Assembly: GCF_000422505.1 (NCBI RefSeq)
Contig: NZ_KE383865.1
Span: forward strand, 692,588-756,587
DNA: 64,000 bases
Direction of reading: 5' to 3'
From: Paenibacillus pinihumi DSM 23905 = JCM 16419
Lineage (GTDB): Bacteria; Bacillota; Bacilli; Paenibacillales; Paenibacillaceae
A program made the translations under genes and the position numbers. How positions within the stretch are numbered: position 1 is the first letter of the stretch; the number at the start of each line of letters is the position of its first letter. The notes below the pieces were generated by a model. That model was not told the DNA's origin and did not search any database. It worked only from the letters and a program-made list of their open reading frames with translations. Of the stretch, positions 1 through 64,000 are shown piece after piece.

Positions 1-2
1 AC

Positions 3-164
3 GGGAATCCCCTTGTATTACTGGCCTTGCTGGGCAAGTTATATCCGCAAAACATCGTCTTCCTGGAAAGCGGCCGGATTGGCAGCGATAACGAAGTTGC
101 GAAAGCGCTGCATGCCGGCAAGCATTTTGGAGCGAAGGTTTTGCTGAGTGTCGGCAGCGACTGA
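3..164 (+). CDS. C-terminal end of an unidentified protein (cut by window edge)
   Basis: An open frame enters from the left edge and stops at the TGA at 162-164, giving 53 residues ending AKVLLSVGSD. The stretch KLYPQNIVFLESGRIGSDNE looks like an alternating strand/helix, Rossmann-like segment, but I do not recognise the family and name no function. It converges with the HxlR regulator gene 25 bases downstream. Coding is inferred from the absence of stops and the plausible composition only. Confidence 0.45.
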   Translation, partial: GNPLVLLALLGKLYPQNIVFLESGRIGSDNEVAKALHAGKHFGAKVLLSVGSD

Positions 165-189
165 TTGCAGACCGGTTTGAACCATAGGG

Positions 190-564
190 TTATTGTTTAT
201 TGACCGCCGCGCCTGGTGCAGGATTCGAGGCTGCGTCCGGAAATTGCTGCATGTAGTCCACTCCGAATTCACACAGCTGATCCAAAAACTGTACGAGACG
301 CTCACCCAGCTCAGTAAGCGAATATTCTACCTTAGGAGGGACAACTGCATATACCTTTCGCTTAATCAGCCCGTCGTTTTCCAGGTCCCTTAATTGAATC
401 GTCAGCATTTTTTGCGTAATTGCGGGCATTAATTTTTGCAGTTCATTAAAGCGGTAAGTATTATCCGACAAGTAGCCCAAAATTAATGGCTTCCACTTGC
501 CGCTAATTAATCCCAGCGTAACTTCCGAAGTGCAAATTATGTTGCGGTTGCGATAGGAGACCAT
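190..564 (-). CDS. HxlR-family winged-helix transcriptional regulator
   Basis: A 124-residue protein with the HxlR layout: an N-terminal SGKWKPLILGYL helix, a recognition region FNELQKLMPAITQKMLTIQL, and a wing with DLENDGLIKR and VPPKVEYSLTELG. HxlR proteins are small dimeric DNA-binding repressors or activators, often responding to aldehydes, quinones or other electrophiles. The start ATG at 564 is preceded on the minus strand by an A-rich stretch with AAGAAGGTG. It is divergent from the sugar importer beginning at 717, so the 150-base gap may hold promoters for both. Regulation of the importer by it is unproven. The family call is secure; the inducer is unknown. Confidence 0.88.
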   Translation of the reverse strand: MVSYRNRNIICTSEVTLGLISGKWKPLILGYLSDNTYRFNELQKLMPAITQKMLTIQLRDLENDGLIKRKVYAVVPPKVEYSLTELGERLVQFLDQLCEFGVDYMQQFPDAASNPAPGAAVNKQ

Positions 565-716
565 AGCATGAACACCTTCTTTTTTTTGTATAAAATCCTA
601 CTATTTAAATCTGTTTAATGCTAGTTTATCAAATTTGCTAATTTCGTTTCAAGCTGTCCCGACAAAGAATCCGTTATTTTGTGTACTTATTTTATTATTA
701 GGAGTCGATTCTCATT

Positions 717-2345
717 ATGTTTGCTGTTAAAAAATATACTTTCTTGCCAATCATTCTGATTGTGCTGCTGCTGACTGCTGCTTGCTCGGGAACATCCGGC
801 AGTACACCGCGCAATTCCAGTGAGCAGAATCAAGCAGAGACTGCCCAGCCGGCAGATGGACAGCCCCTCTATCCGATCCAAACGGACATCGAGCTGAGCT
901 ACTGGCTCCAATCGCCAACGACACTCAAACCGAGCATTCATGATATTCCCTTTTATCAGGAGTGGCAGAAACGGATTGGTGTGCCGCTTCGCTTCTCCGA
1001 GGTGTCCCCGGCTCAGGCTGGCGAAGCTTTCAGCGTGCTGCTGTCATCCGGCAATCTGCCCGATATTATTGAATATAACTGGTTGTCAGGCATACCCGGC
1101 GGACCCGAAAAAGCGCTCAAGGACGGTTATATTATCAGATTGAATGAACTCATAGACCAGTATGCGCCTAACCTCAAAACGTTTTTGCAGGCCCATCCCG
1201 AGCTGGACAAGCTGGTCAAGACGGACAATGGCGATTATTATGCATTTCCGTTTCTTAAGGAAGGCGGCATGACAACGCAATGGGCCGGACCGGTGCTGCG
1301 CAAAGACTGGCTGGAGGAGCTGGAGCTGCCCGTGCCTGAAACGATTGATGAATGGCATACCGTACTGACAGCATTTAAAGAACGCAAAGGAGCCAAGGTT
1401 CCGCTCACGTTCAGCAGTCAAACGAATGTGCTGCAAGGCTTCCTGGATGGGGCATTTATTGGCGCATTTGGCGTCATTCGGGGTTTCTACATTGACGAAG
1501 GCAAAGTACAGTACGGACCGCTGCAGCCGGGATATAAGCAGTTTATGGCGACGATGAGCAATTGGCGCGAGGAAGGGCTGCTTGATCCCAACTTCTCTCA
1601 AAACGACCGTAAAACACAGGATGCACACATTATGACAGGTGCGGCGGGAGCTACCTACTCTTCCGGCGCCAATATTGACAAATGGGAAGCAGCCTTGCAG
1701 ACGGAAGATAAGCAAGCGGCCTTTATCTTTGCTCCTTATCCGGTCTTGAAGCACGGGGATACCCCAAAGTTTGGTCAGGAAGCGTGGCTGTACGGTGCGG
1801 AAGGGTCGGCTGCCGTATCGGCTACGAGCAAGCATGCCAAGCTGGCGGTTCAATTGCTTGATTATGCCTATAGTGAAGAAGGATATTTGTTATTTAATTA
1901 TGGAACGGAAGGGCAGTCCTATACTTTGAAAAACGGAAAGCCGGAGTTAACAGAGCTGATCACGAACAATCCCGATCATTTGTCTTATCTGGAGGCACTG
2001 TCCCTTTACACACATACCGTCAACCCGGGTCCCTATGTTGGTTCCAAGGAGCTGATTGGACGGCTCGCCATTACGAATGAGGATCATAATTATGATCGCT
2101 GGAAAACGGATAATTTGAAGCATGTTTTGCCGCCTGTATCCATTTCGGCAGAGGAATCCAATGAGTATGCACGTATCATGACTGACGTAAATACACTTGT
2201 TGACGAAACGACGCTCAAGGTGATTCTTGGAACGGTACCGGCGGAAGAGGCTCACCGTGATCTTGCGGCCAAACTAGATGCACTTGGTATTCAACGTGCG
2301 CTGGAAATTCAACAGGCTGCGTATAATCGCTTTCTGAACAGATGA
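717..2345 (+). CDS. Sugar ABC transporter substrate-binding lipoprotein (LplA-like, family 1)
   Basis: A 542-residue extracellular solute-binding protein. The N-terminus is a lipoprotein signal: basic start, hydrophobic core, then lipobox LTAACSG with the acylated Cys near residue 23. A Ser/Gln-rich linker follows, then a long periplasmic-binding-protein fold typical of the LplA/YtcQ group in Paenibacillus (500-550 residues). It would capture oligosaccharides at the outer face of the membrane and deliver them to the two permeases downstream. RBS AGGAG lies just upstream of the ATG. The stop overlaps the next start (ATGA at 2342-2345), so translation is coupled. The ligand cannot be deduced, and no glycosidase lies nearby. 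Confidence 0.9.
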   Translation: MFAVKKYTFLPIILIVLLLTAACSGTSGSTPRNSSEQNQAETAQPADGQPLYPIQTDIELSYWLQSPTTLKPSIHDIPFYQEWQKRIGVPLRFSEVSPAQAGEAFSVLLSSGNLPDIIEYNWLSGIPGGPEKALKDGYIIRLNELIDQYAPNLKTFLQAHPELDKLVKTDNGDYYAFPFLKEGGMTTQWAGPVLRKDWLEELELPVPETIDEWHTVLTAFKERKGAKVPLTFSSQTNVLQGFLDGAFIGAFGVIRGFYIDEGKVQYGPLQPGYKQFMATMSNWREEGLLDPNFSQNDRKTQDAHIMTGAAGATYSSGANIDKWEAALQTEDKQAAFIFAPYPVLKHGDTPKFGQEAWLYGAEGSAAVSATSKHAKLAVQLLDYAYSEEGYLLFNYGTEGQSYTLKNGKPELTELITNNPDHLSYLEALSLYTHTVNPGPYVGSKELIGRLAITNEDHNYDRWKTDNLKHVLPPVSISAEESNEYARIMTDVNTLVDETTLKVILGTVPAEEAHRDLAAKLDALGIQRALEIQQAAYNRFLNR

Positions 2346-3253
2346 ACAAAGAGCGCATCGTTAAAGACTTTAAGCGCAACAAGTGGCTTTATGCACTCGC
2401 ATTGCCGATTGTCGCTTATTACGTCGTGTTTCAATATTTTCCAATGCTGGGCGCGGTCATTGCCTTTCAGCATTACTCGCCGATGAAGGGGATCTTGGGC
2501 AGTGAGTGGGCGGGTTTAAGCCATTTTGTCGCATTTTTTGACAGTTACTATTTTGGGCGATTAATTCGCAACACCCTTTATTTGAGCGTCTATTCCCTGT
2601 TGTTTGAGTTCTCAGCTCCAATTGTGCTGGCACTGTTCATGAACGAGATCCGGTTCCGGTTTTTCAAATCCTTGGTACAAACGGTTTCGTTTCTGCCCTA
2701 TTTCGTATCGCTGATTGTCGTCGGGGGCATAATCAAAGACTTGACCCGCAGCGGCGGCTTGATCAATGCCGCCTATACATGGCTCACAGGCGGGAGCGGC
2801 CAGGACATGCTGCAGCAGCCGGAACTATTTCGGACAATCTACGTTTTGTCTGAAATTTGGCAGCGTGCCGGCTGGGAATCGATTATTTATTTGGCGGCAT
2901 TGGCTACCATCCCCATACAACAATATGAGGCAGCGCGCATAGACGGAGCAAGCCGCTGGCGGCAAATGATCAGCATCACCTTGCCGGGACTGCTCCCGAC
3001 AATTGTAATTATGCTTATTTTGCGGGTGGGTCATATGCTGGATATCGGGTATGAAAAAATACTGCTGCTGTACAATCCCGTTATTTACGATACAGCAGAC
3101 GTTATTTCCACCTTCGTCTATCGCAAAGGATTGCTGGATTACGACTGGAGCTTCAGCTCAGCTGTCGGATTATTTAATTCAACAATCAGCCTGCTTTTGC
3201 TTCTCATAGCCAATTGGGTCAGCCGAAAAACTACCGGCAACAGCTTGTGGTAA
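2342..3253 (+). CDS. Sugar ABC transporter permease, LplB-like
   Basis: A 303-residue inner-membrane permease of the binding-protein-dependent sugar class. The start FKRNKWLYALALPIVAYY leads into the first membrane segment. Five or more hydrophobic helices follow, and the cytoplasmic EAA loop reads EAARIDGASRWRQMISITLP, the ATPase docking site. It overlaps the binding-protein gene by 4 bases and precedes the second permease by 13. No ATPase gene is present. In Bacillota such importers usually share a general MsmX-type ATPase encoded elsewhere, which is inferred here. Confidence 0.93.
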   Translation: MNKERIVKDFKRNKWLYALALPIVAYYVVFQYFPMLGAVIAFQHYSPMKGILGSEWAGLSHFVAFFDSYYFGRLIRNTLYLSVYSLLFEFSAPIVLALFMNEIRFRFFKSLVQTVSFLPYFVSLIVVGGIIKDLTRSGGLINAAYTWLTGGSGQDMLQQPELFRTIYVLSEIWQRAGWESIIYLAALATIPIQQYEAARIDGASRWRQMISITLPGLLPTIVIMLILRVGHMLDIGYEKILLLYNPVIYDTADVISTFVYRKGLLDYDWSFSSAVGLFNSTISLLLLLIANWVSRKTTGNSLW

Positions 3254-3266
3254 GGGAGAGAATGAA

Positions 3267-4130
3267 TTGCCAGACCGCATCCTTAATATCGTTGTATATT
3301 TGTCGTTAATTGTCCTAATAGCCGTTACCTGTTATCCATTACTTTATGTGTTGTCTGCTTCATTAAGCGATGGCGATCGTCTGATGACCGCCGGAGGCTT
3401 GCTATGGAAGCCGCTTGGTTTCAGCACATTAGCCTACGAGCGGGCGCTTGCTAATCCGGCGCTTTGGAGGGGGTACTGGAACACGCTGCTGCTGGTTGTT
3501 GGAGGCATTTTGTTAAATCTCAGCATGATGATTGTCGGGGCCTATGTGCTTTCACGACGGAATGTGCTGTGGAATAAAGTTTTCATAAAGCTAATTGTAG
3601 TGACGATGTTTTTTAATGCCGGACTCATCCCATTCTATTTGGTGGTGAAAGGAATCGGCATGATGAACACGCTATGGGCGTTGCTCATCCCGTTTGCAAT
3701 TAAAACCTTTCATCTAATCATTATGCGCACTGCCTTTTTGTCACTGCCGCCCGAGCTCGAGGAGTCCGCGCAAATCGACGGCGCCAATCACCGGGACATG
3801 CTTGTCAAGCTGGTCGTTCCGCTGTCCATGCCGGTCATTAGCGTCATTATGTTGTATACCGCAGTTGATAAATGGAACATGTGGTTTATCCCGTCCGTGT
3901 TTATTCAGGACCGTATGCTGTATCCTCTGCAGCTTGTATTGCGTGAAATATTGATTAATAATGTTACAGATTCGATTTCGATTGGGGCAAGTGTCGGCGA
4001 AGCCCGCAAAATCGGCGAGACGATCAAATATGCTACAATCATGCTGACTACCTTGCCCGTCCTGTTTATTTACCCGTTCCTGCAAAAATATTTTGTAAAA
4101 GGCGCATTGGTTGGCGCGGTCAAAGGATAA
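3267..4130 (+). CDS. Carbohydrate ABC transporter permease, LplC/YtcP-like
   Basis: A 287-residue second permease of the importer. The frame opens with TTG at 3267, seven bases after GGGAGAG; the nearby ATG at 3262 is out of frame. Features seen are the N-terminal helix NIVVYLSLIVLIAVTCYPLLY, the segment MFFNAGLIPFYLVVKG characteristic of this subfamily, the EAA loop EESAQIDGANHRDMLVKLVVP, and the C-terminus PFLQKYFVKGALVGAVKG, which is highly typical of LplC proteins. It forms the transmembrane channel with the upstream permease. The operon ends here with a hairpin at 4166-4215. Confidence 0.93.
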   Translation: MPDRILNIVVYLSLIVLIAVTCYPLLYVLSASLSDGDRLMTAGGLLWKPLGFSTLAYERALANPALWRGYWNTLLLVVGGILLNLSMMIVGAYVLSRRNVLWNKVFIKLIVVTMFFNAGLIPFYLVVKGIGMMNTLWALLIPFAIKTFHLIIMRTAFLSLPPELEESAQIDGANHRDMLVKLVVPLSMPVISVIMLYTAVDKWNMWFIPSVFIQDRMLYPLQLVLREILINNVTDSISIGASVGEARKIGETIKYATIMLTTLPVLFIYPFLQKYFVKGALVGAVKG

Positions 4131-4165
4131 TTGCCAGCTCAGGGCTGTTCCGCAATGAAATAGGC

Positions 4166-4215
4166 TCCCCTTTAAGTAGACACGGTAACTCATTAAACGG
4201 TCTGCTTGGAGGGGA
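4166..4215 (+). terminator. Hairpin terminator after the sugar importer operon
   Basis: A 16-bp stem pairs 4166-4181 with 4200-4215 if three G-U pairs are allowed, and is followed by ATTTTTATT. It would stop importer transcripts. The AAGTAGAC sequence in the stem also resembles ends of IS3-family elements, so insertion-sequence debris is a possible origin. Confidence 0.6.
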
Positions 4216-4222
4216 ATTTTTA

Positions 4223-4340
4223 TTAGTTGTACGGTGCAACAACCGAGTCAATGCCATAGCTCTGGCCGATCGGACCAAATTCCATTCCTAAAAATCCATA
4301 GACATGATTTTCGTTTACTGCTTTAAGATTTTTCAAGCAA
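4223..4340 (-). pseudogene. Possible gene-end remnant within the 4131-4509 gap
   Basis: On the minus strand about 38 codons read through to a stop at 4223-4225, with a protein-like composition (NLKAVNENHVYGF, then GMEFGPIGQSYGID). The NLKAV..N.VY pattern recalls the C-terminal lobe of siderophore-binding proteins, but the match is short and the family call is weak. No start or RBS is visible. The rest of the gap is AT-rich and contains the dyad element at 4349-4379. Confidence 0.25.
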
Positions 4341-4348
4341 ATAATGAT

Positions 4349-4379
4349 ATAGTAATAGTTGGAATATTATCCAATTGAA
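4349..4379. repeat. Recurring TAGTAATAGTTGGA dyad element, copy 1
   Basis: The core TTGGAATATTATCCAA (4359-4374) is an inverted repeat TTGGA-N6-TCCAA inside a longer conserved stretch. Nearly the same sequence recurs at 31978-32005, upstream of a VOC pseudogene, and its left half recurs at 34874-34890. Here it lies about 130 bases before a VOC gene. It could be an operator or part of a dispersed repeat. Confidence 0.5.
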
Positions 4380-4509
4380 GTTGATTTATAAATAAATAAG
4401 CCTTTTAATAAGTGATTCATTATGCATATTCCAAACTCTTATAAGAAAACCCAAGTCAATTTCCTATCAAGGCCTATCAAAAAACCAATCATTTGAGGGA
4501 GGTTATAAG

Positions 4510-4866
4510 ATGAATCCAATTCTTAATCAAATCGGGGCCATATTTATTCCTGTAGCTGATATTGAGCGTGCGCGTGACTGGTATTGTGACCTGTTAGGGC
4601 TGCCTAATGACGGGGAGATTATAGCCGGACACCTGTATGTCATTCCGATGCAGGGACAAGCGCTTAATGTTGTATTGGATAGCAAAATTTATTCAGAAGA
4701 CGATGTATTCAAGGTTCCTGCCTTTCATTTTAACACGGATCATATTGAGGACGCTTATGCATACATGCAATCCAAAAATGTACAGTTGACAACCGCAATC
4801 GAGCACGGTCACTGGTTTGGCTTCAAAGACCCGGACGGAAACGAGCTGATGGTTTGCAAGTGCTAG
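4510..4866 (+). CDS. VOC-family (glyoxalase/bleomycin-resistance fold) protein
   Basis: A 118-residue single-domain VOC protein. The N-terminus IGAIFIPVADIERARDWYCDLLGL is the classic first beta-alpha unit, and WFGFKDPDGNELMVCKC is the classic final strand. VOC proteins use metal-dependent chemistry or ligand sequestration; members include glyoxalase I, fosfomycin and bleomycin resistance proteins and dioxygenases. No substrate can be assigned. RBS GAGGGAGG precedes the ATG. Its C-terminal coding sequence resembles a fragment at 33605-33660. It ends before a strong terminator at 5002-5028. Confidence 0.9.
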   Translation: MNPILNQIGAIFIPVADIERARDWYCDLLGLPNDGEIIAGHLYVIPMQGQALNVVLDSKIYSEDDVFKVPAFHFNTDHIEDAYAYMQSKNVQLTTAIEHGHWFGFKDPDGNELMVCKC

Positions 4867-5001
4867 CTTGTAAGGAGTGATAAGCTCGGATTAATCGCCT
4901 AATTTCATAGGATTAGGTTTATTCCTGATAACATTAATAGTCCATCTATGTTTTAAATTTTTGGCTATGTTAAATTCTAATGTTGATATTTGACCATAAG
5001 A

Positions 5002-5028
5002 AAACCGCCTTCGTTGAAAAGGCGGTTT
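5002..5028. terminator. Bidirectional hairpin terminator
   Basis: A perfect 10-bp stem, AAACCGCCTT (5002-5011) with AAGGCGGTTT (5019-5028), has A/T tails on both sides. It lies between the converging VOC gene (ending 4866) and the phosphotransferase gene (ending 5182) and could serve both. Confidence 0.8.
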
Positions 5029-5181
5029 ATTGCTATCGTGTCCCGTTAGCGCAACGACTTACTCTGTTGAATTTCGTGTTCCTCAACATAAAGCGGCATC
5101 AGAGAAGGCGGATCGTACCTTATCGCGGCCTTTAAACGACAAAATGGTGCCGATAGCCATAGCCCCAACGAAATAATGAGC

Positions 5182-6096
5182 CTAATCCGACAGTGCCCGC
5201 ATGATGTTGGATTTCGCCTCTGCCGCAATCACTTCATTCCCGTCATCGACCGCTTGCATTAAGATCAGTATGGGGATGTATACCGCGATCAGCCGCGCCA
5301 GCAGTTTCGTTTCCTCGTCCGCTCCTCCGTACGTTTCGAAAAACACGCCACGAGCGTAAGGTGGTAAAAAGCTATAAGCAACGCTCAAATCGCAAGCCGG
5401 ATGGCCTACGCTCAGATCGCCCCAATCAATGATGCCGGAAACGATCCCGCTCTCATTCACAAGCATATTTTTGAAATGAAGATCGCCATGTAGCAGTGCA
5501 TTCACCGCCTCGACACGGTCCTTTTGCAGCCTGCTAATATACGCTTCGATCACACCGGACTCCTCCGGCGACAAGTGTTCAACAACCTTCGATAGAAAGC
5601 CCTCCAATTTCACTTTGCGCGATGCTATGTCTGTCAAGCTTCGATGATCTTGCTGAACTCCGCACTTCAGCGCCGCCTGCACCGGAAACTCATGCAATCT
5701 CCGCAAAAATTTCGCCAGCGTCTCTGCCGATAAAGCCCGGCGTTCTTCCGTCAAACCGATGGGGAAATCTCCTGGCACGTAGGCATAGCCAAGAAATGGT
5801 GCCGGGTATTCGTTACTTGCTTCGCCATAAAACAACGGTTTCGGATAGTGGATGGTCATATATGCCTCCAGCTTCGGCAGCAGCTTCCCTTCCATACGAA
5901 TCGAGCCAACTGCAATCGTTCTTCTTGGAAACCGGAACACGTACTCGTCACCGATGAGAAAAACCGTATTGTCCCAGCCCCAGCCCAATCGCTTCACTTG
6001 CTTCGATGACAGCTGAGGGAATTGTCTGCCGATCAGCGTCCGCGCCTGCTCTTCGTTAACCTCCCACTCCGCATCCCATACATTCGTTCCTCCCAT
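5182..6096 (-). CDS. Aminoglycoside/macrolide phosphotransferase-family kinase
   Basis: A 304-residue kinase of the APH fold. Motifs in order: YVFRFPRR near the nucleotide-binding lysine region of the N-lobe, catalytic-loop HGDLHFKNMLV (Brenner motif HGDxxxxN) around residue 205, and the metal-binding IDWGDLSVGHPACDLS. The family transfers phosphate from ATP to antibiotic hydroxyls, or to small metabolites. The closest layout is the macrolide 2'-phosphotransferase-like branch, but resistance cannot be assumed. A strong GAGGAGG lies about ten bases before the ATG at 6096. It is monocistronic, with the terminator at 5002-5028 downstream. Confidence 0.88.
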   Translation of the reverse strand: MGGTNVWDAEWEVNEEQARTLIGRQFPQLSSKQVKRLGWGWDNTVFLIGDEYVFRFPRRTIAVGSIRMEGKLLPKLEAYMTIHYPKPLFYGEASNEYPAPFLGYAYVPGDFPIGLTEERRALSAETLAKFLRRLHEFPVQAALKCGVQQDHRSLTDIASRKVKLEGFLSKVVEHLSPEESGVIEAYISRLQKDRVEAVNALLHGDLHFKNMLVNESGIVSGIIDWGDLSVGHPACDLSVAYSFLPPYARGVFFETYGGADEETKLLARLIAVYIPILILMQAVDDGNEVIAAEAKSNIMRALSD

Positions 6097-6150
6097 GAAA
6101 TGTCTGCCTCCTCGTTCCTTACTTTATTTAGACGTTTACATTCCCTAAAA

Positions 6151-7252
6151 GTTACGCATAACTGCCCGTTAGCTTAACAAGAATAAGCAGAAAGCCGAAG
6201 TTTGGTGTTCGTGTCGGTCACAGTAAACAGGCACGATTTGACCAACATATTTTTTCTTATTCGATGCGGTATTCTCATATTCCTTGCTGTCTAAGTAACG
6301 AAACCACGCCAAGTAATTCTGCAAATACTTTGTTGCAACACCATTGAAGCGATCCATCCATTTCTTCAAGCGGCTGTGGTAGCTGTTTACGTTTTGGATA
6401 TGGTTCACGCCTTTCACACGTTGTTTTCCGTCGGACTTGAATCGGTAATGAGTCATGCCTTTTGAATTCGCATAGGAGCTAAATGCCCTCCATGAATCAG
6501 TGCATAACACGTTTGAGTCAGATAGATGACCACCAATCGCTTCGTCTAATTTTGTAGTCCGAATACGTCCACGCCCAAGTACGCCAGAGTAAGTCATTTT
6601 CTGACGGTCACGGGCAACCAGCACGCACACTTGATCGTGGCTTATACCACGATATTTCGCTTTGCCGCCAAGTTTACGTGGCTTGCGTTCGGCAATATTC
6701 CGCTTGCTCTTTTCCGAGTAAAGAAAGTAGGTCTCGTCCATTTCAACAATATCTTGAAATGCTTCGGTTGGAATCTGCTTCAGAGCGGAAAGAATCTTAT
6801 GCCGCCAGTAAAACAAGGTGACATGCGTGACTTCATCGTTTAACTGCTCTGCACATTTTCTCAGAGAAAAGCCCTCAATCATGCATTCGATAAAACGAAC
6901 CCACATATGAGGTCGCCTCGTTCGTTGCAGAGGGGTGTTCGTAAGGTTATTGAATGTTTGGCGACAGGACTTACAACGGTAACGTGACGTTTCACCTCTC
7001 CAGTGCGTGTTCTTACAGCGTACTTTCCAAATCGAACAACAGAATGGTTTTTGCAATGCGGGCAAACAAGTCCATCTTTATGCTTCTGCTCTTGAATTTC
7101 ATCAATCGCTCGAACTGGAAGTGCCACTCCCTTGGTTCGGGACTGCAAAAAGTAGATAAGTTCTCGCTTACCATTATCGTCCAACGTATCAGCAAGCTTT
7201 TTCAGTTCCTTTAAATCCATGGGCAAATCATCTCCGAACAGTTATATTGCCC
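6151..7252 (-). mobile_element. IS1595-family-like insertion sequence, frameshifted
   Basis: The element is bounded by the transposase frames on the minus strand. Both candidate ends carry an ATAACTG core: 6158-6164 on the left, and 7240-7246 on the right when read inward. The outermost bases do not match well and no clear target duplication is seen, so exact ends are uncertain. The transposase is frameshifted, so the copy is probably immobile by itself. Confidence 0.6.
6169..7226 (-). pseudogene. IS1595-family transposase, broken by a frameshift
   Basis: Two overlapping minus-strand frames together make one transposase. The N-terminal frame (about 7226 to 7015) carries a zinc-ribbon half CPHCKNHSVVRFGKYAV. 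The second frame (about 7065 to 6169) continues with KNTHWRGETSRYRCKSCRQTF and then the ISXO2-like DDE core, including VEMDETYF, RKLGGKAKYRGIS, CTDSWRAF and VNHIQNVNSYHSRLKKW. The switch lies near 7015-7035, after KYAV. IS1595 transposases are normally one continuous frame of about 320-340 residues, so this is a real lesion or, less likely, a sequencing error. Confidence 0.85.
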
Positions 7253-7611
7253 TTATTATAGAACTCTTGTTCGTAATTATCAAATATCAACAACAAAGTT
7301 TAACATAGCCAAATTTTTAAGAACATCAGATGTAGGAATAGGTATGATGCTATCTCTTGCTAATGCAGTTATGTTAATATTCACTTCTTTATGGAGTGTT
7401 AAGGGGATAATAGAATATCGCATACTAATAAAGTCATACAAGAGGATTAAGCATAATTTCAACATTCCGAAGACATAAAAAATCTTTAAACATAAACATT
7501 AGTTATATAGTTGTAATTTTATGTAAGTTGGGATATGTGATTTATAACTGGGATGAAGTAAACATTTAACATTCAGTTTTTTAAATGAAGCTTAATAGCT
7601 GCCAGTTTCTT
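7227..7611. other. AT-rich gap with a possible membrane-protein tail
   Basis: No intact gene. On the plus strand about 7340-7479 reads GMMLSLANAVMLIFTSLWSV then a basic tail ending at TAA, resembling the last membrane helix of a lost protein. It has no RBS and no recognisable family. The remainder is AT-rich with no feature I can support. Confidence 0.3.
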
Positions 7612-7850
7612 GAAGGGATGATGGATGTGATAAATCGTGTTAGCTTACAGTGTAATTCCCGCAACCAATATAGATAAATCGGTTGAATGGCTTCATTTTG
7701 AGGTTCAACACCAAAGGGAAGATTACGCAGGCTTATTTTTTAATAATAGACCTGTACTAAATCTAAAGAAAACGGATCACGAATTGGGTAATGCTATACA
7801 AAGAGGCCAGGGTGAATAAATTGATTTTGTCATTATCTATAGAAAGGGTG
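7612..7850 (+). pseudogene. Chimeric VOC remnant joining pieces of two VOC genes
   Basis: From 7616 the DNA follows the VOC gene at 28022 closely (GATGATGGATGTGA, then codons for VIPATNIDKSVEW, FEVQHQREDYAGLFFNNRP and VLNLKKTD). It has two small deletions: about ten bases after AATCGTGT, and about eleven removing the YKKH codons. After about 7785 it switches to the 3' end of the other VOC gene (28936-29337): AATGCTATACAAAGAGGCCA and the following GGGTGAATAAATTGATTTTG match 29309-29345. The middle of both genes is missing. The result is a deletion fusion that cannot fold as a VOC domain. Confidence 0.8.
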
Positions 7851-7927
7851 AAGGTGAAAAGTATATCCTAGTAAAACAATTTGAATTTAAGTCTATTCAA
7901 ACTTTTGAATCCATGCTATAGTAATTT

Positions 7928-7943
7928 TGTAATTTAAATTACA
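7928..7943. promoter_or_regulatory. Palindrome upstream of the RHH-ankyrin gene, possible operator
   Basis: TGTAATTTAAATTACA is a perfect 16-base palindrome 21 bases before the ATG at 7964 and just after a TATAGT -10-like hexamer (7917-7922). The protein encoded downstream begins with a ribbon-helix-helix DNA-binding segment, so autoregulation through this site is a reasonable inference. Confidence 0.45.
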
Positions 7944-7963
7944 CGTAAGCGACAAGGAGTACC

Positions 7964-8830
7964 ATGCCAAAGAAAAAAAGTACCGCAGTGCTCTCCATCC
8001 GACTAGACGACGAGGCACTCAAGGCTGTGGATCTGCTTGTCGAGTCGGGGCTCGAATCCAATCGCTCAAGAGCGGTTGCCCACTTCGTCAATATGGGGGT
8101 GCGGGCTTCCCATGATCTGCTGATAAGGGCGAGAGAACAGGCTGACAACCTTCAGCGGCTGCGCAACGAGATGTTTGAGGCGGTCAAGTTGAGGGACATC
8201 GGCAAGGTCGCCGAACTGATCCACCAGGACGCAAGTCTGGTGAACGCCAGCAACAAGCAGGGGGAGACTCCCGTCCTGCTGGCCGCGTTCATGAGAGCCA
8301 ACGATATTAAGGAACTGCTGCTGCAGAACGGAGCGGGCAAGCTGAACGTATTCGAGGCCGCTGCCGTCGGGTACAGCTCCAGGGTAAAGGAGCTGCTGGA
8401 TCAGTCCCCCGGACTGCTCAACAGCTACAGTCACGACGGGTTCCCGTTGCTGTCTCTAGCCGTACACTTCGGCAATACCGAGACGGTGGAGCTGTTGCTT
8501 AGCCGCGGTGTCGATATCAACGCTCGTAGCCGTGACGGCAGTCTTAACAATACGGCGATCCACGCCACTGTATTCGGCGGATACGGGCATCTCGTAGACC
8601 TGCTGATGGAGGGTGGAGCCGACATTCATGCCAAGTGTGAAGGCGAGCTGAGAAATGGCTTCAATGTCCTGCATGTAGCGGCTTACTTTGACAATGTGCC
8701 GCTCGTTGAGAAATTTCTAAGCTATGGAGCCGACAAGACAGAGAAGAATGCCAGTGGCGAGACGCCTTACGAGCTGGCGCTATCTCTCGGTCATACGGCT
8801 TCTGCGGAATTGCTGCAAATTGACCGATAA
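7964..8830 (+). CDS. Ribbon-helix-helix / ankyrin-repeat fusion protein
   Basis: A 288-residue soluble protein. Residues about 1-60 (KKSTAVLSIRLDDEALKAVD, then LVESGLESNRSRAVAHFVNMG) have the strand-helix-helix pattern of MetJ/Arc-type DNA-binding proteins, here of the bacterial class that precedes ankyrin repeats. Residues about 70-285 carry five or six ankyrin repeats (GETPVLLAAFM, GFPLLSLAVHFGNTETVELL, NTAIHATVFGGYGHLVDLL, FNVLHVAAYFDNVPLVEKFL, GETPYELALSLGHTASAELL). Ankyrin repeats bind protein partners. The gene is GC-richer than DNA to its left, like the organosulfur cassette downstream. RBS AAGGAGT precedes the ATG. The partner and target are unknown. Confidence 0.85.
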   Translation: MPKKKSTAVLSIRLDDEALKAVDLLVESGLESNRSRAVAHFVNMGVRASHDLLIRAREQADNLQRLRNEMFEAVKLRDIGKVAELIHQDASLVNASNKQGETPVLLAAFMRANDIKELLLQNGAGKLNVFEAAAVGYSSRVKELLDQSPGLLNSYSHDGFPLLSLAVHFGNTETVELLLSRGVDINARSRDGSLNNTAIHATVFGGYGHLVDLLMEGGADIHAKCEGELRNGFNVLHVAAYFDNVPLVEKFLSYGADKTEKNASGETPYELALSLGHTASAELLQIDR

Positions 8831-8840
8831 AAATTTAAAT

Positions 8841-8911
8841 ACGACAACTTGACCGGACAGACGGAGAGACGCTGAATTTGTGAAGCGGCCTACGTCTGTT
8901 CTTTTTGTCGT
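8841..8911 (+). terminator. Complex hairpin terminator between ankyrin gene and organosulfur cassette
   Basis: GGACAGACG (8855-8863) pairs with CGTCTGTTC (8893-8901) and is followed by TTTTTG. An inner CGCT/AGCG stem and an outer ACGACAA/TTGTCGT pair (8841-8847 with 8905-8911) are also possible. It reads as a terminator. A cis-acting leader for the next operon is a weaker alternative. Confidence 0.6.
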
Positions 8912-8935
8912 ATCCAAAGGAGAGGGAATGCGAAA

Positions 8936-9919
8936 ATGCAATACCGGAGATTAGGAAGAACAGGATTGAAAGTATCCGAAGTCAGCCTGGGAACGATGGC
9001 GTTTGGCAGATGGATCGACGAGAGCAAGTCGGCAGAGGTGCTGGATACAGCTCTGGAAGCGGGAATTAATCTGATTGATACGGCAGATGTGTACGGCAGC
9101 GGAATGGACACGCTGGACCAGTCGGGGTTCGGCGAATCCGAAGCGATTTTGGGCCGCCTCTTGCGCGGCCGCCGCGATGACATTTTGCTTGCGACAAAGT
9201 TCAACGCTCATGTGGGACCGAACGTCAACGATGGCGGACAGAGCCGTTACCACGTCTACCGGGCACTGGAAAACAGCTTGCGCCGGCTGCAGACCGACCA
9301 TATCGATCTTTATCAGGTACATGCGTTCGATCCCGAAACGCCGATCGAGGAGACATTGCGGGCACTCGATGATCTGGTCAAGCAGGGCAAGATCCGCTAC
9401 TTGGGCTGCTCCAACTATGCGGCGTGGCAATTGGCGAAGGCGCATGGGATAAGCGCGCTGCACAGCCTGCACCGGTTCGAGAGCGTTCAGCCCGAATACA
9501 GTCTCATAACGAGAGGGATCGAGCGGGAGCTCGTACCGTTTGTTGAATCCGAGAAGGTGGGCATCATCAGCTACAGCCCGCTGGGCAGAGGCATTCTGAG
9601 CGGCAAGTATCGCCAAGGCGAAGCTCCTCCGGCAGACTCCAGGCTTGCGCTGGGCGAGAAGAGGCTGGAGCTGCTGCTGGAATCGAATCCGGCGTACGCG
9701 CTGGTTGACAAAATCCAGCCGCTGGCTGAAGCGAAAGGCTGGACACTGGCACAGTTTGCCCTCTCTTGGGTGCTTAGCCATTCCTATGTTACCTCCGCCA
9801 TTCTTGGGGCCTCGAAACCGGAGCAGATCCGGGATGCATTACAGCATGCCGAAGAGAGGCTGACTCCGCAGGAGTTGGCAGAGATAGATGATATCTCCAG
9901 CAGCATCGGTCTTTTTTGA
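8936..9919 (+). CDS. Aldo/keto reductase (potassium-channel beta-subunit-like group)
   Basis: A 327-residue NADPH-dependent oxidoreductase with the AKR TIM barrel. It opens MQYRRLGRTGLKVSEVSLG, then INLIDTADVYG (catalytic Asp/Tyr), LATKFNAH (catalytic Lys), DHIDLYQVHAFDPETPIEET, QPEYSLITRGIERE and YSPLGRGILSGKYR, and ends with the cofactor-binding SAILGASKPEQI. It reduces aldehydes or ketones. RBS AGGAGAGGG lies before the ATG. It is the first gene of a co-directional run with the flavin monooxygenase, importer and rhodanese, so a role in handling carbonyl products of desulfonation is a possible inference. Confidence 0.92.
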   Translation: MQYRRLGRTGLKVSEVSLGTMAFGRWIDESKSAEVLDTALEAGINLIDTADVYGSGMDTLDQSGFGESEAILGRLLRGRRDDILLATKFNAHVGPNVNDGGQSRYHVYRALENSLRRLQTDHIDLYQVHAFDPETPIEETLRALDDLVKQGKIRYLGCSNYAAWQLAKAHGISALHSLHRFESVQPEYSLITRGIERELVPFVESEKVGIISYSPLGRGILSGKYRQGEAPPADSRLALGEKRLELLLESNPAYALVDKIQPLAEAKGWTLAQFALSWVLSHSYVTSAILGASKPEQIRDALQHAEERLTPQELAEIDDISSSIGLF

Positions 9920-9972
9920 AATAAAACCTTCTTTTCATATAGATAAACTATCAATTCAGGAGGATGAAAAAC

Positions 9973-11340
9973 ATGACTCAACCCAAGCGCCAACTCCACC
10001 TCGGCCTGTTCCTGTTCTCGACCGGCTACCATCCGGCCGGCTGGCGGCTCCCGGAAGCGGTAACCGACGGGGCCTTCGATCCGAAGTTCCTGCACCGGAT
10101 CGCTCAGCGATTGGAGGAAGCGAAGTTCGACTTCTTCTTCCTTGGGGATGCCCTCGCGACAAGCCCGGACATGCAGCATACATTCCCGTCGCAGATGGTG
10201 CGCCTCGAGCCGTTCACGATGATTGCGAACATCGCGGCGGTAACCGAGAAGATCGGCCTTATTGTAACGGCAAACACCACATATTCCGAGCCATACACGA
10301 TTGCGCGCCAGACAGCATCGCTCGATTACCTGAGCGGAGGGAGGCTGGCGTGGAACGTCGTTACAGGCATGGATGTACGAGCGGCTCAGAACTATAGCCG
10401 GGAGAAGCATTGGGACAACTCCAGACGTTACGATTACGCGGATGAATTCGTGAAGATTGTGCAGGAACTGTGGGATTCCTGGGAGGACGATGCGTTCGTC
10501 CGGAACAAGGAGAGCGGTGTATTTGTCGACGGAGGGAAGGTGCACCGGATCGATCACGCAGGGGAGCACTTCACTGTTGCCGGTCCGCTGAACGTAGCCC
10601 GGCCGCCGCAAGGACAGATTCCGCTCCTGAACGCGGGGACATCGGAGCGAAGCCGCGATCTTGGTGCCAAGCTCTCAAGCGCCGTCTTCTCCGGGCAGAT
10701 TCTGCTTGAGGTGTCCAAGCAGTTCTACGCCGATATCAAATCGAAGGCTGTGAAGCATGGAAGAAGTCCCGACGAGGTATTCATCCTGCCGGGCCTTGTT
10801 CCTCTTGTCGGCCGCACGAAGGAGGAAGCACAGGCCAAGTACCGGGAGCTCAACAGTCTGCTTGTGACAGACTATGATTTAGCGCCACTGTCGGCGAGAA
10901 TCGGCATTAATCTATCCGCGTATCCGCTCGACGGGCCGTTGCCGGATTTGTCGCTGTCGACGCTTCCGGGAGATGAGGCGAAGTGGCTGGTTGGTCTGGC
11001 ACAGAGGGCGGAAGGCCGCAAGGATATTACAGTGCGGGAGTTGTTCCACTACTTTGCAGCCACGTCAAGAGGCCATCTGCTGATCGTCGGCGATCCGGAG
11101 GAGATCGCGGATCAGATGGAAGAATGGTTCGTCCAAAGAGCGGCCGACGGGTTTAATATTTGCCCCCCTTATATGACGGGCGGAATCGATCTCTTCATCG
11201 ACCTCGTTGTGCCGGTTCTTCAGCGTCGTGGGCTATTCCGTACGGAATATGAAGCGGACACGTTCCGGGGGCACTTCGGCTTGTCCCGCCCCGGGAACCG
11301 CTTCACCCGGAAGGCGGCACTGCAAGGTGCGGGCGAGTAG
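9973..11340 (+). CDS. LLM-class flavin-dependent monooxygenase (NtaA/SnaA/DszA family)
   Basis: A 455-residue FMNH2-dependent monooxygenase of the nitrilotriacetate/DszA/SnaA branch of the luciferase-like family. Seen: LHLGLFLFSTGYHPAGWR, FFFLGDALA, ARQTASLDYLSGGRLAWNVVTG (the hallmark flavin-binding stretch), SREKHWDN..YDYADEFV, and PLLNAGTSERSRDLGAK. Family members cleave C-S or C-N bonds using reduced flavin supplied by a separate reductase; none is encoded here. The start is ATG 9973, nine bases after CAGGAGG; an ATG at 9964 abuts that RBS. The downstream sulfonate-type importer suggests an organosulfur substrate. Confidence 0.92.
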   Translation: MTQPKRQLHLGLFLFSTGYHPAGWRLPEAVTDGAFDPKFLHRIAQRLEEAKFDFFFLGDALATSPDMQHTFPSQMVRLEPFTMIANIAAVTEKIGLIVTANTTYSEPYTIARQTASLDYLSGGRLAWNVVTGMDVRAAQNYSREKHWDNSRRYDYADEFVKIVQELWDSWEDDAFVRNKESGVFVDGGKVHRIDHAGEHFTVAGPLNVARPPQGQIPLLNAGTSERSRDLGAKLSSAVFSGQILLEVSKQFYADIKSKAVKHGRSPDEVFILPGLVPLVGRTKEEAQAKYRELNSLLVTDYDLAPLSARIGINLSAYPLDGPLPDLSLSTLPGDEAKWLVGLAQRAEGRKDITVRELFHYFAATSRGHLLIVGDPEEIADQMEEWFVQRAADGFNICPPYMTGGIDLFIDLVVPVLQRRGLFRTEYEADTFRGHFGLSRPGNRFTRKAALQGAGE

Positions 11341-11385
11341 CGGGAGAAGCTTGTGTAAGCCGGCGGTTTGGAAGGAGAGAACGGT

Positions 11386-12168
11386 ATGAGCAACCAGGAT
11401 AGCAAGAGGCGCTACAGATGGCGCATTATAATCGGGCAAGTCATGCTGCTGCTCGCTTGCCTGGGCATCATCGAATACATGGTCCGGGCGGGGATTGTCG
11501 GCAGCCTGTATCTGTCGAAGCCCACCCAGGTTATAGAAGAGATCTTAAAGCTGTTCTCTGGCGGCGAAATATTCCATCATTTAATCGTTACACTAAAGGA
11601 GTTCGCAGCGGGATATCTGCTTAGCGTGTTTGCCGGAATCGCGACGGGGCTGTTTCTCGTTCTCGTTCCGCATGCGGAGTCGTTTTTTAGACCGTTTTTA
11701 TCAGCGCTCCTGGCCATCCCGAAGGTAACGATTATCCCGTTGCTGATGCTCTGGCTTGGAATCGGACTATCGCACAAAGTCGCAATTGTGTTCCTGTTCT
11801 GCTTTTTTACCATTGCGTTCAATACCATTACGGGAATCAAGCAGACAGCGGAAGCCCACCTCAAGGTTGCCAGGGTGTTTGAGGCCTCCAAGTTGCAGAC
11901 AATTATGAAGGTCATTCTGCCGTCTTCGGCGCCGACCATCTTCGTTTCACTTCGGGTATCAGCTGCAACAGGGCTCGTCGGAGCGCTGTTCGGTGAGATG
12001 GTAGCGTCCAAGGACGGACTCGGCAATCTGCTGGTGCAAGCGACTTCGTTGTACGATACAGCAAAGGCTTTTGCAATTATTACGGTCGTGACGGTTGTCT
12101 CCGTGCTTATTATTGCTGTGATCGATCTGCTGGAGAAGCGGGTTGTGCTTAGATGGAAGTCATCATAA
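11386..12168 (+). CDS. ABC transporter permease, SsuC/TauC-like
   Basis: A 260-residue membrane protein with about six helices, of the nitrate/sulfonate/taurine permease class. The first helix is IIIGQVMLLLACLGIIEYMV. PFLSALLAIPKVTIIPLLML and the EAA loop (EASKLQTIMKVILPSSAP) are typical of SsuC. The ATG at 11386 follows GGAGAGAAC. It sits between the monooxygenase and the binding protein, consistent with an importer feeding the monooxygenase. Confidence 0.9.
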   Translation: MSNQDSKRRYRWRIIIGQVMLLLACLGIIEYMVRAGIVGSLYLSKPTQVIEEILKLFSGGEIFHHLIVTLKEFAAGYLLSVFAGIATGLFLVLVPHAESFFRPFLSALLAIPKVTIIPLLMLWLGIGLSHKVAIVFLFCFFTIAFNTITGIKQTAEAHLKVARVFEASKLQTIMKVILPSSAPTIFVSLRVSAATGLVGALFGEMVASKDGLGNLLVQATSLYDTAKAFAIITVVTVVSVLIIAVIDLLEKRVVLRWKSS

Positions 12169-12199
12169 ACGAGCTTGAACTCAGGAGGAGAGAGACATC

Positions 12200-13222
12200 A
12201 TGAAGAGAAAATGGATAGGAACCGGAATCGTGACGATGGCGCTTGCGCTCGTTCTCGCAGGCTGCGGCAGCAGCAATAACGCACAAGGTACAGCCCCTGT
12301 AACTGGGGGCACAACGCCAACAGATTCAGCATCGGGCGGGACTTCGGCTGAGCTTCAAAAAATAAAATATTCTCCGTTTAACGGGGTGAGCGGTTTGGCC
12401 GTACGATTCGGGATTGAGAAGGGATTTTTCAAGGATGAAGGCCTGGACGTTGAGCTGATTTCCACGCAGAATCCGATTGAAGCGCTGACGAGCAAAGACG
12501 TTGACATCGCCGACAGCGCGACAACAAACGTGATCGTAGCTGCGGGCAAGGGAGCGCCGCTGAAAATCGTCTCGTCGATGTTCCGCACGAAGGGACCGTT
12601 CTACCTGATTGCGAAGCCGGGTATTGAGAGTATTGAGGATTTGAAGGGCAAGAAGGTCGGAGCGGCTGCGCTGGGCAGTGGCCTGGACGTATACACACAG
12701 ACAATCCTGAACAAGCATGGCCTGAGTAAAAACGATGTCACGTATCTGGCTAACGGAGTGAATGATGCAGCGTATGCGAGCCTGACATCGGGACAAGTGG
12801 ACGCCACAATCATTCATGAACCCTTTGCTTCCCTCGCAGAGACTGAAGGAACGGGCAAAATTCTCGCGAAAGGCTGGGATTACCTGCCGACCTTCCATAC
12901 GGGCGTTCTGGTTTCCCGCAACGATTTTATCAAGGAGCACCCGGACCTTGTGGAGAAGCTGCTGCGTGCATATTTCAAGTCGCAGGAATACGCGAAGAGC
13001 CATCTGGATGAATACAAGAAGTTTTTTCTCGATAACGTGAAGGTTGATGCGGCCGTGACAGATAAAGCGTTTGAGCGCGAGAACGTACTCTGGGAGAACA
13101 ACCCGGACGTGGATCTGAATGCACTGCAGGATACTCAGCAGGTTCAAGTCGATCTAGGCTTCCAGGACAAAATTTACGATATCAAGGATTTGCTGGACTT
13201 AAGGTTTATTCCAAAAAAATAA
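12200..13222 (+). CDS. ABC transporter substrate-binding lipoprotein, SsuA/NMT1-like
   Basis: A 340-residue lipoprotein. The signal ends with lipobox VLAGCGS (Cys near residue 22), followed by a Thr/Ser/Gly linker. The mature fold is NMT1/SsuA type: FNGVSGLAVRFGIEKGFFKDEGLDVEL, TSKDVDIADSATTNVIVAAGKG, and LKGKKVGAAALGSGLDVYTQ. It would bind an aliphatic sulfonate or similar organosulfur compound; taurine, aromatic sulfonates and thiamine precursors are alternatives. RBS AGGAGGAGAG lies before the ATG. It is co-directional, with an 18-base gap before the ATPase gene. Confidence 0.92.
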   Translation: MKRKWIGTGIVTMALALVLAGCGSSNNAQGTAPVTGGTTPTDSASGGTSAELQKIKYSPFNGVSGLAVRFGIEKGFFKDEGLDVELISTQNPIEALTSKDVDIADSATTNVIVAAGKGAPLKIVSSMFRTKGPFYLIAKPGIESIEDLKGKKVGAAALGSGLDVYTQTILNKHGLSKNDVTYLANGVNDAAYASLTSGQVDATIIHEPFASLAETEGTGKILAKGWDYLPTFHTGVLVSRNDFIKEHPDLVEKLLRAYFKSQEYAKSHLDEYKKFFLDNVKVDAAVTDKAFERENVLWENNPDVDLNALQDTQQVQVDLGFQDKIYDIKDLLDLRFIPKK

Positions 13223-13240
13223 GCGGAGCGGGGTGATCGT

Positions 13241-14014
13241 ATGGAGGGGTTCTCAATCCGGGGCGTATCGAAGGTATACGGAGGAGCGGCTCCGACAGAG
13301 ACGCTCTCCAATATTAATCTGACGATCAGGGACGGGGAGTTTCTCAGCATTCTTGGTCCGAGCGGCTGTGGCAAAAGCACGCTTCTTGAAATTCTGGCCG
13401 GACTTCAGCTGCCCACCTCGGGCGAGGTATGGTTCGGCGGGAAAAAGCTTAAAGGACCGGGAATTGAGAGGGGCGTTGTTTTTCAAGATCCGTCACTGTA
13501 TCCGTGGAGAACGGTGAGCAAGAACGTCGAGCTGGGGCTTGAGCTGCAAGGCATCGCAAAGAACAAGCGCCGGGAGGCAGCGCAGCAGTATCTCGATCTG
13601 GTCGGGCTGCACGGGTTCGAGCACAAGTATCCCCATCAACTGTCCGGCGGCATGAAGCAGAGGGCCGGGATTGCCCGGGCGCTGGCGAACAGTCCCGAGG
13701 TGCTGCTTATGGACGAGCCGTTTGGCGCGGTTGACCATCTGACGAGGCTGCAGTTGCAAGATGATCTGTTAAAGATATGGGAAGCGGAAAAGAAGACGGT
13801 CGTGTTCGTTACGCATGACGTGTCAGAGGCAGTCTTTCTGGGGGATCGGGTGGTATTGCTGTCTCCCAGACCGGGGCGGATCAACCGGATTTTCCAGGTG
13901 CCGAAGCTGCGCCCGCGCAAGCGCGACGACATTGAGCTGCTGAAAATTCAGAATGATATTTATGCCGCTATTCATGAAGTGAAGTCGCCGGATAGCCTGG
14001 AATTTACAATTTAA
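13241..14014 (+). CDS. ABC transporter ATP-binding protein, SsuB/TauB-like
   Basis: A 257-residue ATPase. Walker A is GPSGCGKST, the Q-loop region VFQDPSLYPWRTV, the signature LSGGMKQRAGIARAL, Walker B LLMDEPFG, and the H-loop FVTHDVSEAVFLGDRVVLL. The TauB/SsuB group is recognised by YPWRTV and by the C-terminal LSPRPGRI. It completes the importer with the SsuC- and SsuA-like proteins. RBS GGGGTGAT lies before ATG 13241. Confidence 0.94.
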   Translation: MEGFSIRGVSKVYGGAAPTETLSNINLTIRDGEFLSILGPSGCGKSTLLEILAGLQLPTSGEVWFGGKKLKGPGIERGVVFQDPSLYPWRTVSKNVELGLELQGIAKNKRREAAQQYLDLVGLHGFEHKYPHQLSGGMKQRAGIARALANSPEVLLMDEPFGAVDHLTRLQLQDDLLKIWEAEKKTVVFVTHDVSEAVFLGDRVVLLSPRPGRINRIFQVPKLRPRKRDDIELLKIQNDIYAAIHEVKSPDSLEFTI

Positions 14015-14043
14015 GAAAACAAAGCTGAGGAGTGTGGAAGGGC

Positions 14044-14898
14044 ATGTCGACTAACATAGTGAGCGTGGAGCAACTGAAAGACAGGCTGAAAAGCGGAGAG
14101 AGGATCGTGCTTCTGGATGTTCGGTTTAATCCGAAGAATTCGTCGTACGGCCGTGAGGCTTACACGAAGGGGCATCTGCCGGGTGCTTCATTTATCGACT
14201 TCAAGGCTGATCTGACCGATCCGGAGCAGGAGCATGGGGGACGCAGCCCGCTGCCTTCGCCAGAACGTCTTGCTTCATTGTTCGGGTCGCTCGGCATCGA
14301 TCGTGAAACGGCCGTCGTCGCCTATGAAGATGGCAACGGACCCGCCGCTTCAAGGCTGTGGTGGGTGCTCCGCTACTTGGGCGCGGAGAGCGTGCAAGTG
14401 CTGGATGGCGGCTACTCGGCCTGGACCGCTGCCGGTGAAGCTGTTTCGGCGGAGCCGGTAGTTATCGCGGAGCCACGCGAATTCGTGCCAGCCCCGCGAG
14501 CCGGTTGGCTCGTCGGCGTAGATGAGGTGCGTGAAGCATCCACCAGCCGCGCCCAAGGGAACGTGAGCATAATTGACTCGCGTGATGCTGCGCAGTATGC
14601 GGGTCGTGAGGCGCCGTTCGATCCAATCGCGGGGCATATCCCGGGTGCGGCGAACTACTTCTGGAAGGATGCGCTGCATGCCGACGGCTCCTGGAAGTCG
14701 CCGGAGCTGCTTGGCGAACGATTTGCGGATTTGCCGAAGGAAGACGAAATCATCGTCTATTGCGGCTCCGGTATCTCTGCCACCCCGAACGTACTGGCAC
14801 TCTTCGAGGCAGGGTACGAGAAGGTGAAGCTGTACGCGGGCAGCTGGAGCGATTGGATTTCTTACAGCGAGAATGCAATAGCGACTGGGGAAGAGTAG
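14044..14898 (+). CDS. Sulfurtransferase (thiosulfate/3-mercaptopyruvate type, tandem rhodanese)
   Basis: A 284-residue protein with two rhodanese domains. The N-terminal inactive domain runs from LKSGERIVLLDVRF to LDGGYSAWTAAGE. The C-terminal domain carries the active-site loop CGSGISA with Cys near residue 240, then NVLALFEAGYEKVKLYAGSW. It moves a sulfane sulfur from thiosulfate or mercaptopyruvate to an acceptor such as cyanide or a thiol. ATG 14044 is chosen because GAGGAG lies 11 bases before it; a GTG at 14032 overlaps that RBS. It closes the organosulfur cassette. Pieces of closely related sequence are scattered at 17866, 27925, 29458 and 34548. Confidence 0.92.
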   Translation: MSTNIVSVEQLKDRLKSGERIVLLDVRFNPKNSSYGREAYTKGHLPGASFIDFKADLTDPEQEHGGRSPLPSPERLASLFGSLGIDRETAVVAYEDGNGPAASRLWWVLRYLGAESVQVLDGGYSAWTAAGEAVSAEPVVIAEPREFVPAPRAGWLVGVDEVREASTSRAQGNVSIIDSRDAAQYAGREAPFDPIAGHIPGAANYFWKDALHADGSWKSPELLGERFADLPKEDEIIVYCGSGISATPNVLALFEAGYEKVKLYAGSWSDWISYSENAIATGEE

Positions 14899-14930
14899 AA
14901 GACATAAGCAATTATACAGGTTGTGACTCG

Positions 14931-14962
14931 AAGTACATCGTTCATGTGGCGGTGTACTTCTT
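14931..14962 (+). terminator. Hairpin terminator after the rhodanese gene
   Basis: AAGTACATCG (14931-14940) pairs with CGGTGTACTT (14950-14959) and is followed by CTTT. The hairpin and its flanks are duplicated with changes at 34646-34672, next to a rhodanese gene-tail fragment. Confidence 0.7.
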
Positions 14963-15149
14963 TGCGTGGTGTTGGGGTGTGTTGAAGTCAACAAGCAACC
15001 AACTAATTGATTGATTTTAATGAGCTATACATTTACTCAATTGAAATGATATATTGGAATTAAAAGTATTATCTAGGATAATTATAAAAAAGAGAATGGT
15101 TTTGATAGATAAAATTAGTATAGTTCCGACTGAATATATCAAGGAGCTG

Positions 15150-15412
15150 CTCGATACCATACGAGACATTCACATAAAAAGCCACAGGATCAGACATTAC
15201 ATACATTCCTACCGATGAAGGCTGGTTGTATCTAGCAGGTGTCCTGGAACGCATGGCCGAGCCCTTGTTGGATGGGCTATGGCAGTCGTATGAATACGGA
15301 ACTGGTCTCCGCCGCTTTAAAACAAGCTGTTGGCCGTACTGGAGCCACGAAAGGGTTGATCATTCCTCTAACGGTTATATCCCGCCATTAAAGCAATCTA
15401 AGGCGGGATAAA
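15150..15412 (+). pseudogene. IS3-family transposase (OrfB) remnant
   Basis: Codons for DITYIPTDEGWLYLAGVL begin at about 15193 and match the first catalytic-Asp block of IS3 transposases. After a frame change the bases read GRALVGWAM, and after another SRMNTELVSAALKQAVGR followed by TGATKGLI, the normal order in OrfB. At least two frameshifts and missing ends make it dead. The rest of the 14899-15566 gap is AT-rich and holds the hairpin at 15416-15462. Confidence 0.6.
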
Positions 15413-15415
15413 TAT

Positions 15416-15462
15416 GTAGACAAACCGTTGTAACTGAGGGTTTCTTGCTGTCTACTTTTTCA
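15416..15462 (+). terminator. Imperfect hairpin with T-run
   Basis: GTAGACA at the left pairs with TGTCTAC at the right (about 15450-15456), with an inner AACC/GGTT pair and a following TTTTT. It may be a terminator or the inverted end of the IS3 remnant beside it; AAGTAGACA is common at IS3 ends. Confidence 0.45.
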
Positions 15463-15566
15463 AGGCAAGGTCACAGGGTCGAGTGACCACCTATCCAGAA
15501 GGTACATATTATACTGTTGCAGCACGAGTAAACTTAATTGTATTTTTGCTTAATGACTGGTTTATC

Positions 15567-16451
15567 TTAGTTATCCCCAAAATTTGAGTTTTCAACATAC
15601 GCAATAAAACGTTTAGCCGCTGATGAGATATGACGATTATCTCTCCACTTCAAGCCGATTTCCCAATACCAGCCCTCGTCAATAATCGGGACCCAGACTA
15701 AACCATCCAACTGTAACCCCAGTGTCTTTGGCAAAACAGAAACACCGAGACCTGACTTTACAAATCCAGCTACTGTAATCAAGTCCTCAGCTTCATATGC
15801 TGAATCTAGAACAAAGCCGGTATGTTGAAATCGGGACATAATCGTTTCCTTTAATCCACAGTTGTTTTTTAAACCAATAAACGGTTCTCCGGATAATTCT
15901 GACAAGCTTAGTGTGGAACAACCTGCATAACGATGTTGAGAAGGTATAACAATATATAAAGGGACCTTTTGAATCATTATCCACTGATGATTGTCTAATA
16001 TGGATTCTTTTGATGTAATCATAATGTCTGAAAAACCTTGCTCTAGATGCTTATCAATATCCCCCAAATTTCCCTGAGTCAATTCAAATCGAACTTTAGG
16101 ATAGACAAACTGATAACGACGAATTAACTGCGGAATTAAGTCAACGCCAAGAATGTTAAGGTAAGATAACGTAATAACCCCTGTATCCGGGTTAGACCAC
16201 TCTTCAATCTCCTTAACGCCATTTTCAATGTCTTGCAGGGCTCTGCCAATCCATATGGAGAACATTGTTCCGTTTCGGTTTAACTTTACATTTCGTCCAC
16301 TTCTTTCAAATAAAGGCACTCCAATTTCATTCTCGAGTTTGGCAATAGCATGACTTAGGGCTGGTTGAGTAATCCCAAGCTTTTTAGCGGCTAAGGTCAT
16401 GTGTTCATGCCGTGCAACAGTCATGAAGTATTCTAACTGGGTAAGCTCCAT
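15567..16451 (-). CDS. LysR-family transcriptional regulator
   Basis: A 294-residue LTTR. The N-terminal winged helix is MELTQLEYFMTVARHEHMTL, then KKLGITQPALSHAIAKLENE and GVPLFERSGRNVKLN. The C-terminal effector domain spans about 90-290. The gene is divergent from an SDR gene at 16623 across about 170 bases of AT-rich DNA, the usual LTTR arrangement, so it probably controls the SDR/NTF2-like pair. The inducer is unknown. Confidence 0.93.
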   Translation of the reverse strand: MELTQLEYFMTVARHEHMTLAAKKLGITQPALSHAIAKLENEIGVPLFERSGRNVKLNRNGTMFSIWIGRALQDIENGVKEIEEWSNPDTGVITLSYLNILGVDLIPQLIRRYQFVYPKVRFELTQGNLGDIDKHLEQGFSDIMITSKESILDNHQWIMIQKVPLYIVIPSQHRYAGCSTLSLSELSGEPFIGLKNNCGLKETIMSRFQHTGFVLDSAYEAEDLITVAGFVKSGLGVSVLPKTLGLQLDGLVWVPIIDEGWYWEIGLKWRDNRHISSAAKRFIAYVENSNFGDN

Positions 16452-16622
16452 AAATACCGCCTCATTTCATAAACAATATTCATTAATTTTATTATTATTA
16501 TAAATTGGACATTATAAGCGTGTCGAGTGTAATATGAATACAGTTCCAGATGGACAACTCACTAAAGTCAAATGGAGCTTGAGTTTAATGAATTCATTTC
16601 GAACAAATTAGGAGGTATTTTT

Positions 16623-17417
16623 ATGAATAAAGTGTTTGATTTTTCGGCAACTGAGTTTGAAGGTAAGAAAGTGCTTGTTACAGGAGGGACAAAAGGAATG
16701 GGACTAGCTGTCGTGAAGAGACTTGCAAACAGTGGAGCTACTGTCCTTACTACTGCCCGCTCTCTTTCTGAAGGGCTACAGCCCTCAGTAAGGTTCGTTC
16801 AAGCAGATCTTGCCACACCTGAAGGTGTTGAGCAAGTGGTAACAGCAGTGAAAGAACAGCTTGGCGGGATAGATATTATTGTCCATTGTGTAGGGGGATC
16901 AACCACGCCTCCTGGAGGTGCACTTGTCCTGAGCGATGAAGATTGGCAACACGCACTGAATTGGAATTTGCTCGCTGCAGTTCGACTTGATCGCAGCTTA
17001 ATTCCACTCATGTTGGAAAAAAAATCAGGCGTTATTCTTCATTTTACTTCAATACAAAGGAGATTGCCTTTGTATGAAACTACACTGGCTTACGCATCAG
17101 CAAAAGCCGCACTTACTAATTATAGCAAAGGATTATCGAATGAATTTTCTCCTCAAGGCATTCGGATAAATACGTTGTCCCCTGGGTTTATTCAAACAGA
17201 GGCAGCGGACGCAATGATTGATCGCATCGCAACAGAAACCGGGAGTAGAGAAACCGCGCTTGAACAACTTCTGGATTCACTCGGTGGGATTCCTATTGGT
17301 CGTCCAGGATTTCCTGAAGAAGTAGCAGAACTAACTGCATTTTTGGTCTCCGACCGTGCGGCATCTATTACAGGTAGTGAATACGTCATTGATGGGGGAA
17401 CTATTCCGACAGTCTAA
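16623..17417 (+). CDS. SDR-family oxidoreductase
   Basis: A 264-residue short-chain dehydrogenase. The cofactor motif is VTGGTKGMG, the NNAG-equivalent VHCVGGSTTP, the catalytic Ser in LHFTSIQRR and the catalytic YASAK. The C-terminus AASITGSEYVIDGGTIPTV is standard for classical SDRs. ATG 16623 follows TAGGAGGTATTTTT, while upstream in-frame starts lack an RBS. It is paired with the NTF2-like gene 25 bases downstream and divergent from the LysR gene. The substrate is not deducible. Confidence 0.93.
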   Translation: MNKVFDFSATEFEGKKVLVTGGTKGMGLAVVKRLANSGATVLTTARSLSEGLQPSVRFVQADLATPEGVEQVVTAVKEQLGGIDIIVHCVGGSTTPPGGALVLSDEDWQHALNWNLLAAVRLDRSLIPLMLEKKSGVILHFTSIQRRLPLYETTLAYASAKAALTNYSKGLSNEFSPQGIRINTLSPGFIQTEAADAMIDRIATETGSRETALEQLLDSLGGIPIGRPGFPEEVAELTAFLVSDRAASITGSEYVIDGGTIPTV

Positions 17418-17442
17418 TAACCCATGATAAGGAGCGAACAAC

Positions 17443-17784
17443 ATGGATCTTAATCAACTTCCTTCCGTAATTCGCAGGTATATTACTGCATCCAACAAAC
17501 CCGATCCAGCAGCATTTGTTGATTGTTTTTCTGAAAATGCAGTTGTCTTAGATGAAGGAATAAAAAGAATTGGTAAACAGGCGATTCAGGAGTGGAGTGA
17601 GCAAAACCATTTTGGTGCAAATGTAACGTTAGAGCCAATAACAGTCCAAAAAAAAGGGGAAGAGTTTGTGGTAACATTCAAGTTGGATGGAACCTACGAT
17701 AAAGCTGGCTTACCCGACCCGTTACTATTAAACTTTCAATTCGTTATCGCCGACGAGGATATCGTCAGCCTACGCATCGTCTAA
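17443..17784 (+). CDS. NTF2-like / SnoaL-fold small protein
   Basis: A 113-residue protein with the cone-shaped NTF2-like fold pattern: helix LPSVIRRYITASNKPDPAAF, then DCFSENAVVLDEGIKRIGKQAIQEW, followed by four C-terminal strands. Members are isomerases, dehydratases or binding proteins. Its place 25 bases behind an SDR gene and before a terminator suggests one operon, presumably acting on the same or a related metabolite. No specific activity is assignable. Confidence 0.85.
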   Translation: MDLNQLPSVIRRYITASNKPDPAAFVDCFSENAVVLDEGIKRIGKQAIQEWSEQNHFGANVTLEPITVQKKGEEFVVTFKLDGTYDKAGLPDPLLLNFQFVIADEDIVSLRIV

Positions 17785-17794
17785 AGCAAACGAG

Positions 17795-17826
17795 GCCTTG
17801 GGAGTTCTCTTCCCAAGGCATTTTTT
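17795..17826 (+). terminator. Terminator of the SDR/NTF2-like operon
   Basis: GCCTTGGGA (17795-17803) pairs with TCCCAAGGC (17811-17819), followed by ATTTTTT. This is a textbook intrinsic terminator. Confidence 0.9.
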
Positions 17827-17865
17827 ATGTATAACGTGTCCAGCAAAGAAGCATCTTCTAGCCGG

Positions 17866-18150
17866 TGCAAGTCCGGTGGCCGGCCGTATTCCGGGAGCAC
17901 GGCATTACTTCTGGAAGGATGCGCTTCATGTGGATGGCTCCTGGAAGTCGCCGGAGCTGCTTCGCGAACGATTTCCGAATCTGCCGAAGGAGGACAAGAT
18001 TATCGTCTACTGCGGCTCCGGTGTTACCGCCTGCCCGAACATACTGGCCTTGCAACGCGCTGGCTTTTACAATGTGAAGCTGTACGCGGGCAGCTGGAGC
18101 GATTGGATTTCGTAGAACGAGAATCCGGTTGCGACGGGAGACGAGTAAGA
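17866..18150 (+). pseudogene. Truncated copy of a rhodanese (sulfurtransferase) C-terminal half
   Basis: Codons from about 17878 read VAGRIPGARHYFWKDALHVD and continue through PELLRERFPNLPKEDKIIVY, active-site CGSGVTACPN and KLYAGSWSDWIS to a stop at about 18113-18115. This is highly similar to the C-terminal 80 residues of the rhodanese gene at 14044. The first 200 residues are gone and no RBS precedes it. The active-site CGSGVTA is closer to the family consensus than the CGSGISA of the intact gene, so it descends from a different copy. Confidence 0.8.
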
Positions 18151-18237
18151 GCAGAAAGATAAATAACAGGATATTAAGTAGATATCATCATGTGGCTTGT
18201 ATGCCTTGGTAGTGTATTTCTGCTACTGTATCCGCAA

Positions 18238-18286
18238 AATAATCGAGGAACAGTTGCCTGCCACGGCGAACTGTTCCTCGATTATT
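18238..18286. terminator. Long perfect hairpin downstream of the epoxide hydrolase gene
   Basis: An 18-bp perfect stem (18238-18255 with 18269-18286) around a 13-base loop sits just after the stop codon of the minus-strand gene at 18290. There is no strong U-run on the minus side beyond ATT, so it may act through stability or protect the 3' end. Confidence 0.7.
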
Positions 18287-18289
18287 CCA

Positions 18290-19567
18290 TTAGCGAAGTG
18301 ACTTGAACGCTTGGCGGAGTTCTGCAGTGAATAGCTCCGGCTGTTCCCAAGCTGCAAAGTGCCCACCCTTGTCAAGCTTGTTGTAATACATAAGCTTAGG
18401 GTACGCCTGCTTGGCCCAACTTAACGGTGCTTGATACAGCTCATCTGGGAAAACACTTATGGCAGCTGGAATCTCTACGCCCTTTACAGTGAAAAAGGGC
18501 AACTTGTTCTCCCAATAGAGACGAGCCGATGATATAGCCGTATTCGTCAGCCAGTAAAGCGTGATATTATCAAGGACATCATCTCGTGAAAGGCCACCAG
18601 GATGTCCGGCAAAGGCATCTGAGATCAGTTTCAAACTTTTTGAATCATGATCCAGCATAAAGGCTGCCAAACCGACTGGCGAATCTGCCAGTCCAGTTAG
18701 CGTTTGCGGTCGTGTCCCCATGATATCGGCATAGCCGATGTGACCGTATACGTATTGTAGCTGATCAAAAGCACGTTTTTCGTCATCAGTGAGACCGGAG
18801 GGCATCGGGTCACCGCATTTAAGCACCCTTTCAATCTCTGGTGGAACTGTGCCAGGCATATTCGAGTGAATACCGATTAGTCCATCGGGCTTCTGTACAG
18901 CCATCATATCTGTGATAATCGCTCCCCAGTCGCCACCCTGCGCTACATACTTCGAATATCCAAGACGCTTCATCAGCTCTGCCCAAGCACGTGCGATATG
19001 TTCGGGGCTCCATCCGGTCTTGGTCGGCTTGCCAGAAAACCCGTAGCCGGGAATCGACGGAATGACCAGATGAAAAGCGTCCGATGCCTTACCCCCATAA
19101 GCTGTAGGATTGGTAAGTGGCTCAATAACCTTTAGCATTTCGATGATCGAACCGGGCCATCCATGTGTAATGATCAGTGGCAAAGCATCTTTATGCTTCG
19201 AACGAACGTGAATGAAGTGAATGTCCTCTCCATCGATCTCCGTTTTGAATTGCGGCAAGGCGTTCAGCTTCGCTTCGACCTTGCGCCAATCGTAATCAGT
19301 TGCCCAATAGCGCGCAAGTTCCTTCATCGTTGCGAGCTGCACGCCTTGGGATTGGTCGGGGACCAGCTCTTTGTCAGGCCATTTTGTCGCGATTATACGC
19401 TTGCGCAATTCGGTAAGTTCCGATTCCGGAAAGCTGACACGAAACGGACGGATGGAGGAGGTATTATCTTTGTGGATATTCTGCGCCAGAGCAACCGTGC
19501 TACAGGTTGTCGAACCTACGGACAGAGTCAGAATCAATGCTAAATGAAACCAATATCTGGTGTTCAT
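18290..19567 (-). CDS. Secreted epoxide hydrolase (EHN-type alpha/beta hydrolase)
   Basis: A 425-residue protein with an N-terminal signal peptide (hydrophobic HLALILTLSVGSTTC, probable cleavage after VALA). The EHN lid domain follows (FRVSFPESELTELRKRI, TKWPDKELVPDQSQGVQL). The alpha/beta-hydrolase core has HGWPGSIIEM (oxyanion hole), nucleophile elbow GGDWGA, GYGFSGKPT and C-terminal KGGHFAAWEQPELF with the catalytic His. It opens epoxides with water. The signal peptide is unusual for this mostly cytosolic family and suggests export. It is monocistronic, ending at the hairpin 18238-18286. Confidence 0.9.
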   Translation of the reverse strand: MNTRYWFHLALILTLSVGSTTCSTVALAQNIHKDNTSSIRPFRVSFPESELTELRKRIIATKWPDKELVPDQSQGVQLATMKELARYWATDYDWRKVEAKLNALPQFKTEIDGEDIHFIHVRSKHKDALPLIITHGWPGSIIEMLKVIEPLTNPTAYGGKASDAFHLVIPSIPGYGFSGKPTKTGWSPEHIARAWAELMKRLGYSKYVAQGGDWGAIITDMMAVQKPDGLIGIHSNMPGTVPPEIERVLKCGDPMPSGLTDDEKRAFDQLQYVYGHIGYADIMGTRPQTLTGLADSPVGLAAFMLDHDSKSLKLISDAFAGHPGGLSRDDVLDNITLYWLTNTAISSARLYWENKLPFFTVKGVEIPAAISVFPDELYQAPLSWAKQAYPKLMYYNKLDKGGHFAAWEQPELFTAELRQAFKSLR

Positions 19568-19639
19568 TAGATGTAAACACTTCCTGTCGGAATGGATTAA
19601 GGTTTCCTTACATTAGTTTCCTCGCGGAATGAAATTCTT

Positions 19640-19892
19640 ATTCCATTTCCTAATATCGCGGATCCGGAGCATTATTATGCGCCATGGTACAACTGTGAGG
19701 TCATGTTTACTTATTTATATTGCATGCAGGTCAGCAGAATTGCAGAGGTACCGGGAGATGCATGATTTGCGACAAGACAAATCAGCAATGATTATCGAGA
19801 AATATGCCCTTGCACACGAAGGAGTAGACGGGCGTAACGGGAACGATAATTCGATGTGGATCGGAGTGCAAACAGACTGCCAACAATCGTAA
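19640..19892 (+). pseudogene. GyrI-like effector-binding protein remnant with internal deletion
   Basis: From about 19645 the sequence follows the intact gene at 33086: CTAATATCGCGGAT, TGCGCCATGGTA, then GTCATGTTTACTTATTT and TATTGCATGCAGGTCAG. It then jumps at about 19735 straight to GCAGAATTGCAGAGGTACC, which corresponds to 33432. About 105 bases are missing and the reading frame shifts. The N-terminal third is also absent. Confidence 0.75.
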
Positions 19893-19904
19893 AACAACTT
19901 GCAA

Positions 19905-19939
19905 ACAAGCACCTGTCTAAAATACTAACAGGTGCTTGT
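19905..19939. terminator. Hairpin at the end of the GNAT gene
   Basis: A perfect 12-bp stem, ACAAGCACCTGT (19905-19916) with ACAGGTGCTTGT (19928-19939), lies 37 bases past the stop of the minus-strand GNAT gene. Confidence 0.7.
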
Positions 19940-19975
19940 CCGGGCGTTATCCATAGCTTATCCTTCAATGCCCGC

Positions 19976-20890
19976 CTATTTTCGCTTCGGAACCCATGCC
20001 GTTGTGGTCCTATATGGCCTAAAGCCGATACTGTAGTAAAATTGCAAGGAAGCCTGTACCAATGCTTCTTTTGCTCCCAACTTCCCGCAACGCTTAACTC
20101 CCTCTAAAACCACCGCTCTCCCTAATCCCAGTTTTCTATAATCGGGGGAGGTCACTACAGGCTCTACTAATGCGAAAGATGAACGTTTATCATACCACAT
20201 GCCACAAAAGGCGGCATAATCGCCATTTGGCGCAAGTACGACAATTTTCAGCTTCTTGTCAACATATGGCGCGTTTAACTCCAGCCCATAGTCCTCTGGT
20301 GTCGGGTGCAAAAAACCGCTGTTATCCACCAACTCATCATATGCTTGCTTAAACAGTTTGGCGTACTTTTCTGTGCTGTATGATTTTTCTAAATCAGAAA
20401 TAATAAAACCGTCCGGCAAGCTGTATTGCAAGGCACTTTCATTTGCGGCATATTGCCCGGTTAAAGGGAATATAGATGTATTCTCTTGTCCGTCCTCCAT
20501 CGGAATAAAGCCCATCTCAGCGGCTATATGATGAAATCCTGTGTCCTGCTCACTAATTATCGCGACCCATTCGCCTTTGTTGCAAAAAGCGTCCTTGGCA
20601 TAGGCGAGCATATCTCTTTTCAAATGCTCATAGCCTTCTTTGCAGGCAAAAAAGCTGGCGCCGTTTGTTCCATCGGAGTCGTAAGTAACCATGGATACGA
20701 TTTCGCCGTCCGCTTCCCACAGGGCAACATCTTTTAGCCCCGATTTGTCCAAATTGGCGTGAGTTGTCCAAAATCCCCATTGGGCGTAGGAGTAATGACG
20801 GAAGTCATTTGCAAGCAAGAATTCTCGTATCTTGTGCCAATCTTCGCCAAATGCTGCAATACTGCAATTGTTTCTAAACTTTACGTTCAT
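19976..20890 (-). CDS. GNAT-family N-acetyltransferase (two-lobed)
   Basis: A 304-residue acetyltransferase with acetyl-CoA site VVTSPDYRKLGLGRAVVLEG (R-x-x-G-L-G variant of motif A) near residue 255 and a typical GNAT C-terminus FYYSIGFRPYRTTTAW. The N-terminal half looks like a second, degenerate GNAT lobe (EFLLANDFRHYSYAQW, then WEADGEIVSMVTYDSDG). It transfers acetyl groups to an unknown amine. It is expressed from a MerR-type promoter at 20948-20978 and divergent from the MerR regulator at 20989, which suggests inducible detoxification. Confidence 0.88.
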   Translation of the reverse strand: MNVKFRNNCSIAAFGEDWHKIREFLLANDFRHYSYAQWGFWTTHANLDKSGLKDVALWEADGEIVSMVTYDSDGTNGASFFACKEGYEHLKRDMLAYAKDAFCNKGEWVAIISEQDTGFHHIAAEMGFIPMEDGQENTSIFPLTGQYAANESALQYSLPDGFIISDLEKSYSTEKYAKLFKQAYDELVDNSGFLHPTPEDYGLELNAPYVDKKLKIVVLAPNGDYAAFCGMWYDKRSSFALVEPVVTSPDYRKLGLGRAVVLEGVKRCGKLGAKEALVQASLQFYYSIGFRPYRTTTAWVPKRK

Positions 20891-20916
20891 AGTAACCTCC
20901 AGGTTGATTTATTCCC

Positions 20917-20946
20917 TTGACAGTCCTGTTTATCAAGGCATATATT
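20917..20946 (+). promoter_or_regulatory. Promoter of the merR-type gene
   Basis: TTGACA (20917-20922) and TATATT (20941-20946) are separated by 18 bases and point at the MerR-family start at 20989. This is a strong sigma-A match. Confidence 0.7.
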
Positions 20947-20947
20947 T

Positions 20948-20978
20948 AGCGTAAACTATCCCATAATGGGAGGGTCAA
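20948..20978 (-). promoter_or_regulatory. MerR-type promoter with 19-bp spacer and internal dyad
   Basis: On the minus strand TTGACC (20978-20973) and TACGCT (20953-20948) are separated by exactly 19 bases. That spacer contains CTCCCATTATGGGATAG, an inverted repeat. Overlong 19-bp spacers with a central dyad are the signature of MerR-activated promoters. It drives the GNAT gene and lies just downstream of the regulator's own start site, so the regulator may also repress itself. Confidence 0.75.
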
Positions 20979-20988
20979 GAGGTGCTTC

Positions 20989-21780
20989 ATGCAGACAAAA
21001 AAATTATTAACCATTGGTGAAATATCAAAAATATCAGGGGCGCATATTAAATCCCTGCGTTATTACGATAAAATCGGCATACTTAAACCCGCATATGTAG
21101 ACCCTGCAACAAGCTACCGCTATTACACATGGCAACAGCTTGTCATTGTGGATACGATACAGATGTGCGTTGAACTGGATATTCCCTTGCGCCAGTTTGA
21201 TGAGTTTACGGAAAATGGCGGCCAAAAAATTTGCTATGCAAAGCTTCTTGAACACGGCAAAGCATTAGCGGAAAAAAAGATTCACACTATCCGCGAGAGT
21301 TTGAGGCTGATTGAAGCCTATAGAGAAGAACTCAAATTTGGCGAGGATTTGAAAAAAGCGAGAAAAAACGTTATTCGTAACATTCCAAAGAAGAGGTATT
21401 ATGTAAAACGCTTTGAAGGAGCGGCAAATCATTCCGACCACTATAGCATGCTGAGCAATCTATACCTCGAAGCCACAGCAAAGGGCTTGGAACCGGGATA
21501 TGAGTTTGGCCTGCTTTATATTTACGAAAACGACAGTATTAACCGCTATCAAGCCATTGAGATAGAATACGGCAAAGGGCAATCAAAGCAGCTATTGACT
21601 GTACCCGCAGGGGAGTTCATGTCAAAATGTATACAACAAAGCAAGATTGAAGCGGCCACTACAGAGTTTGCAGAGTTATTTGCAAGAAATAGCAAAAGAA
21701 TTATACTCGAAACAGAGTTGTTTTCAGAGGATTACAATATTTTAGAGCCACGTTTTGAACTTCGGTGTTCTATGTCGTGA
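20989..21780 (+). CDS. MerR-family regulator with GyrI-like effector domain
   Basis: A 263-residue BmrR/TipA-like regulator. The N-terminal HTH is LLTIGEISKISGAHIKSLRY, then YDKIGILKPAYVDPATSYRYY. A coiled-coil dimerisation helix spans about 80-125. From 130 on there is a GyrI-like ligand-binding domain (KKRYYVKRFEGAANHSDHYS through ILEPRFELRCS). These proteins bind bulky lipophilic compounds and untwist promoters with overlong spacers; one such promoter lies immediately upstream, pointing at the GNAT gene. RBS AGAGGTG lies before the ATG. It ends at the 21815-21857 terminator. Confidence 0.92.
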   Translation: MQTKKLLTIGEISKISGAHIKSLRYYDKIGILKPAYVDPATSYRYYTWQQLVIVDTIQMCVELDIPLRQFDEFTENGGQKICYAKLLEHGKALAEKKIHTIRESLRLIEAYREELKFGEDLKKARKNVIRNIPKKRYYVKRFEGAANHSDHYSMLSNLYLEATAKGLEPGYEFGLLYIYENDSINRYQAIEIEYGKGQSKQLLTVPAGEFMSKCIQQSKIEAATTEFAELFARNSKRIILETELFSEDYNILEPRFELRCSMS

Positions 21781-21814
21781 TGTGGTCAAGCAGCGGAAGC
21801 TCCACTTCTAAACG

Positions 21815-21857
21815 AAACATCGCTATTAGGGTCATAGATCCTTGGCGATGTTTTTTT
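21815..21857 (+). terminator. Terminator of the MerR gene (ACATCGC family)
   Basis: AAACATCGC (21815-21823) pairs with GCGATGTTT (21845-21853), followed by a T-run. It shares loop-proximal sequence (TTAGG, CCTTGG) with terminators at 26059 and 37066. Confidence 0.85.
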
Positions 21858-21941
21858 ATGCGTCCTTAAAGTTCATGTGAGGCTATAAGTAAACACGATG
21901 CTAAACGGCGATTGACAAAATAGAGGAACTGCCTAATACTA

Positions 21942-21975
21942 ATTGATAATCATTATCAATATTTTGAGGTATAAT
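21942..21975 (+). promoter_or_regulatory. Fur box and promoter upstream of the siderophore locus
   Basis: TGATAATCATTATCA (21944-21958) is a perfect 7-1-7 Fur box inside a 19-base palindrome, followed by a TATAAT hexamer at 21970-21975. Fur with Fe(II) would block this promoter, giving expression in iron starvation. Confidence 0.88.
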
Positions 21976-22017
21976 GAACTCAAACAGATTGTGGAGCAGA
22001 TCGGAGTGAATTGCAAG

Positions 22018-23997
22018 ATGAAGCTGGAAGATCATATTGTCGCATGGAATCATGCTGCTGTTAAAGTACTGGATATTCGGCATGCTGTGATGGAGCCCGG
22101 GGACAAGCTGTCCGGCTATATATTGCCTGCATGTGGATTTATCTACACGGTGCGGGGTACCGCCAGCTTGAATCTTAACGGCATAGATTATGATGCAGAT
22201 CATCATTATATTGTGCATGGCGGCAAAGGCATGCTTCTAAGCATAGAGGCAGGAGAGATGTTTGAATATTATCTATTATTCTATAGAGCCTCCTTGCCGG
22301 GAAGAAAGGATTTGGCAAGGCTTTTGGAACGCACCAATCCATTTCGGATGCAGTATGGCTTCGAGTCTTTGGAGCCATTGCCGCTGCACTATCAACTAAT
22401 GGCCATGGAACAACTCTGGGCACAAGGAAGCCTGTTGGAAAGAATTCAAGTTAAAGCATTGTTCTATCAGTTTGTACATGAATTATTGAAGCAGTTTACA
22501 AAGGATGGAATTAACCTTGGGCAACCGGATGTCATTGGGCAAGTTGTCCGCTATATCGAGGAGCAATATCGTCACAATATATCACTAGAATCTATAGCAG
22601 AACAATTTAATTACAGCCCTCGTCATTTATCAACGCGCTTTAAGGGGGAGACGGGGTTCAGCTTGATCGAATATTTGATCCGATTCCGGCTTCAACATGC
22701 AGAAAAACTATTGCGATGTACCGATGCTCCGCTTCGCGATATTGCAGAAGAAGTCGGATATAGCGATGTATATTACTTCAGTCGCATGTTCCGTAAATAT
22801 AAGGGTCAATCTCCGATCCGATTCCGTAAGGCAAGCAGGCAGATGAGCTCATCGGACAATCGTCCATTTACCACCGCCGGATTCTCCATTGGCGAGAACA
22901 TACTCTCCCGATATAATGTTTTGGAATATGATAATCATTATCATTTCCATAATAAAGTAATCGGAGGGTCTTCACCTATGGGAATAACAAAGACATCAAG
23001 TTTTTTTGTAGTGATGCTGCTTAGCTTTACCCTGCTTTTAAGTGCATGCGGATCTGCAAACGTCGGTTCTAATGCCACCAATTCTAATGGCTCCAAAGCT
23101 TCTGAAGTTACATCATCACCAGCCAATAATTCAAATGCAACTGATAATACCAGTAAGGAGGCCCAGACAAGAACCATCTCCACGCTGAAGGGAGATATTG
23201 TCGTTCCTGCTAATCCGGAGCGGGTTGCCGTGTTATATCTTCAAGGGGATCTTCTTGCACTTGGCATTAAGCCGGTAGGTACTTCGAGTGTCTTTGAAGG
23301 AGCGGCCTTTGCAGAAGAGATGGGGGATATTGAAAATCTGGGTTCATGGTATGAGCCTAATCCGGAGGCAGTTATGGCCGTAAAGCCGGACTTGATCTTG
23401 GCTGCTTCTGAAGAAACTTACGAATTGCTTAAGGATATAGCGCCTACCATCCCTATTCCTTATGAAAAAATGGCGACAGATGAACGTATAATGAAGATTG
23501 GCGAGGTGTTTGGCAAGGAGCAGGAGGCACAAGCTCTATTGGATAATTTCCACGAGAAGGTGGAGAAGAGCAAGCAGAAGCTTGATGAACTTGGAATTTT
23601 AGATAAGACCGTAACCATTATCGAGGGCGGCAAAAAAGAGATGGCGGTTATCGATAGCAAGCTTTACGGCAGGGGCTCTCAAATTATTTATGAATATTTA
23701 GGGCTGAAGGCACCAGAGATTATTCAGAAGAAGATTGATGGGAGGGAGAAGGCTACTGGAGGGTTTGTTTCCTTGGAAGTGTTGCCTGAGTACATAGGAG
23801 ACTTCGTGTTCCGCTCTGTATGGGATGGGGCGGATGATTTGTCGGACAATCCAATTTGGAACAGCATTCCAGCTATTAAAGAAGGTAGAATGTTCGAAAT
23901 CGGGTTTGATTTTTCATATTACTCCGATATCTACTCTCTTGATAAGCAGCTTGATTTTATAGTTGAGAAGCTAGTGTCAGCGTATGAAAAGAAATAG
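22018..23997 (+). CDS. AraC-family regulator running in frame into a siderophore-binding lipoprotein
   Basis: One 660-codon open frame with no stop between two units. Residues about 1-180 form an AraC-type sensing domain (PGDKLSGYILPACGFIYTVR). Residues about 180-280 are the AraC HTH pair (NISLESIAEQFNYSPRHLST, then APLRDIAEEVGYSDVYYFSR, MFRKYKGQSPIRFRK). A 40-residue bridge leads into a lipoprotein signal at residue 321 and an FeuA-like binding protein. In Bacillus subtilis Btr, AraC and binding-protein domains are fused but without a signal peptide, so this arrangement differs. ATG 22018 has GGAG 11 bases upstream; the earlier ATG at 21943 lies inside the Fur box and is unlikely. Whether the whole frame is one product is open, because an internal promoter and RBS serve the second half. 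Confidence 0.75.
   Translation: MKLEDHIVAWNHAAVKVLDIRHAVMEPGDKLSGYILPACGFIYTVRGTASLNLNGIDYDADHHYIVHGGKGMLLSIEAGEMFEYYLLFYRASLPGRKDLARLLERTNPFRMQYGFESLEPLPLHYQLMAMEQLWAQGSLLERIQVKALFYQFVHELLKQFTKDGINLGQPDVIGQVVRYIEEQYRHNISLESIAEQFNYSPRHLSTRFKGETGFSLIEYLIRFRLQHAEKLLRCTDAPLRDIAEEVGYSDVYYFSRMFRKYKGQSPIRFRKASRQMSSSDNRPFTTAGFSIGENILSRYNVLEYDNHYHFHNKVIGGSSPMGITKTSSFFVVMLLSFTLLLSACGSANVGSNATNSNGSKASEVTSSPANNSNATDNTSKEAQTRTISTLKGDIVVPANPERVAVLYLQGDLLALGIKPVGTSSVFEGAAFAEEMGDIENLGSWYEPNPEAVMAVKPDLILAASEETYELLKDIAPTIPIPYEKMATDERIMKIGEVFGKEQEAQALLDNFHEKVEKSKQKLDELGILDKTVTIIEGGKKEMAVIDSKLYGRGSQIIYEYLGLKAPEIIQKKIDGREKATGGFVSLEVLPEYIGDFVFRSVWDGADDLSDNPIWNSIPAIKEGRMFEIGFDFSYYSDIYSLDKQLDFIVEKLVSAYEKK
22929..22968 (+). 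promoter_or_regulatory. Internal Fur box and RBS for the lipoprotein
   Basis: TGATAATCATTATCA (22929-22943) is identical to the upstream Fur box but lies inside the AraC reading frame. GGAGGG (22963-22968) follows, ten bases before ATG 22978. This argues that the binding protein is also made separately. Confidence 0.85.
22978..23997 (+). CDS. Iron-siderophore ABC transporter substrate-binding lipoprotein
   Basis: A 339-residue protein if started at ATG 22978, nested at the 3' end of the AraC frame. Hydrophobic signal SSFFVVMLLSFTLLL then lipobox LSACGS, a Ser/Asn/Thr linker, and a class III binding-protein fold: RTISTLKGDIVVPANPERVA, YLQGDLLALGIKPVG, WYEPNPEAVMAVKPDLILA, and an alpha-helical backbone linker around IMKIGEVFGKEQEAQALLDNF. 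It captures ferric siderophore outside the membrane. The end overlaps the first permease (23984) by 14 bases. It is Fur-controlled through 22929-22943. Confidence 0.9.
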   Translation: MGITKTSSFFVVMLLSFTLLLSACGSANVGSNATNSNGSKASEVTSSPANNSNATDNTSKEAQTRTISTLKGDIVVPANPERVAVLYLQGDLLALGIKPVGTSSVFEGAAFAEEMGDIENLGSWYEPNPEAVMAVKPDLILAASEETYELLKDIAPTIPIPYEKMATDERIMKIGEVFGKEQEAQALLDNFHEKVEKSKQKLDELGILDKTVTIIEGGKKEMAVIDSKLYGRGSQIIYEYLGLKAPEIIQKKIDGREKATGGFVSLEVLPEYIGDFVFRSVWDGADDLSDNPIWNSIPAIKEGRMFEIGFDFSYYSDIYSLDKQLDFIVEKLVSAYEKK

Positions 23998-25033
23998 AAA
24001 GCCGGATGAGAGAACAACTGTTATTCCTGATTTAAAGGGAAAATCGTATTTCGGTCTGTTTTTACTGTTAGGGATAGTGCTGCTGCTGCTTTCGGCAGCA
24101 GCTTCTATCTCTTTTGGTTCTGCTTCCATGAGCCTGACAACGGCATGGACAGCGATTTTTAATTTTGATCCCGAACTGACCGAGCATCAGATTATTCACG
24201 CCCTTCGTATTCCGCGTACGGCAGCTGATATGATTGCGGGCATGTGTCTCGCAGTAGCAGGAGCGGTCATGCAAGGCTATACGCGAAATCCGTTAGCCGA
24301 TTCGGGATTAATGGGAGTAAATGCAGGAGCAGCTCTTGCAATGGCCGTTACACTGGCTTTCATACCAGGGCAACTGCAAACGACAACCTTGCTAATTAGC
24401 TTTATTGGTGCAGGGCTTGGTGCAGGATTAACTTATCTTGCCGCGTCATTGAATCGTTCAGGAATGACACCTCAACGACTGGTGCTTGCTGGAATTTCAT
24501 TTACAATGCTATTTGGAGCTATGGGATCATTTATCTCATTAAACTATGGAATTGGCCGCGCCCTTGCTTATTGGACATCGGGCAGTGTGGCAGGAGCGAC
24601 ATGGATGGAAATTAAGCTGGTCATTCCTTGGTTCTTAGGCGGTCTGGCTTTGTCACTATTCATTGCACGTTCTATCACGGTTTTAAACTTGGGGGAAGAG
24701 ATCGCGAAAGGCTTCGGGTATCGGGTCGTTCTCATTAAGATGATCGCTACGCTTGCCGTTCTTTTACTTGCGGGTGTCGCTGTTGCGCTTGTAGGGCCAA
24801 TCGGCTTTGTAGGGCTGATTGTACCGCATATGATGCGTTTTTTTGTAGGTGTGGATTATCGTTATATTATTCCGGCATCAGCCATTTACGGCGGCGCACT
24901 TATGGTTGTGGCGGATATCGCAGGAAGGCTGATTAATCGTCCGGCAGAGACAGCACTGGGCATTATTTTTGCAATGATTGGTGTTCCTTTCTTCTTGCTA
25001 ATTGCGAGCAAAGAGAGGAGAGCCTTCAAATGA
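23984..25033 (+). CDS. FecCD-family iron-siderophore permease 1
   Basis: A 349-residue inner-membrane permease with about nine to ten helices. Hallmarks are LRIPRTAADMIAGMCLAVAG, GYTRNPLADSGLMGVNAGAA, and near the end VGPIGFVGLIVPHMMRFFVG, the ATPase-contact region. It forms a heterodimer with the next permease. The start overlaps the binding-protein stop region, and its stop overlaps the next start (ATGA). Confidence 0.95.
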   Translation: MKRNRKPDERTTVIPDLKGKSYFGLFLLLGIVLLLLSAAASISFGSASMSLTTAWTAIFNFDPELTEHQIIHALRIPRTAADMIAGMCLAVAGAVMQGYTRNPLADSGLMGVNAGAALAMAVTLAFIPGQLQTTTLLISFIGAGLGAGLTYLAASLNRSGMTPQRLVLAGISFTMLFGAMGSFISLNYGIGRALAYWTSGSVAGATWMEIKLVIPWFLGGLALSLFIARSITVLNLGEEIAKGFGYRVVLIKMIATLAVLLLAGVAVALVGPIGFVGLIVPHMMRFFVGVDYRYIIPASAIYGGALMVVADIAGRLINRPAETALGIIFAMIGVPFFLLIASKERRAFK

Positions 25034-26037
25034 ACGTTGTTAAATCGTATAAGGCGGCAATATGGATTCTATCTCTCTTCATATTGCTTCTTGCAGGAGC
25101 TGTTTTTAGTCTTAATACGGGAAAAGTGTCTCTCAATCCGCTTGAAGTATTTCAAGTATTGCTTGGACAAGGCTCAGATGAGCACAATCTCGTTGTTTAC
25201 AAGTTTCGTCTTCCCCGGATCGTATTAGCGATACTTGTTGGATTTGGGATGGCACTGGCAGGAGCTGTTATGCAGGCGTTGCTGCGCAATGATCTTGCTG
25301 ATCCCGGCATGCTTGGCATTAGCTCGGGGTCGGGTCTTATGGTGTTGCTGATTATCTCAACTGTGAGCCTTCAAGGCGCCGCTATAGCACTATTGCTGCC
25401 ATCTATGGCATTCGTGGGCGGTTTGCTGGCAGCAGCTCTGATATATATTCTAGCCTATAGAAAACATCGCATGATTTCTTCTACACGACTTGTCTTGACT
25501 GGTGTTGCAATTAATATGGGATTAAGTGCTTTGACTTTATTTCTGACTTTAAAGCTGGATGACCAGAAGTATGAGTTTGCGCAGCGTTGGCAAGCAGGAT
25601 ACTTATGGGGAGACAAGTGGTCTTATATCAGCTTGCTGGTACCGTGGGTTTTGTTGCTGTTTGCCTATATTTTTTCCAATTTCCGGACATTGAATGCCAT
25701 GGTGCTGGGCAATGAAATGTCGATAGGATTAGGAGTTGCCGTAAAGCGGAAATTTTTGCGCCTGGCGATTGCGGCTGTAGGCATTGCGGCTGGTTGTGTG
25801 GCGTTGGGGGGTTCGATCTTCTTTGTTGGACTGATTAGTCCGCATGTGGCCCGCAAGCTAGTAGGTCACGACTACAAAGTGCTTCTGCCGGCATCAGCTC
25901 TAATTGGTGCGATCTTGCTGCTTGCAGCGGATACAATTGCCCGAACGGTCAGCTTTAAGACGGATATTCCAGCAGGGATTATTGTAACCATGCTCAGTGT
26001 GCCTTACTTCTTATATCTATTGATGCGTTCAAAATGA
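25030..26037 (+). CDS. FecCD-family iron-siderophore permease 2
   Basis: A 335-residue partner permease: FRLPRIVLAILVGFGMALAG, ALLRNDLADPGMLGISSGSG, and SIFFVGLISPHVARKLVGHD. It overlaps the first permease by four bases. No ATPase follows, so the system probably borrows a general YusV-type ATPase encoded elsewhere (inference from the Feu system). The terminator at 26059-26100 ends the operon. Confidence 0.95.
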   Translation: MNVVKSYKAAIWILSLFILLLAGAVFSLNTGKVSLNPLEVFQVLLGQGSDEHNLVVYKFRLPRIVLAILVGFGMALAGAVMQALLRNDLADPGMLGISSGSGLMVLLIISTVSLQGAAIALLLPSMAFVGGLLAAALIYILAYRKHRMISSTRLVLTGVAINMGLSALTLFLTLKLDDQKYEFAQRWQAGYLWGDKWSYISLLVPWVLLLFAYIFSNFRTLNAMVLGNEMSIGLGVAVKRKFLRLAIAAVGIAAGCVALGGSIFFVGLISPHVARKLVGHDYKVLLPASALIGAILLLAADTIARTVSFKTDIPAGIIVTMLSVPYFLYLLMRSK

Positions 26038-26058
26038 TTATATAAGATACGAATTGTA

Positions 26059-26100
26059 AATACATCGCTTATTAGGCTTAGTGCCTTGGCGATGTATTTT
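26059..26100 (+). terminator. Terminator of the siderophore operon (ACATCGC family)
   Basis: AATACATCGC (26059-26068) pairs with GCGATGTATT (26089-26098) with an inner AGGC/GCCT pair and trailing T-run. It is nearly identical to 37066-37110. Confidence 0.9.
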
Positions 26101-26102
26101 GT

Positions 26103-26154
26103 TTGACAAGAAAACTTGGCAAGTGTATATTTGTTTTATGCCAAGAAAACTTGG
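26103..26154 (+). promoter_or_regulatory. Promoter flanked by two CAAGAAAACTTGG operators
   Basis: TTGACA (26103-26108) and TATATT (26126-26131) are 17 bases apart, a consensus sigma-A promoter. CAAGAAAACTTGG (26107-26119) overlaps the -35/spacer, and CCAAGAAAACTTGG (26141-26154), a dyad, sits at the start-site side. Paired copies suit binding by the XRE regulator encoded at 26524. Confidence 0.75.
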
Positions 26155-26177
26155 CAAATATTTTGGGAGGGATTCTC

Positions 26178-26519
26178 ATTAACAAAGAAGAAATACTCGC
26201 GAAAAGCAGAAAAGAGAACAAGGATAAGGACTTATTTAAAATAGAAGTTCAGGTAAATGCGGGTAATGTTGGTGCGATTGCAGGGGTAATATTGGCTACC
26301 GTCTTTTTTGTGACGCAAAGTCTGCTTGGTGATGGTTTGGATTTTGGCTTATATGCCATTATTTTTTCTATTCCCGCAGCCGGATTTATCGTCAAAGCAA
26401 TCCGTATGAAACGCAAACGCGATATTGTGCTTTCCATTATCTATACACTTGCGACGCTGATTTTATCAGTTGCTCATATTTTTAATTTGATAACAAACTA
26501 TGCGAATCATATAGGGTGA
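26178..26519 (+). CDS. Small membrane protein, DUF6442-like
   Basis: About 113 residues: hydrophilic start NKEEILAKSRKENKDKDLFK, then three hydrophobic segments (VGAIAGVILATVFFVTQSLL, FGLYAIIFSIPAAGFIVKAI, IVLSIIYTLATLILSVAHIF). This is the pattern of short DUF6442 membrane proteins that precede an XRE regulator in Bacillota. No ATG fits: GGGAGGG (26165-26171) is six bases before ATT 26178, so an unusual ATT start is likely. An in-frame TTG at 26103 lies in the promoter. It is four bases from the regulator gene. Function unknown. Confidence 0.7.
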   Translation: MNKEEILAKSRKENKDKDLFKIEVQVNAGNVGAIAGVILATVFFVTQSLLGDGLDFGLYAIIFSIPAAGFIVKAIRMKRKRDIVLSIIYTLATLILSVAHIFNLITNYANHIG

Positions 26520-26523
26520 GCTG

Positions 26524-26730
26524 ATGGAAGATGAATTGATTCTGAAGAATTATTTGAAAGAAGCAAGGACTGAGAAAAAATTATCACAGGCACAGCTCGC
26601 AAAATTAGTCGGCGTTTCCCGGAATACCATTAGTTCCATTGAAACAGGGCAATTTAACCCGACAGCAAAACTAGCCCTTATTCTTTGCATTGCTTTGGAT
26701 AAGAAGTTTGAAGAGCTATTTTATTTTTAA
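26524..26730 (+). CDS. XRE-family (Cro/cI) DNA-binding regulator
   Basis: A 68-residue protein that is almost entirely one helix-turn-helix domain: LKEARTEKKLSQAQLAKLVG, VSRNTISSIETGQFNPTAKL, ALDKKFEELFYF. Such YozG/YgzD-like regulators usually repress their own two-gene operon with the membrane protein before them. The paired dyads at 26107 and 26141 are candidate sites. RBS GGGTGAGCTG overlaps the end of the upstream gene. Confidence 0.92.
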   Translation: MEDELILKNYLKEARTEKKLSQAQLAKLVGVSRNTISSIETGQFNPTAKLALILCIALDKKFEELFYF

Positions 26731-26800
26731 TTGAATCTGAAAGCATCTACAACCAATTCAGGTGATAAAAAGTGTAAACCTGATAGAGAGGAGTTCGCAT

Positions 26801-27289
26801 ATGATACAAGAATTTCAAGAGTTTTATTTAAGTTTAATGCCGGGTCTGGAGGGAAATTTATTTTTACAATTACTAAGCATCTTTGTTCTTTCTTTGATCC
26901 CATTTTTTGAATCCTACGGTGCAATACCACTCGGAATCGTTATTTTAGGGTTTCCCGCTATCCCGGTAATTTTAACAGCAGCAGTGGGGAACTGGGTATC
27001 TGTAATGGCATTCATATGGATTATTAGCAAACTTCGTTCCAAAGTAGTGAAAAATAAGGAAACTAAAGAACCAAGTAAACGTGCCATAAAAGCAAGACAA
27101 TATTTCGAAAAGTACGGTGTTCCAGGCGTCTCATTAGCAGGTATATTATTAGCGTTTCATATATCAGCAGGTATTGCATTGGCAGCAGGTGCGAAGAAGA
27201 GTTATGTAAGTTTGTGGATTACAATTTCTATTGCCGCATGGTCTGCCGTTATTGGAGGTTTGTTAATGCTTGGAGTAGAACTTTTATAA
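26801..27289 (+). CDS. Small multidrug export protein family (COG2426) membrane protein
   Basis: A 162-residue membrane protein. Motif SLIPFFESYGAIPLGIVI with the conserved Glu-Ser near residue 38, a charged cytoplasmic loop with RAIKARQYFEKYGVPGVSLA, and a C-terminal helix pair containing KKSYVSLWITISIAAWSAVI. These features define the Sm_multidrug_ex family, which is named from annotation rather than proven transport. ATG 26801 follows AGAGAGGAG at good spacing; an earlier in-frame start has no RBS. It is separated by 70 bases from the XRE gene. Confidence 0.85.
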   Translation: MIQEFQEFYLSLMPGLEGNLFLQLLSIFVLSLIPFFESYGAIPLGIVILGFPAIPVILTAAVGNWVSVMAFIWIISKLRSKVVKNKETKEPSKRAIKARQYFEKYGVPGVSLAGILLAFHISAGIALAAGAKKSYVSLWITISIAAWSAVIGGLLMLGVELL

Positions 27290-27328
27290 TCTTGATATGG
27301 GTATATAAAGAGGTCCAGTACATGACCA

Positions 27329-27480
27329 TTGCACGTCTAAAACAGCTATGATATGCTTACAATAGAAATAAGGGGTGATGCCAGTCGCCCCCTGCACAAC
27401 AATTATTGGTGGGAAACCTCCGAGCATAACTCAGAAGAAAATAACCTGCTCCCGTTGGCAAACTCGGGCAGGTTATTTTC
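27329..27480 (+). ncRNA. Antitoxin RNA of type I toxin-antitoxin cassette, copy 1 (RatA-like)
   Basis: Promoter TTGCAC (27329-27334), 17-base spacer, TATGCT (27352-27357). The RNA would start near 27364, form a GGGGTGA..TCGCCCC hairpin (27371-27390) and end at the bidirectional terminator 27437-27480. That terminator also ends the toxin mRNA transcribed from the opposite strand, so the two RNAs overlap at their 3' ends, as in txpA/RatA. The whole cassette is repeated at 44699-44849. Confidence 0.75.
27437..27480. terminator. Shared bidirectional terminator, toxin cassette copy 1
   Basis: A perfect 13-bp stem (27437-27449 with 27468-27480) with additional CCC/GGG pairing inside and AAAA/TTTT edges on both sides. 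It serves both convergent transcripts. Confidence 0.85.
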
Positions 27481-27553
27481 GTTTATTTAGGAAAGTAAGA
27501 AAAGCGAGGAAGAACATTCCCAGCATAATTACTTCTGTCAACGAAAATTGCAT
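27473..27553 (-). CDS. Type I toxin, holin-like/TxpA-like peptide, copy 1
   Basis: A 26-residue peptide. It starts MQFSLTEVIML, has one hydrophobic helix (GMFFLAFLTFL) and ends with the basic tail NKRK. This matches the layout of putative holin-like type I toxins, which insert into the membrane. GGGGGTG lies seven bases before ATG 27553 on the minus strand. The stop codon lies inside the terminator stem, so the antisense RNA can pair with the mRNA 3' end. Copy 2 at 44842-44922 differs at one residue (F to Y at position 21). Confidence 0.82.
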   Translation of the reverse strand: MQFSLTEVIMLGMFFLAFLTFLNKRK

Positions 27554-27559
27554 AGCGTC

Positions 27560-28021
27560 ACCCCCGCTCTTATCAATCTTTTATACGACTTTACTTTTGA
27601 ATTTTCTTATATATCTATTTGAATATCATTGAATTTACTATCGAGTTTTGTTACTATTAATAGGATATATTTGGAAGGTAAGACGAGCTTCACATCAATA
27701 ATTTTAGATTCAATAATTACAAGCTTCGAAAATAGATTGCTATACAGCAGAAATAGGGTTGCCGACGGCAGCCCTTTCGCTTTATTTGGGGCGCGGAGGC
27801 GAGCAGAGAACGACGATACATCCAGCACACAGCTACAATTATAAATGCGGTGTATCCGAACGAGATCCGCCCCCATATTTGCAAGACATTACTGCGGTGC
27901 TAAACGTCTCGTTGAAGCGCGGGCAACTGGAGCGATTGGATTTCGTGCAGCGATAACCCGATCTCGACAGGGCAAGAGTAAGAATCGAGATACCGCGTCG
28001 GACGCGGGTTTGGGTGAAAGG
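27560..28021 (+). other. Debris region with a rhodanese gene-tail fragment
   Basis: No intact gene. 27925-27981 reads GGGCAACTGGAGCGATTGGA then TTTCGTGCAGCGATAA and CAGGGCAAGAGTAAG, the last about 60 bases of a rhodanese gene (compare 14840-14898). The preceding 27750-27920 is GC-rich relative to its surroundings but unrecognised. The VOC gene begins 40 bases after the fragment. Confidence 0.6.
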
Positions 28022-28423
28022 ATGATGGATGTGACAAATCGTGTAGAAGGAATAGCTTACAATGTAATTCCGGTAACAAATGTAGATCAATCTGTTGAAT
28101 GGTATAAAAAACATCTTCATTTTGAAGTTCAACACCAAAGGGATGATTATGCAGGCTTATTTTTTAATAATAGACCGGTACTAAATCTAAAGAAAACGGA
28201 TGACGAATCGAGAGCAACATTTAATGTCAATGGAGAACCGCATTGGATTATCACTTTGTATACAAGAGATATAAAGACGTTGCATAACCAGCTTAAAGAA
28301 GAGGGCGTACAGATCGGAGGTATTAGTGACGAAGGGCATTGGGGGAAGTTTTTTACCTTGTATGATCCGGATGGGAACATGTTTGATATCTGGGAGAATC
28401 ATGATTGTGAGATTAATTTTTGA
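28022..28423 (+). CDS. VOC-family protein
   Basis: A 133-residue VOC protein: AYNVIPVTNVDQSVEWYKKH opens the first module, EPHWIITLYTRDIKTLHNQL the second half, and KFFTLYDPDGNMFDIWEN closes the fold. There are candidate metal-site residues, but no ligand can be inferred. Start ATG 28022 (or 28025); GGTGAAAGG is close and better spaced for the second. A deleted chimeric copy of this gene lies at 7616. It is followed by a RidA-like gene 34 bases on, possibly co-transcribed. Confidence 0.88.
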   Translation: MMDVTNRVEGIAYNVIPVTNVDQSVEWYKKHLHFEVQHQRDDYAGLFFNNRPVLNLKKTDDESRATFNVNGEPHWIITLYTRDIKTLHNQLKEEGVQIGGISDEGHWGKFFTLYDPDGNMFDIWENHDCEINF

Positions 28424-28457
28424 GTGTTTCATAATCCATAAGAAAAGAAGTGAAACG

Positions 28458-28805
28458 ATGAAGAATTTCATAAAGTCTGATCTTCCGTTAGCTTATTCTG
28501 ATGCAGTAATTGTGGACAAACTTATATTTGTTGCAGGTCAAGGCCCAGATCGTTTAGATATTCCAGTAAGGGAACAGATCAGACAAACCATAGAGAATAT
28601 TGAAAAAGTACTTGCTAAAGCTAACGCTAGTCTCAGAAATATTATCAAAATAACAGTGATATTAAATTACGAAAAGATAAGTCCGCAATTGTTTGAAGAC
28701 GTTTACAAAGAGTTTTTCGAAGAGCCCTATCCGGCAAGAACAGTATTCGAAAGTGGTATTGGATTTAATGTGCAGATTGACGCGATAGCAATCAAAGATG
28801 AATGA
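28458..28805 (+). CDS. RidA (YjgF/YER057c) family protein
   Basis: A 115-residue RidA-fold protein: SDAVIVDKLIFVAGQGPDRL, EQIRQTIENIEKVLAKANAS, DVYKEFFEEPYPARTVFESG. RidA proteins hydrolyse reactive enamines/imines or have lost that activity. The usual C-terminal V.IEAIA is VQIDAIAI here, and Arg is kept in PARTVF. The RBS is weak (GAAGTGAAACG). It sits in a VOC-rich region and may be co-transcribed with the VOC gene upstream. Confidence 0.88.
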   Translation: MKNFIKSDLPLAYSDAVIVDKLIFVAGQGPDRLDIPVREQIRQTIENIEKVLAKANASLRNIIKITVILNYEKISPQLFEDVYKEFFEEPYPARTVFESGIGFNVQIDAIAIKDE

Positions 28806-28935
28806 AAGCAAATAAACATTTTGAAAGTAATTTAATGCAGGTATGAGCTTTCTATAATGCCTGTTCACGCGTTGAATTACTCGGCCCTCAGTCTGCCGCG
28901 GCGCAAATAATCAAACCATTTTTGGAGGATAGACG

Positions 28936-29337
28936 ATGAAGAAATATGTGACAAGAATTTCGGCAGTCGAAGTGCCGGTATCTAATTTGGAAGCATCGAT
29001 TGATTGGTATATTACAATGCTTGGGTTAGAAGTCCAGCACAAAGATGCTAAAAGTGCCATGTTAACATTTAATGCAATAGGCGTTCCGGGGGTGTTTTTG
29101 TGTAAGACCGAAAGCAATGAACGATTACAATTTTTGAATACGAATACGGATACAAATCATAGTGTGGTAGATTTTTATGCATCAGATTTGGAGGGCTATC
29201 ATCATTTTTTGCTTGAACAAGGGGTTGAGGTCGGGCAGCTGAATTTGCATTCAGGTTTTGGCGGATTTGGTATTAAAGATCCGGATGGAAATATATTGAG
29301 TGCCTGCAATGCAATACAAAAGGGTCAGGGTGGATAA
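28936..29337 (+). CDS. VOC-family protein
   Basis: A 133-residue VOC domain: RISAVEVPVSNLEASIDWYI begins the first module, DFYASDLEGYHHFLLEQGVE the second, and FGGFGIKDPDGNILSACNAI the last strand. RBS TTGGAGGATAG lies before the ATG. Its 3' end (from about 29309) is also found at the end of the chimeric remnant at 7785-7850, including bases beyond the stop codon, so the two loci share ancestry. Confidence 0.88.
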   Translation: MKKYVTRISAVEVPVSNLEASIDWYITMLGLEVQHKDAKSAMLTFNAIGVPGVFLCKTESNERLQFLNTNTDTNHSVVDFYASDLEGYHHFLLEQGVEVGQLNLHSGFGGFGIKDPDGNILSACNAIQKGQGG

Positions 29338-29339
29338 AT

Positions 29340-29530
29340 TGATTTTGACGAATGCGGGAAAAGTCTCCAAATGAATGACCCCGCAGGCAACCGGGTGATG
29401 GTTGATTATGTTGCACCTATGTTTGAAACGGCTTCTTGTTCTCGGATCGCTCCCTAGAGTGCGGCGAACTGCTTCTGGAAGGAGAGCTTTATACTGGAGG
29501 CTCCTGGAAGTCGCCGGAGATGCAATATAG
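29340..29530 (+). pseudogene. Mixed debris: VOC-tail-like bases and a rhodanese fragment
   Basis: 29371-29425 reads NDPAGNRVMVDYVAP, resembling the final strand of a VOC domain. 29458-29522 (GTGCGGCGAACTGCTTCTGG, then GGAGGCTCCTGGAAGTCGCC) is a piece of the rhodanese gene corresponding to 14645-14710, with indels. Neither is translatable as a domain. Confidence 0.6.
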
Positions 29531-29569
29531 GTTTGAAGATTCATTGAATAATTTGAGAGGGGTGTACTT

Positions 29570-30018
29570 ATGCAAGAGGATATGCTCGCTCAACCTAACT
29601 ATCTTGGGAAATTAGAAAATTAAAGATTTACCGGTATCGATTCTACGCATGTCGGTGCGATCAAGTCGGTTGCTGACTATTATCAAATTCTTTTAAGTAC
29701 TTCATGGATTTATGGCATGACGGGGATTGCTTTCTATTTATTGAGATTTTGAGAGAGGCAAGGCAGCATGTCATTATTTTTCTGGCTGAGATAAAGGAAA
29801 GAATTCAAGGACTAAATCTTAAGCTCATCGATGAACTCCTGGATACATACAGGGAAGTTTCATCTAGATATTAAGTGCTAAGGGACAGTTATTCTTATAC
29901 GGAGCCACCCGGACAAAAGCTTAAAAATCCTGAACAATGCAAAGCGATTCTCCAAGAGATTTCAATATTTGAGGACAAAGCATTTCAGAGTATTAAAGAA
30001 ATTCATAAGAGCCTATAG
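29570..30018 (+). pseudogene. Broken BtrH-N/DUF4872-like gene
   Basis: ATG 29570 has RBS GAGAGGGG, but the frame stops after 17 codons (LGKLEN then TAA). Beyond it the same frame reads RFTGIDSTHVGAIKSVADYY and SWIYGMTGIAF, resembling the N-terminal motif of butirosin BtrH-like proteins. After another lesion come ILREARQHVIIF, ERIQGLNLKLIDELLDTYRE, and QCKAILQEISIFEDKAFQSI before the last stop at about 30016. Three or more inactivating changes. The family assignment is moderate. Confidence 0.5.
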
Positions 30019-30083
30019 GGTCAAGTCATACAGCTTACATTAAGAAAATCAACAACACTAAAATCCGAATAGGAGACGATCGC

Positions 30084-30512
30084 ATGAAGGAGCATTTGAC
30101 AGCATCTATTGTCAATGAAATTGTACAACTCTATTTGCCGTCAACCGACATTAGAAGATCGGTTGAGTGGTACAAGAATGCATTGGGCTTTCAGGTTATT
30201 TGGGAAGAGGAACACTCGGCCAACCTAAAATTAAAACACGGTCCACTTCTGTTCATTAAGAAGACCTCATTTAAACAACCTGTCCAATTTATAACCGAAG
30301 AGGAAGTATCGCCATTAATAAGTTTCAAGACCTCAGATTTAGAGCTTCTTTACGACAAATTAAAATCAGAATATGAAGTCAGTGACATCAATCAGCATGG
30401 AGAAGGCGTAAACGGAGCCTATAAGGATTTCTATATTACAGACCCTGACGGAAATTTGATTGAGGTTAGCTCTTACCCTGATCTGCTTCTTGAGCAATTC
30501 AGAGGATATTAA
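30084..30512 (+). CDS. VOC-family protein
   Basis: A 142-residue VOC protein. VQLYLPSTDIRRSVEWYKNA then LGFQVIWEEEHSANLKLKHG form the first module; YITDPDGNLIEVSSYPD forms the last strand. It is related to the VOC protein at 32624 (same LK..GP.LF.K pattern and SYPD/NYPD end), more distantly to the others. RBS TAGGAGACG lies before the ATG. Ligand unknown. Confidence 0.88.
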   Translation: MKEHLTASIVNEIVQLYLPSTDIRRSVEWYKNALGFQVIWEEEHSANLKLKHGPLLFIKKTSFKQPVQFITEEEVSPLISFKTSDLELLYDKLKSEYEVSDINQHGEGVNGAYKDFYITDPDGNLIEVSSYPDLLLEQFRGY

Positions 30513-30738
30513 TCGTTGCGCTTTTTGGCACTTCTGCACGCAATGGGAATAGATCCATAAAAATATATTTTTTGAAATAAATGCAACCTATTGCCAGTAT
30601 GCTTTGTTAATATTCATAGAAGTTTAGCAATGCCAAATAAAGGAGGGGGGGTGATTAAAAGACGATTCTTCTCTTATAAAGGGAAACTTCGTGGTTTGAT
30701 GCCTTGTTGCAGGGATACGATATGAACTGGAGGTCATC

Positions 30739-31131
30739 ATGAATAAGATTCAATTATTAGCCTTGGTTCTAGCACTCTTTCTCGGCGGTTGCCTGGATAA
30801 GGAGGCGAGTATAGTGCTTGAGGTACGACCAGCAGTTATTTCAAAGTTAGAATTTGAAGTAACTGGCAAGATAAGCGGTCTGAAGCAGGATTATATATTT
30901 TATCAGGTTGAGGACGGGCACAGTTTTTTGTCTGACGGCAAAATCTATCTTCAAAAGACTGGGGAATTTAAAACAAACATAACAATAAAAGCTCCTTCAA
31001 ATGAATTTGGACAAATTGCTTTTTATCGTGATGTGAACCAAAACGGCGAATTTGATGTTGAAACAGATACCCAGCAAAAAATAGGCTCATATGAGCTTGT
31101 TTTCGATAAGTTCTTAGTTGTAACTAATTGA
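30739..31131 (+). CDS. Small lipoprotein of unknown function
   Basis: A 130-residue protein with signal QLLALVLALFLGG and lipobox LGGC, Cys near residue 16. The mature part is beta-rich, with alternating strands (EFEVTGKISGLKQDYIFYQV, EFKTNITIKAP) and a calcium-loop-like DVNQNGEFDVETD (D-x-N-x-N-G-x-x-D). No family recognised. RBS GGAGGTCATC lies before the ATG. It is followed 72 bases later by another exported protein. Confidence 0.7.
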   Translation: MNKIQLLALVLALFLGGCLDKEASIVLEVRPAVISKLEFEVTGKISGLKQDYIFYQVEDGHSFLSDGKIYLQKTGEFKTNITIKAPSNEFGQIAFYRDVNQNGEFDVETDTQQKIGSYELVFDKFLVVTN

Positions 31132-31202
31132 TTGAATCACAGATTATACAGGATTCAAACGTGTATTACGCAAATGTCTACATAAGACAGGGGGGTTATT
31201 TG

Positions 31203-31898
31203 ATGGAAAAGAAATGGATTAGTTTAGTTATTGCAATCGTTATATTTGGAGCAGTGCCGGTTGCTTATGCGGCTAACCAGTTAACCATCATTATTCATGG
31301 GAAGACGGTAAGTACGAATGAGGCAGTTAAACTGGTGGATGGCAAAGCCTTAGTTCCAGTGCGCATAATAGCTGAGTATCTGGGTCAAGAGGTTCATTGG
31401 GACCCCGTTTCAAAAACAGTTACGGTGAAAGAGAAGCCTTCCAAGGGGCCAACAGAAATGTTGGTGCAACGAGGTTTTGATAGATTCGATACTAAAGTAT
31501 TTGAAAATGCAGAAAAGGCTTTAATACATCATTTAACTTCATTATATAACGGAGCTTACCGAGGGCTATTGACCGATTTGGATCGTGAAGCTTCAGTCGT
31601 GACTTCGGATAAACTTCAATTCCTTGGTCCAGGCGCAAAAGGGAAGAAGGATGAGCTTTCAGAACATCATGTTCATATCAGGCTAATCCAGCCTTCCTAT
31701 ATACCGCAAACAGGAGAGAACGCCCCTGCCGTTAAGGACATTTTATTCTTTGTGGATGAACGGGAACCAGACGATCTTCTAATCGGGGCACAAAATCCGC
31801 TTAACTTAGATGAATGGAAGCTCTTCAAAGTCAAAGAATATGGAAAGTGGTTCCAGAAGGAAGTTGATCTCTACATTAGGAGTACTAGCGGGTTATAA
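31203..31898 (+). CDS. Secreted protein with copper-amine-oxidase-N (stalk) domain
   Basis: A 231-residue exported protein. Signal SLVIAIVIFGAVPVAYA, then a Paenibacillus-typical stalk domain: LTIIIHGKTVSTNEAVKLVD, ALVPVRIIAEYLGQEVHWDP, TVTVKEK. The C-terminal about 130 residues are unrecognised. Stalk domains are surface-association modules, and no oxidase chemistry is implied. Start 31203 has GGGGGTTATTTG upstream. Confidence 0.82.
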   Translation: MEKKWISLVIAIVIFGAVPVAYAANQLTIIIHGKTVSTNEAVKLVDGKALVPVRIIAEYLGQEVHWDPVSKTVTVKEKPSKGPTEMLVQRGFDRFDTKVFENAEKALIHHLTSLYNGAYRGLLTDLDREASVVTSDKLQFLGPGAKGKKDELSEHHVHIRLIQPSYIPQTGENAPAVKDILFFVDEREPDDLLIGAQNPLNLDEWKLFKVKEYGKWFQKEVDLYIRSTSGL

Positions 31899-31977
31899 TG
31901 ATTATTTTTATGATGGAAAACAACATACGGGGGAAAAACCAGGCTTAAATAGATGTAGAGGTTGTAACAATAATACA

Positions 31978-32005
31978 GTAATAGTTGGAAGATCATCCAA
32001 TTGAA
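31978..32005. repeat. Recurring TAGTAATAGTTGGA dyad element, copy 2
   Basis: GTAATAGTTGGA (31978-31989), six bases, then TCCAATTGAA: the same TTGGA-N6-TCCAA dyad and flanks as 4349-4379. It lies about 100 bases before a decayed VOC gene. Confidence 0.5.
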
Positions 32006-32093
32006 AATGTGAAATTTACAAGTAAATTGGGAACGAAGAAATCAACATTACTTGAAAGTGCTATAAACCAATTATTAATCAAGGAGCAACAAA

Positions 32094-32430
32094 CATGATG
32101 AACTATATCTGGCTCGATGATAGTTCGTCGATACTTGAACATTTAAAAGGAAGTTCAATTCAGCAGCGGTTATCTTAAATCCATTTATACAAATGCCTGT
32201 TGGCTGGAAAGAGAGTGACAAGTGATAACACTTCTTCAACATTCCTTGTAAATGGAGAAGATCATTATACAATCGGTTTTAGAGTAAGAGATTTAGAAGA
32301 GTTCCATTAATACTTAATAGAACTAGGAGCAGAAGTAGGAAAAATCATAGATGAAGGCAGTATAGGGAGGTTCTTTACATTCTATGATCCATTCAGGAAT
32401 ATGTTTGATGTCCATCAGCCAGCTCAATAA
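32094..32430 (+). pseudogene. Decayed VOC gene
   Basis: After RBS AAGGAGC and ATG 32095 the coding pattern is broken. Recognisable pieces are NSAAVILNPFIQMPVGWKES, then STFLVNGEDHYTIGFRVRDL with a stop shortly after, then YLIELGAEVGKIIDEGSIGR and FFTFYDPFRNMFDVHQPAQ ending in TAA at about 32428. FYDPFRNMFDV corresponds to the YDPDGNMFDI block of the VOC gene at 28022. The 32430-32623 remainder has no feature I can support. Confidence 0.65.
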
Positions 32431-32623
32431 AACAAAAGCTACTATATAAGTTGAACAAAAGAAACGGAGGTCGGATAACCAGAGTATGAAAGAACCTTTC
32501 ATATACGGCGGCCCTACACGACATTCATTCGTTCAACTTATATAGGCGCAGCAAGAACATCTACGCAGTGTCATCCCGCGGCGAAAAACGAGAGTAAACA
32601 TTAATATATTTTTGGGGGTTCAA

Positions 32624-33043
32624 ATGAGTAATAATTCAGAGTCAAAAACGCTGGCTCATACAGTAGTTCAGGTACGATTACCCGTCAGAGACATCGATGA
32701 AGCTGTAGCATGGTATGAGAAATATTTCGGCTTTAAACATTGCTGGAAAACCGAAGAAGAGGCAGATTTGAAACTTGAGCCAGGGCCCTACTTGTTTTTA
32801 AAACGGGTAGAGCAGCCTATACCGGTCCAAATTGTATCAGGTGGGAAATACTATGCGGTTATGTGTGTGAAAACATCTAGTGTTTTTGAATGCTACCAAA
32901 GATTCGTGGACGCAGGTGAAGCAGTATCCGAAATAACGCATACTTGGAATATTGATCGTTTTCCTGAATTCAATGTTACCGACCCTTCAGGCAATATTAT
33001 AAATGTAGCAAACTATCCCGATTTACATATTGATGGTTTTTGA
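32624..33043 (+). CDS. VOC-family protein
   Basis: A 139-residue VOC protein. VVQVRLPVRDIDEAVAWYEK then YFGFKHCWKTEEEADLKLEP form the first module; FNVTDPSGNIINVANYPD the last strand. ATG 32624 follows TTTTGGGGGTTCAA. It resembles the VOC protein at 30084. It is followed 42 bases on by the GyrI-like gene, possibly as an operon. Confidence 0.88.
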   Translation: MSNNSESKTLAHTVVQVRLPVRDIDEAVAWYEKYFGFKHCWKTEEEADLKLEPGPYLFLKRVEQPIPVQIVSGGKYYAVMCVKTSSVFECYQRFVDAGEAVSEITHTWNIDRFPEFNVTDPSGNIINVANYPDLHIDGF

Positions 33044-33085
33044 ACTGGCAGTTTAATCGTAATAATTGAGGAAGGAATGATTCAG

Positions 33086-33568
33086 ATGTCAAACAAACCA
33101 AAAGAAATCTCGATTCACCGTTTAGAGCTTCCAGAAATTATGTTTATAGGTATACCAGTAAACGTATCTTTTAAGCATGGAGATTTCAGTAAAATCGGAC
33201 AGTTAAAGCAGACATTTATGCAAAGGCGGTCTGAAATTCCAAATATCGCGGATGTGGATCACTATTATGCGCCGTGGTATGACTGTGAGGTCATGTTTAC
33301 TTATTTCTATTGCATGCAGGTCAGTAGTCTGGAGCAAATTCCAGAAGGGATGACGGGGTTTGCTGTACCTGCCCGTACTTATTTGCGGGCACAGTATGAT
33401 GGTGCATATCCGTGTAATCCAGACCCTTATGCAGAATTGCAGAAGTACCGGGAGATACACAATTTGCGACACGACAAATCAGCAATCGTTATTGAGAAAT
33501 ACGCCCTTGCAAACGAGAGCTTGGAAGGACGGCTTGTCGTAGAGGTTTACGGCCCTATCGAGTCCTAA
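33086..33568 (+). CDS. GyrI-like / AraC-effector-binding-domain protein
   Basis: A 160-residue stand-alone effector-binding protein: ISIHRLELPEIMFIGIPVNV opens the domain, MFTYFYCMQVSSLEQIPEGM and VPARTYLRAQYDG lie in the middle, and a divergent helical C-terminus ends the protein. Such domains bind small hydrophobic ligands or inhibit gyrase in the SbmC branch. ATG 33086 is ten bases after GAGGAAGG; ATG 33077 abuts it. A deleted copy lies at 19640-19892, where nucleotide identity is high. Confidence 0.82.
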   Translation: MSNKPKEISIHRLELPEIMFIGIPVNVSFKHGDFSKIGQLKQTFMQRRSEIPNIADVDHYYAPWYDCEVMFTYFYCMQVSSLEQIPEGMTGFAVPARTYLRAQYDGAYPCNPDPYAELQKYREIHNLRHDKSAIVIEKYALANESLEGRLVVEVYGPIES

Positions 33569-33604
33569 TTATATAAAAAATGTACGCAGGTAGTTAAAGC
33601 GAAC

Positions 33605-33660
33605 GTTTGTTTGTGTTTGGAAACCCGGACGGGAATGAGCTAATGGTGTGGAGATTACAA
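33605..33660 (+). pseudogene. VOC C-terminal fragment
   Basis: Codons read RLFVFGNPDGNELMVWRLQT, the last strand of a VOC domain, closest to the end of the VOC gene at 4510 (FGFKDPDGNELMVCK). Nothing precedes it in frame. Confidence 0.55.
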
Positions 33661-33667
33661 ACATCCA

Positions 33668-33997
33668 TTAGCGCTCGGATTGCGGAAATTGGGTATTGCC
33701 AGGCGGCGGAAATCGATAGAGTATGAAATGGCGCTTCGTATTCAGAAATGAGAATAACGGCCGATAATCAAAGCTTCCCATTAAAATAAACGAATGTACG
33801 GCGTAGCCCGCCTTTTTACAATTCAGGCGAACCGTATAGCCTTCTATTCCTTCGTTTTCCTCGAGTTTCGCTAACCGGTTAGCCGCCGCTTGGCCAGTTA
33901 GATGAACCTTCTCTCCCAGCTTCTTCATTGAAATCCGGCCGTCCTTATCCATTTCCTCCAGAATTCGTTTTTCATTATGTTTCAGAATCTTTTTCAA
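33668..33997 (-). CDS. Lrp/AsnC-family regulator, C-terminally truncated
   Basis: 109 residues: AsnC-type HTH (HNEKRILEEMDKDGRISMKK, VHLTGQAAANRLAKLEENEG) and the first strand of the RAM effector domain (VHSFILM). The rest, SFLNTKRHFILYRFPPPGN, is short of the usual about 150 residues and has lost the second half of the RAM domain. It abuts the VOC fragment at 33605-33660, so a rearrangement probably removed the end. It could still bind DNA, but effector sensing is doubtful. Confidence 0.65.
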   Translation of the reverse strand: MKKILKHNEKRILEEMDKDGRISMKKLGEKVHLTGQAAANRLAKLEENEGIEGYTVRLNCKKAGYAVHSFILMGSFDYRPLFSFLNTKRHFILYRFPPPGNTQFPQSER

Positions 33998-34100
33998 TAA
34001 TCAAGTATTTTCGGCTATATTCGTTATTTTGAATATGTACTTGTGCCTGATGTAAATGTTAACTTAAAATGGAATTTATGAAAAGGGAGATGTGAGCCAG

Positions 34101-34523
34101 ATGACGGCTGGTAAGCAAATTTATTCGTTATGGGATGATTTGGAACGATTCGATTTGGGAGACTCCGGGGCAATCCCGTCAGAGTGGAAGGGCAAAAAAG
34201 CTTTATATTTAGAGAAGATGAATTCGGCCGTATTTCTACGCAACGAAGTGAAGTACAATTATTTTCGGCTGCAAGCGGAAATGGCGATTCCTGGTGAAGC
34301 AGGTTTCATCGGCTTGGTATTCGGGGCCAAAGACCATGGCAATTACGAACTCATGTATCTCGCCCCGGTTGAAATTCAATATGATCCCGTGATAAATGGC
34401 TCGCTGACTTGGAGTCAACTAAATATTGCTGCAAGGTTGTTTTACGTCGAGTTGCAGCTCTGTGAAGCTTTCGTTCCTTTGGGTGCTGTACTACACGCCG
34501 AAGCTTCACAAACGTTTACGTAA
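34101..34523 (+). CDS. Hypothetical protein, jelly-roll-like, probably truncated
   Basis: 140 residues, no signal peptide. IYSLWDDLERFDLGDSGAIP, EWKGKKALYLEKMNSAVFLR, YFRLQAEMAIPGEAGFIGLV and FGAKDHGNYELMYLAPVEI resemble the beta-sandwich of concanavalin-like or DUF1080-type proteins. From about residue 100 (INGSLTW onward) the sequence stops looking like that fold, which suggests a frameshift. ATG 34101 with GGGAG 11 bases upstream is preferred to GTG 34092. Function unknown. Confidence 0.5.
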   Translation: MTAGKQIYSLWDDLERFDLGDSGAIPSEWKGKKALYLEKMNSAVFLRNEVKYNYFRLQAEMAIPGEAGFIGLVFGAKDHGNYELMYLAPVEIQYDPVINGSLTWSQLNIAARLFYVELQLCEAFVPLGAVLHAEASQTFT

Positions 34524-34547
34524 GTATAAGTCTAATACGCTCGCCCA

Positions 34548-34720
34548 ATAAAGCCGCTGGAGCGATTGAATTTCGTATAGTGAGAATCGGATTGCGACTG
34601 GGGATGAAGAGCAGGCTTAAGCAGATATACAGTATGTAATAAGGGGTACATCGTCCATTTGGTGATGTACTTCTTTGCGTTTTACTGAAGTGCGTTCAAG
34701 TCAACACGGAGTGAGTGAAT
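34548..34720 (+). pseudogene. Rhodanese gene tail plus its terminator
   Basis: CTGGAGCGATTGAATTTCGT through GACTGGGGATGAAGAGCAG matches the end of the rhodanese gene at 14850-14900. The similarity continues into the downstream terminator hairpin (GTACATCG..GATGTACTTCTTTGCG) and on to TCAAGTCAACA near 34700, so about 170 bases including non-coding DNA were duplicated. Confidence 0.7.
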
Positions 34721-35100
34721 AAAGGATGAAAGCATTTTCTGCGAATCCCAAAGTCGTGCCGCCGGGTGGTCATGCCTAGAATTTTTGAAATAATAATAGT
34801 AAATCAACAAGTATGGAAGCGATTAACAATGAGCCAACTACGCTAACCCTATACAGTGGGTCATACCAAATGGTATAGTAATAGTTGGAATTATAGGGAC
34901 TGTTTTAATGTGCAATGTTATCTGTATTGCGATTAAGATCATGAAACCCGCTGGACCAGCAGCATTTTTATCCTCTATGTGGGTAATATTGTGGATGTGT
35001 ATGAACTGGAGCGCAAAGACAAAGGAAACTTACTCCTTGCGGTAAACTTCGGAAGAAATCAACGGCTAACACAAAATATATGAGGAATGTGAATGAGGAT
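34721..35100. other. Gap before the cat gene
   Basis: No intact gene. It contains the left half of the recurring dyad element (34874-34890) and a short open stretch 34986-35082 reading VYELERKDKGNLLLAVNFGR with no recognisable family. The cat leader starts at 35101. Confidence 0.4.
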
Positions 35101-35156
35101 ATGGTTAAAGCAGTCGATTACCCCTCCTAAAATTATAAATTTTAGGAGGGTAAAAA
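35093..35156 (+). promoter_or_regulatory. Translational attenuator (leader peptide plus SD-sequestering hairpin) of cat
   Basis: ATG 35101 starts a nine-codon leader, MVKAVDYPS, ending at TAA 35128-35130; TGAGG precedes it. A perfect 13-bp hairpin (35122-35134 with 35138-35150) buries the cat ribosome binding site TAGGAGGG (35143-35150). This is the arrangement of inducible Gram-positive cat genes, in which a ribosome stalled in the leader by chloramphenicol opens the hairpin. Confidence 0.9.
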
Positions 35157-35816
35157 ATGATTTTTAATCTGATTGATAGTGATAGTTGGACCAGAAAACC
35201 TTATTTTGAACATTATTTAAACCATGTCAGATGTACGTACAGCATGACCGCCGATATTGACATCACCTTGTTGCGGGCAGAACTGAAGTATATGGGGATT
35301 AAGTTATATCCGGCTTTAATCTATATGATTACGACGGTGGTCAATCGTCACTGTGAATTCAGAACTTGCTTTGATTCGGAGGGGCGGTTGGGCTTTTGGG
35401 ATTGTATGTCTCCCAGCTTTACCATATTTCATGAGGAGAATAAGACGTTCTCAAGTATTTGGACTCCGTTCAGCAAGCAGTTTCAAACGTTTTACGATCA
35501 TTACCTTCAAGAAATCGAAACGCACAAGAATGCGAAGCAGTTATTTCCTGACACGAATGAACCACCGAACACGTTCCCGATTTCCAGCATCCCTTGGGTT
35601 AGCTTTACTGGATTTAATCTGAATGTCTACACTGGGGGAACCTATTTGCTGCCCATATTTACGATAGGAAAATACCACTCACAGGACCAAAAGGTATTGC
35701 TGCCTTTATCGGTACAACTTCATCATGCAGTCTGCGACGGTTACCATGCCGGTGTGTTATTTAATGAGATCCAAGAATTGGCTGTGAGTTGTAAGAGCTG
35801 GTTGGCAGGTAAATGA
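35157..35816 (+). CDS. cat: Chloramphenicol O-acetyltransferase, type A
   Basis: A 219-residue trimeric-type CAT. It has the N-terminal MIFNLIDSDSWTRKPYFEHY, substrate strand SMTADIDITLLRAELKYMGI, YPALIYMITTVVNRHCEFR, PWVSFTGFNLNV, and the catalytic block HHAVCDGYH with His near residues 189-190 and structural Asp 194. It acetylates chloramphenicol with acetyl-CoA, giving resistance. Length and motifs are complete. Expression should be drug-inducible through the attenuator just upstream. It is monocistronic. Confidence 0.95.
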   Translation: MIFNLIDSDSWTRKPYFEHYLNHVRCTYSMTADIDITLLRAELKYMGIKLYPALIYMITTVVNRHCEFRTCFDSEGRLGFWDCMSPSFTIFHEENKTFSSIWTPFSKQFQTFYDHYLQEIETHKNAKQLFPDTNEPPNTFPISSIPWVSFTGFNLNVYTGGTYLLPIFTIGKYHSQDQKVLLPLSVQLHHAVCDGYHAGVLFNEIQELAVSCKSWLAGK

Positions 35817-35931
35817 TCGAACACAAAAACCGTTGAACTCCGGGGCATTTCCGCTGCGTTTATCAGTTTTGTGTTGTAATCCTCCTGAACATGCGGCTCG
35901 TGGGGGAAAATCCATGTTAGTAAATTTAAGT

Positions 35932-35972
35932 ACATCCCCCAAGGCTATATGCCTTGGGGGATGTGTTTTTTT
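35932..35972 (+). terminator. Terminator downstream of cat
   Basis: A 14-bp stem, ACATCCCCCAAGGC (35932-35945) with GCCTTGGGGGATGT (35951-35964), followed by GTTTTTTT. Confidence 0.92.
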
Positions 35973-36055
35973 GTGCTTGGAAGCATCTATCGGTACCTGA
36001 AAAGGGAATACTTGGGTTAGGGGATTGGCATAGTTTCACAGTATAATTGTATGAA

Positions 36056-36070
36056 AGCTTCAGTAACTGA
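36056..36070. promoter_or_regulatory. Dyad before the MerR remnant
   Basis: CTTCAGTAACTGAAG is a CTTCAG-N3-CTGAAG inverted repeat just after a TATAAT-like hexamer (CAGTATAATTG). It may be the old operator of the MerR-type gene. Confidence 0.4.
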
Positions 36071-36103
36071 AGATATTCATCTATGAAATTGGAGGCGGAT
36101 TTA

Positions 36104-36412
36104 TTGCATTCAAATGACAACACGGAGCTGCTGAAGCAAATATCTGCTGATTCCGGGATTAAAGAGAGTACCTATCCGATTGGTGAAGTAGCCAAAATGA
36201 TTGGCTCCAAAGTTAGAACGATCCGTTACTACGATGAAATTGGATTAGTAAAGCCCACCAGTCATACCGAGGGAGGGCATCGACTATATACCACGGAAGA
36301 TACTCGCGACGGATGTCAACCGTTTCTAGCGTTGCTGTGCCGCTATCATTTAAATTACTCAAAATGGTTGCAGCAACGAAGGGATGGCGGAGTTCATTCT
36401 ATTCTTTTATAA
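36104..36412 (+). pseudogene. MerR-family regulator, truncated/frameshifted
   Basis: TTG 36104 with GGAGG nine bases upstream starts a frame whose residues about 20-60 are a clean MerR HTH: YPIGEVAKMIGSKVRTIRYY, DEIGLVKPTSHTEGGHRLYT. After TTED the sequence becomes non-homologous (TRDGCQPFLALLCRYH) and stops at about 102 residues, so the second half of the HTH and the effector part are lost. Confidence 0.7.
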
Positions 36413-36505
36413 TAATTATAAATTATGGATATTCCAGGCGGCTAAGCGATCTACATATTACTTAAGCAAGATGTGCTTATGCATGGAAGCTAAGGGAGGA
36501 CACTT

Positions 36506-37054
36506 ATGCTCAGGTTCTTAATTGTTTTGCTATTATTAACTTTACCCTTATCGATATTTGCTGGATGCAGTCCTGCTGAAAAGTCATACAGAACACCTGA
36601 ACAGGCATTCGCAGCTGCAAATGTGAGATCAAAGGGTATAATCAAGAAAGTGGAACTAACGGATGGTGCAATTATTTTCTATAGAGGTTCAAATAATGAT
36701 GCAGGGGTAGGCTTGGCGAGGAAATATGATGGCAATTGGAAATGGGTTATGGGATCAGGGATGGTTAATGCGAGTAATGAACCCGTCTCGTTTTCTTGGG
36801 CTAATCTTGACCGAATGAAAGAATCAGGACAGGGGTACCATCTATTTTGGGGAAGCGTAAATAACGATGAAATAAAAAAATTACACATCGCTGACGATAA
36901 TGGACAGGATCTTAATGAAGATGCTATATTATTTGACTCTGGTTTAGGTTTTAGAATCTGGTATGCGATTTCAACAGATTATTATGGAACAACACCAGGA
37001 ATAAACGCAACAGGCTATGATAAAGAAGGTAAAGTTGTGTATCAAAATGATTAG
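36506..37054 (+). CDS. Lipoprotein of unknown function
   Basis: A 182-residue protein with signal FLIVLLLLTLPLSIFAG and lipobox FAGCSP, Cys near residue 21. The mature region has TPEQAFAAANVRSKGIIKKV, then a beta-rich domain with DGNWKWVMGSGMV and FRIWYAISTDYYG. No family recognised with confidence; it resembles small Bacillaceae lipoproteins of unknown role. RBS GGGAGGAC lies before the ATG. The terminator at 37066 follows. Confidence 0.72.
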   Translation: MLRFLIVLLLLTLPLSIFAGCSPAEKSYRTPEQAFAAANVRSKGIIKKVELTDGAIIFYRGSNNDAGVGLARKYDGNWKWVMGSGMVNASNEPVSFSWANLDRMKESGQGYHLFWGSVNNDEIKKLHIADDNGQDLNEDAILFDSGLGFRIWYAISTDYYGTTPGINATGYDKEGKVVYQND

Positions 37055-37065
37055 ATCCGGCTCGT

Positions 37066-37110
37066 AATACATCGCATATTAGGCTTAGTTGCCTTGGCGA
37101 TGTATTTTTT
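37066..37110 (+). terminator. Terminator (ACATCGC family) fused to the GNAT gene start
   Basis: AATACATCGC (37066-37075) pairs with GCGATGTATT (37097-37106), then a T-run. The sequence is almost the same as 26059-26100. It directly abuts the coding sequence of the acetyltransferase at 37112. Confidence 0.88.
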
Positions 37111-37111
37111 T

Positions 37112-37645
37112 ATGCTCAATACTCCTGCACGCCGTCTTTTACAATGTGCAATTGAATTACCACCTACAGTTTCAGGGGCAAAAAAATTCACAGAGGAAAA
37201 TGCAGATTTTTCTTCAACAAATGGACGAATCATGTTTACGATTGAAAATCTGAACGGTGAAAGTATAGGCGGGATCAATTTAAACAGCATCGACGAGAGA
37301 AACGGTACATTTAGTATAGGTATAGTCATTGAGAAACCTTACCGTGGCAAGGGTTATGGTACCAAGGCTATGAAAATTCTCCTCAAGTATGCTTTCTTTG
37401 AACGAAGACTTAACAAATTCAATGACTCTGTTCTTGAAGGAAATGAAGGCTCTGCGAAGATGATGAAGAAACTCGGCTGTGTTCAAGAAGGTGTACGTCG
37501 GCAAGCCGTGTATATAAATGGGCAGTATTTGGACTTTATTTTGTTTGGTTTAACGAAAGACGAATTTATTGAAAAGCAAAAAAGAGGAGGGAGAGTTGAA
37601 GTAGAACAAACAAAGAAAATAGCCCGCGAAGCCGCAGCTTCATGA
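37112..37645 (+). CDS. GNAT-family acetyltransferase (RimJ/RimL-like), N-terminus lost
   Basis: About 177 codons: ARRLLQCAIELPPTVSGAKK, RIMFTIENLNGESIGGINLN, acetyl-CoA site EKPYRGKGYGTKAMKILLKY, ERRLNKFNDSVLEGNEGSAK, EGVRRQAVYINGQYLDFILF. The usual first 30-40 residues before ARRLLQ are missing; their place is taken by the terminator hairpin at 37066-37110. No RBS precedes ATG 37112 or the in-frame ATG inside the hairpin. The acetyl-CoA fold core is complete, but expression is doubtful. Confidence 0.62.
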   Translation: MLNTPARRLLQCAIELPPTVSGAKKFTEENADFSSTNGRIMFTIENLNGESIGGINLNSIDERNGTFSIGIVIEKPYRGKGYGTKAMKILLKYAFFERRLNKFNDSVLEGNEGSAKMMKKLGCVQEGVRRQAVYINGQYLDFILFGLTKDEFIEKQKRGGRVEVEQTKKIAREAAAS

Positions 37646-37684
37646 GCCATATCGGATCATTTTTCTTGTTTGTAGAGTATAATT

Positions 37685-38443
37685 TCACACCCGATTTTTA
37701 TATACCCTCATTGCGAAGAAGTAGGCGAGGAGTGTAATCCCTACGCACCACGCAAGAGCGATCCAAATCCCATTGCCTACCGGCTGACCTGACAGGAGGG
37801 CTCGAATAGCTTCCACGATCCCGGTCACAGGCTGGTTTTCGGCAAAGGCGCGAACGACTAAAGGCATCGAATCGGTCGGCACGAACGCTGAGCTGATAAA
37901 CGGCAGAAAGATAATGGGGTAGGAAAAGGCGCTTGCGCCATCCACCGTTTTGGCGGACAGTCCGGCAATTGCAGCAACCCAGCTTAAGGCCAGTGTAAAC
38001 AGCAGGAGAATGCCGGCTACTCCAAGCCATGGCAGCAAACCCGCCGATGAACGAAAGCCCATAAGGAGCGCTACGAGAATGATGACGACAACCGATATGG
38101 CGTTGGATACCAATGAGGTCAGCACATGCCCCCACAGCAAGGTGGAACGTGAAATCGGCATAGTGTGAAACCGTTCGAATATGCCCCGTTGCACATCGGT
38201 GAACAGGCGAAAAGCCGTGTAGGATATCCCGCTGGCAATCGCAATAAGGAGAATGCCGGGCAACAGGTAATTTACATAGTGACCGTCTCCGGTGTGAATG
38301 GCGCCGCCGAATACGTAGACGAATAGCAGCATTAAAGCGATCGGCATGATAGTGACCGAGATGATGGTGTCCATGCTGCGGGTAATATGGCGCATGGATC
38401 GCCCAAGCATAACGCACATATCGTTGAAAATTGCCTTCTCCAT
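37685..38443 (-). CDS. ABC-2 type transporter permease (DrrB-like)
   Basis: A 252-residue membrane protein with about six helices: SMDTIISVTIMPIALMLLFV, GISYTAFRLFTDVQRGIFER, FHTMPISRSTLLWGHV, and LPFISSAFVPTDSMPLVVRA, a signature of DrrB/NodJ-type export permeases. Its start codon shares its first base with the stop of the ATPase gene (TAATG), so translation is coupled. It forms an exporter with that ATPase; substrate unknown (antibiotic or lipid). Confidence 0.92.
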   Translation of the reverse strand: MEKAIFNDMCVMLGRSMRHITRSMDTIISVTIMPIALMLLFVYVFGGAIHTGDGHYVNYLLPGILLIAIASGISYTAFRLFTDVQRGIFERFHTMPISRSTLLWGHVLTSLVSNAISVVVIILVALLMGFRSSAGLLPWLGVAGILLLFTLALSWVAAIAGLSAKTVDGASAFSYPIIFLPFISSAFVPTDSMPLVVRAFAENQPVTGIVEAIRALLSGQPVGNGIWIALAWCVGITLLAYFFAMRVYKNRV

Positions 38444-39204
38444 TATATGGCCTCCTTTTTGCCGACGATTGCGAGGAAGATCTCCTCTAATGTCGGCTGT
38501 TTTTCAACATACTCCACCTTTGCGGAAGGGAAAAGTTTCTTTAGCTCCGAAAGTGTGCCATCAGCTATAATCCTGCCCTCGTGCAGAATCGCAATCCGGT
38601 CGGCGAGCTGTTCGGCCTCCTCCAAATACTGTGTGGTCAGGAACACTGTCGTGCCGCCATCGGCAAGCTCCTTGACAATCTTCCAAACTTCGATTCGTGC
38701 CTCGGGATCAAGCCCGGTGGTCGGCTCGTCGAGGAAAATAATCTGTGGTTTCCCCACGAGACTCAAGGCGATGTCGAGCCTGCGGCGCATACCGCCTGAA
38801 TACGTAGATACCCTGCGGTCGGCAGCCTCTGTCAGACCAAAGCGCGTAAGCAAATCGTCTGCAACCTGACGCGGATTGCCGAGGTATCTGAGCTTTGCAA
38901 TCATGATCAGATTTTCCCGTCCGGTCAAAATTTCATCTACGGCGGCAAATTGCCCGGTCAGACTGATCACTTGCCGCACATTATCGGGCTTGGATGCAAC
39001 GTCAAATCCATTTAAGGTAACGGTTCCGCTGTCCGCTTTGAGCAGCGTGGTTAGAATTTTGACAACCGTTGTCTTGCCCGCGCCATTGGAGCCAAGCAGG
39101 GCGAAAATATTACCCTTTTCCACCTCGAAATCAACGCTCTTTAGGACTTGATGCTGCTTGTAGGACTTTTGCAGCCCCTTCACTTGAATGGACTTGTTTT
39201 GCAT
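38443..39204 (-). CDS. ABC transporter ATP-binding protein (DrrA-like)
   Basis: A 253-residue ATPase: Walker A LLGSNGAGKTTVVKIL, signature YSGGMRRRLDIALSL, Walker B IIFLDEPTTGLDPEAR, switch His replaced by Gln (VFLTTQYLEEAEQLADRI, as in the DrrA/daunorubicin group). It is shorter than DrrA at its C-terminus. It powers the permease encoded next. It belongs to a four-gene minus-strand operon: PadR regulator, pentapeptide protein, ATPase, permease. Confidence 0.94.
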   Translation of the reverse strand: MQNKSIQVKGLQKSYKQHQVLKSVDFEVEKGNIFALLGSNGAGKTTVVKILTTLLKADSGTVTLNGFDVASKPDNVRQVISLTGQFAAVDEILTGRENLIMIAKLRYLGNPRQVADDLLTRFGLTEAADRRVSTYSGGMRRRLDIALSLVGKPQIIFLDEPTTGLDPEARIEVWKIVKELADGGTTVFLTTQYLEEAEQLADRIAILHEGRIIADGTLSELKKLFPSAKVEYVEKQPTLEEIFLAIVGKKEAI

Positions 39205-39216
39205 ATTTTATCCTCC

Positions 39217-40083
39217 TTATCTGACCGTAACCTTTGATAAATGGGCCTCCATGCCTTTAAGTGCTGCATAAGTCAGCTTATCCATGATTGCGCCGTCGAA
39301 GCAGATCGTTTTGATGGCACGGTAATATTTTTTGGAAAAGGTGAAGGGGGAGTGGAAGGACACATTTTTGAACGATGCGCCTCTAAACGAAACGTCGTTC
39401 AGTGCCGCCTTCTCAAATTTGACACCGTTAAAGGTTTGCCCGTCAAAAAATAGGCCCCGCAGATCGGAAGAATTGAAGTCAACGCCGTCAAACATACAGT
39501 TTTCAAAGCTCGTTTTTCTGAGGTCGGTCATGGTCAGCTTGACGTCGGTCAGCTTTGCTCCTACGAATTTTGCTCCAACCAGCCACGCCTTGCTGTAGTT
39601 GGTGCGCACAAGGACGGATTGAGTAAAGCTCGCATCCGAAAGGTCAAGGGAGGATAGATTGCAGTCAGTCAGGTTCGCCCGGTCAAAAAGGGCGCCGCGC
39701 ACATCGCTGGAAGCAAAAGAACTGCCGGTCAAGTCTGCGTCCGTGAAGTCAGAGCCCCGCAATGTGCTCGATGTGAATTTTGCTTTGTGCGCGACAACGC
39801 CAGCAAAGTCGCTCTCTGACAGGTTGCTCGCGCTAAAATTCGTCACCACTTGCCGCTCCAGCGAGCGGGATAGGTTGGCGACCTCCTGTACCGTTTGCTC
39901 AATGTCGCCGATGCTGTCAATGGTTATCGCAAAAGCAGTTTCGTCGTCCTTGCCCTCGGCTTTGAGTTCGAGGAACCGTTCCTGCAAATCGGAGAGCAGG
40001 TCGGCCTTTAATTCCGTGGCGCTTTTTACCCCGTCGTATGGTGCAAAAACGCCGTTCAAATAGTTGGTCAATTTCTCATTCAT
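39217..40083 (-). CDS. Pentapeptide-repeat protein with N-terminal HAAS-like domain
   Basis: A 288-residue protein. Residues about 1-75 (KLTNYLNGVFAPYDGVKSAT, ELKADLLSDLQERFLELKAE) resemble the helical HAAS/permease-prefix domain seen next to PadR regulators. From about 80 to 260 it is a run of pentapeptide repeats (A/S-N/D-L/F-X-X: NLSESDF, LRGSDFTDADLTGSSF, ANLTDCNLSSLDLSDASF), forming a right-handed quadrilateral beta-helix. No signal peptide. Its place between regulator and ABC exporter suggests a regulatory or accessory role. RBS AAGGAGTG lies before the ATG. Confidence 0.85.
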   Translation of the reverse strand: MNEKLTNYLNGVFAPYDGVKSATELKADLLSDLQERFLELKAEGKDDETAFAITIDSIGDIEQTVQEVANLSRSLERQVVTNFSASNLSESDFAGVVAHKAKFTSSTLRGSDFTDADLTGSSFASSDVRGALFDRANLTDCNLSSLDLSDASFTQSVLVRTNYSKAWLVGAKFVGAKLTDVKLTMTDLRKTSFENCMFDGVDFNSSDLRGLFFDGQTFNGVKFEKAALNDVSFRGASFKNVSFHSPFTFSKKYYRAIKTICFDGAIMDKLTYAALKGMEAHLSKVTVR

Positions 40084-40097
40084 AACTTCAACACTCC

Positions 40098-40427
40098 TTA
40101 TAGTAAGTTTTCAAGCACACGCTTCGCATACTCCCAATTGGTTATATTGCGGGTGTAAGTCGTCTTGCCCTTCTCAGTAATCCGAAAATATTTACGCCGG
40201 CCACCCTGAGACTCATCACCCCAGTACCACTCAATATCACCGTCCGACTCAAGCCGCCGGACACTGGAGTACATTGTGGCTTCCTTTAATTCATACTCGC
40301 CGCCTGAGCGCTCTCCAATCAGTTTGACGATCTCGTACCCGTAGCGGTCAGCTTCGGACAAGAGCCGCAAAATCATCGTATCGGTATGTCCGCGCAGCAG
40401 GTCGGATGTAATTTTGTTCTCGCTCAT
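40098..40427 (-). CDS. PadR-family transcriptional regulator
   Basis: A 109-residue winged-helix repressor: LLRGHTDTMILRLLSEADRY, GYEIVKLIGERSGGEYELKE, ATMYSSVRRLESDGDIEWYW, GGRRKYFRITEKGKTTY. ATG 40427 follows GGGGTGATTAC. It is first in the operon with the pentapeptide protein and ABC exporter, 14 bases apart, as is common where PadR senses the exported compound. A likely operator (GGTAATACT..AGTAGTATGCC region, about 40450-40485) lies upstream. Confidence 0.9.
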   Translation of the reverse strand: MSENKITSDLLRGHTDTMILRLLSEADRYGYEIVKLIGERSGGEYELKEATMYSSVRRLESDGDIEWYWGDESQGGRRKYFRITEKGKTTYTRNITNWEYAKRVLENLL

Positions 40428-41070
40428 GTAATCACCCCACATCTGTATAATAAGGCATACTACTATTACTGTCAAGGTAATACTTTTGACCAAATACTTT
40501 GATTGGAAATATCAATCCATGCAAGGCTAACAGCCAAGCCATGAAGCATGGAAAGGGTAAGGCGAACCGCGCAATTCATGGAGACATTTTTTCGGGCCGC
40601 GCTCTATATACCCGTACATACAAAAAAAGGCCAGGGAGTCCACTGCTAAGTGTGACATCTCCCTCGGCCCGAAGTTAATGCATTTGCACAAAAACCAACC
40701 CATTTAATCTGCGCTTCTTGAATTTATTTAATATTTGCTTTCAACCAGCAAATTATAGACGACATCCAACTGATGTTCTACAGAAATCGAATCACTGAGA
40801 AGAAATGGATTGCAATCAATATTGTAGATCTTTCTCGATTTCCCGGCTGGCGAATTTGCAATCAGCTTTTACACTTTCTTCAGATATTCCTCTGCGCGCC
40901 ATTAACAGCCAGAAATAACCGGTCGCCTATGAAATCCGGAATCACCTCGGCAGATATTTCCCATGTCTCTCCAGCACAACGACACAAATCTGGAGGGCTA
41001 TTATATTTTTTTGATTAATCATTTCTCTTTGATTTGCAAGAAAACAACGCTGCCTTGTATATCCGCTCTC
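40428..41070. other. Gap between PadR operon and HxlR gene
   Basis: No intact gene. It contains the PadR operon promoter region, the hairpin at 40629-40669, and at 40930-40990 on the minus strand a short protein-like stretch (EVIPDFIGDRLFLAVNGAQR) that may be gene debris of unknown family. Confidence 0.4.
40622..40669 (-). terminator. Hairpin terminator for leftward transcription
   Basis: GGCCAGGGAG (40629-40638) pairs with CTCCCTCGGCC (40659-40669) with one bulge. On the minus strand it is followed by a seven-T run (40628-40622), so it would end transcripts from the HxlR gene at 41071. Confidence 0.7.
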
Positions 41071-41415
41071 TTAGCACTGCTCTAAGAAGGCTGAACTGTC
41101 TCCATTAATTTTTTCCAGGTGATTTTCTCCCCACAAGCAGAAGCTTTCCAGCACTGTTTTCAGGCTCAGACCGTAGTCACTAATTTCATACTCCACTTTG
41201 GGAGGAATTTCATAGTGTACGATCCGGTGGATGATACCATCCTTTTCGAGCTCGCGTAGCTGCTGTGTCAGCATTTTAGGGGTTATACCGGGAATTAATC
41301 TTCTCAGTTCATTCGTGCGCTTTTTACCAGTATCCAAATGAAATAGAATAATACTTTTCCATTTTCCGCCAACGATCTCAAGCGCTACCTCCAAACCATT
41401 GTGATATCTCTTCAA
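41071..41415 (-). CDS. HxlR-family transcriptional regulator
   Basis: A 114-residue winged helix: HNGLEVALEIVGGKWKSIIL, TNELRRLIPGITPKMLTQQL, RELEKDGIIHRIVHYEIPPK, VEYEISDYGLSLKTVLESFC. The conserved N-terminal Cys of redox-sensing members such as YodB is not present at the start (it begins KRYHNGLEV), while Cys occurs late. It is divergent from an NAD(P)H quinone reductase-like gene, the usual target of quinone- or aldehyde-responsive HxlR proteins. Confidence 0.92.
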   Translation of the reverse strand: MKRYHNGLEVALEIVGGKWKSIILFHLDTGKKRTNELRRLIPGITPKMLTQQLRELEKDGIIHRIVHYEIPPKVEYEISDYGLSLKTVLESFCLWGENHLEKINGDSSAFLEQC

Positions 41416-41456
41416 GTTAACAACACTCCTATTTAGCTAGTATGAAAATTATACTA

Positions 41457-41492
41457 ATGCACTTTTAAGTACCTATTGCACTTTAAAGTGCA
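41457..41492. promoter_or_regulatory. Probable HxlR operator between divergent genes
   Basis: TGCACTTTAAAGTGCA (41477-41492) is a perfect 16-base palindrome preceded by a related half, TGCACTTTTAAGTA (41457-41470). It lies in the promoter region shared by the HxlR and reductase genes. A palindrome built from the same half-sequence lies at 58138-58155. Confidence 0.65.
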
Positions 41493-41601
41493 TACTTCAC
41501 GTTACGATATATTTCATACATAATAACATCTGTAACCGGTTATTGACTACGCTTTGGTTAAGAAGCTGCCGGGAATAGACACAAAGGAAGGTCGTTTATC
41601 T

Positions 41602-42144
41602 ATGAAAGCTCTTGTCACTGTCACTCACCCTCGCAAAGATTCTCTTACGTATCATGTCATGGACCGTTTTATAGAAGGCTTGAAGCAAAACAATCACGAA
41701 GTAGATCTATTGGATTTATATCGCGATGGCTTTAACCCAGTGTATACGGCTGAAGATGAGAAAGACTGGCAAAATCCGGATAAAATCTATGCTCCTGTCG
41801 TGCGTAAGGAAATGGATCGGATTGTTGCTGCAGACACACTTGTTTTTGTATTCCCGTTATGGCAGTATAGTGTACCTTCGATGCTTAAAGGGTACCTGGA
41901 CAAAGTATGGAATCTTGGATTGTTCGGGAAAGTGGATGAGAAAAAAGTGCTGTGGATCTGCCTGACTGGCGGGGATCAAGCGCATATGTCCAAATACAAG
42001 CGTGAAGAGATGCTGACACAATATCTTAATGTAATCCTTGCTGGCTACGCCAGAGTGAAGGAATCCAGGGTTGAGCTGTTATACGATACCCTTTCGGAAT
42101 CCAAGCAGCATATTGAGAGCTTGCTGGAACGTGCTTATCATTAG
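41602..42144 (+). CDS. NAD(P)H oxidoreductase, flavodoxin-like (MdaB/KefF/YwrO family)
   Basis: A 180-residue FMN/FAD quinone reductase: MKALVTVTHPRKDSLTYHVM with the phosphate-binding loop, FPLWQYSVPSMLKGYLDKVW with the isoalloxazine-contact motif, and LWICLTGGDQAHMSKY. These enzymes reduce quinones by two electrons and protect from electrophiles. ATG 41602 follows AAAGGAAGG. It is divergent from the HxlR gene and downstream of its probable operator. Confidence 0.9.
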   Translation: MKALVTVTHPRKDSLTYHVMDRFIEGLKQNNHEVDLLDLYRDGFNPVYTAEDEKDWQNPDKIYAPVVRKEMDRIVAADTLVFVFPLWQYSVPSMLKGYLDKVWNLGLFGKVDEKKVLWICLTGGDQAHMSKYKREEMLTQYLNVILAGYARVKESRVELLYDTLSESKQHIESLLERAYH

Positions 42145-42215
42145 GGCACGAGTACGAATAAGAAAACAAAACGATCTGTCAGATTAGAGAATAGACTAGT
42201 TACTTTTAAAAAAAT

Positions 42216-42257
42216 GGGATAGTTAGCTCAAATCACGGCTGACTATCCCTTATTTAT
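42216..42257 (+). terminator. Terminator after the reductase gene
   Basis: GGGATAGTTAGC (42216-42227) pairs with GCTGACTATCCC (42238-42249), one G-U pair, followed by TTATTTATTTT. Confidence 0.8.
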
Positions 42258-42390
42258 TTTCGCTATATTTCCTGCGAAGTTGGTACTTTTCTAATATAAT
42301 GGTATTTTAATAAGAGAAATGCCCTCGCAGTGTATAAAGATCAAGCTCCTTTTTGCATGACAGGGCTCAAAACATCTTTTAAGTTTAAAC

Positions 42391-42424
42391 GGCCAATCGT
42401 CGGAAATCGGCGATTGGTTATTTA
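42391..42424 (+). terminator. Second hairpin in the 42145-42661 gap
   Basis: CCAATCG and CGATTGG around TCGGAAATCGG form a stem followed by TTATTT. The rest of this 517-base gap is AT-rich and probably holds the promoter of the secreted-protein gene; no other feature is supported. Confidence 0.5.
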
Positions 42425-42661
42425 GTTGTTGCTTCAAAAACCAATTGTCTGTCTTTGCTTACGGAAGATGATCCACAAAATGGTTGACACAATAAAATAA
42501 ACCATATAAAATTATTTAAATAATGGAATTTGTATATATTTTTTACATTGTAAAATTATCCTTAATACCCTTTTTTCTTTTAATACGGTTACATATGCTT
42601 TATGTAAACTAGTTGATAAGCTGGCCAGCTATCATAAATAACAAATTAAGGTGAGGTACGT

Positions 42662-43627
42662 ATGTACAAAAAGACGATGCTGATAGTTTTATCGATTGTA
42701 CTTGTCTTTTCTTCTAATGTGTTTGCCGCTTCAGAAAATAAAAAATACCTAGGATTCACAAAAGAACAAATACTTGAACAAAATCGATCTGTAGAATTAA
42801 ATGAAAAATTGATAGCTTTCTTAAAAGCAAACTATTCAAACGTTATTAGCGAAGATCATCAGTATACTATTGACGAAAATGGGAATAGTGTATTTTTACC
42901 GGAAAGGGACCTTCTGAGTATGCTAGATGGTACTTATGAGATTTCGTTATCCGAGGAAGAAAATTCAGATTTCTCAACCCGAGATATTACTAGCCCTTTC
43001 AAAACATCTTCAAACTCAACCTCTGTTACGGTTGAAGTCCGATCTGCTACGGAGTCCAATATTGTTTGGCTGGCATCATTTTCACCTATTCCGGGTACAA
43101 CTTCGGTATTAGAGCTTGTTTTGGATCAAGATATTAAAGCAGCAGTTCAAGCTGCATCCACAGATATGATGTATTTAGCAGCTGGTGCAGGACTAGGTAA
43201 AATATTGCAAATCAGTAAGGTTGCATATGCAGGGAATCAATTTTCCAATATGAATAATCAATTAGTTAATTCTGCAGGTTATCTGACACAACAAGCTGCT
43301 ACAAACAGAGGGAGTAAGTACTTTGTTAGTGGGGGTAGTCCCATTGGTGCTAAGCACCTTGCTTTAGCTGTTATGCGTACTCCTAGCAATTATCAAAGTG
43401 GTGATGTTACAGTTTATTATGACTCACAAGGAATATATAAATTGACATATTCAAAGACAGCAAAACTTCATGATGGTGATCCTGCGCTTACTGCTTGGTT
43501 TACTGTTACAGAAGCAATACTTAGAACACAAGCTGAAAGAATTGCTAAAAGTTTTGAAACGAATAATTTTCATATTGCCAGTCAGCTTTACATTAAAAAT
43601 TGGGAGACTTACTATGGTTTAGGATAG
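42662..43627 (+). CDS. Secreted protein of unknown function
   Basis: 321 residues with a clear signal peptide (KKTMLIVLSIVLVFSSNVFA, cleavage before SENKK). The mature region starts LGFTKEQILEQNRSVELNEK, has an acidic Ser/Thr-rich stretch (EISLSEEENSDFSTRDITSP), a hydrophobic alanine/glycine segment (MMYLAAGAGLGKILQISKVA) near residue 175, then Asn/Gln-rich and Tyr-rich regions. The Gly/Ala segment could insert in a membrane. No family recognised. The following 73-residue membrane protein and the hairpin between them suggest a secreted factor with a partner, but this is inference. Confidence 0.75.
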   Translation: MYKKTMLIVLSIVLVFSSNVFAASENKKYLGFTKEQILEQNRSVELNEKLIAFLKANYSNVISEDHQYTIDENGNSVFLPERDLLSMLDGTYEISLSEEENSDFSTRDITSPFKTSSNSTSVTVEVRSATESNIVWLASFSPIPGTTSVLELVLDQDIKAAVQAASTDMMYLAAGAGLGKILQISKVAYAGNQFSNMNNQLVNSAGYLTQQAATNRGSKYFVSGGSPIGAKHLALAVMRTPSNYQSGDVTVYYDSQGIYKLTYSKTAKLHDGDPALTAWFTVTEAILRTQAERIAKSFETNNFHIASQLYIKNWETYYGLG

Positions 43628-43633
43628 TAATAA

Positions 43634-43677
43634 TTTGAGAAAGTGAGATTATTATTAATCAATCTCACTTTCTCAAA
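43634..43677 (+). terminator. Perfect 17-bp hairpin between the two genes
   Basis: 43634-43650 pairs perfectly with 43661-43677 around a ten-base AT loop. It ends in CAAAAAG on the plus side rather than a T-run, so it may be a partial terminator or stability element. It also leads straight into the RBS of the next gene. Confidence 0.65.
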
Positions 43678-43688
43678 AAGGAGAACTA

Positions 43689-43910
43689 ATGAGTAAAATT
43701 GAATTGATATCTGAATTTATCATTTATTTTTTGTTTGTACTTTATTTCTGGTATACGGCAAAAACAAATAATATGACTTTATACTGGACTGCTGCTTTAT
43801 TACCCGAATTGCTAAGAAGAATGATTTATTATCTGCTGGGACTATTCCTTGTGGTTTATTATATTCTGTACAGGTTCCCAAACGTAATGGCTACTTTTTA
43901 TAAACTTTAG
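43689..43910 (+). CDS. Small membrane protein of unknown function
   Basis: A 73-residue protein with two predicted membrane segments (ELISEFIIYFLFVLYFWYTA, then LLGLFLVVYYILYRFP) separated by a short loop with KTNNMTLYW and ELLRRM. RBS AAGGAGAAC lies before the ATG. It lies 61 bases behind the secreted protein in the same direction, so an accessory or immunity-like role is conceivable but unsupported by homology that I can see. Confidence 0.6.
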   Translation: MSKIELISEFIIYFLFVLYFWYTAKTNNMTLYWTAALLPELLRRMIYYLLGLFLVVYYILYRFPNVMATFYKL

Positions 43911-44690
43911 TGCTAAATGTCAAGATAGGTATTTTGACATTAGCTAAGGGTTGAAATGATTCACAAGATTAGAAATAGCTCAGGTGAATAGGTGGAATAC
44001 CTGTCTTTCATCGCGACTTGAATTTGTTCGGCGGATTGAATCTTTGCTCTTACACCAACTCACGAATCGCTTGTTTGCTTCGAAATTTCTCACTCATACG
44101 TATTCCTTCCGAAACCGATTATTTATCGGAACATAGTATGTCTCACTTTACTCGATTTTAAAGTTTGCACAGTTCATTTTGCTGCCCCGATTTGTGGCTA
44201 CAAACAGGATCGTCAATAGTCTGATTTTCTCCACGTACAGTAGAATAAGAACTATTTTTTGTGTTTGTATACCAATCAGCGATAACCAACCTTCCATTCA
44301 AGCTTTTTCCAAGAAATTCAGCAGGTTCAGCAAAGTTGCCGACATCCTTTTTAACGCGTTACCTGAGCACAGTAAGCTTGTTTCTGAGGAACAGCTCGTA
44401 TTGGGTTGTAATCTTTTTTTGCATATATTGTTTAAGGTTTTCGTTATCCATATAAGTATCCAAATCAATGTTTCGAGCCGTTCCAAATTGCTTTGTAATA
44501 TGCAGACAGATCTTCAGTACACAAGGTATAAGCTGAGATAAAAAAGTACATATGAGATATTCAAACTAGCAAAAAATCGCTGATATTGAAACTTAAAATA
44601 ATAATTGAAGTCGCTCATAAGAGCGTCTTTTATTTCAAGAAGGAGGTAAGATGCTGATTAAAGCGCAGACAGCCGTTTACTGATCTACAA
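43911..44690 (-). other. Degenerate minus-strand coding debris
   Basis: No intact gene. Near 44098-44055 the minus strand has GGAAGGAATACGT, ATG and codons MSEKFRSKQAIRELV, then a stop. At about 44453-44365 it reads MDNENLKQYMQKKITTQYEL then FLRNKLTVLR and a stop, followed by further open codons (LGKSLNGRLVIADWYTN). The pieces look like one or two inactivated genes, possibly mobile-element derived; no family recognised. Confidence 0.35.
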
Positions 44691-44698
44691 CCCTAACA

Positions 44699-44849
44699 TT
44701 GCACGTCTAAAATAGCTATGATATGCTTATATTAGAAATAAGGGGCGATGCCAGTCGCCCCCTGCACAACATTTTTTTGGGGAAACCTCCAGATGATGTT
44801 CCAGAGAAAATAACCTGCTCCCGGTGGCAAACTCGGGCGGGTTATTTTC
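44699..44849 (+). ncRNA. Antitoxin RNA of type I toxin-antitoxin cassette, copy 2
   Basis: Promoter TTGCAC (44699-44704), 17-base spacer, TATGCT (44722-44727), the GGGGCGA..TCGCCCC hairpin and the terminator 44806-44849 are all conserved relative to copy 1. Substitutions fall in loops or keep pairing (for example GGGTGA to GGGCGA), which supports selection on RNA structure. Confidence 0.75.
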
Positions 44850-44922
44850 GTTTATTCAGGTAAGTAAGAAAAGCGAGGAAAAACATTCCCAGCATAATTA
44901 CTTCTGTCAACGAAAACTGCAT
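44842..44922 (-). CDS. Type I toxin, holin-like/TxpA-like peptide, copy 2
   Basis: A 26-residue peptide identical to the copy at 27473-27553 except Tyr for Phe at position 21. It keeps the hydrophobic helix and NKRK tail. GGGGTGAT lies before ATG 44922 on the minus strand. The stop lies inside the shared terminator stem. Confidence 0.82.
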   Translation of the reverse strand: MQFSLTEVIMLGMFFLAFLTYLNKRK

Positions 44923-45019
44923 AGTATCACCCCGCTTCTTGAGGCGATACTTTCCCACCCAAGTCATGTTGCACAAAATTAGTGTACCAATAAAAAAAAA
45001 TAACACCTAAGATCGGTCA

Positions 45020-45150
45020 TATCCCCGTCAAGTAGACAGTTGAAAAAGCTTTAAATTAGGCGAAAATTGCTTCCCTAGTTTGGAGTGGCTCCATTTTGCT
45101 TCGGCGCCCCACCGGTTATTAGATAAGACCACAACTTAACAATTTTGATG
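45020..45150. other. Possible IS3-type end and scar
   Basis: CCCCGTCAAGTAGACAGTTGA (from 45032) resembles IS3-family terminal repeats (AAGTAGACA core). No transposase follows. The stretch to 45300 has no gene I can support apart from the RBS region of the peptidase gene. Confidence 0.35.
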
Positions 45151-45342
45151 GTGTATTAGGGATTCAACTACATCAGTAATGCCCGAGAGACCATCAGTTA
45201 AGTTTGTGGACAGATTTTTTCCATTTAAGCATAGAAAATTAACCCGCAGCGGATAATAGTTTTGGTCGAATCGCTTCAATATTCGGTAAGTATTTAGATT
45301 GGATTGATGTTCAAAATCTCGATTAGAAAGGATTTAAAACTC

Positions 45343-46683
45343 ATGTCTCAATTATTAGATGCACAAGCACGGGAAAATGGTACAAGGTTCATGATTTACC
45401 CGCAAAATAAAAAGTTAAAGGGATTCGAACAACCTGAGGTAGTTTACATTAATTTACCTCCAGGTTCAATTCAAGTAGGCCCTGAAGATGACAGAATGTA
45501 TGTAGTCGATGCTAAGGATAAGCATGAATATCGCATTGTCGGTGAAGGGCCTCGATATAGCGGTCCTCGGTTTCCCCCGGTACAGCCAAATGAAGAAGGT
45601 CATTTTGATCATATTCATCCTGACGATCGGGCTTTTTCTTCGACAGTTATGTATGCTACTGTTAGACGAGTATTAGATATCTGGGAAGATTATTTTGGAG
45701 AAGATATTAAGTGGTTCTTTCATGAGGCCTTCAATAAATTAGAGCTTATTCCGCGAGTAGAATGGAATAATGCTCAATCAGGCAACGGGTTCCTCGAATT
45801 CGGCTTTGCGTGCAAAGAAGTAGTTGAAAGGAAGTGTGTAGAATTAGACTATAACAATCCTTATTGTGAGAATTTCGACGTTCTGGCGCATGAAATGGGA
45901 CATACAATCAAAAATTCTATTATCGGTTGGCCACAGCATCAAGAAGAAACTGAGGAGTATCATGGACATCATGAAGCGTTCGGTGACTTAATTGCAATTG
46001 TTTCTGTTATGCATTTTGATACGGTGATTGAATATTTACTTAGCCATACCAAAGGAAATCTCTTTTCCAAAAACGAACTCTCAAGGGTTGGTGAATTAGA
46101 TCAATCACATGAAATTCGTATGGCCTTTAACGATAAAAAAATGTCAGAAATTCAGCCTATATTCGATGAGAGAACAGGAAGATGGGTAAGAGAGGAGCAT
46201 GAACTGTCGAAACCATTTACTGGTGGGGCTTTTGATGTGTTAGTTGATCTATTTCAGCTTAATTTGATCGAAAAAGGACTGATTGCTAAGGAGCTTGGAG
46301 AACGCGCATATGAGACACATTTCCAACATGTAACACAAGAAGAAAAAAATAAAATTCAGCAGGAATTTGAACAATGTTATCAAGGGAAAGAAAGAGAATT
46401 TAAAGATGCATTACTTGATGCGCGTGATTATTTTGGCCGACTCATGGCAAGCGCTTGGAGAAAAACTGAACCAAATGATTTTTATTATTGGAATGTTGTG
46501 GAGAATATGATTCGTGCTGACCAAGAGCTAAGCAATGGGAAATATGAACAAACAATCCGCGATTGTTTTGTCTGGAGGGAGATCAATGCAACAGCAACGG
46601 ATCGACCGCTCCTCAACACGCATATTGTAAATGAATTAATCCATTTTCCAAATTCTGAAACAAATGAAGCCTCAACCCATTAA
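45343..46683 (+). CDS. Gluzincin-type zinc metallopeptidase-like protein
   Basis: 446 residues, no signal peptide. The zinc motif HEMGH (His183, Glu184, His187) is followed by HGHHEAFGDL with a third-ligand Glu211, the M4/gluzincin pattern. The N-terminal part has NLPPGSIQVGPEDDRMYVVD and HIHPDDRAFSSTVMYATVRR; the C-terminal half is helical and acidic, with KPFTGGAFDVLVDLFQLNLI. ATG 45343 follows AGAAAGGAT. The lack of an export signal suggests an intracellular role. It lies 420 bases upstream of the LodA-type oxidase gene in the same direction. Confidence 0.78.
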   Translation: MSQLLDAQARENGTRFMIYPQNKKLKGFEQPEVVYINLPPGSIQVGPEDDRMYVVDAKDKHEYRIVGEGPRYSGPRFPPVQPNEEGHFDHIHPDDRAFSSTVMYATVRRVLDIWEDYFGEDIKWFFHEAFNKLELIPRVEWNNAQSGNGFLEFGFACKEVVERKCVELDYNNPYCENFDVLAHEMGHTIKNSIIGWPQHQEETEEYHGHHEAFGDLIAIVSVMHFDTVIEYLLSHTKGNLFSKNELSRVGELDQSHEIRMAFNDKKMSEIQPIFDERTGRWVREEHELSKPFTGGAFDVLVDLFQLNLIEKGLIAKELGERAYETHFQHVTQEEKNKIQQEFEQCYQGKEREFKDALLDARDYFGRLMASAWRKTEPNDFYYWNVVENMIRADQELSNGKYEQTIRDCFVWREINATATDRPLLNTHIVNELIHFPNSETNEASTH

Positions 46684-46699
46684 ATTCATAGTCGTCCAA

Positions 46700-46905
46700 A
46701 GTGACAAAGTTATTTCTAGCTAGACATGGAGAGAGTGAAGCTAATCTCAGCGGAATAATGGAATCCAATTAGACTCCTCTTTTACCAATTATGGTATTCA
46801 ACAAGTCCATTGTCTTGCTGGACAGAGAACTTGCATTGTATTTGTATATAGAGCCCTAGCACCAGAGCAAACATTAACTACTCCCGGATCCAAAATGAAA
46901 CTGTA
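46700..46905 (+). pseudogene. Histidine-phosphatase-superfamily remnant
   Basis: VTKLFLARHGESEANLSGIM (about 46700-46759), then a stop, is the N-terminal catalytic RHGE block of a phosphoglycerate-mutase-like phosphatase. Further along, codons for YRALAPEQTL recall the later Y.SDL.RA.QTA block. The gene is broken by stops and shifts. Confidence 0.6.
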
Positions 46906-46988
46906 AGTTTGGTATTTTTCCGGAATGATAAGTATTGTGTTGAGCTAGAAGCCGGTATCAGCTATTTGAATAACATGACTGTGATTTA

Positions 46989-47013
46989 GCCGCCTTAAAA
47001 TGGCGGTTTTTTT
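46989..47013 (+). terminator. Terminator before the LodA-type gene
   Basis: GCCGCC (46989-46994) pairs with GGCGGT (47002-47007) around TTAAAAT, followed by seven T. It separates the peptidase and remnant region from the oxidase operon. Confidence 0.8.
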
Positions 47014-47103
47014 AATGCATTAAATGGTAAAAAATGTATACAATTGAACTTTAATGGATAGAAATGTATTAGAGAAATCCCGAGTAGCGAAGGAGAGCGA
47101 ATA

Positions 47104-50100
47104 ATGGAAAGAAAAATAGTATCTTGTAAAATTCATCCTGGTATAGGAATTTCTAGAATCGGAAATAGTCCTGAACAATATTTTATAGGACCGGAGTCTT
47201 TGAAAGGTATTCCACAACCTGAAGGGGGTTTCAAAGACGCAGAAGGACGAATAAAACGCCAAGCTTGCCGATTCCGTATTTACGGATATGATGAGCAAGG
47301 AATACCTGTAAAGGAGATCTCACTGCAAGATGCGGATATTACTTGGAGCGTTACACTTGCCAATATCAAAGCATCCTGGCGCAAGTTTGACGGTCTTAAT
47401 CCGAATGGAGAGTGGCGTAATGATCTCAAAGGGGATGCCCGAGCACAGTTGGAAATTAAACCCGGCGAGCGGACGATAAGCGGAATCAACCAAGGTGGAG
47501 AGAATCGTTATAAATTTGAAGGTGGAAATTTTCTTGGGGTGGAAGTTCCGCTTGGTGAATTAAAGACGGATGAATCGGGTAGATTGCTGGTGCTCGGAGG
47601 GTACGGATTTTCCAGTACGACCAAAGAAAACAATCCAATTACTCACTATGCGAACAACGAATACTGGCACGATGATGTATCGGATGGTCCAGTTTCAGCT
47701 ATTGTGAAATTGAAGGCGGATGGGACTGAAATGAAAGCCTTAGACAGTTGGGTCATCGTAGCCCCTCCAAAGTACACTCCTGGTTTTGAAAACATCGTGT
47801 CTCTCTATGATGTGGCGTTAGAATCCGCTGTGAAAAAGGGATGGGCTACGGTTCCAAAGAAGCCGTCATTTACCAAGGATATTTACCCGATCTTCCGAAG
47901 GGTAATGGAATTGCAGTGGCTTAACAAAGGGGTTTTGCTTTACCATCGGATTAAAGGGGGGGATGGGAATTTTTTTGAAAATATCGATAAACTTGCTGAT
48001 AATACGTCGGAGAGTGCCGAATTGCGCAGTAAAATTATTAACCAAGTTCGAAATCCCAATCTAACCGGGGAACAAGCAATTCAGCAAGCAAATTATTCAT
48101 TCATGCCTCCGATGTCCGGTGATGGCGGAGATGCTGAGAGGAACAAGCCCGAAACATGGTTAACGGTTACCAAGACACAATATGCTTTATTGGAACAGTG
48201 GAGTCAAGGCAATTTTGAATCTGACTGGAATGGTTCCCCTACAGAGCTGCACCTAGAAGATATTCGCGTAGAAGATCAACCTGAAGTACTAGACAAGGCA
48301 GGATTAACGCTTTGCATTGGTGGTGCATTTTATCCTGGAATTGAATCTACTTGGATAATGCGCCATGAAGAGATCTATATGGAACCTTTCCGAATTAATG
48401 CCGGTAAATACCTTGCTGGTGAGTTTACCAAAAGAATGGCAGTGCCATGGCAGTCAGATTTCTATGATTGCACGGTTTTGACGGCTGAGAGCATTCCTAC
48501 CTGGTGGCCCTCACATCGACCAAATGACGTTATGACTGAGGAAACCTATAAGAAGCTGCTTCATACGGGTCCCGAAACACTTAGTGAAGAAAGTGAAAAG
48601 ACATACATCAATTCTCTATTTACCAAACGGGATGATTGGGCTCGAGGTGTTGGATCAGGCAATAATGACCACTCAGGTAATAATGACATGGTAATCAAAT
48701 GGAGTAAGCTAGGATTTATTACACCAAAACCAGGACTTCATGGAGAAACGTACTATATTGAAACTGAACGTGGTAATTTGACAGACAGTCAATTTGAGTT
48801 CGAGGAAGTAACTGAGCGTGAATACTTCTATATTTTGATGAATATTGATTCTCATCAACAATTTTTACCTCAGATCCGAAGATTAGCACAAAAATACTTG
48901 AACGAATCGTGGTTAGCACAAGATGATTCGGCATTCCCAAACATGTATCGATTCTTTGATTACACTCCAGAAGCATTTGATGAGAGAATGCAGTATATTT
49001 ATGACCGGCTCGTATTTGACTATGAAAATTATGATGTTATTAAGGATCTCGAAAAGTTTCCGCGTAAATTTATAATCGAACGAGCAAAACAATCAGCTCC
49101 TTTTAATCTTGTAGATGGAGCTTGGATACAAAATGTTGCGAAAGCAGGACCTATTGATGAAGTCAGATCCGGATTATTTTCAATTTGGGCTGACGAGGCT
49201 GGAAACGGAATCGTAGAACATAATCACTCTAACGTCTATCGCGATTATTTGCATGGACTCGGGATTTATATGCCTGAAACCAGTTCGCGAGCCTTTGTCG
49301 ACCAAAAAGATATATGGGATGAATCATTCAGTAATCCAGTCATGCAATTAGCAATTTCCCAATTCCCTAATGAGCTGCTGCCTGAGATTATTGGAATGAC
49401 CTTGTATCTTGAGTGGGAAGCGACACCAACACTATCTCAATATGTTGAATTGTTAAAGAAGAGACATATCGATCCGCATTTTTACAGTCTTCATGTTGCG
49501 ATCGATAATATTGCATCTGGGCATGGTGCAATCGCTAAAGATATAGTAAAAATATACTTGGATAAAATAAGAAGAGAAGCTGGGGAAGAAACAGTATCTC
49601 AAGTTTGGAAGAGAATTTGGAATGGGTATCTCTGCTTTCTAGTGACGGGAACAGTCGGTGATATGCTTCTCAGAATTAGAGACAAATTCGATGAGTCCCC
49701 TGAAGCAAGAAGAAAACGAATGATCGATCTAATCAAGAAAAAGGCTCCAGTTGCAAAAACAGCACATGGAAAGGCGTGGGATGGTGAATTGAATAAATCC
49801 TTCGAGAATCCAGAAGGATTGTTGGAGAAATTAATTTCACAGAATTTAATTGTTCCGGGGCAGCCGGAAAACAGCCCCTTCCTTGAACTGTTGAATTTCC
49901 AAGGTCCAATGTACAAGGTGTTCACGGAACAAGAGGTTGAAGTGATTCGCGATTACATCCTTTCGTTGAAGGATTGTCAATCATCTTCTCCGGCTCCTAC
50001 AAGAGATACGGGAACCGCTATGCGTGATCTGATCAAGATAAAGGCAGCGGCGGGAAGCTCAAGGCATCCTGAATCATCTACCCTGACTAGAAACGGTGAA

Positions 50101-50403
50101 ACCAAGACTATTAATGAGTGGTTTGCTGATCCCGAGGGAATGATGGAGGCTTTAATTCAAAGTAAATTCGTAGTGCCTAAAGACGTATCAAACAGCCAGT
50201 TGTGGAAATTGGTCAATTTGGGTGGGCCGATGGAGCCCTTCTTCAACAATGACGAACGTAACATCATCAAAGAATGGATTACTGATGGATGTCCGATACC
50301 AAAGGAATTACAGCACGCATCCTTTATGACAGCGATAATGAGCTACAATCCTGACAAACATAAAAAACTGCCTAAAGTGTGGGGATTAGGGATGGTTCAC
50401 TAG
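47104..50403 (+). CDS. LodA-type CTQ oxidase fused to a heme-oxygenase-like diiron domain and two C-terminal repeats
   Basis: 1099 residues, no signal peptide. Residues about 1-560 are LodA/GoxA-like: IHPGIGISRIGNSPEQYFIG, the Cys block LTLCIGGAFYPGIE (Cys404) and TWWPSHRPNDV (Trp467/468). That spacing fits the Cys-Trp pair that forms cysteine tryptophylquinone (LodA Cys516/Trp581). Residues about 640-870 resemble the iron-containing redox enzyme family: WADEAGNGIVEHNHSNVYRD (Glu698, His706/708), YLEWEATPT (Glu770/772), HFYSLHVAIDNIASGHG (His797, Asp801, His807). Two repeats follow (about 875-965 and 975-1090), each with a P-E-G-(L/M) block, an SQ(N/K)..VP block and a GPM..F block. LodA is about 726 residues, so the last 500 are extra. 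LodA enzymes deaminate amino acids and release H2O2. RBS AGGAGAG. Confidence 0.85.
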   Translation: MERKIVSCKIHPGIGISRIGNSPEQYFIGPESLKGIPQPEGGFKDAEGRIKRQACRFRIYGYDEQGIPVKEISLQDADITWSVTLANIKASWRKFDGLNPNGEWRNDLKGDARAQLEIKPGERTISGINQGGENRYKFEGGNFLGVEVPLGELKTDESGRLLVLGGYGFSSTTKENNPITHYANNEYWHDDVSDGPVSAIVKLKADGTEMKALDSWVIVAPPKYTPGFENIVSLYDVALESAVKKGWATVPKKPSFTKDIYPIFRRVMELQWLNKGVLLYHRIKGGDGNFFENIDKLADNTSESAELRSKIINQVRNPNLTGEQAIQQANYSFMPPMSGDGGDAERNKPETWLTVTKTQYALLEQWSQGNFESDWNGSPTELHLEDIRVEDQPEVLDKAGLTLCIGGAFYPGIESTWIMRHEEIYMEPFRINAGKYLAGEFTKRMAVPWQSDFYDCTVLTAESIPTWWPSHRPNDVMTEETYKKLLHTGPETLSEESEKTYINSLFTKRDDWARGVGSGNNDHSGNNDMVIKWSKLGFITPKPGLHGETYYIETERGNLTDSQFEFEEVTEREYFYILMNIDSHQQFLPQIRRLAQKYLNESWLAQDDSAFPNMYRFFDYTPEAFDERMQYIYDRLVFDYENYDVIKDLEKFPRKFIIERAKQSAPFNLVDGAWIQNVAKAGPIDEVRSGLFSIWADEAGNGIVEHNHSNVYRDYLHGLGIYMPETSSRAFVDQKDIWDESFSNPVMQLAISQFPNELLPEIIGMTLYLEWEATPTLSQYVELLKKRHIDPHFYSLHVAIDNIASGHGAIAKDIVKIYLDKIRREAGEETVSQVWKRIWNGYLCFLVTGTVGDMLLRIRDKFDESPEARRKRMIDLIKKKAPVAKTAHGKAWDGELNKSFENPEGLLEKLISQNLIVPGQPENSPFLELLNFQGPMYKVFTEQEVEVIRDYILSLKDCQSSSPAPTRDTGTAMRDLIKIKAAAGSSRHPESSTLTRNGETKTINEWFADPEGMMEALIQSKFVVPKDVSNSQLWKLVNLGGPMEPFFNNDERNIIKEWITDGCPIPKELQHASFMTAIMSYNPDKHKKLPKVWGLGMVH

Positions 50404-50406
50404 TCA

Positions 50407-51537
50407 ATGAAAACTAGTTATTCAGATGTTAACTTTGATGTAGTAGTAATTGGTGGAGGCCCTGCCGGGGTCTCTTCTGCTTTGCAGTTGGCCAAACGAG
50501 GGGTATCCGTTGCGTTGGTTGAACGCAGCCTTGAACAAGAGGGACGTATGGGAGAAACCATTCATCCGACCATCAAACCATACTTGCAAAACATGGGACT
50601 ATGGGAGCGCTTTTGCCTGGATCAACATTTACCTTCTTACGGAAACCGCTCTGCATGGGGGGATTGTTTACTCAAAGAAACCCAGTTTATTTTTACTCCA
50701 TATGGAACTGGTTGGCATCTGAATCGAGACAAATTTGACATGATGCTGACAGATTCAGCAAAACAGGCTGGTGTCCGCGTGTTCACAGGAAGGATAGTTC
50801 GTTTACTGCACAAATGTTCTTCCGGCAGGTGGTTGATTCAATTGAATGGAGAGTACGAGACTATGTCGGCGCGAATGGTAATAGATGCGACTGGACGAAC
50901 GAGCAAGGGGGACTCGTCATCGAGGACTCAACGAATGAGGGTGGATAATCTAATTGGTATAAGAGGTATCATGTCTATAAAACCTGGAATGCTTCGGGAC
51001 TTGTACACGTTAACGGAATCGGTGGAAGACGGATGGTGGTATTCGGCATTTGTTCCGTCTGGCCAACTGGTCATATATTTCTTCACAGATGCGGACATTG
51101 CTAAAGATAAGGGCTACTTGTCAATTGAAGGCTGGACGTCAGGCTTGCAAAAAACACTTTATACCAAACTTCGCTCTAGTTTTTGTTTGACAGGAGGAAA
51201 GTTGAAGATACGAACAGCCGCGAGTAGTTGTTTGACTAAGATTGTGGATGAAAATTGGCTGGCAGTTGGTGATGCGGCATGTGCTTTTGATCCACTCTCT
51301 TCCTTTGGTATTCAAAAAGGACTAAATATGGGTGAAAAAGCGGCATTGGCAGTCACCGATTATTTGCAGTCTGGATCCTTCTCTTTTCTCCAAAAATACG
51401 AGAATGATGTAAGAAGAAGTTATCGTGACTATCTTGTGCAATGGACGAAATATTATAGTATGGAGCAACGCTGGGGGAATTCGAAGTTTTGGGAGCGCCG
51501 TCACTACAGCGATCTTTCCAACGAAATCTTGGATTAG
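50407..51537 (+). CDS. LodB-type FAD-dependent maturation flavoprotein
   Basis: A 376-residue flavoprotein of the tryptophan-halogenase/PHBH-like group: FDVVVIGGGPAGVSSALQLA (FAD Rossmann), RMGETIHPTIKPYLQ, VIDATGRTSK, and WLAVGDAACAFDPLSSFGIQ with the GD motif. It starts three bases after the oxidase stop, so the pair is translationally linked. LodB/GoxB proteins are needed to build the quinone cofactor of their LodA/GoxA partners, which fits both sequence and position. It is not a halogenase as far as I can see, because no clear WxWxIP motif is present. Confidence 0.88.
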   Translation: MKTSYSDVNFDVVVIGGGPAGVSSALQLAKRGVSVALVERSLEQEGRMGETIHPTIKPYLQNMGLWERFCLDQHLPSYGNRSAWGDCLLKETQFIFTPYGTGWHLNRDKFDMMLTDSAKQAGVRVFTGRIVRLLHKCSSGRWLIQLNGEYETMSARMVIDATGRTSKGDSSSRTQRMRVDNLIGIRGIMSIKPGMLRDLYTLTESVEDGWWYSAFVPSGQLVIYFFTDADIAKDKGYLSIEGWTSGLQKTLYTKLRSSFCLTGGKLKIRTAASSCLTKIVDENWLAVGDAACAFDPLSSFGIQKGLNMGEKAALAVTDYLQSGSFSFLQKYENDVRRSYRDYLVQWTKYYSMEQRWGNSKFWERRHYSDLSNEILD

Positions 51538-51726
51538 CTTTATGATTCTAAAACCTATTGATCGGAAATTCAGGAATGTTGCTCCGAACTAACAACGACA
51601 CTAACATTAGTTCTTTGAAATCCCCTTGAAATAGAGATTTCTAATTTAAAGAGCATAAGCTTGTGTCGCGGTGAAAAAAGTTAAGAAGTAGGTATAGCCC
51701 GGCAAGTAGAAAGTAAAAAAAAGAAC

Positions 51727-52413
51727 TCATGCAGCGATCGCTTTCCAGTATTTCACTGGAGAGCGGTTGTCGCCGAGTTGTCTAGTGTCAATGTACTGTC
51801 TTACTCGCATGGCTTCAGCCGAGTTCCGCCTTCGGTTCCTGAGTGCTTCGTGAATATAATTCTGGCGAGTGACCGGATCTTCCCACATTTCTTTGCCGCG
51901 ATTGACAAAACTTGATTTCGTATGAAGCACTATAAGTTGTAAGGAGTCTCCTCCTATTTGAGCATTAATAACAAGCGGTAAGCGAGTGAACTGATATGCC
52001 TCAAGATGCTCATCACCATCAACATCTGTCAACCACTCGTCAATTAGACTCGTAATATCAGAGTGAGAAGCCAGTTTTATAAAACTAACAGCTTCTGGTT
52101 TATAAAGTATTGCTGTCTTTTGTTCGCGTCCAGAATCGCTTAGGAAAAACTGGTATATCGGTCCTCCATTTCTAGAAAGGTATTGCTGTATGAACAGTGC
52201 CATCTCTTCAGGACGACTAGGTCCTTCCTGTACAGCCAGAATATCAGGATCAATGTCCCTTATAGTATTCGCTGCTCGACGGGCTGTTTCATCTGTATTA
52301 GAGGTATGGCCTTCCTTAGTGAAGTTAGGTCTAAAAGCTGCAGGCTCTGCATCATGTGTAAACCAATCGTTCATCCATTCAATATTGAAACTGGATATTC
52401 TAATTTTTGGCAT
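51727..52413 (-). CDS. Endonuclease/exonuclease/phosphatase-family protein, C-terminally truncated
   Basis: 228 residues: RISSFNIEWMNDWF (N-terminal Asn-x-Glu-like metal block), TIRDIDPDILAVQEGPSRPE (catalytic Gln-Glu), REQKTAILYKPEAV, LQLIVLHTKSS. The C-terminal blocks that carry the other catalytic Asp/His residues (GDxN and SDHxP) are missing; the protein ends SPVKYWKAIAA. EEP enzymes are usually 260-350 residues, so this is truncated, probably inactive, and ends next to lodB-side debris. RBS AAAGGGGC lies before ATG 52413. Confidence 0.72.
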   Translation of the reverse strand: MPKIRISSFNIEWMNDWFTHDAEPAAFRPNFTKEGHTSNTDETARRAANTIRDIDPDILAVQEGPSRPEEMALFIQQYLSRNGGPIYQFFLSDSGREQKTAILYKPEAVSFIKLASHSDITSLIDEWLTDVDGDEHLEAYQFTRLPLVINAQIGGDSLQLIVLHTKSSFVNRGKEMWEDPVTRQNYIHEALRNRRRNSAEAMRVRQYIDTRQLGDNRSPVKYWKAIAA

Positions 52414-52895
52414 TATGTGATGCCCCTTTCTAAAAAAGATAAATATATCTCAGCCTAACAATCTCATTAGTTACAATCGCTGTTCAGGAGGTATTAATTT
52501 AGCTACCAACTCTCGTGAAATTCATATCAAGCATCAAAACCATGGACAGCAATTTTTGCACATAGATCAATAATCTGATAAAACTACGTCACCCTCGTTC
52601 TCAAAGTAAAACTTTCCTAGTTCAAGCAAGTGCTTTATTATTGTTGGTCTGTAAAACGAATAAAAAATGATCGTTCTGTGACTGGCATTGTTTCTCTTTT
52701 CGTCGAAATATTCTCTTACGAACTGGCTGATTGGCCATGCCAGTCCTTTAAGATAATGAAATTTCCTCATAAATTTAGAAGAGGGACGTTAGTGTAATGT
52801 CGGGTGTGAAGAAAGGTTAAAGAATATTTTCGTTACATTTTTGGAACACTTATTAACTGGGTTGTAAATTCTAAAATAATAAGGAGGAGACTTAA
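52414..52895. other. Gap upstream of the subtilisin gene
   Basis: A 67-codon minus-strand frame at 52567-52770 (MRKFHYLKGLAWPISQFVRE) has a plausible composition but no visible RBS or known family, so I leave it unassigned. The rest is AT-rich and probably holds promoters for the divergent genes. Confidence 0.35.
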
Positions 52896-54227
52896 ATGAA
52901 CCCATTAATTGGGGACGTTAATAAGAATGTATATACTGGAAGATACATTGTAACGTTCCGTCAAGATGCTATTCAAGATGGAATGAGATTACTTAATAAC
53001 TTAACCGGCGTGAAGAATATTCCGACAACATCAGATTTCATTGAAGGTAACTGGAATATTGACCAAGTCAAATCTGCAAAAGGCGCCGTTTATGAGAAAT
53101 TAGGTGTTGCTGTTATTGAGGCGGATGAACAACAAATGATGCAATTACAAATGGCTAATGAAGATGAAAAAACATCAATTATTGCTTACGAACCCGAACT
53201 GATGATGCATGCCATTGAAGATTTGAATCCAATTGAGCTGAATAATGGAAATGATGCAAATATACCTTTAAGCTACATCAAAGGCTGCCGTGATGAGATA
53301 GATAGCCTTTACCAAAGACTCGTTTCAGGTGATTTAAATATATCCACGACGGATCAACAAGTAATGGAGGTATATGAGGATACCTCAATGGAAACGTGGG
53401 GACTTCAAGCTACTAATGTTAACAATTCGCAGTATAGTGGGCGCGGGATTCGAGTTGCTGTACTGGATACCGGCTTTGATTTTTCCCATCCAGATTTTAG
53501 GGGAAGAAGAATCGAAAGCCAATCATTTGTCAGCGGTGAGACCGTTCAAGATGTACATGGTCATGGCACGCATTGCATTGGAACTGCTTGCGGTGCTCGA
53601 TCAAACACCGGACAACGATATGGGGTCGCTTATGAAAGTGAAATTTATGTTGGGAAAGTTCTCGGCAACTCTGGTAACGGTGATGATATGGGGGTCTTGG
53701 CCGGCATCGAATGGGCACTTTCTAATAACTGCCATATTATTTCAATGTCATTAGGTCCTGCAGTTCCCATCTGTACAACCACGATTGCCTACGAACAAGT
53801 TGGGCAACGTGCGCTACAGCAGGGTGGCCTAATAATCGCAGCCGCAGGTAACACTGCTAATCGAGGCCGAGGAAATTTCAGTTGTGTCGGACGTCCAGCC
53901 AACAGTAAATCGATAATGGCAGTAGCCGCACTTAATAATCGATTGCAAGCTGCTAGTTTCTCACCAAGGTCTGGAAATAATGAGGGAGGGGAGATCGATA
54001 TAGCAGCGCCGGGCGTAAGGATATTTTCTTCGTGGACACTGCCCAATCGTTATAAAATAATAGACGGAACTAGCATGGCAACACCTCATGTATCAGGTAT
54101 CGCGGCGTTGTTCGCTGAAGCATATCAAGCCCGTGGCTATCAATTATGGCAACTGCTTTCAAGTAATGCCCGTAGGCTCTCTCTTCCGAATTTGGATGTT
54201 GGTGCTGGTATCGTTCAAGCGCCTTAA
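52896..54227 (+). CDS. Subtilisin-family serine peptidase without signal peptide
   Basis: A 443-residue S8 peptidase. Residues about 15-110 resemble an I9-type propeptide (GRYIVTFRQDAIQDGMRLLN; YEKLGVAVIEADEQQMMQLQ). The catalytic triad is in RVAVLDTGFDFSHPDF (Asp191), HGHGTHCIGTACG (His223) and GTSMATPHVSGIAALF (Ser393), with oxyanion Asn in AAAGNTANRG. There is no signal peptide, so an intracellular or leaderless role is likely. RBS AGGAGGAG. The I9-like small protein gene follows after a hairpin. Confidence 0.93.
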   Translation: MNPLIGDVNKNVYTGRYIVTFRQDAIQDGMRLLNNLTGVKNIPTTSDFIEGNWNIDQVKSAKGAVYEKLGVAVIEADEQQMMQLQMANEDEKTSIIAYEPELMMHAIEDLNPIELNNGNDANIPLSYIKGCRDEIDSLYQRLVSGDLNISTTDQQVMEVYEDTSMETWGLQATNVNNSQYSGRGIRVAVLDTGFDFSHPDFRGRRIESQSFVSGETVQDVHGHGTHCIGTACGARSNTGQRYGVAYESEIYVGKVLGNSGNGDDMGVLAGIEWALSNNCHIISMSLGPAVPICTTTIAYEQVGQRALQQGGLIIAAAGNTANRGRGNFSCVGRPANSKSIMAVAALNNRLQAASFSPRSGNNEGGEIDIAAPGVRIFSSWTLPNRYKIIDGTSMATPHVSGIAALFAEAYQARGYQLWQLLSSNARRLSLPNLDVGAGIVQAP

Positions 54228-54245
54228 AGATTAAAAGGAAAAAGG

Positions 54246-54275
54246 ATACCGGAGTCATTTAAATGACTCCGGTAT
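54246..54275 (+). terminator. Palindrome between peptidase and I9-like genes
   Basis: A perfect 15+15 inverted repeat (54246-54260 with 54261-54275), ATACCGGAGTCATTT and its complement, without an external T-run. The related GTCAGTTAAATGAC follows at 54284-54298. It may attenuate rather than fully stop transcription. Confidence 0.6.
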
Positions 54276-54319
54276 AAATTGAAAGTCAGTTAAATGACAA
54301 TTCTATCGGAGGTAAGTTC

Positions 54320-54559
54320 ATGGAGACCAAAGATGTAATAATTACAGTGGATGGGAAACATTTAGACCGAATAGAACAGGTAGCAGATGACCTCAGAAAA
54401 TCAGGTTTTATAGTTAAAGATGTACATAAAATAATCGGCATAATTACTGGAAAAGTAACAACCACGATGCGACCTAAAATAGCAAATATTGATGGGATTG
54501 TTACAGTGGAAGAAAAACAAAATGCAAAAGTACCACCACCAGATTCTGAGATACAATAA
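54320..54559 (+). CDS. Small I9-propeptide-like protein, candidate inhibitor of the subtilisin
   Basis: 79 residues: VIITVDGKHLDRIEQVADDL, SGFIVKDVHKIIGIITGKVT, IANIDGIVTVEEKQNAKVPP. The beta-alpha-beta pattern with final GIVTVEE is that of inhibitor I9 / subtilisin propeptide folds, which inhibit the cognate peptidase. It lies 92 bases downstream of the subtilisin gene. RBS GGAGGTAAG lies before the ATG. Inhibition of the neighbour is inference from fold and position. Confidence 0.72.
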   Translation: METKDVIITVDGKHLDRIEQVADDLRKSGFIVKDVHKIIGIITGKVTTTMRPKIANIDGIVTVEEKQNAKVPPPDSEIQ

Positions 54560-54715
54560 TCCTTTGATTACTGTTTGAGCTCTCCGTAGAGGAAGATGTT
54601 TTCATCGAGCCCCTGTAAAAAAATGAGAAATATTATACAGACCTTGTTGTTACAATAGAAGTCGTTTTCGAGAGAAAAATCAACTTCTATAGCAACAGGG
54701 TGCTGCCAGCCTTAT

Positions 54716-55555
54716 TTAGTTATCAAAGCCAATGGAATGGCTTAATTCGCTCCATTGCTCAAATTCCTGTTTCAGAGCATCGAATTTTTCCGCAACAAGC
54801 TGGTAAGCATCAGAGCCGAGCAGCAAATGAAGGGGAGGATGTTCGAGCGCAGCCGTTTGAATGATGGCTTGGGCCGCTTTCTCAGGATCTCCGCCCTGGT
54901 TTCCGCTGAAGGCATCGAAGGAAGCTTTCAGATTTCGTACGGCCTGATAGGCATCAATTTCATTTTTGGCGTAGGCAACCGAATTGCTGTCCAGGAAGCT
55001 CGTTCTCATGAAGCCAGGAGCAATGACGGTTACATGAATGCCAAAATCCTTAACCTCCTCGGCAAGAGCCTCGGTTAAGCCAATTACGGCAAATTTGGTT
55101 CCGCTGTAGACGCCAAAGCCGCCGCTGCCAATATAACCTCCGGCCGAAGCAATATTGATGATGTGCCCGGATTTTTCAGCCCGCAGATAAGGCAATGCTT
55201 TTCGGATCACATTCAGTGTGCCGAATACGTTGATATCAAAGTTTTGACGCGTTTCTTCATCTGTGAGCTCTTCAATGCTGCCACCAAGGCCATATCCGGC
55301 ATTATTGACAATAACGTCAATTGAACCGAACTTTTGAACCGTACTTTTAATTGCAGCTTCAACGCTGGCTTCGTCTTTCAAATTAACAGATAGCGGCAAG
55401 AAATGTTCAGATTCGGGTTGAACGGCTTTCTGCAATTCAGCGATAGTCCGGGATGTGGCAGCAACCTTTTCCCCGTTATTCAACAATTGCTTGACCAAGG
55501 TAAGCCCCAGGCCTTTGGATGCTCCTGTTATAAACCATACTTTTGATTTTGTCAT
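54716..55555 (-). CDS. SDR-family oxidoreductase
   Basis: A 279-residue short-chain dehydrogenase: VWFITGASKGLGLTLVKQLL, VIVNNAGYGLGGSIEEL, INIASAGGYIGSGGFGVYSG, YSGTKFAVIGL (catalytic Tyr/Lys), VIAPGFMRTSFLD. The ATG at 55555 follows GGAGGGAATTC; longer in-frame starts overlap the upstream gene. It lies 22 bases behind the MBL-hydrolase gene, forming a two-gene operon opposite a TetR regulator. Substrate unknown. Confidence 0.92.
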   Translation of the reverse strand: MTKSKVWFITGASKGLGLTLVKQLLNNGEKVAATSRTIAELQKAVQPESEHFLPLSVNLKDEASVEAAIKSTVQKFGSIDVIVNNAGYGLGGSIEELTDEETRQNFDINVFGTLNVIRKALPYLRAEKSGHIINIASAGGYIGSGGFGVYSGTKFAVIGLTEALAEEVKDFGIHVTVIAPGFMRTSFLDSNSVAYAKNEIDAYQAVRNLKASFDAFSGNQGGDPEKAAQAIIQTAALEHPPLHLLLGSDAYQLVAEKFDALKQEFEQWSELSHSIGFDN

Positions 55556-55577
55556 ATGAATTCCCTCCATTTTTTTC

Positions 55578-56456
55578 TTACAAGCTCGGCTTCCATTTCT
55601 CCGGAAGAAGCACATAGCGGTCTTTATCTTTTCGGATATAGCTAAAGCCGGGGAAGTGCAGATGCATACCAGTGACAAGAAGCTGTTCACCGGCCGCAAA
55701 ATCCAAAATCCGGATTCGGGTTTCAACTGCAACCTCAGGACAAACATCCATGATTACTTTTTCCTCCGGCCTTTGCAACTGGATCGAGGTGTTATGAATC
55801 ACATCACCCCAGATTAGCAGCTTTTCACCTTTGGACTCGATCAGATAGACGGTATGGCCAGGTGTATGTCCTGGTGCTGCAATAGCTTGAATGCCCGGGA
55901 CAGGCTCTTTTTCGCTACTGGTAAATGTCCGGATACGGCTCTCGTATGGGGCAAATGCAGCTTGTGCCATCTGAAAATTGGCTGCTTCCTGCCTGTCTGA
56001 AGGATTACTAATGTTGCTGCTATCCATCCAGTACGAGAATTCAGTTTCTTGGACCACGACTTCCGCGTTTGGAAATACCCTTGTTCCATCCGTATGAATC
56101 AGCCCATTTGTATGATCAGGATGTATATGGGTCAGCAATACCGTTGCAATATCCTGGACATCAATGCCGGCTGCTTTAATGTTGCTTAATGCGGTTCCAA
56201 TCCCCATTCCCAGACCCGCATCGATTAAGGTTATCCGGCCTTGAATGTTCACAATGAAGCAATTCGTATTGAGAACAATAGGACTTGTCTCAAAATCGGC
56301 TTGGAGCATTTCTTTGCCAATATCCTCGGATAATTCGTAGTAGGGCCAGAAAGGAAGCTCTGAATGACCGTCAGAAATTACAGTAACCGTGATGTCTCCG
56401 ATTCTTCGATGGTAAACAGCAGGTACTTGAACAACAGGGTGATTGTTGATAGACAT
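55578..56456 (-). CDS. MBL-fold metallohydrolase
   Basis: A 292-residue metallo-beta-lactamase-fold protein: FIVNIQGRITLIDAGLGMGI, TVLLTHIHPDHTNGLI (HxHxDH zinc motif), AIAAPGHTPGHTVYLIES, LLIWGDVIHNTSI. It resembles quorum-lactonase/AHL-type and YcbL-like hydrolases, but the substrate is not defined. ATG 56456 follows GGGAGCG. It is divergent from the TetR gene at 56739, with AACAGTTGTT (56500-56509) near its start. Confidence 0.88.
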   Translation of the reverse strand: MSINNHPVVQVPAVYHRRIGDITVTVISDGHSELPFWPYYELSEDIGKEMLQADFETSPIVLNTNCFIVNIQGRITLIDAGLGMGIGTALSNIKAAGIDVQDIATVLLTHIHPDHTNGLIHTDGTRVFPNAEVVVQETEFSYWMDSSNISNPSDRQEAANFQMAQAAFAPYESRIRTFTSSEKEPVPGIQAIAAPGHTPGHTVYLIESKGEKLLIWGDVIHNTSIQLQRPEEKVIMDVCPEVAVETRIRILDFAAGEQLLVTGMHLHFPGFSYIRKDKDRYVLLPEKWKPSL

Positions 56457-56499
56457 AGTTGTGGACGCTCCCTTCAAATTATTTGATGATAACAAAAGC

Positions 56500-56696
56500 A
56501 ACAGTTGTTATTTAAGTTACATGTGTTATTGTAAATATCCGGACAGGCCGAATCAACCAACAATATTCGGATTCTGTTGCTTAAGCAAAAGCTCAGAAAA
56601 GATGTTGGTTTTTCAAAGGTAATGCAGAAAATATGCGGACGGTTTGCAGGGCAAACTTTCCGACAGTTGTTGCGAATGCAACAGATTATATATAAT
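56500..56696. promoter_or_regulatory. Intergenic operators and TetR promoter
   Basis: AACAGTTGTT (56500-56509) lies near the MBL-hydrolase start. TGTTGCGAATGCAACA (56668-56683), a perfect TGTTGC-N4-GCAACA dyad, overlaps the -35 of a promoter with TATAAT at 56691-56696. The shared AACA/TGTT half-sites point to control of both sides by the TetR regulator. Confidence 0.6.
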
Positions 56697-56738
56697 GAAT
56701 GAGAAGTAAAGCTTCATCATGAAGGGAAGAGCGGACTA

Positions 56739-57314
56739 TTGACTATTACTGAAGTGAATCCTAATGATCCCCGCGTAGTTCGGACGCGGCAGTTGATTAT
56801 TGATGCTTTTGTTGATTTACTTGGCAAAAAGGATTTTTACTCCATTACCGTAAGCGATATTTCCAAGCAGGCCACGATAAACAGAGCGACTTTTTATGCC
56901 CATTTCACAGATAAATTTGCGCTTATCGACCGTTTTTTATCGGCGTCCTTTATTGAATTTGCCCATAAAAGAGTAAATCAATATTCGGAGCTTACGGAAG
57001 AAACGATTCAAAGCATCGTAATTACCTTATGTGAGTACCATGAGATTTCGCAAAAGCTATGCAGGAGAAATTATGAGGCGATCGCGCCGCATGTAGAGAA
57101 AAATATAAAAGTTGAACTGGAGCATATGATTTTGCAAATCATGATAAAGGATTGTAAAGATACCGATGAAGATACGCTAAGGCTGGCGGCGAATATATTG
57201 ACGTGGTCCATATACGGCGTAACTTATCGATGGAACATAGAGAAGAGATCCGAAACGCCACAACAGTTTGCAGAGAAAATATTGCCCATCTTAAGGGGAG
57301 GATTTTTGGATTAG
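56739..57314 (+). CDS. TetR-family regulator (TetR_C_8-like)
   Basis: 191 residues. HTH: TRQLIIDAFVDLLGKKDFYS, ITVSDISKQATINRATFYAH, FTDKFALIDRFL. The C-terminal ligand domain is helical (SIVITLCEYHEISQKLCRRN). Starts at TTG 56739 after GGGAAGAG. Divergent from the MBL/SDR operon, which it probably represses. The stop is 108 bases before another TetR gene. Confidence 0.9.
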   Translation: MTITEVNPNDPRVVRTRQLIIDAFVDLLGKKDFYSITVSDISKQATINRATFYAHFTDKFALIDRFLSASFIEFAHKRVNQYSELTEETIQSIVITLCEYHEISQKLCRRNYEAIAPHVEKNIKVELEHMILQIMIKDCKDTDEDTLRLAANILTWSIYGVTYRWNIEKRSETPQQFAEKILPILRGGFLD

Positions 57315-57337
57315 AGTTTGAAAAGGAAGAGATACCC

Positions 57338-57376
57338 AAGTTACAACTGTTGTAATTTGTTAAGTGTAACTTGATA
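57338..57376. promoter_or_regulatory. Palindromic operator upstream of the second TetR gene
   Basis: TTACAACTGTTGTAA (about 57340-57354) is a near-perfect palindrome, and AGTTAC..GTAACT brackets it. It precedes the start at 57422 and contains the same AACTGTTG core as the sites at 56500 and 56663. Confidence 0.55.
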
Positions 57377-57421
57377 TGATAAGATCGAACCTATAAAGAA
57401 CCTGTAAAGGGGGTAGGATTT

Positions 57422-58009
57422 ATGGCAGAAGAAACCTTAACGAAGGATTTGATTTTGGATGCTGCTGAGGCTGTTTTGCGCAAATACGGGCCTTCCAAAG
57501 CGAATGTGTCGGATATTGCCCGCGCAATCGGGGTTAGCCATGCAGCTTTATATAGGCACTATGACAATAAAGCAGCTTTGCGGAAGGCCGTTGTGGACAG
57601 GTGGCTGCACGGGGTATTTGAGCCTTTGGGTGCTGTCTTGGCGGAGAAAAAAGCACCCGATCAATTGCTGTACCGCTGGCTAAGAAGCTTGTGGGATTTC
57701 AAGCGTGAGCGTGCCCGTAAAGACCCGGAATTATTCGCGATGTACGCCTTGTTGGTTGCGGAGACAGAAGGAGCTGTGGAGTTCCATGTGGAAAGCCTTT
57801 TGCTTCAACTGGCATCAATTATAGAATCTGGAATGTCATCCGGTGTATTTGGCTGTAAGGACGCACGTCAATCTGCTTTTGCTGTGTTTATGGCTACCAG
57901 CCGCTTTCATCATACCGCCCATGCGCCCGAATGGGAAACGCCGGATGCTGAATCCCGATTTGAAGCGGTCTTTCAGCTTGTATTGAATGGATTGTTATCA
58001 AAATCCTAA
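57422..58009 (+). CDS. TetR-family regulator
   Basis: 195 residues. HTH: TKDLILDAAEAVLRKYGPSK, ANVSDIARAIGVSHAALYRH, YDNKAALRKAVVDRWL. The ligand domain includes LRSLWDFKRERARKDPELFA and ends FEAVFQLVLNGLLS, resembling the YjdC-type C-terminal domain. RBS AAAGGGGG lies before the ATG. It stands alone in front of a terminator; its target may be its own promoter palindrome. Confidence 0.9.
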   Translation: MAEETLTKDLILDAAEAVLRKYGPSKANVSDIARAIGVSHAALYRHYDNKAALRKAVVDRWLHGVFEPLGAVLAEKKAPDQLLYRWLRSLWDFKRERARKDPELFAMYALLVAETEGAVEFHVESLLLQLASIIESGMSSGVFGCKDARQSAFAVFMATSRFHHTAHAPEWETPDAESRFEAVFQLVLNGLLSKS

Positions 58010-58062
58010 GCTTGTCACAGATACATTGCGATTATTATTTAATAGTTACCCGTTATCCGTTC

Positions 58063-58113
58063 AGAGATGGCTATCATTCTGGAAAGTCCAGAAAGAATAC
58101 CCATCTCTTTTTT
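58063..58113 (+). terminator. Terminator after the TetR gene
   Basis: AGAGATGG..ATTCTGGA pairs with TCCAGAAAGAAT..CCATCTCT, followed by TTTTTT. Confidence 0.75.
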
Positions 58114-58133
58114 GCCCGCTTGCATATTCCTGC

Positions 58134-58164
58134 TTGACTTAAAGTGCACTTTAAGATGTACACT
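58134..58164 (+). promoter_or_regulatory. Promoter with an 18-base palindrome before the MBL hydrolase
   Basis: TTGACT (58134-58139) overlaps CTTAAAGTGCACTTTAAG (58138-58155), a perfect palindrome filling the promoter spacer, followed by TGTACA/TACACT. Its half-sequence equals that of the palindrome in the HxlR/reductase promoter at 41477. Confidence 0.6.
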
Positions 58165-58231
58165 TAATGCGGGGTGGTCTCTGAAGGGACATGATAAAAT
58201 TATAACGAACAGAAAGTAGGATAGAAATAGA

Positions 58232-59344
58232 ATGAAGTATTACATTATTATCACCATCATCGCTATCATTGCCATATTTATTTTCTTGATCCTGCACTAT
58301 TATCCGCCTCTTGGCGGAAAAAGTTCAGCGGAAAGCCGGGAGCGAATCCGGGAATCTGTAAATTTTATCGACGGAAAGTTTCAAAATCAAATACCGACAC
58401 CGATGGATTACAGCTTGAAAGATACGGCTGACGCTCTCATCAAAACGGTAAAAGGCAGACCCGACGGAAAACCGAAGGGAAGCATCCCGGTTGTTCCATT
58501 TGATTCAAAAGCCTATCTGGAAAATCCGGAGGATCAGGTCATATGGTTCGGGCATTCCACCCTATTGCTAAAAGCAAGCGGAGTGAAGCTGTTGATTGAT
58601 CCCGTATTTGGGGATTATGCGTCTCCTGTCCGTTACTTTGGCCCCAAGCGTTACAGTGACCAGCTCCCGGCACAGATTGAGGACTTGCCTGAAATAGATG
58701 CGGTCATTATTTCCCATGATCATTATGATCATCTGGATTACGGTTCGATCCTGAAGCTTAAAGAAAAGGTAAAGCAATTCATTGTGCCGCTGGGAGTCGC
58801 CGGGCATCTGACGAAGTGGGGAGTCGATCCGGGCAACATTCAAGAGCTGGATTGGTGGGAAGAAGTATCGTTTCAGGGGCTAACCATTGTCAGCACGCCA
58901 GCCAGACATTTCTCCGGAAGGGGAGGAGCCAGTGGAGGAGGTTCTACACTATGGAGCTCCTGGGCTATTCTTGGCGAGAGATCAAAAATCTATTATAGCG
59001 GGGATAGCGGTTATGCGCCGCACTTCAAGGAGATTGGCAGCAAGTACGGGCCGTTTGACCTTACACTGATGGAATGCGGTCAATATGATGAGAAATGGGC
59101 GAATATTCACATGACGCCGGAGGAATCCGTGATGGCCAATCTGGATGTGCAAGGTAAACGGATGATCCCTGTTCACTGGGGCGCATTCACATTAGCCTTG
59201 CATAGCTGGACCGACCCTGTTGAGCGGGCCCGGGAGGCAGCCGGCAATCTAAATGCCGAGCTGGCGACTCCAAGGATAGGAGAAACCGTGTTCGTCGAAG
59301 CCAAGGAATATCCAAATGCAAACTGGTGGGGAGACGTAGATTAG
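58232..59344 (+). CDS. Membrane-anchored MBL-fold hydrolase (UlaG/NAPE-PLD-like)
   Basis: 370 residues. An N-terminal helix (IITIIAIIAIFIFLILHYYP) anchors it, probably facing outward. The MBL domain has VIWFGHSTLLLKASGVKLLI, IDPVFGDYASPVRYFGPKRY, ISHDHYDHLD (zinc motif), YYSGDSGYAPHFKEIG, MTPEESVMANLDVQGKRMIP and VHWGAFTLALHSWTDPVERA. This is the NAPE-PLD/UlaG-like branch, phosphodiesterases acting on lipids or cyclic esters. It is preceded by a probable HxlR-type operator. It is monocistronic. Confidence 0.9.
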   Translation: MKYYIIITIIAIIAIFIFLILHYYPPLGGKSSAESRERIRESVNFIDGKFQNQIPTPMDYSLKDTADALIKTVKGRPDGKPKGSIPVVPFDSKAYLENPEDQVIWFGHSTLLLKASGVKLLIDPVFGDYASPVRYFGPKRYSDQLPAQIEDLPEIDAVIISHDHYDHLDYGSILKLKEKVKQFIVPLGVAGHLTKWGVDPGNIQELDWWEEVSFQGLTIVSTPARHFSGRGGASGGGSTLWSSWAILGERSKIYYSGDSGYAPHFKEIGSKYGPFDLTLMECGQYDEKWANIHMTPEESVMANLDVQGKRMIPVHWGAFTLALHSWTDPVERAREAAGNLNAELATPRIGETVFVEAKEYPNANWWGDVD

Positions 59345-59535
59345 CCACAAACCCGCAGGATGATGTATAACCGGGCTTTTCCAGTCTTATGACCCGCTTG
59401 GCTGCTCAGAATGGCAGATACGAGCAGTACCGGGCGCGGCCCTGATTTGTCGATCCATCTGGCAGGTTCACCAGGAATTCCGCGGGGTAGATTATTTCGC
59501 GGCGATATCCGAATCGGACATAGATATAAACAGCA

Positions 59536-59582
59536 AACCGCCCCATAGCCGCTAATGATGCGGTAATGGGGCGGTTATTTTC
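59536..59582. terminator. Terminator for the converging MBL hydrolase and FAD monooxygenase genes
   Basis: AACCGCCCCAT (59536-59546) pairs perfectly with ATGGGGCGGTT (59566-59576), followed by ATTTT. An additional CCGC/GCGG pair lies inside. The 59345-59535 stretch before it holds no gene. Confidence 0.85.
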
Positions 59583-59596
59583 AGTTCTTATTTGAG

Positions 59597-61117
59597 CTAT
59601 GAGTTCAAGCTGGCCTGCTGCTTCATTGCTGCCAAAATGCCAAGCACTTTTTCATCAAAGGCACCGTCGAAGGAAGGAATCAGCTCGTCGATCCGGGCCT
59701 GATACCCTTCCGGCTCTACTTCACCCAGCTCAGCCCGCAGTTCCTGCTCTTCCTGCGATCCACCATCATTCAAGAGCATTTGAAGAATTTGTGCGTTAAA
59801 GAACTCACGCGGCGGAAGAATCAATCCGTTCATCATGAACAAGGCGCCGTGCATGGACTTGTCATTGTGCTCGGAAGCCAGCATCGTGGCTTTTTTTGAA
59901 TACAGATTGATATATTTCTGTGCAAAAGCGGCGCCTTGCAGGACATGCGCATCGCTATGCTCGACCCCGTCCCAGCGTAAATCCGAGATGGAGCTCAGCC
60001 ACCAGGCAGGGGCAATCGCTTTTTGGATCCGCTGGAACACACGGCGTTCGAAATCAGGCTGCGGGTTGCTTAACTGCTCCTTCAGACAGGTACCAAGGGT
60101 TTCAGCTTCGATCGCCCCTACGGTCATGCCTTGGCCGTAAATCGGATCAAACGAGCATAGTGCATCGCCAAGCACCAGCAATCCCGCTGGCCATTTCTCC
60201 ATCTGTTCAAAGTGATTGCGCACGGATTCCTGAATCCGGTATCCGCGGGGACCCTGGAGCGGCTCCAATTGGTTAAGAAGCTCATCCAGGCCCTTTGCCT
60301 GAACATCTTTTATTTCCTCGAGGAATTGTTCCGGATCTGTAGAAGGGTAGTGTTTGCCCCCTGCACTGAACAGGAGCGCCATCACAATGTGATGTTCAAT
60401 TCTCATGAGCAGGGAGGTGCTGGTTCCCTTCTCCGGATCGGCATCGGACATGATCAGCTTCCAGTCTTGCCGCATATGCTCAGGAATCCGGTAATAGCGG
60501 GTGCTGTAGCCAAGCGAGACATTCAGCCGCTCAGCTTCCGGAATGGAATAGCCAAGTGCTTCAAGCCAGCGGCTGGCCTTGGAGGTTCGCCCTGCAGTAT
60601 CCACAACCAGATCAGCCGGCAATGTATCCTCGGTCCGCGGACCGCTGCGCTCCTTCGTTTTGATGCCTGTAATCGTTTGCTGGTCATCTGAGGTTGTGAG
60701 TCCGGTTACTTCTGTGTCCGAAAGAATATGGACATTTTTAAGCTGCTTCACACGCTCGCGAATGACCCATTCCAGCAAAGCCCTGCTGCTCGAAGCGCTT
60801 TTTTCTGTGGCCTGGGCCTCAATGGTACCGTATTGATTCACGAGAAGGGAGCGCTCCTGATGTGCAGGCTGAGCCCCTTTATCCAGCATATCATCTATAA
60901 AACCAGGGAAAAATTGCTCCAGAATCATCTGGCCGCGGGGCAGCATCCGGTGCGGATGAAACGATTGCGGCACACCAGCCCGGTCAACGGGTTCCTCCGG
61001 GAAGGTATCTCTCTCCACGATAATAACCTCTTTGAAATAATCCGACAGCACCCGGGCAGTGACCAGCCCTGCCATTCCAGCTCCAACGACAACTGCTTTT
61101 TCATGATTTTGTACCAT
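59597..61117 (-). CDS. FAD-dependent monooxygenase/epoxidase-like oxidoreductase
   Basis: 506 residues: KAVVVGAGMAGLVTARVLSD (FAD Rossmann), IVERDTFPEEPVDRAGVPQS, SRALLEWVIRERVKQL, LVVDTAGRTSKASRWLEALG, GLLVLGDALCSFDPIYGQGM then TVGAIEAETLG (second FAD motif). It resembles flavoprotein epoxidases and hydroxylases of polyketide and terpenoid pathways. The C-terminal about 120 residues form a helical extension. It is divergent from the TetR-like gene at 61422, a common repressor/target arrangement. Substrate unknown. Confidence 0.88.
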   Translation of the reverse strand: MVQNHEKAVVVGAGMAGLVTARVLSDYFKEVIIVERDTFPEEPVDRAGVPQSFHPHRMLPRGQMILEQFFPGFIDDMLDKGAQPAHQERSLLVNQYGTIEAQATEKSASSSRALLEWVIRERVKQLKNVHILSDTEVTGLTTSDDQQTITGIKTKERSGPRTEDTLPADLVVDTAGRTSKASRWLEALGYSIPEAERLNVSLGYSTRYYRIPEHMRQDWKLIMSDADPEKGTSTSLLMRIEHHIVMALLFSAGGKHYPSTDPEQFLEEIKDVQAKGLDELLNQLEPLQGPRGYRIQESVRNHFEQMEKWPAGLLVLGDALCSFDPIYGQGMTVGAIEAETLGTCLKEQLSNPQPDFERRVFQRIQKAIAPAWWLSSISDLRWDGVEHSDAHVLQGAAFAQKYINLYSKKATMLASEHNDKSMHGALFMMNGLILPPREFFNAQILQMLLNDGGSQEEQELRAELGEVEPEGYQARIDELIPSFDGAFDEKVLGILAAMKQQASLNS

Positions 61118-61421
61118 TCCGATCCATCCTTCCGTTTATGATTCATCTTTCATGAATAATGCCTGCTGTTTGACGCCAACCAACATCTATTTGGGAGTCT
61201 GTCCGCAGCCCTTTATGCTCTCTCTATATAAGGTTAACGTCACAGTTCCAATTTTTGTGTCATGCTCCTCCTGGCAGCCTTGCTTATGAGATGATTGACC
61301 TCACTTTTTGCTTGCCAAAAGTGCAAAACTTGTATGACCCTTTGGAAATCAATTATAGTTATGTGTAGTATGGACGGTCAATAAAAGGGACAGAAGTTAC
61401 ACATTAGAGGTGATTTGTGAC
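61118..61421. other. Divergent promoter region
   Basis: A 304-base gap between the monooxygenase and its TetR-like regulator. I see no strong palindrome, only AT-rich promoter-like stretches (TATAGTTATGTGTAGTATGG near 61355-61374). Confidence 0.4.
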
Positions 61422-61979
61422 ATGCTGATTAGCGCTAATCCGCTCGCAGAACGGTCGAAAAGATGGCTGTGCGAAGCCATGCTGGAGCTTTTAAAGGAAA
61501 AGCCGTATCACCAGATTACGGTGACGGAGATCTGCCAAAAAGCCGATTTGGTCAGGAAGACCTTTTACCGGCACTTTACATGCAAGGAATCTGTGCTTGT
61601 AGCCATTATGGATATGATGTATGAAGAATTTAACGATTATGTACAGGATCATCGCATTGAGCCATATGACATACCGCTGGCCTATTTTACGTATTGGGAG
61701 AAGCACAAGTTTTTTTTGAAAATGGCAGTTGAAAATCAAATGTTCTCGTTGATAAACGATCAGTATATCCGCTACCTGGAAGCGATGGAGCCTATGTTTG
61801 GGGGAGAGGTAATTACGAATGAGCTGGAGAAGGAGTATATGCGGATCATGGTTGCCGGCGGCCTGTGGAATATGCTCAGAACATGGGTGGTCCGCGGGTG
61901 CGTGGAGACACCGGAAGAGATGGCCCGCATGACAAACACCTTCTTCAAAGTGGAGGACTGCAGAGCGAAATATGACTAG
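61422..61979 (+). CDS. TetR-family regulator (TetR_C_7/8-like)
   Basis: 185 residues. HTH: SKRWLCEAMLELLKEKPYHQ, ITVTEICQKADLVRKTFYRH, FTCKESVLVAIMDMM. The C-terminal domain has FTYWEKHKFFLKMAVENQMF and the common ending RTWVVRGCVETPEEMARM. ATG 61422 follows AGAGGTGAT at good spacing; GTG 61410 overlaps that RBS. Divergent from the FAD monooxygenase gene. Confidence 0.9.
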   Translation: MLISANPLAERSKRWLCEAMLELLKEKPYHQITVTEICQKADLVRKTFYRHFTCKESVLVAIMDMMYEEFNDYVQDHRIEPYDIPLAYFTYWEKHKFFLKMAVENQMFSLINDQYIRYLEAMEPMFGGEVITNELEKEYMRIMVAGGLWNMLRTWVVRGCVETPEEMARMTNTFFKVEDCRAKYD

Positions 61980-62041
61980 AAAGGCCCCGTGCGAGTGCGT
62001 GTAAAGTGAAACTCACACGGGTCTGTCCGGTTTGATCCGCT

Positions 62042-62611
62042 CTATAAATGAATTTCTTTAATGATTTTAGCCGGATTTCCGCCTACAATCTGATTGTCAG
62101 GCACATTCTTGGTAACGACAGCGCCTGAAGCGATGACGACATTATTGCCGATTGTAACTCCGGGATTGATGACTGCACGGCCGCCAATCCACACATTGCT
62201 GCCGATCGTTACAGGCTTGCCGTACTCCGGACCTGCATTGCGCTCATCCGGGTGGAGCGGATGGGTTGCAGCATAAATATGGACACCCGGCCCCAGCATG
62301 CAGTTATCGCCGAAGCGGACCTCGCATACATCCAGGATTGTGCAATCAAAGTTGGAGTAGAAATTTTCCCCGATATGAATGTTATATCCGTAATCAAAGC
62401 GTATATTAGGCTCCATAAAGAATTGTTCCCCTGTAGAGCCAAGCAATTTTTTGAGTATTTCCGAGCGCAGTCCGCCGTCCGTCTCCGTTGTTTGATTGTA
62501 AATTCGCGTCATTTGACGGGCATAATCCCGCTCTTTTGCAAGCTGGGGATCAGCAGCGAGATAAAGCTCTCCATCAAGCATTTTTTGTTTTTCTGTTTTC
62601 ATCGTTGTCAT
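62042..62611 (-). CDS. Sugar O-acetyltransferase (maltose/galactoside acetyltransferase family)
   Basis: A 189-residue left-handed beta-helix acetyltransferase: [20 protein letters not shown], then [40 protein letters not shown] (catalytic His), [52 protein letters not shown]. It transfers acetyl from acetyl-CoA to sugar hydroxyls. The ATG at 62611 has AAAAGG five bases upstream; the second ATG at 62602 is also possible. It lies 44 bases after the ROK gene, probably one operon. Confidence 0.93.
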
Positions 62612-62655
62612 GTTGCCTTTTGTCCTTCCAATTTGAAAATTAATCCATCCGGATT

Positions 62656-63528
62656 TTATGAACAGGTGATCCGTTGAATCGTTCTTTTTACAAGTCCGCC
62701 CATATAGCTGGGATCGGGATGCTGGAGCTTTACAAGCTCTGGAATCTGTACCGCCGGCATGTGCCCGGAGCAATGGGCTGCGGTGCGTTTCAGATCGGCT
62801 GCATCGAGCTGATCCGAGATGAAAATGACGGTTTTCGGATTTAATACGGAAGCCAGGGTCATCACAATTTTCGAAGCCTGGTCAATAACCGCAGCCCTGT
62901 ATTGCGGCTGAACGGTTAATTCCTTTTCCGACAGACAAGGCAAACAGGCGATCTCACCGGCAAGGTTCCTGTCCCCTTTATGAAGGCTTCCATCAATGAT
63001 AATTCCGGCACGTGGAGGTTTTCCCCGATAGAGGGCAACAAGGGCGATGGTGGCCGGTAACTGATAGTCAAGCTCCTGATAATAGCCGTAAGCCGTCAAG
63101 TTTAATTCATTTTCAATGAAAACCTCGATATTTAGCTTTTCTTTGAGGATACTCTCCAAAGGAACATGAAGAAGTTCCGGAATATCACAGCCTGTAATGA
63201 CCCCTTTATGGACATTGCCCCATAAGCCGATCCCGAGTGCCTTTAAGTTCGTATACATTTCCTTTAACGTCTCCACGATCCCGGCAATAACATCAGCATT
63301 CAGCTGCCGCAGTTCCATATGGTTCTTCTGTATCAAAACTCCGGACAGGCTGGCTATTCCATAGGTAAACGATACTTTATCCGGTTTGGCCCGGACGAAA
63401 ATGCAGGCGACATAAGCCGGATTTTCAAGATCGTTATATGGACTTGCAGAATAGCCATGCAATTTTTGAGTCGCTATTACTCTCATATTGCCGAACCACA
63501 ACCCTTGTCTTACTGGATTTCCAACCAT
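62656..63528 (-). CDS. ROK-family protein without DNA-binding domain, atypical
   Basis: A 290-residue ROK-fold protein: [60 protein letters not shown] (the E-N-D/E-N substrate block), and [20 protein letters not shown]. The usual N-terminal DxGGT phosphate loop is absent and the CxCGxxGC zinc site is not evident, so kinase activity is doubtful. It may be a sugar-sensing ROK without HTH. A perfect 22-base palindrome lies 41 bases before its start. Confidence 0.7.
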
Positions 63529-63568
63529 GAATCCACCATAGGATCATGCACTGCAGCTGGATTATTAA

Positions 63569-63590
63569 CTTATTAAACATGTTTAATAAG
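63569..63590. promoter_or_regulatory. 22-base perfect palindrome before the ROK gene
   Basis: CTTATTAAACA followed immediately by its complement TGTTTAATAAG. AT-rich palindromes of this type are typical NagC/XylR (ROK) operators. The protein encoded here lacks a visible HTH, so another ROK repressor may bind. Confidence 0.6.
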
Positions 63591-63654
63591 TCTAGGTAAG
63601 ATAATAGCAGAAAGTATTTTTTTAAGCAATCAAAAGTTGAAAACTGTGTTATTC

Positions 63655-64000
63655 TTCTGTGATAATGTCATCCCATAACTGTTCTGAGATAATGTCACTA
63701 TGGGACAGGAGACAATTACGTTGACAAAAGCCGAACTGAAGAAGGTACACGTAGTGGAGAAGATTCTTGAGGGACATATGACGAATGCGGAAGGAGCGGC
63801 AGCCTTGGGGATGACGCAGCGCCAGGTCATCCGGTTGAAAAAAAACTACCAAACAGGAGGCGCACAAAAACTTGCCCATGGAAACCGGGGTCGGAAACCG
63901 AGCCATGCGCTGGCGGATGAAATCAAGGAACGGGTGGTGACCTTGTACAAGGAGAAATACCATGGAAGCAACAACTGTCATTTTGCAGAGCTTTTGGCCG
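63655..64000 (+). mobile_element. ISNCY (IS1202-like) insertion sequence, left part
   Basis: It begins near 63655 with repeated TGATAATGTCA and GATAATGTCAC motifs (63658-63699), typical of IS1202-group ends, and continues past the window edge. The transposase gene starts at 63700. Confidence 0.6.
63700..64000 (+). CDS. ISNCY-family transposase, N-terminal part (cut by window edge)
   Basis: The open frame runs to the end of the window, 100 codons. LTKAELKKVHVVEKILEGHM, TNAEGAAALGMTQRQVIRLK, KLAHGNRGRKPSHALADEIK and RVVTLYKEKYHGSNNCHFAE are the N-terminal HTH and linker of IS1202-type ISNCY transposases. Start ATG 63700 or TTG 63720. The catalytic domain lies outside the window. Confidence 0.85.
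   Translation, partial: MGQETITLTKAELKKVHVVEKILEGHMTNAEGAAALGMTQRQVIRLKKNYQTGGAQKLAHGNRGRKPSHALADEIKERVVTLYKEKYHGSNNCHFAELLA

What the first reader, a model, noticed from the sequence alone, without database searches (positions are those of the whole stretch)
47104..50403. LodA-type quinone oxidase fused to a heme-oxygenase-like diiron domain and a tandem C-terminal repeat
The first half has the LodA/GoxA hallmarks (IHPGIGISRIGNSP, Cys404 in LCIGGAFYPGIE, Trp467/468 in TWWPSHRP; spacing 63-64, LodA 65). The following about 230 residues carry the DExGNG...H...E...H..xD pattern of iron-containing redox enzymes of the heme-oxygenase-like superfamily. Known LodA and GoxA proteins stop after the quinone domain. 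Joining an H2O2-releasing amino-acid oxidase to a diiron oxygenase suggests one protein that oxidises a substrate twice, or uses locally produced peroxide. I know of no described enzyme with this architecture.
Basis: partly seen in the sequence, partly recalled or inferred. Interest (0 to 1): 0.93.

Follow-up and report, generated by a model that had tools for sequence, protein, structure and literature searches.

The report
Amine oxidase fused to diiron module
A bacterial gene encodes one protein that joins a LodA/GoxA-type domain, predicted to oxidise an amine and release hydrogen peroxide, to a second domain predicted to hold two iron atoms and likely to consume that peroxide; such joins were listed in 2015, but how they work is untested.

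Summary
The fusion is real. ORF 47104-50403 (1,099 aa) has LodA_N/LodA_C, a heme-oxygenase-like domain (PF14518) and two ~100-aa repeats. The quinone cysteine is Cys456, not Cys404; it pairs with Trp468. Six predicted diiron ligands are invariant in 121 of 121 sequences and align one-to-one with SznF's, with a three-residue insertion before the last His. The architecture is not new: PMC4417212 (2015, Table 3) lists five LodA+pfam14518 proteins, one a 1,099-aa Paenibacillus pinihumi protein, uncharacterised. Added here: the repeats look like cytochrome c domains that kept His and Met but have no CxxCH (0 of 121); the protein ends GxGx(V/L)H (His last in 119 of 119 rows with an intact end); the diiron-repeat-tail module also exists alone; two distant LodA lineages carry it; and its diiron domain and first repeat resemble an Acinetobacter relative of DtpC, which limits H2O2 and is redundant with catalase (PMC13232832). 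A lodB-type gene lies 3 bases downstream. Most likely the diiron module consumes peroxide from the quinone site. Substrate, metals, heme and coupling are untested.

The parts
47104..50403 (+). LodA/GoxA-type CTQ domain + heme-oxygenase-like diiron domain + two repeats + GxGxVH tail, 1,099 aa, no stop inside
47090..47095 (+). AAGGAG, likely ribosome-binding site 8 bases before the ATG
   Evidence: read from the sequence
46990..47013 (+). CCGCC...GGCGG followed by T7: likely terminator of the upstream gene, so this gene likely starts its own transcript
   Evidence: read from the sequence, (no terminator scan run)
47134..47760 (+). LodA_N (PF17990), residues 11-219
   Evidence: 230.8 bits
48127..48480 (+). 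LodA_C (PF18417), residues 342-459
   Evidence: 114.8 bits
48331..48333 (+). Tyr410, at the place of GoxA H583 / LodA C448; Phe or Tyr in 118 of 120
48457..48459 (+). Asp452, at LodA D512 / GoxA D678
   Evidence: 120 of 121
48469..48471 (+). Cys456, predicted CTQ cysteine (LodA C516 / GoxA C682)
   Evidence: (120 of 121)
48505..48507 (+). Trp468, predicted CTQ tryptophan (LodA W581)
   Evidence: (121 of 121)
48787..49689 (+). heme-oxygenase-like domain, residues about 562-862; PF14518 proper at 661-839
49114..49116 (+). Asp671, aligned with SznF E189 (the fourth carboxylate)
   Evidence: 120 of 120
49195..49197 (+). Glu698, predicted iron ligand (SznF E215)
49225..49227 (+). His708, predicted iron ligand (SznF H225)
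49411..49413 (+). Glu770, predicted iron ligand (SznF E281)
49492..49494 (+). His797, predicted iron ligand (SznF H311)
49504..49506 (+). Asp801, predicted iron ligand (SznF D315); followed by a 3-residue insertion, DNxxxGH
49522..49524 (+). His807, predicted iron ligand (SznF H318)
49699..49974 (+). repeat 1, residues 866-957, with His888 and Met936 (119 of 120 rows each), no CxxCH
50005..50307 (+). repeat 2, residues 968-1068, with His988 (115 of 120) and Met1043 (114 of 120), no CxxCH
50383..50400 (+). C-terminal GLGMVH; last residue His in 119 of 119 rows with an intact end (query included)
50407..51537 (+). LodB/GoxB-type FAD maturase, 376 aa, 3 bases after the stop of the fusion gene
   Evidence: NF038171 275.7 bits, E 5.6e-82, under the equivalog cut-off of 400

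Best explanation
The gene encodes one 1,099-residue protein that joins a LodA/GoxA-type domain, whose Cys456 and Trp468 are predicted to form the quinone CTQ, to a heme-oxygenase-like domain with a full predicted diiron ligand set and a conserved two-repeat tail, and the diiron centre likely consumes the hydrogen peroxide that the quinone domain would release. Steps: (1) shown by sequence: the domains, their invariant residues, the adjacent lodB-type gene. (2) Inferred from the family: the LodB-type protein helps convert Cys456/Trp468 to CTQ, which oxidises a primary amine and hands two electrons to O2, giving H2O2. (3) Inferred: the substrate is likely neither lysine nor glycine, as the place of LodA C448 / GoxA H583 is Tyr here. 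(4) Inferred from DtpC: the diiron site reacts with that H2O2, either as a sink that protects the enzyme or as a peroxide-driven oxidant. (5) Inferred: the C-terminal GxGxVH tail folds back onto the catalytic part, most likely the diiron domain, as a lid or ligand. (6) Unknown: whether the repeats bind heme.
Against: DtpC gave no protection from acute H2O2, and its authors leave open iron binding or synthesis of a protective molecule. The catalase-type domains of other LodA fusions need not have catalase activity, as PMC4417212 itself says. The nearest solved folds are N-oxygenases, and the other characterised HDOs are biosynthetic; a lone diiron-tail gene sits in a lanthipeptide cluster with no LodA or LodB match in the fetched stretch, so the module does not need that peroxide source. 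Fusion alone does not prove coupling, and the LodA tree taken alone also fits one old fusion with four losses. LodA relatives without the module lie close by in the tree (Streptomyces). No metal geometry could be measured.
Confidence: 0.4

Rival explanations
1. Two-step oxidation of one amine substrate: the diiron domain is an N-oxygenase like RohS, HrmI or SznF and the CTQ domain oxidises the same amine or its product, making an unusual nitrogen compound.
For: The best fold matches of this part are three N-oxygenases; SznF is the best PDB sequence match of the diiron part (E 0.0069); invariant D671 aligns with E189, the place of the extra carboxylate of SznF, a 3H/4C N-oxygenase; HrmI acts on a lysine side-chain amine.
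Against: Among the 25 largest ORF families around 25 fusion loci none was in more than 5 loci; fold likeness does not give the reaction; Asp for Glu at the fourth carboxylate is untested; the sequence match to the DtpC relative is stronger (87 bits, against about 18 for SznF; different models, so only roughly comparable).
Confidence: 0.25
2. The halves are only tethered: a CTQ oxidase and an HDO working in one pathway or place, without passing peroxide, substrate or electrons.
For: Both halves exist alone.
Against: The same module in two distant LodA lineages and lodB kept beside the fusion in 20 of 25 loci suggest selection for the join.
Confidence: 0.2
3. The diiron domain acts on its own protein: the invariant C-terminal GxGxVH tail is its substrate, as CADD uses its own Tyr and Lys.
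For: The tail is at the very end in 119 of 119 rows, is kept in lone diiron-tail proteins (81 of 87 with repeat 2) and where repeat 2 is missing (P0009, P0018), and is predicted ordered in the full-length model (mean pLDDT 84 over 1091-1099) but not in the tail alone (42 over 1096-1099, 68 over 1086-1095). CADD precedent: section read.
Against: A docking lid, ligand or partner signal explains the same conservation; 4 of the 81 lone proteins end in Asn; two shorter LodA-bearing records, P0123 and P0236, lack the motif; the two models differ in alignment depth (120 and 55 rows).
Confidence: 0.08
4. The diiron domain serves CTQ formation.
For: It is in the same chain as the CTQ domain.
Against: A LodB-type maturase is next door; 53 of 54 loci with only module-free LodA have a LodB-type ORF, so CTQ proteins manage without the module; the module occurs without LodA.
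Confidence: 0.05

Closest known systems
LodA-like + pfam14518 fusions of PMC4417212 (2015), Table 3, incl. Paenibacillus pinihumi DSM 23905 H583DRAFT_01923, 1099 aa
   Same: Same two domains; same length as this protein (1,099 aa), from the only Firmicute of that survey; possibly this very gene (identity not proven: the sequences were not compared and G000 is unnamed).
   Different: The paper gives table rows and speaks of the N-terminal region for pfam14518; here that domain follows the CTQ domain. I saw no ligands, repeats, tail or function described there (abstract, passages, sections 7 and 8 read).
GoxA (6byw) and LodA (3weu, 2ymw), CTQ amino-acid oxidases
   Different: Below both NCBIfam equivalog cut-offs (406.6 of 750; 233.2 of 600); Tyr410 at the GoxA H583 / LodA C448 place; about 540 residues more.
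DtpC of Acinetobacter baumannii (PMC13232832), compared through an A. ursingii relative, L086
   Same: Diiron domain with the same Glu/His/His residues; in L086 also the DNxxxGH insertion and repeat 1 with His and Met.
   Different: L086 has no CTQ domain and no GxGxVH tail, and only one place where the repeat models match well.
SznF, RohS, HrmI (HDO N-oxygenases)
   Same: Fold; for SznF all six ligands, and D671 at E189.
   Different: Three-residue insertion between the Asp and last His against SznF; CTQ domain and repeats in place of SznF's cupin.
LodA + catalase-type (pfam00199) fusions, PMC4417212 Table 3
   Same: A LodA-like protein joined to a domain of a peroxide-reactive family.
   Different: Catalase-type domain at the N-terminus instead of a diiron fold at the C-terminus.
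Quinohemoprotein amine dehydrogenase (1jmx)
   Same: CTQ paired with cytochrome c (recalled); its gamma subunit is a weak profile hit (E 0.0062).
   Different: There separate subunits with covalent hemes (recalled); here one chain and no CxxCH.

Membership tests
LodA-like CTQ oxidases | LodA_N and LodA_C domains | tested here: met
   230.8 and 114.8 bits, cut-offs 26.3 and 25
LodA-like CTQ oxidases | Cys and Trp that align with LodA C516/W581 | tested here: met
   Cys456, Trp468:
LodA-like CTQ oxidases | lodB-like gene nearby | tested here: met
LodA-like CTQ oxidases | CTQ formed; amine oxidised; H2O2 released | not testable with these tools
   needs protein
GoxA (NF038173) or LodA (NF038172) proper | equivalog score over cut-off | tested here: not met
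   406.6 of 750; 233.2 of 600
Heme-oxygenase-like dimetal oxidases (HDO) | PF14518 / HO-like fold | tested here: met
Heme-oxygenase-like dimetal oxidases (HDO) | 3 His / 3 carboxylate ligand set on core helices | tested here: met
   as residues in an alignment, not as geometry
Heme-oxygenase-like dimetal oxidases (HDO) | HxxxDxxH spacing as in SznF | tested here: not met
   HxxxDNxxxGH, 3 residues longer; shared by L086, so likely a subfamily trait, not a loss of membership
Heme-oxygenase-like dimetal oxidases (HDO) | binds two metals | not testable with these tools
   needs protein
SznF-type 3H/4C N-oxygenase | fourth carboxylate (SznF E189) | tested here: inconclusive
   invariant D671 aligns there; Asp, not Glu
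DtpC | HDO domain with the Glu/His/His whose mutation inactivated DtpC (E143, H153, H232) | tested here: met
   E698, H708, H797 align with L086 E143, H153, H232; A. baumannii DtpC itself was not fetched
DtpC | limits H2O2 | not testable with these tools
   needs experiment
c-type cytochromes (repeats) | CxxCH | tested here: not met
   0 of 121
c-type cytochromes (repeats) | cytochrome c fold | tested here: inconclusive

The most novel reading that the evidence does not exclude
One chain is an amine-fuelled diiron oxygenase: CTQ takes two electrons from an amine, the two repeats, cytochrome c folds that kept His and Met but lack the heme-binding cysteines, hold heme without covalent bonds and carry the electrons to the diiron site, where O2 is activated without any reductase, and the invariant GxGxVH C-terminus closes or completes that site. 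It would be a single-chain analogue of quinohemoprotein amine dehydrogenase that drives an oxygenase.
Probability: 0.1. Interest if true: 0.92.

Novelty: new variant of a known kind. Interest (0 to 1): 0.62.

Why it matters
It ties two oxidative centres, the protein-made quinone CTQ and a diiron site, in one chain, with a clean hypothesis (peroxide made at one is used at the other) that a purified protein can test. It links three loose ends: fusions tabulated in 2015 for which I found no study, the unexplained redundancy of DtpC with a catalase, and a diiron subfamily (DNxxxGH) for which I met no known reaction. The invariant C-terminal His and the Cys-less cytochrome-like repeats were described in none of the texts that I saw.

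Tried and rejected
Rejected: Cys404 as the CTQ cysteine. Rejected: 'no described architecture'.

A conserved biosynthetic neighbourhood: 1,676 ORFs of 90 aa or more from 25 fusion loci, 7 window ORFs included, were clustered; of the 25 largest families, the only ones shown, none was in more than 5 loci and none held a window gene (ORFs matching the LodA/HDO/repeat/LodB models, or overlapped over 40% of their length by such ORFs, were dropped first).

Heme-bearing relatives of the repeats: one search of the tail alone returned a single protein, P0240, not examined further; phmmer of repeat 2 against PDB gave nothing under E 0.7. Foldseek of the tail gave 0 matches at E<=0.001; in the full-length VIA list only 7-863 was well covered, so the tail was folded alone.

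Contexts of lone diiron-tail genes: 8 of 8 fusion genomes matched a lone query, mostly through their fusions, with two further places in G301 (frame 1,292 aa) and G297 (725 aa); 1 of 249 (order of a Bradyrhizobium genome; the centre's own fusion); 2 of 246 (class of a Streptomyces genome: the centre's own fusion and a 255-aa remnant); 0 of 4; 1 of 338 (class of a cyanobacterium, a true lone gene); 0 of 349 (order of a Massilia genome). Kin: 2 of 295 genomes of the window's family matched, the own fusion and a 614-aa frame matched over residues 4-434 only; 6 of 295 in a Streptomyces genus search, all in frames of 1,145-1,178 aa.

Literature on the fusion: searches (the last found 0 papers); in their listings PMC4417212 was the only paper holding terms for both halves. 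The library holds open-licence papers only.

Limits: the 'lone' rows of the diiron tree may include metagenome fragments of fusions, so its 11 forced changes may be too many. Counts of 121 include the query and P0003, a shorter record of the window's own gene; counts of 120 leave P0003 out; counts of 119 also leave out P0102, whose end is cut or altered. Met1043 counts 114 of 120 by alignment column; in one of the exceptions, P0111, a Met lies next to the column.
Full report
WHAT IS THERE. The ORF 47104-50403 (+) encodes 1,099 aa without an inner stop. It has a likely ribosome-binding site AAGGAG at 47090-47095 and, just upstream, a hairpin with a T-run (46990-47013) that likely ends the previous transcript (read). 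The next gene, 50407-51537, starts 3 bases after the stop and is a LodB/GoxB-type flavin maturase (NF038171 275.7 bits, E 5.6e-82; under the equivalog cut-off of 400). Pfam finds LodA_N 11-219, LodA_C 342-459 and Haem_oxygenas_2 (PF14518) 661-839, all above cut-off, and a sub-threshold PSCyt1 at 898-930. The window lies in an unnamed 6.76-Mb genome; LodA_N matches once in it.

THE QUINONE HALF. Alignment to the solved oxidases places Asp452 and Cys456 on LodA D512 and C516 and on GoxA D678 and C682 (C516 and W581 are named in PMC4417212; the GoxA numbers are my count on the PDB chain). Trp468, the second W of WWP, falls on LodA W581. Cys456 is kept in 120 of 121 sequences, Trp467 and Trp468 in 121 of 121, Asp452 in 120 of 121; the one exception, P0029, has Asn and Ser there but keeps every diiron ligand. 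The Cys-Trp spacing is 12 here and 5 in 115 of 120 rows. At the place of GoxA H583 and LodA C448 stands Tyr410 (Phe 68, Tyr 50 of 120), so the substrate is likely neither glycine nor lysine; the role of these two residues is recalled, not taken from a call. Scores lie under both the GoxA and LodA equivalog cut-offs.

THE LAST SIX RESIDUES. The protein ends GLGMVH. Of 119 rows with an intact end (query included), 119 end in His and 112 fit GxGxxH. Among 27 fused ORFs in fetched loci, 24 have a natural end and all 24 end in His; 3 are cut (L001, L016, L047). Of 57 LodA ORFs without the module, one of them a broken piece of the L016 fusion, none ends GxGxx[HN]. Of 14 shorter LodA-bearing records in the module search 12 end GxGxxH; P0123 and P0236 do not. 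The tail is kept where repeat 2 is missing (P0009, P0018). Residues 1091-1099 have mean pLDDT 84 in the full-length model, though the linker at 1068-1072 is under 50; folded alone, 1096-1099 have 42 and 1086-1095 have 68. So the end is likely ordered only against the catalytic part. Since proteins without LodA keep it too, the diiron domain is the likely dock. The two models differ in depth, so this is suggestive only.

A MODULE THAT ALSO STANDS ALONE. A search with residues 570-1099 found 184 proteins and listed 120; of the 119 other than P0003, 105 have no LodA match; 87 of these have repeat 2 over 40 bits and 81 of the 87 end GxGxx[HN] (77 His, 4 Asn). Some may be fragments of fusions. One sure lone gene, in a cyanobacterial genome (P0122, named Cylindrospermum by its source), lies between a Nif11-domain protein and an FGE-type gene in a stretch with DurN and a LanM-type synthetase, so this module may serve peptide modification there.

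HOW OFTEN JOINED. In a LodA-domain tree of 93 rows (37 fused, 56 not) the label needs 4 changes, 4 being forced by starred branches; L022, L047 and one of two tandem fusions in L048 form a separate, distant LodA lineage. Alone this also fits one old fusion with four losses. But in the diiron-domain tree (134 rows; 14 changes, at least 11 forced, with the fragment caveat) the same three rows lie inside a starred group with Streptomyces, L011 and L013 fusions. The halves thus seem to have different histories, and the join was likely remade; a long branch (1.4) leads to that LodA lineage, so its place is less sure.

THE NEAREST CHARACTERISED RELATIVE. A 468-aa protein on an A. ursingii plasmid (L086) matches my diiron-domain model with 87 bits and repeat 1 with 41 bits, His and Met kept, and has the DNxxxGH insertion. 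Its E143, H153 and H232 carry the numbers that were mutated in A. baumannii DtpC (PMC13232832). A catalase gene lies about 2.2 kb from it on the other strand. In A. baumannii, dtpC is co-transcribed with catalase katE, either gene suffices for survival of drying, both limit H2O2, and E143A, H153A or H232A abolish protection; but DtpC gives no protection from acute H2O2, and the authors leave open iron binding, scavenging or synthesis of a protective molecule (abstract, passages, section 6 and part 1 of section 10 seen). A. baumannii DtpC itself was not compared letter by letter.

HOW IT LIKELY WORKS. CTQ oxidation of an amine would release H2O2. A domain related to a protein that keeps H2O2 low and stands in for a catalase is fused to it, and in other LodA proteins a catalase-type domain is fused on (21 rows against 5 in PMC4417212 Table 3; not necessarily active as catalase, says the paper). 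I therefore commit to a peroxide link at 0.4. The N-oxygenase rival rests on fold and on the fourth carboxylate and gets 0.25. Mere tethering gets 0.2.

WHAT IS KNOWN. PMC4417212 lists five LodA-like proteins with pfam14518, among them one of exactly 1,099 aa from Paenibacillus pinihumi, the single genome with a lodA gene among 3,658 Firmicute genomes in that survey; it says that the relevance of such domains needs experiments. In my searches I found no paper that characterises such a fusion. The HDO review PMC13108848 has no occurrence of LodA, fusion or fused in its main text (find). So the architecture is known as a table entry; its anatomy and its tie to DtpC are what this report adds.

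Noticed in passing
L100 3556-11576 (unnamed cyanobacterial genome): Lone diiron-repeat-tail gene in a stretch with DurN and LanM-type lanthipeptide genes, a Nif11-domain protein and an FGE-type enzyme; the module may modify a peptide there.
   Followed up: partly
L048 7322-17935 (Bradyrhizobium campsiandrae): Two fusion genes in tandem from two distant LodA lineages, each followed by its own LodB-type ORF.
   Followed up: partly
P0029: A fusion whose CTQ Asp and Cys are Asn and Ser while the diiron ligands, the repeat His/Met and the C-terminal His remain: a natural quinone-dead form.
   Followed up: no
P0224: A 668-aa lone diiron-repeat protein ending GPGGIH, named by its source as from the fungus Rhizophagus diaphanus; could be a true transfer or a bacterial contaminant.
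   Followed up: no
L082 6615-8918, L083 6624-8891, L085 6870-8870: Relatives of 666-767 aa with the diiron domain near the C-terminus and no GxGxVH tail, in plasmid stretches with adenylation, acyl carrier, acyl-CoA dehydrogenase, carbamoyltransferase or N-hydroxylase-type genes.
   Followed up: partly
L086 3343-9077 (Acinetobacter ursingii plasmid): A catalase gene lies about 2.2 kb from the DtpC-like gene, on the other strand.
   Followed up: no
window 45304-46683: Metallopeptidase-like ORF (weak M36 match, AHEMGHT motif) upstream of the fusion; the Paraburkholderia plasmid fusion L081 has an S53 peptidase upstream.
   Followed up: partly
window 52896-54227: Subtilase (PF00082, 161 bits) 1.4 kb downstream of the lodB-type gene.
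   Followed up: no
L024 4191-12453 (Streptomyces sp. ISL-43): A LodA gene without the module and a fusion gene lie 3 kb apart in one locus.
   Followed up: no
L013, L017, L018: Three fusion loci with no LodB-type ORF in the fetched stretches of about 21 kb.
   Followed up: no
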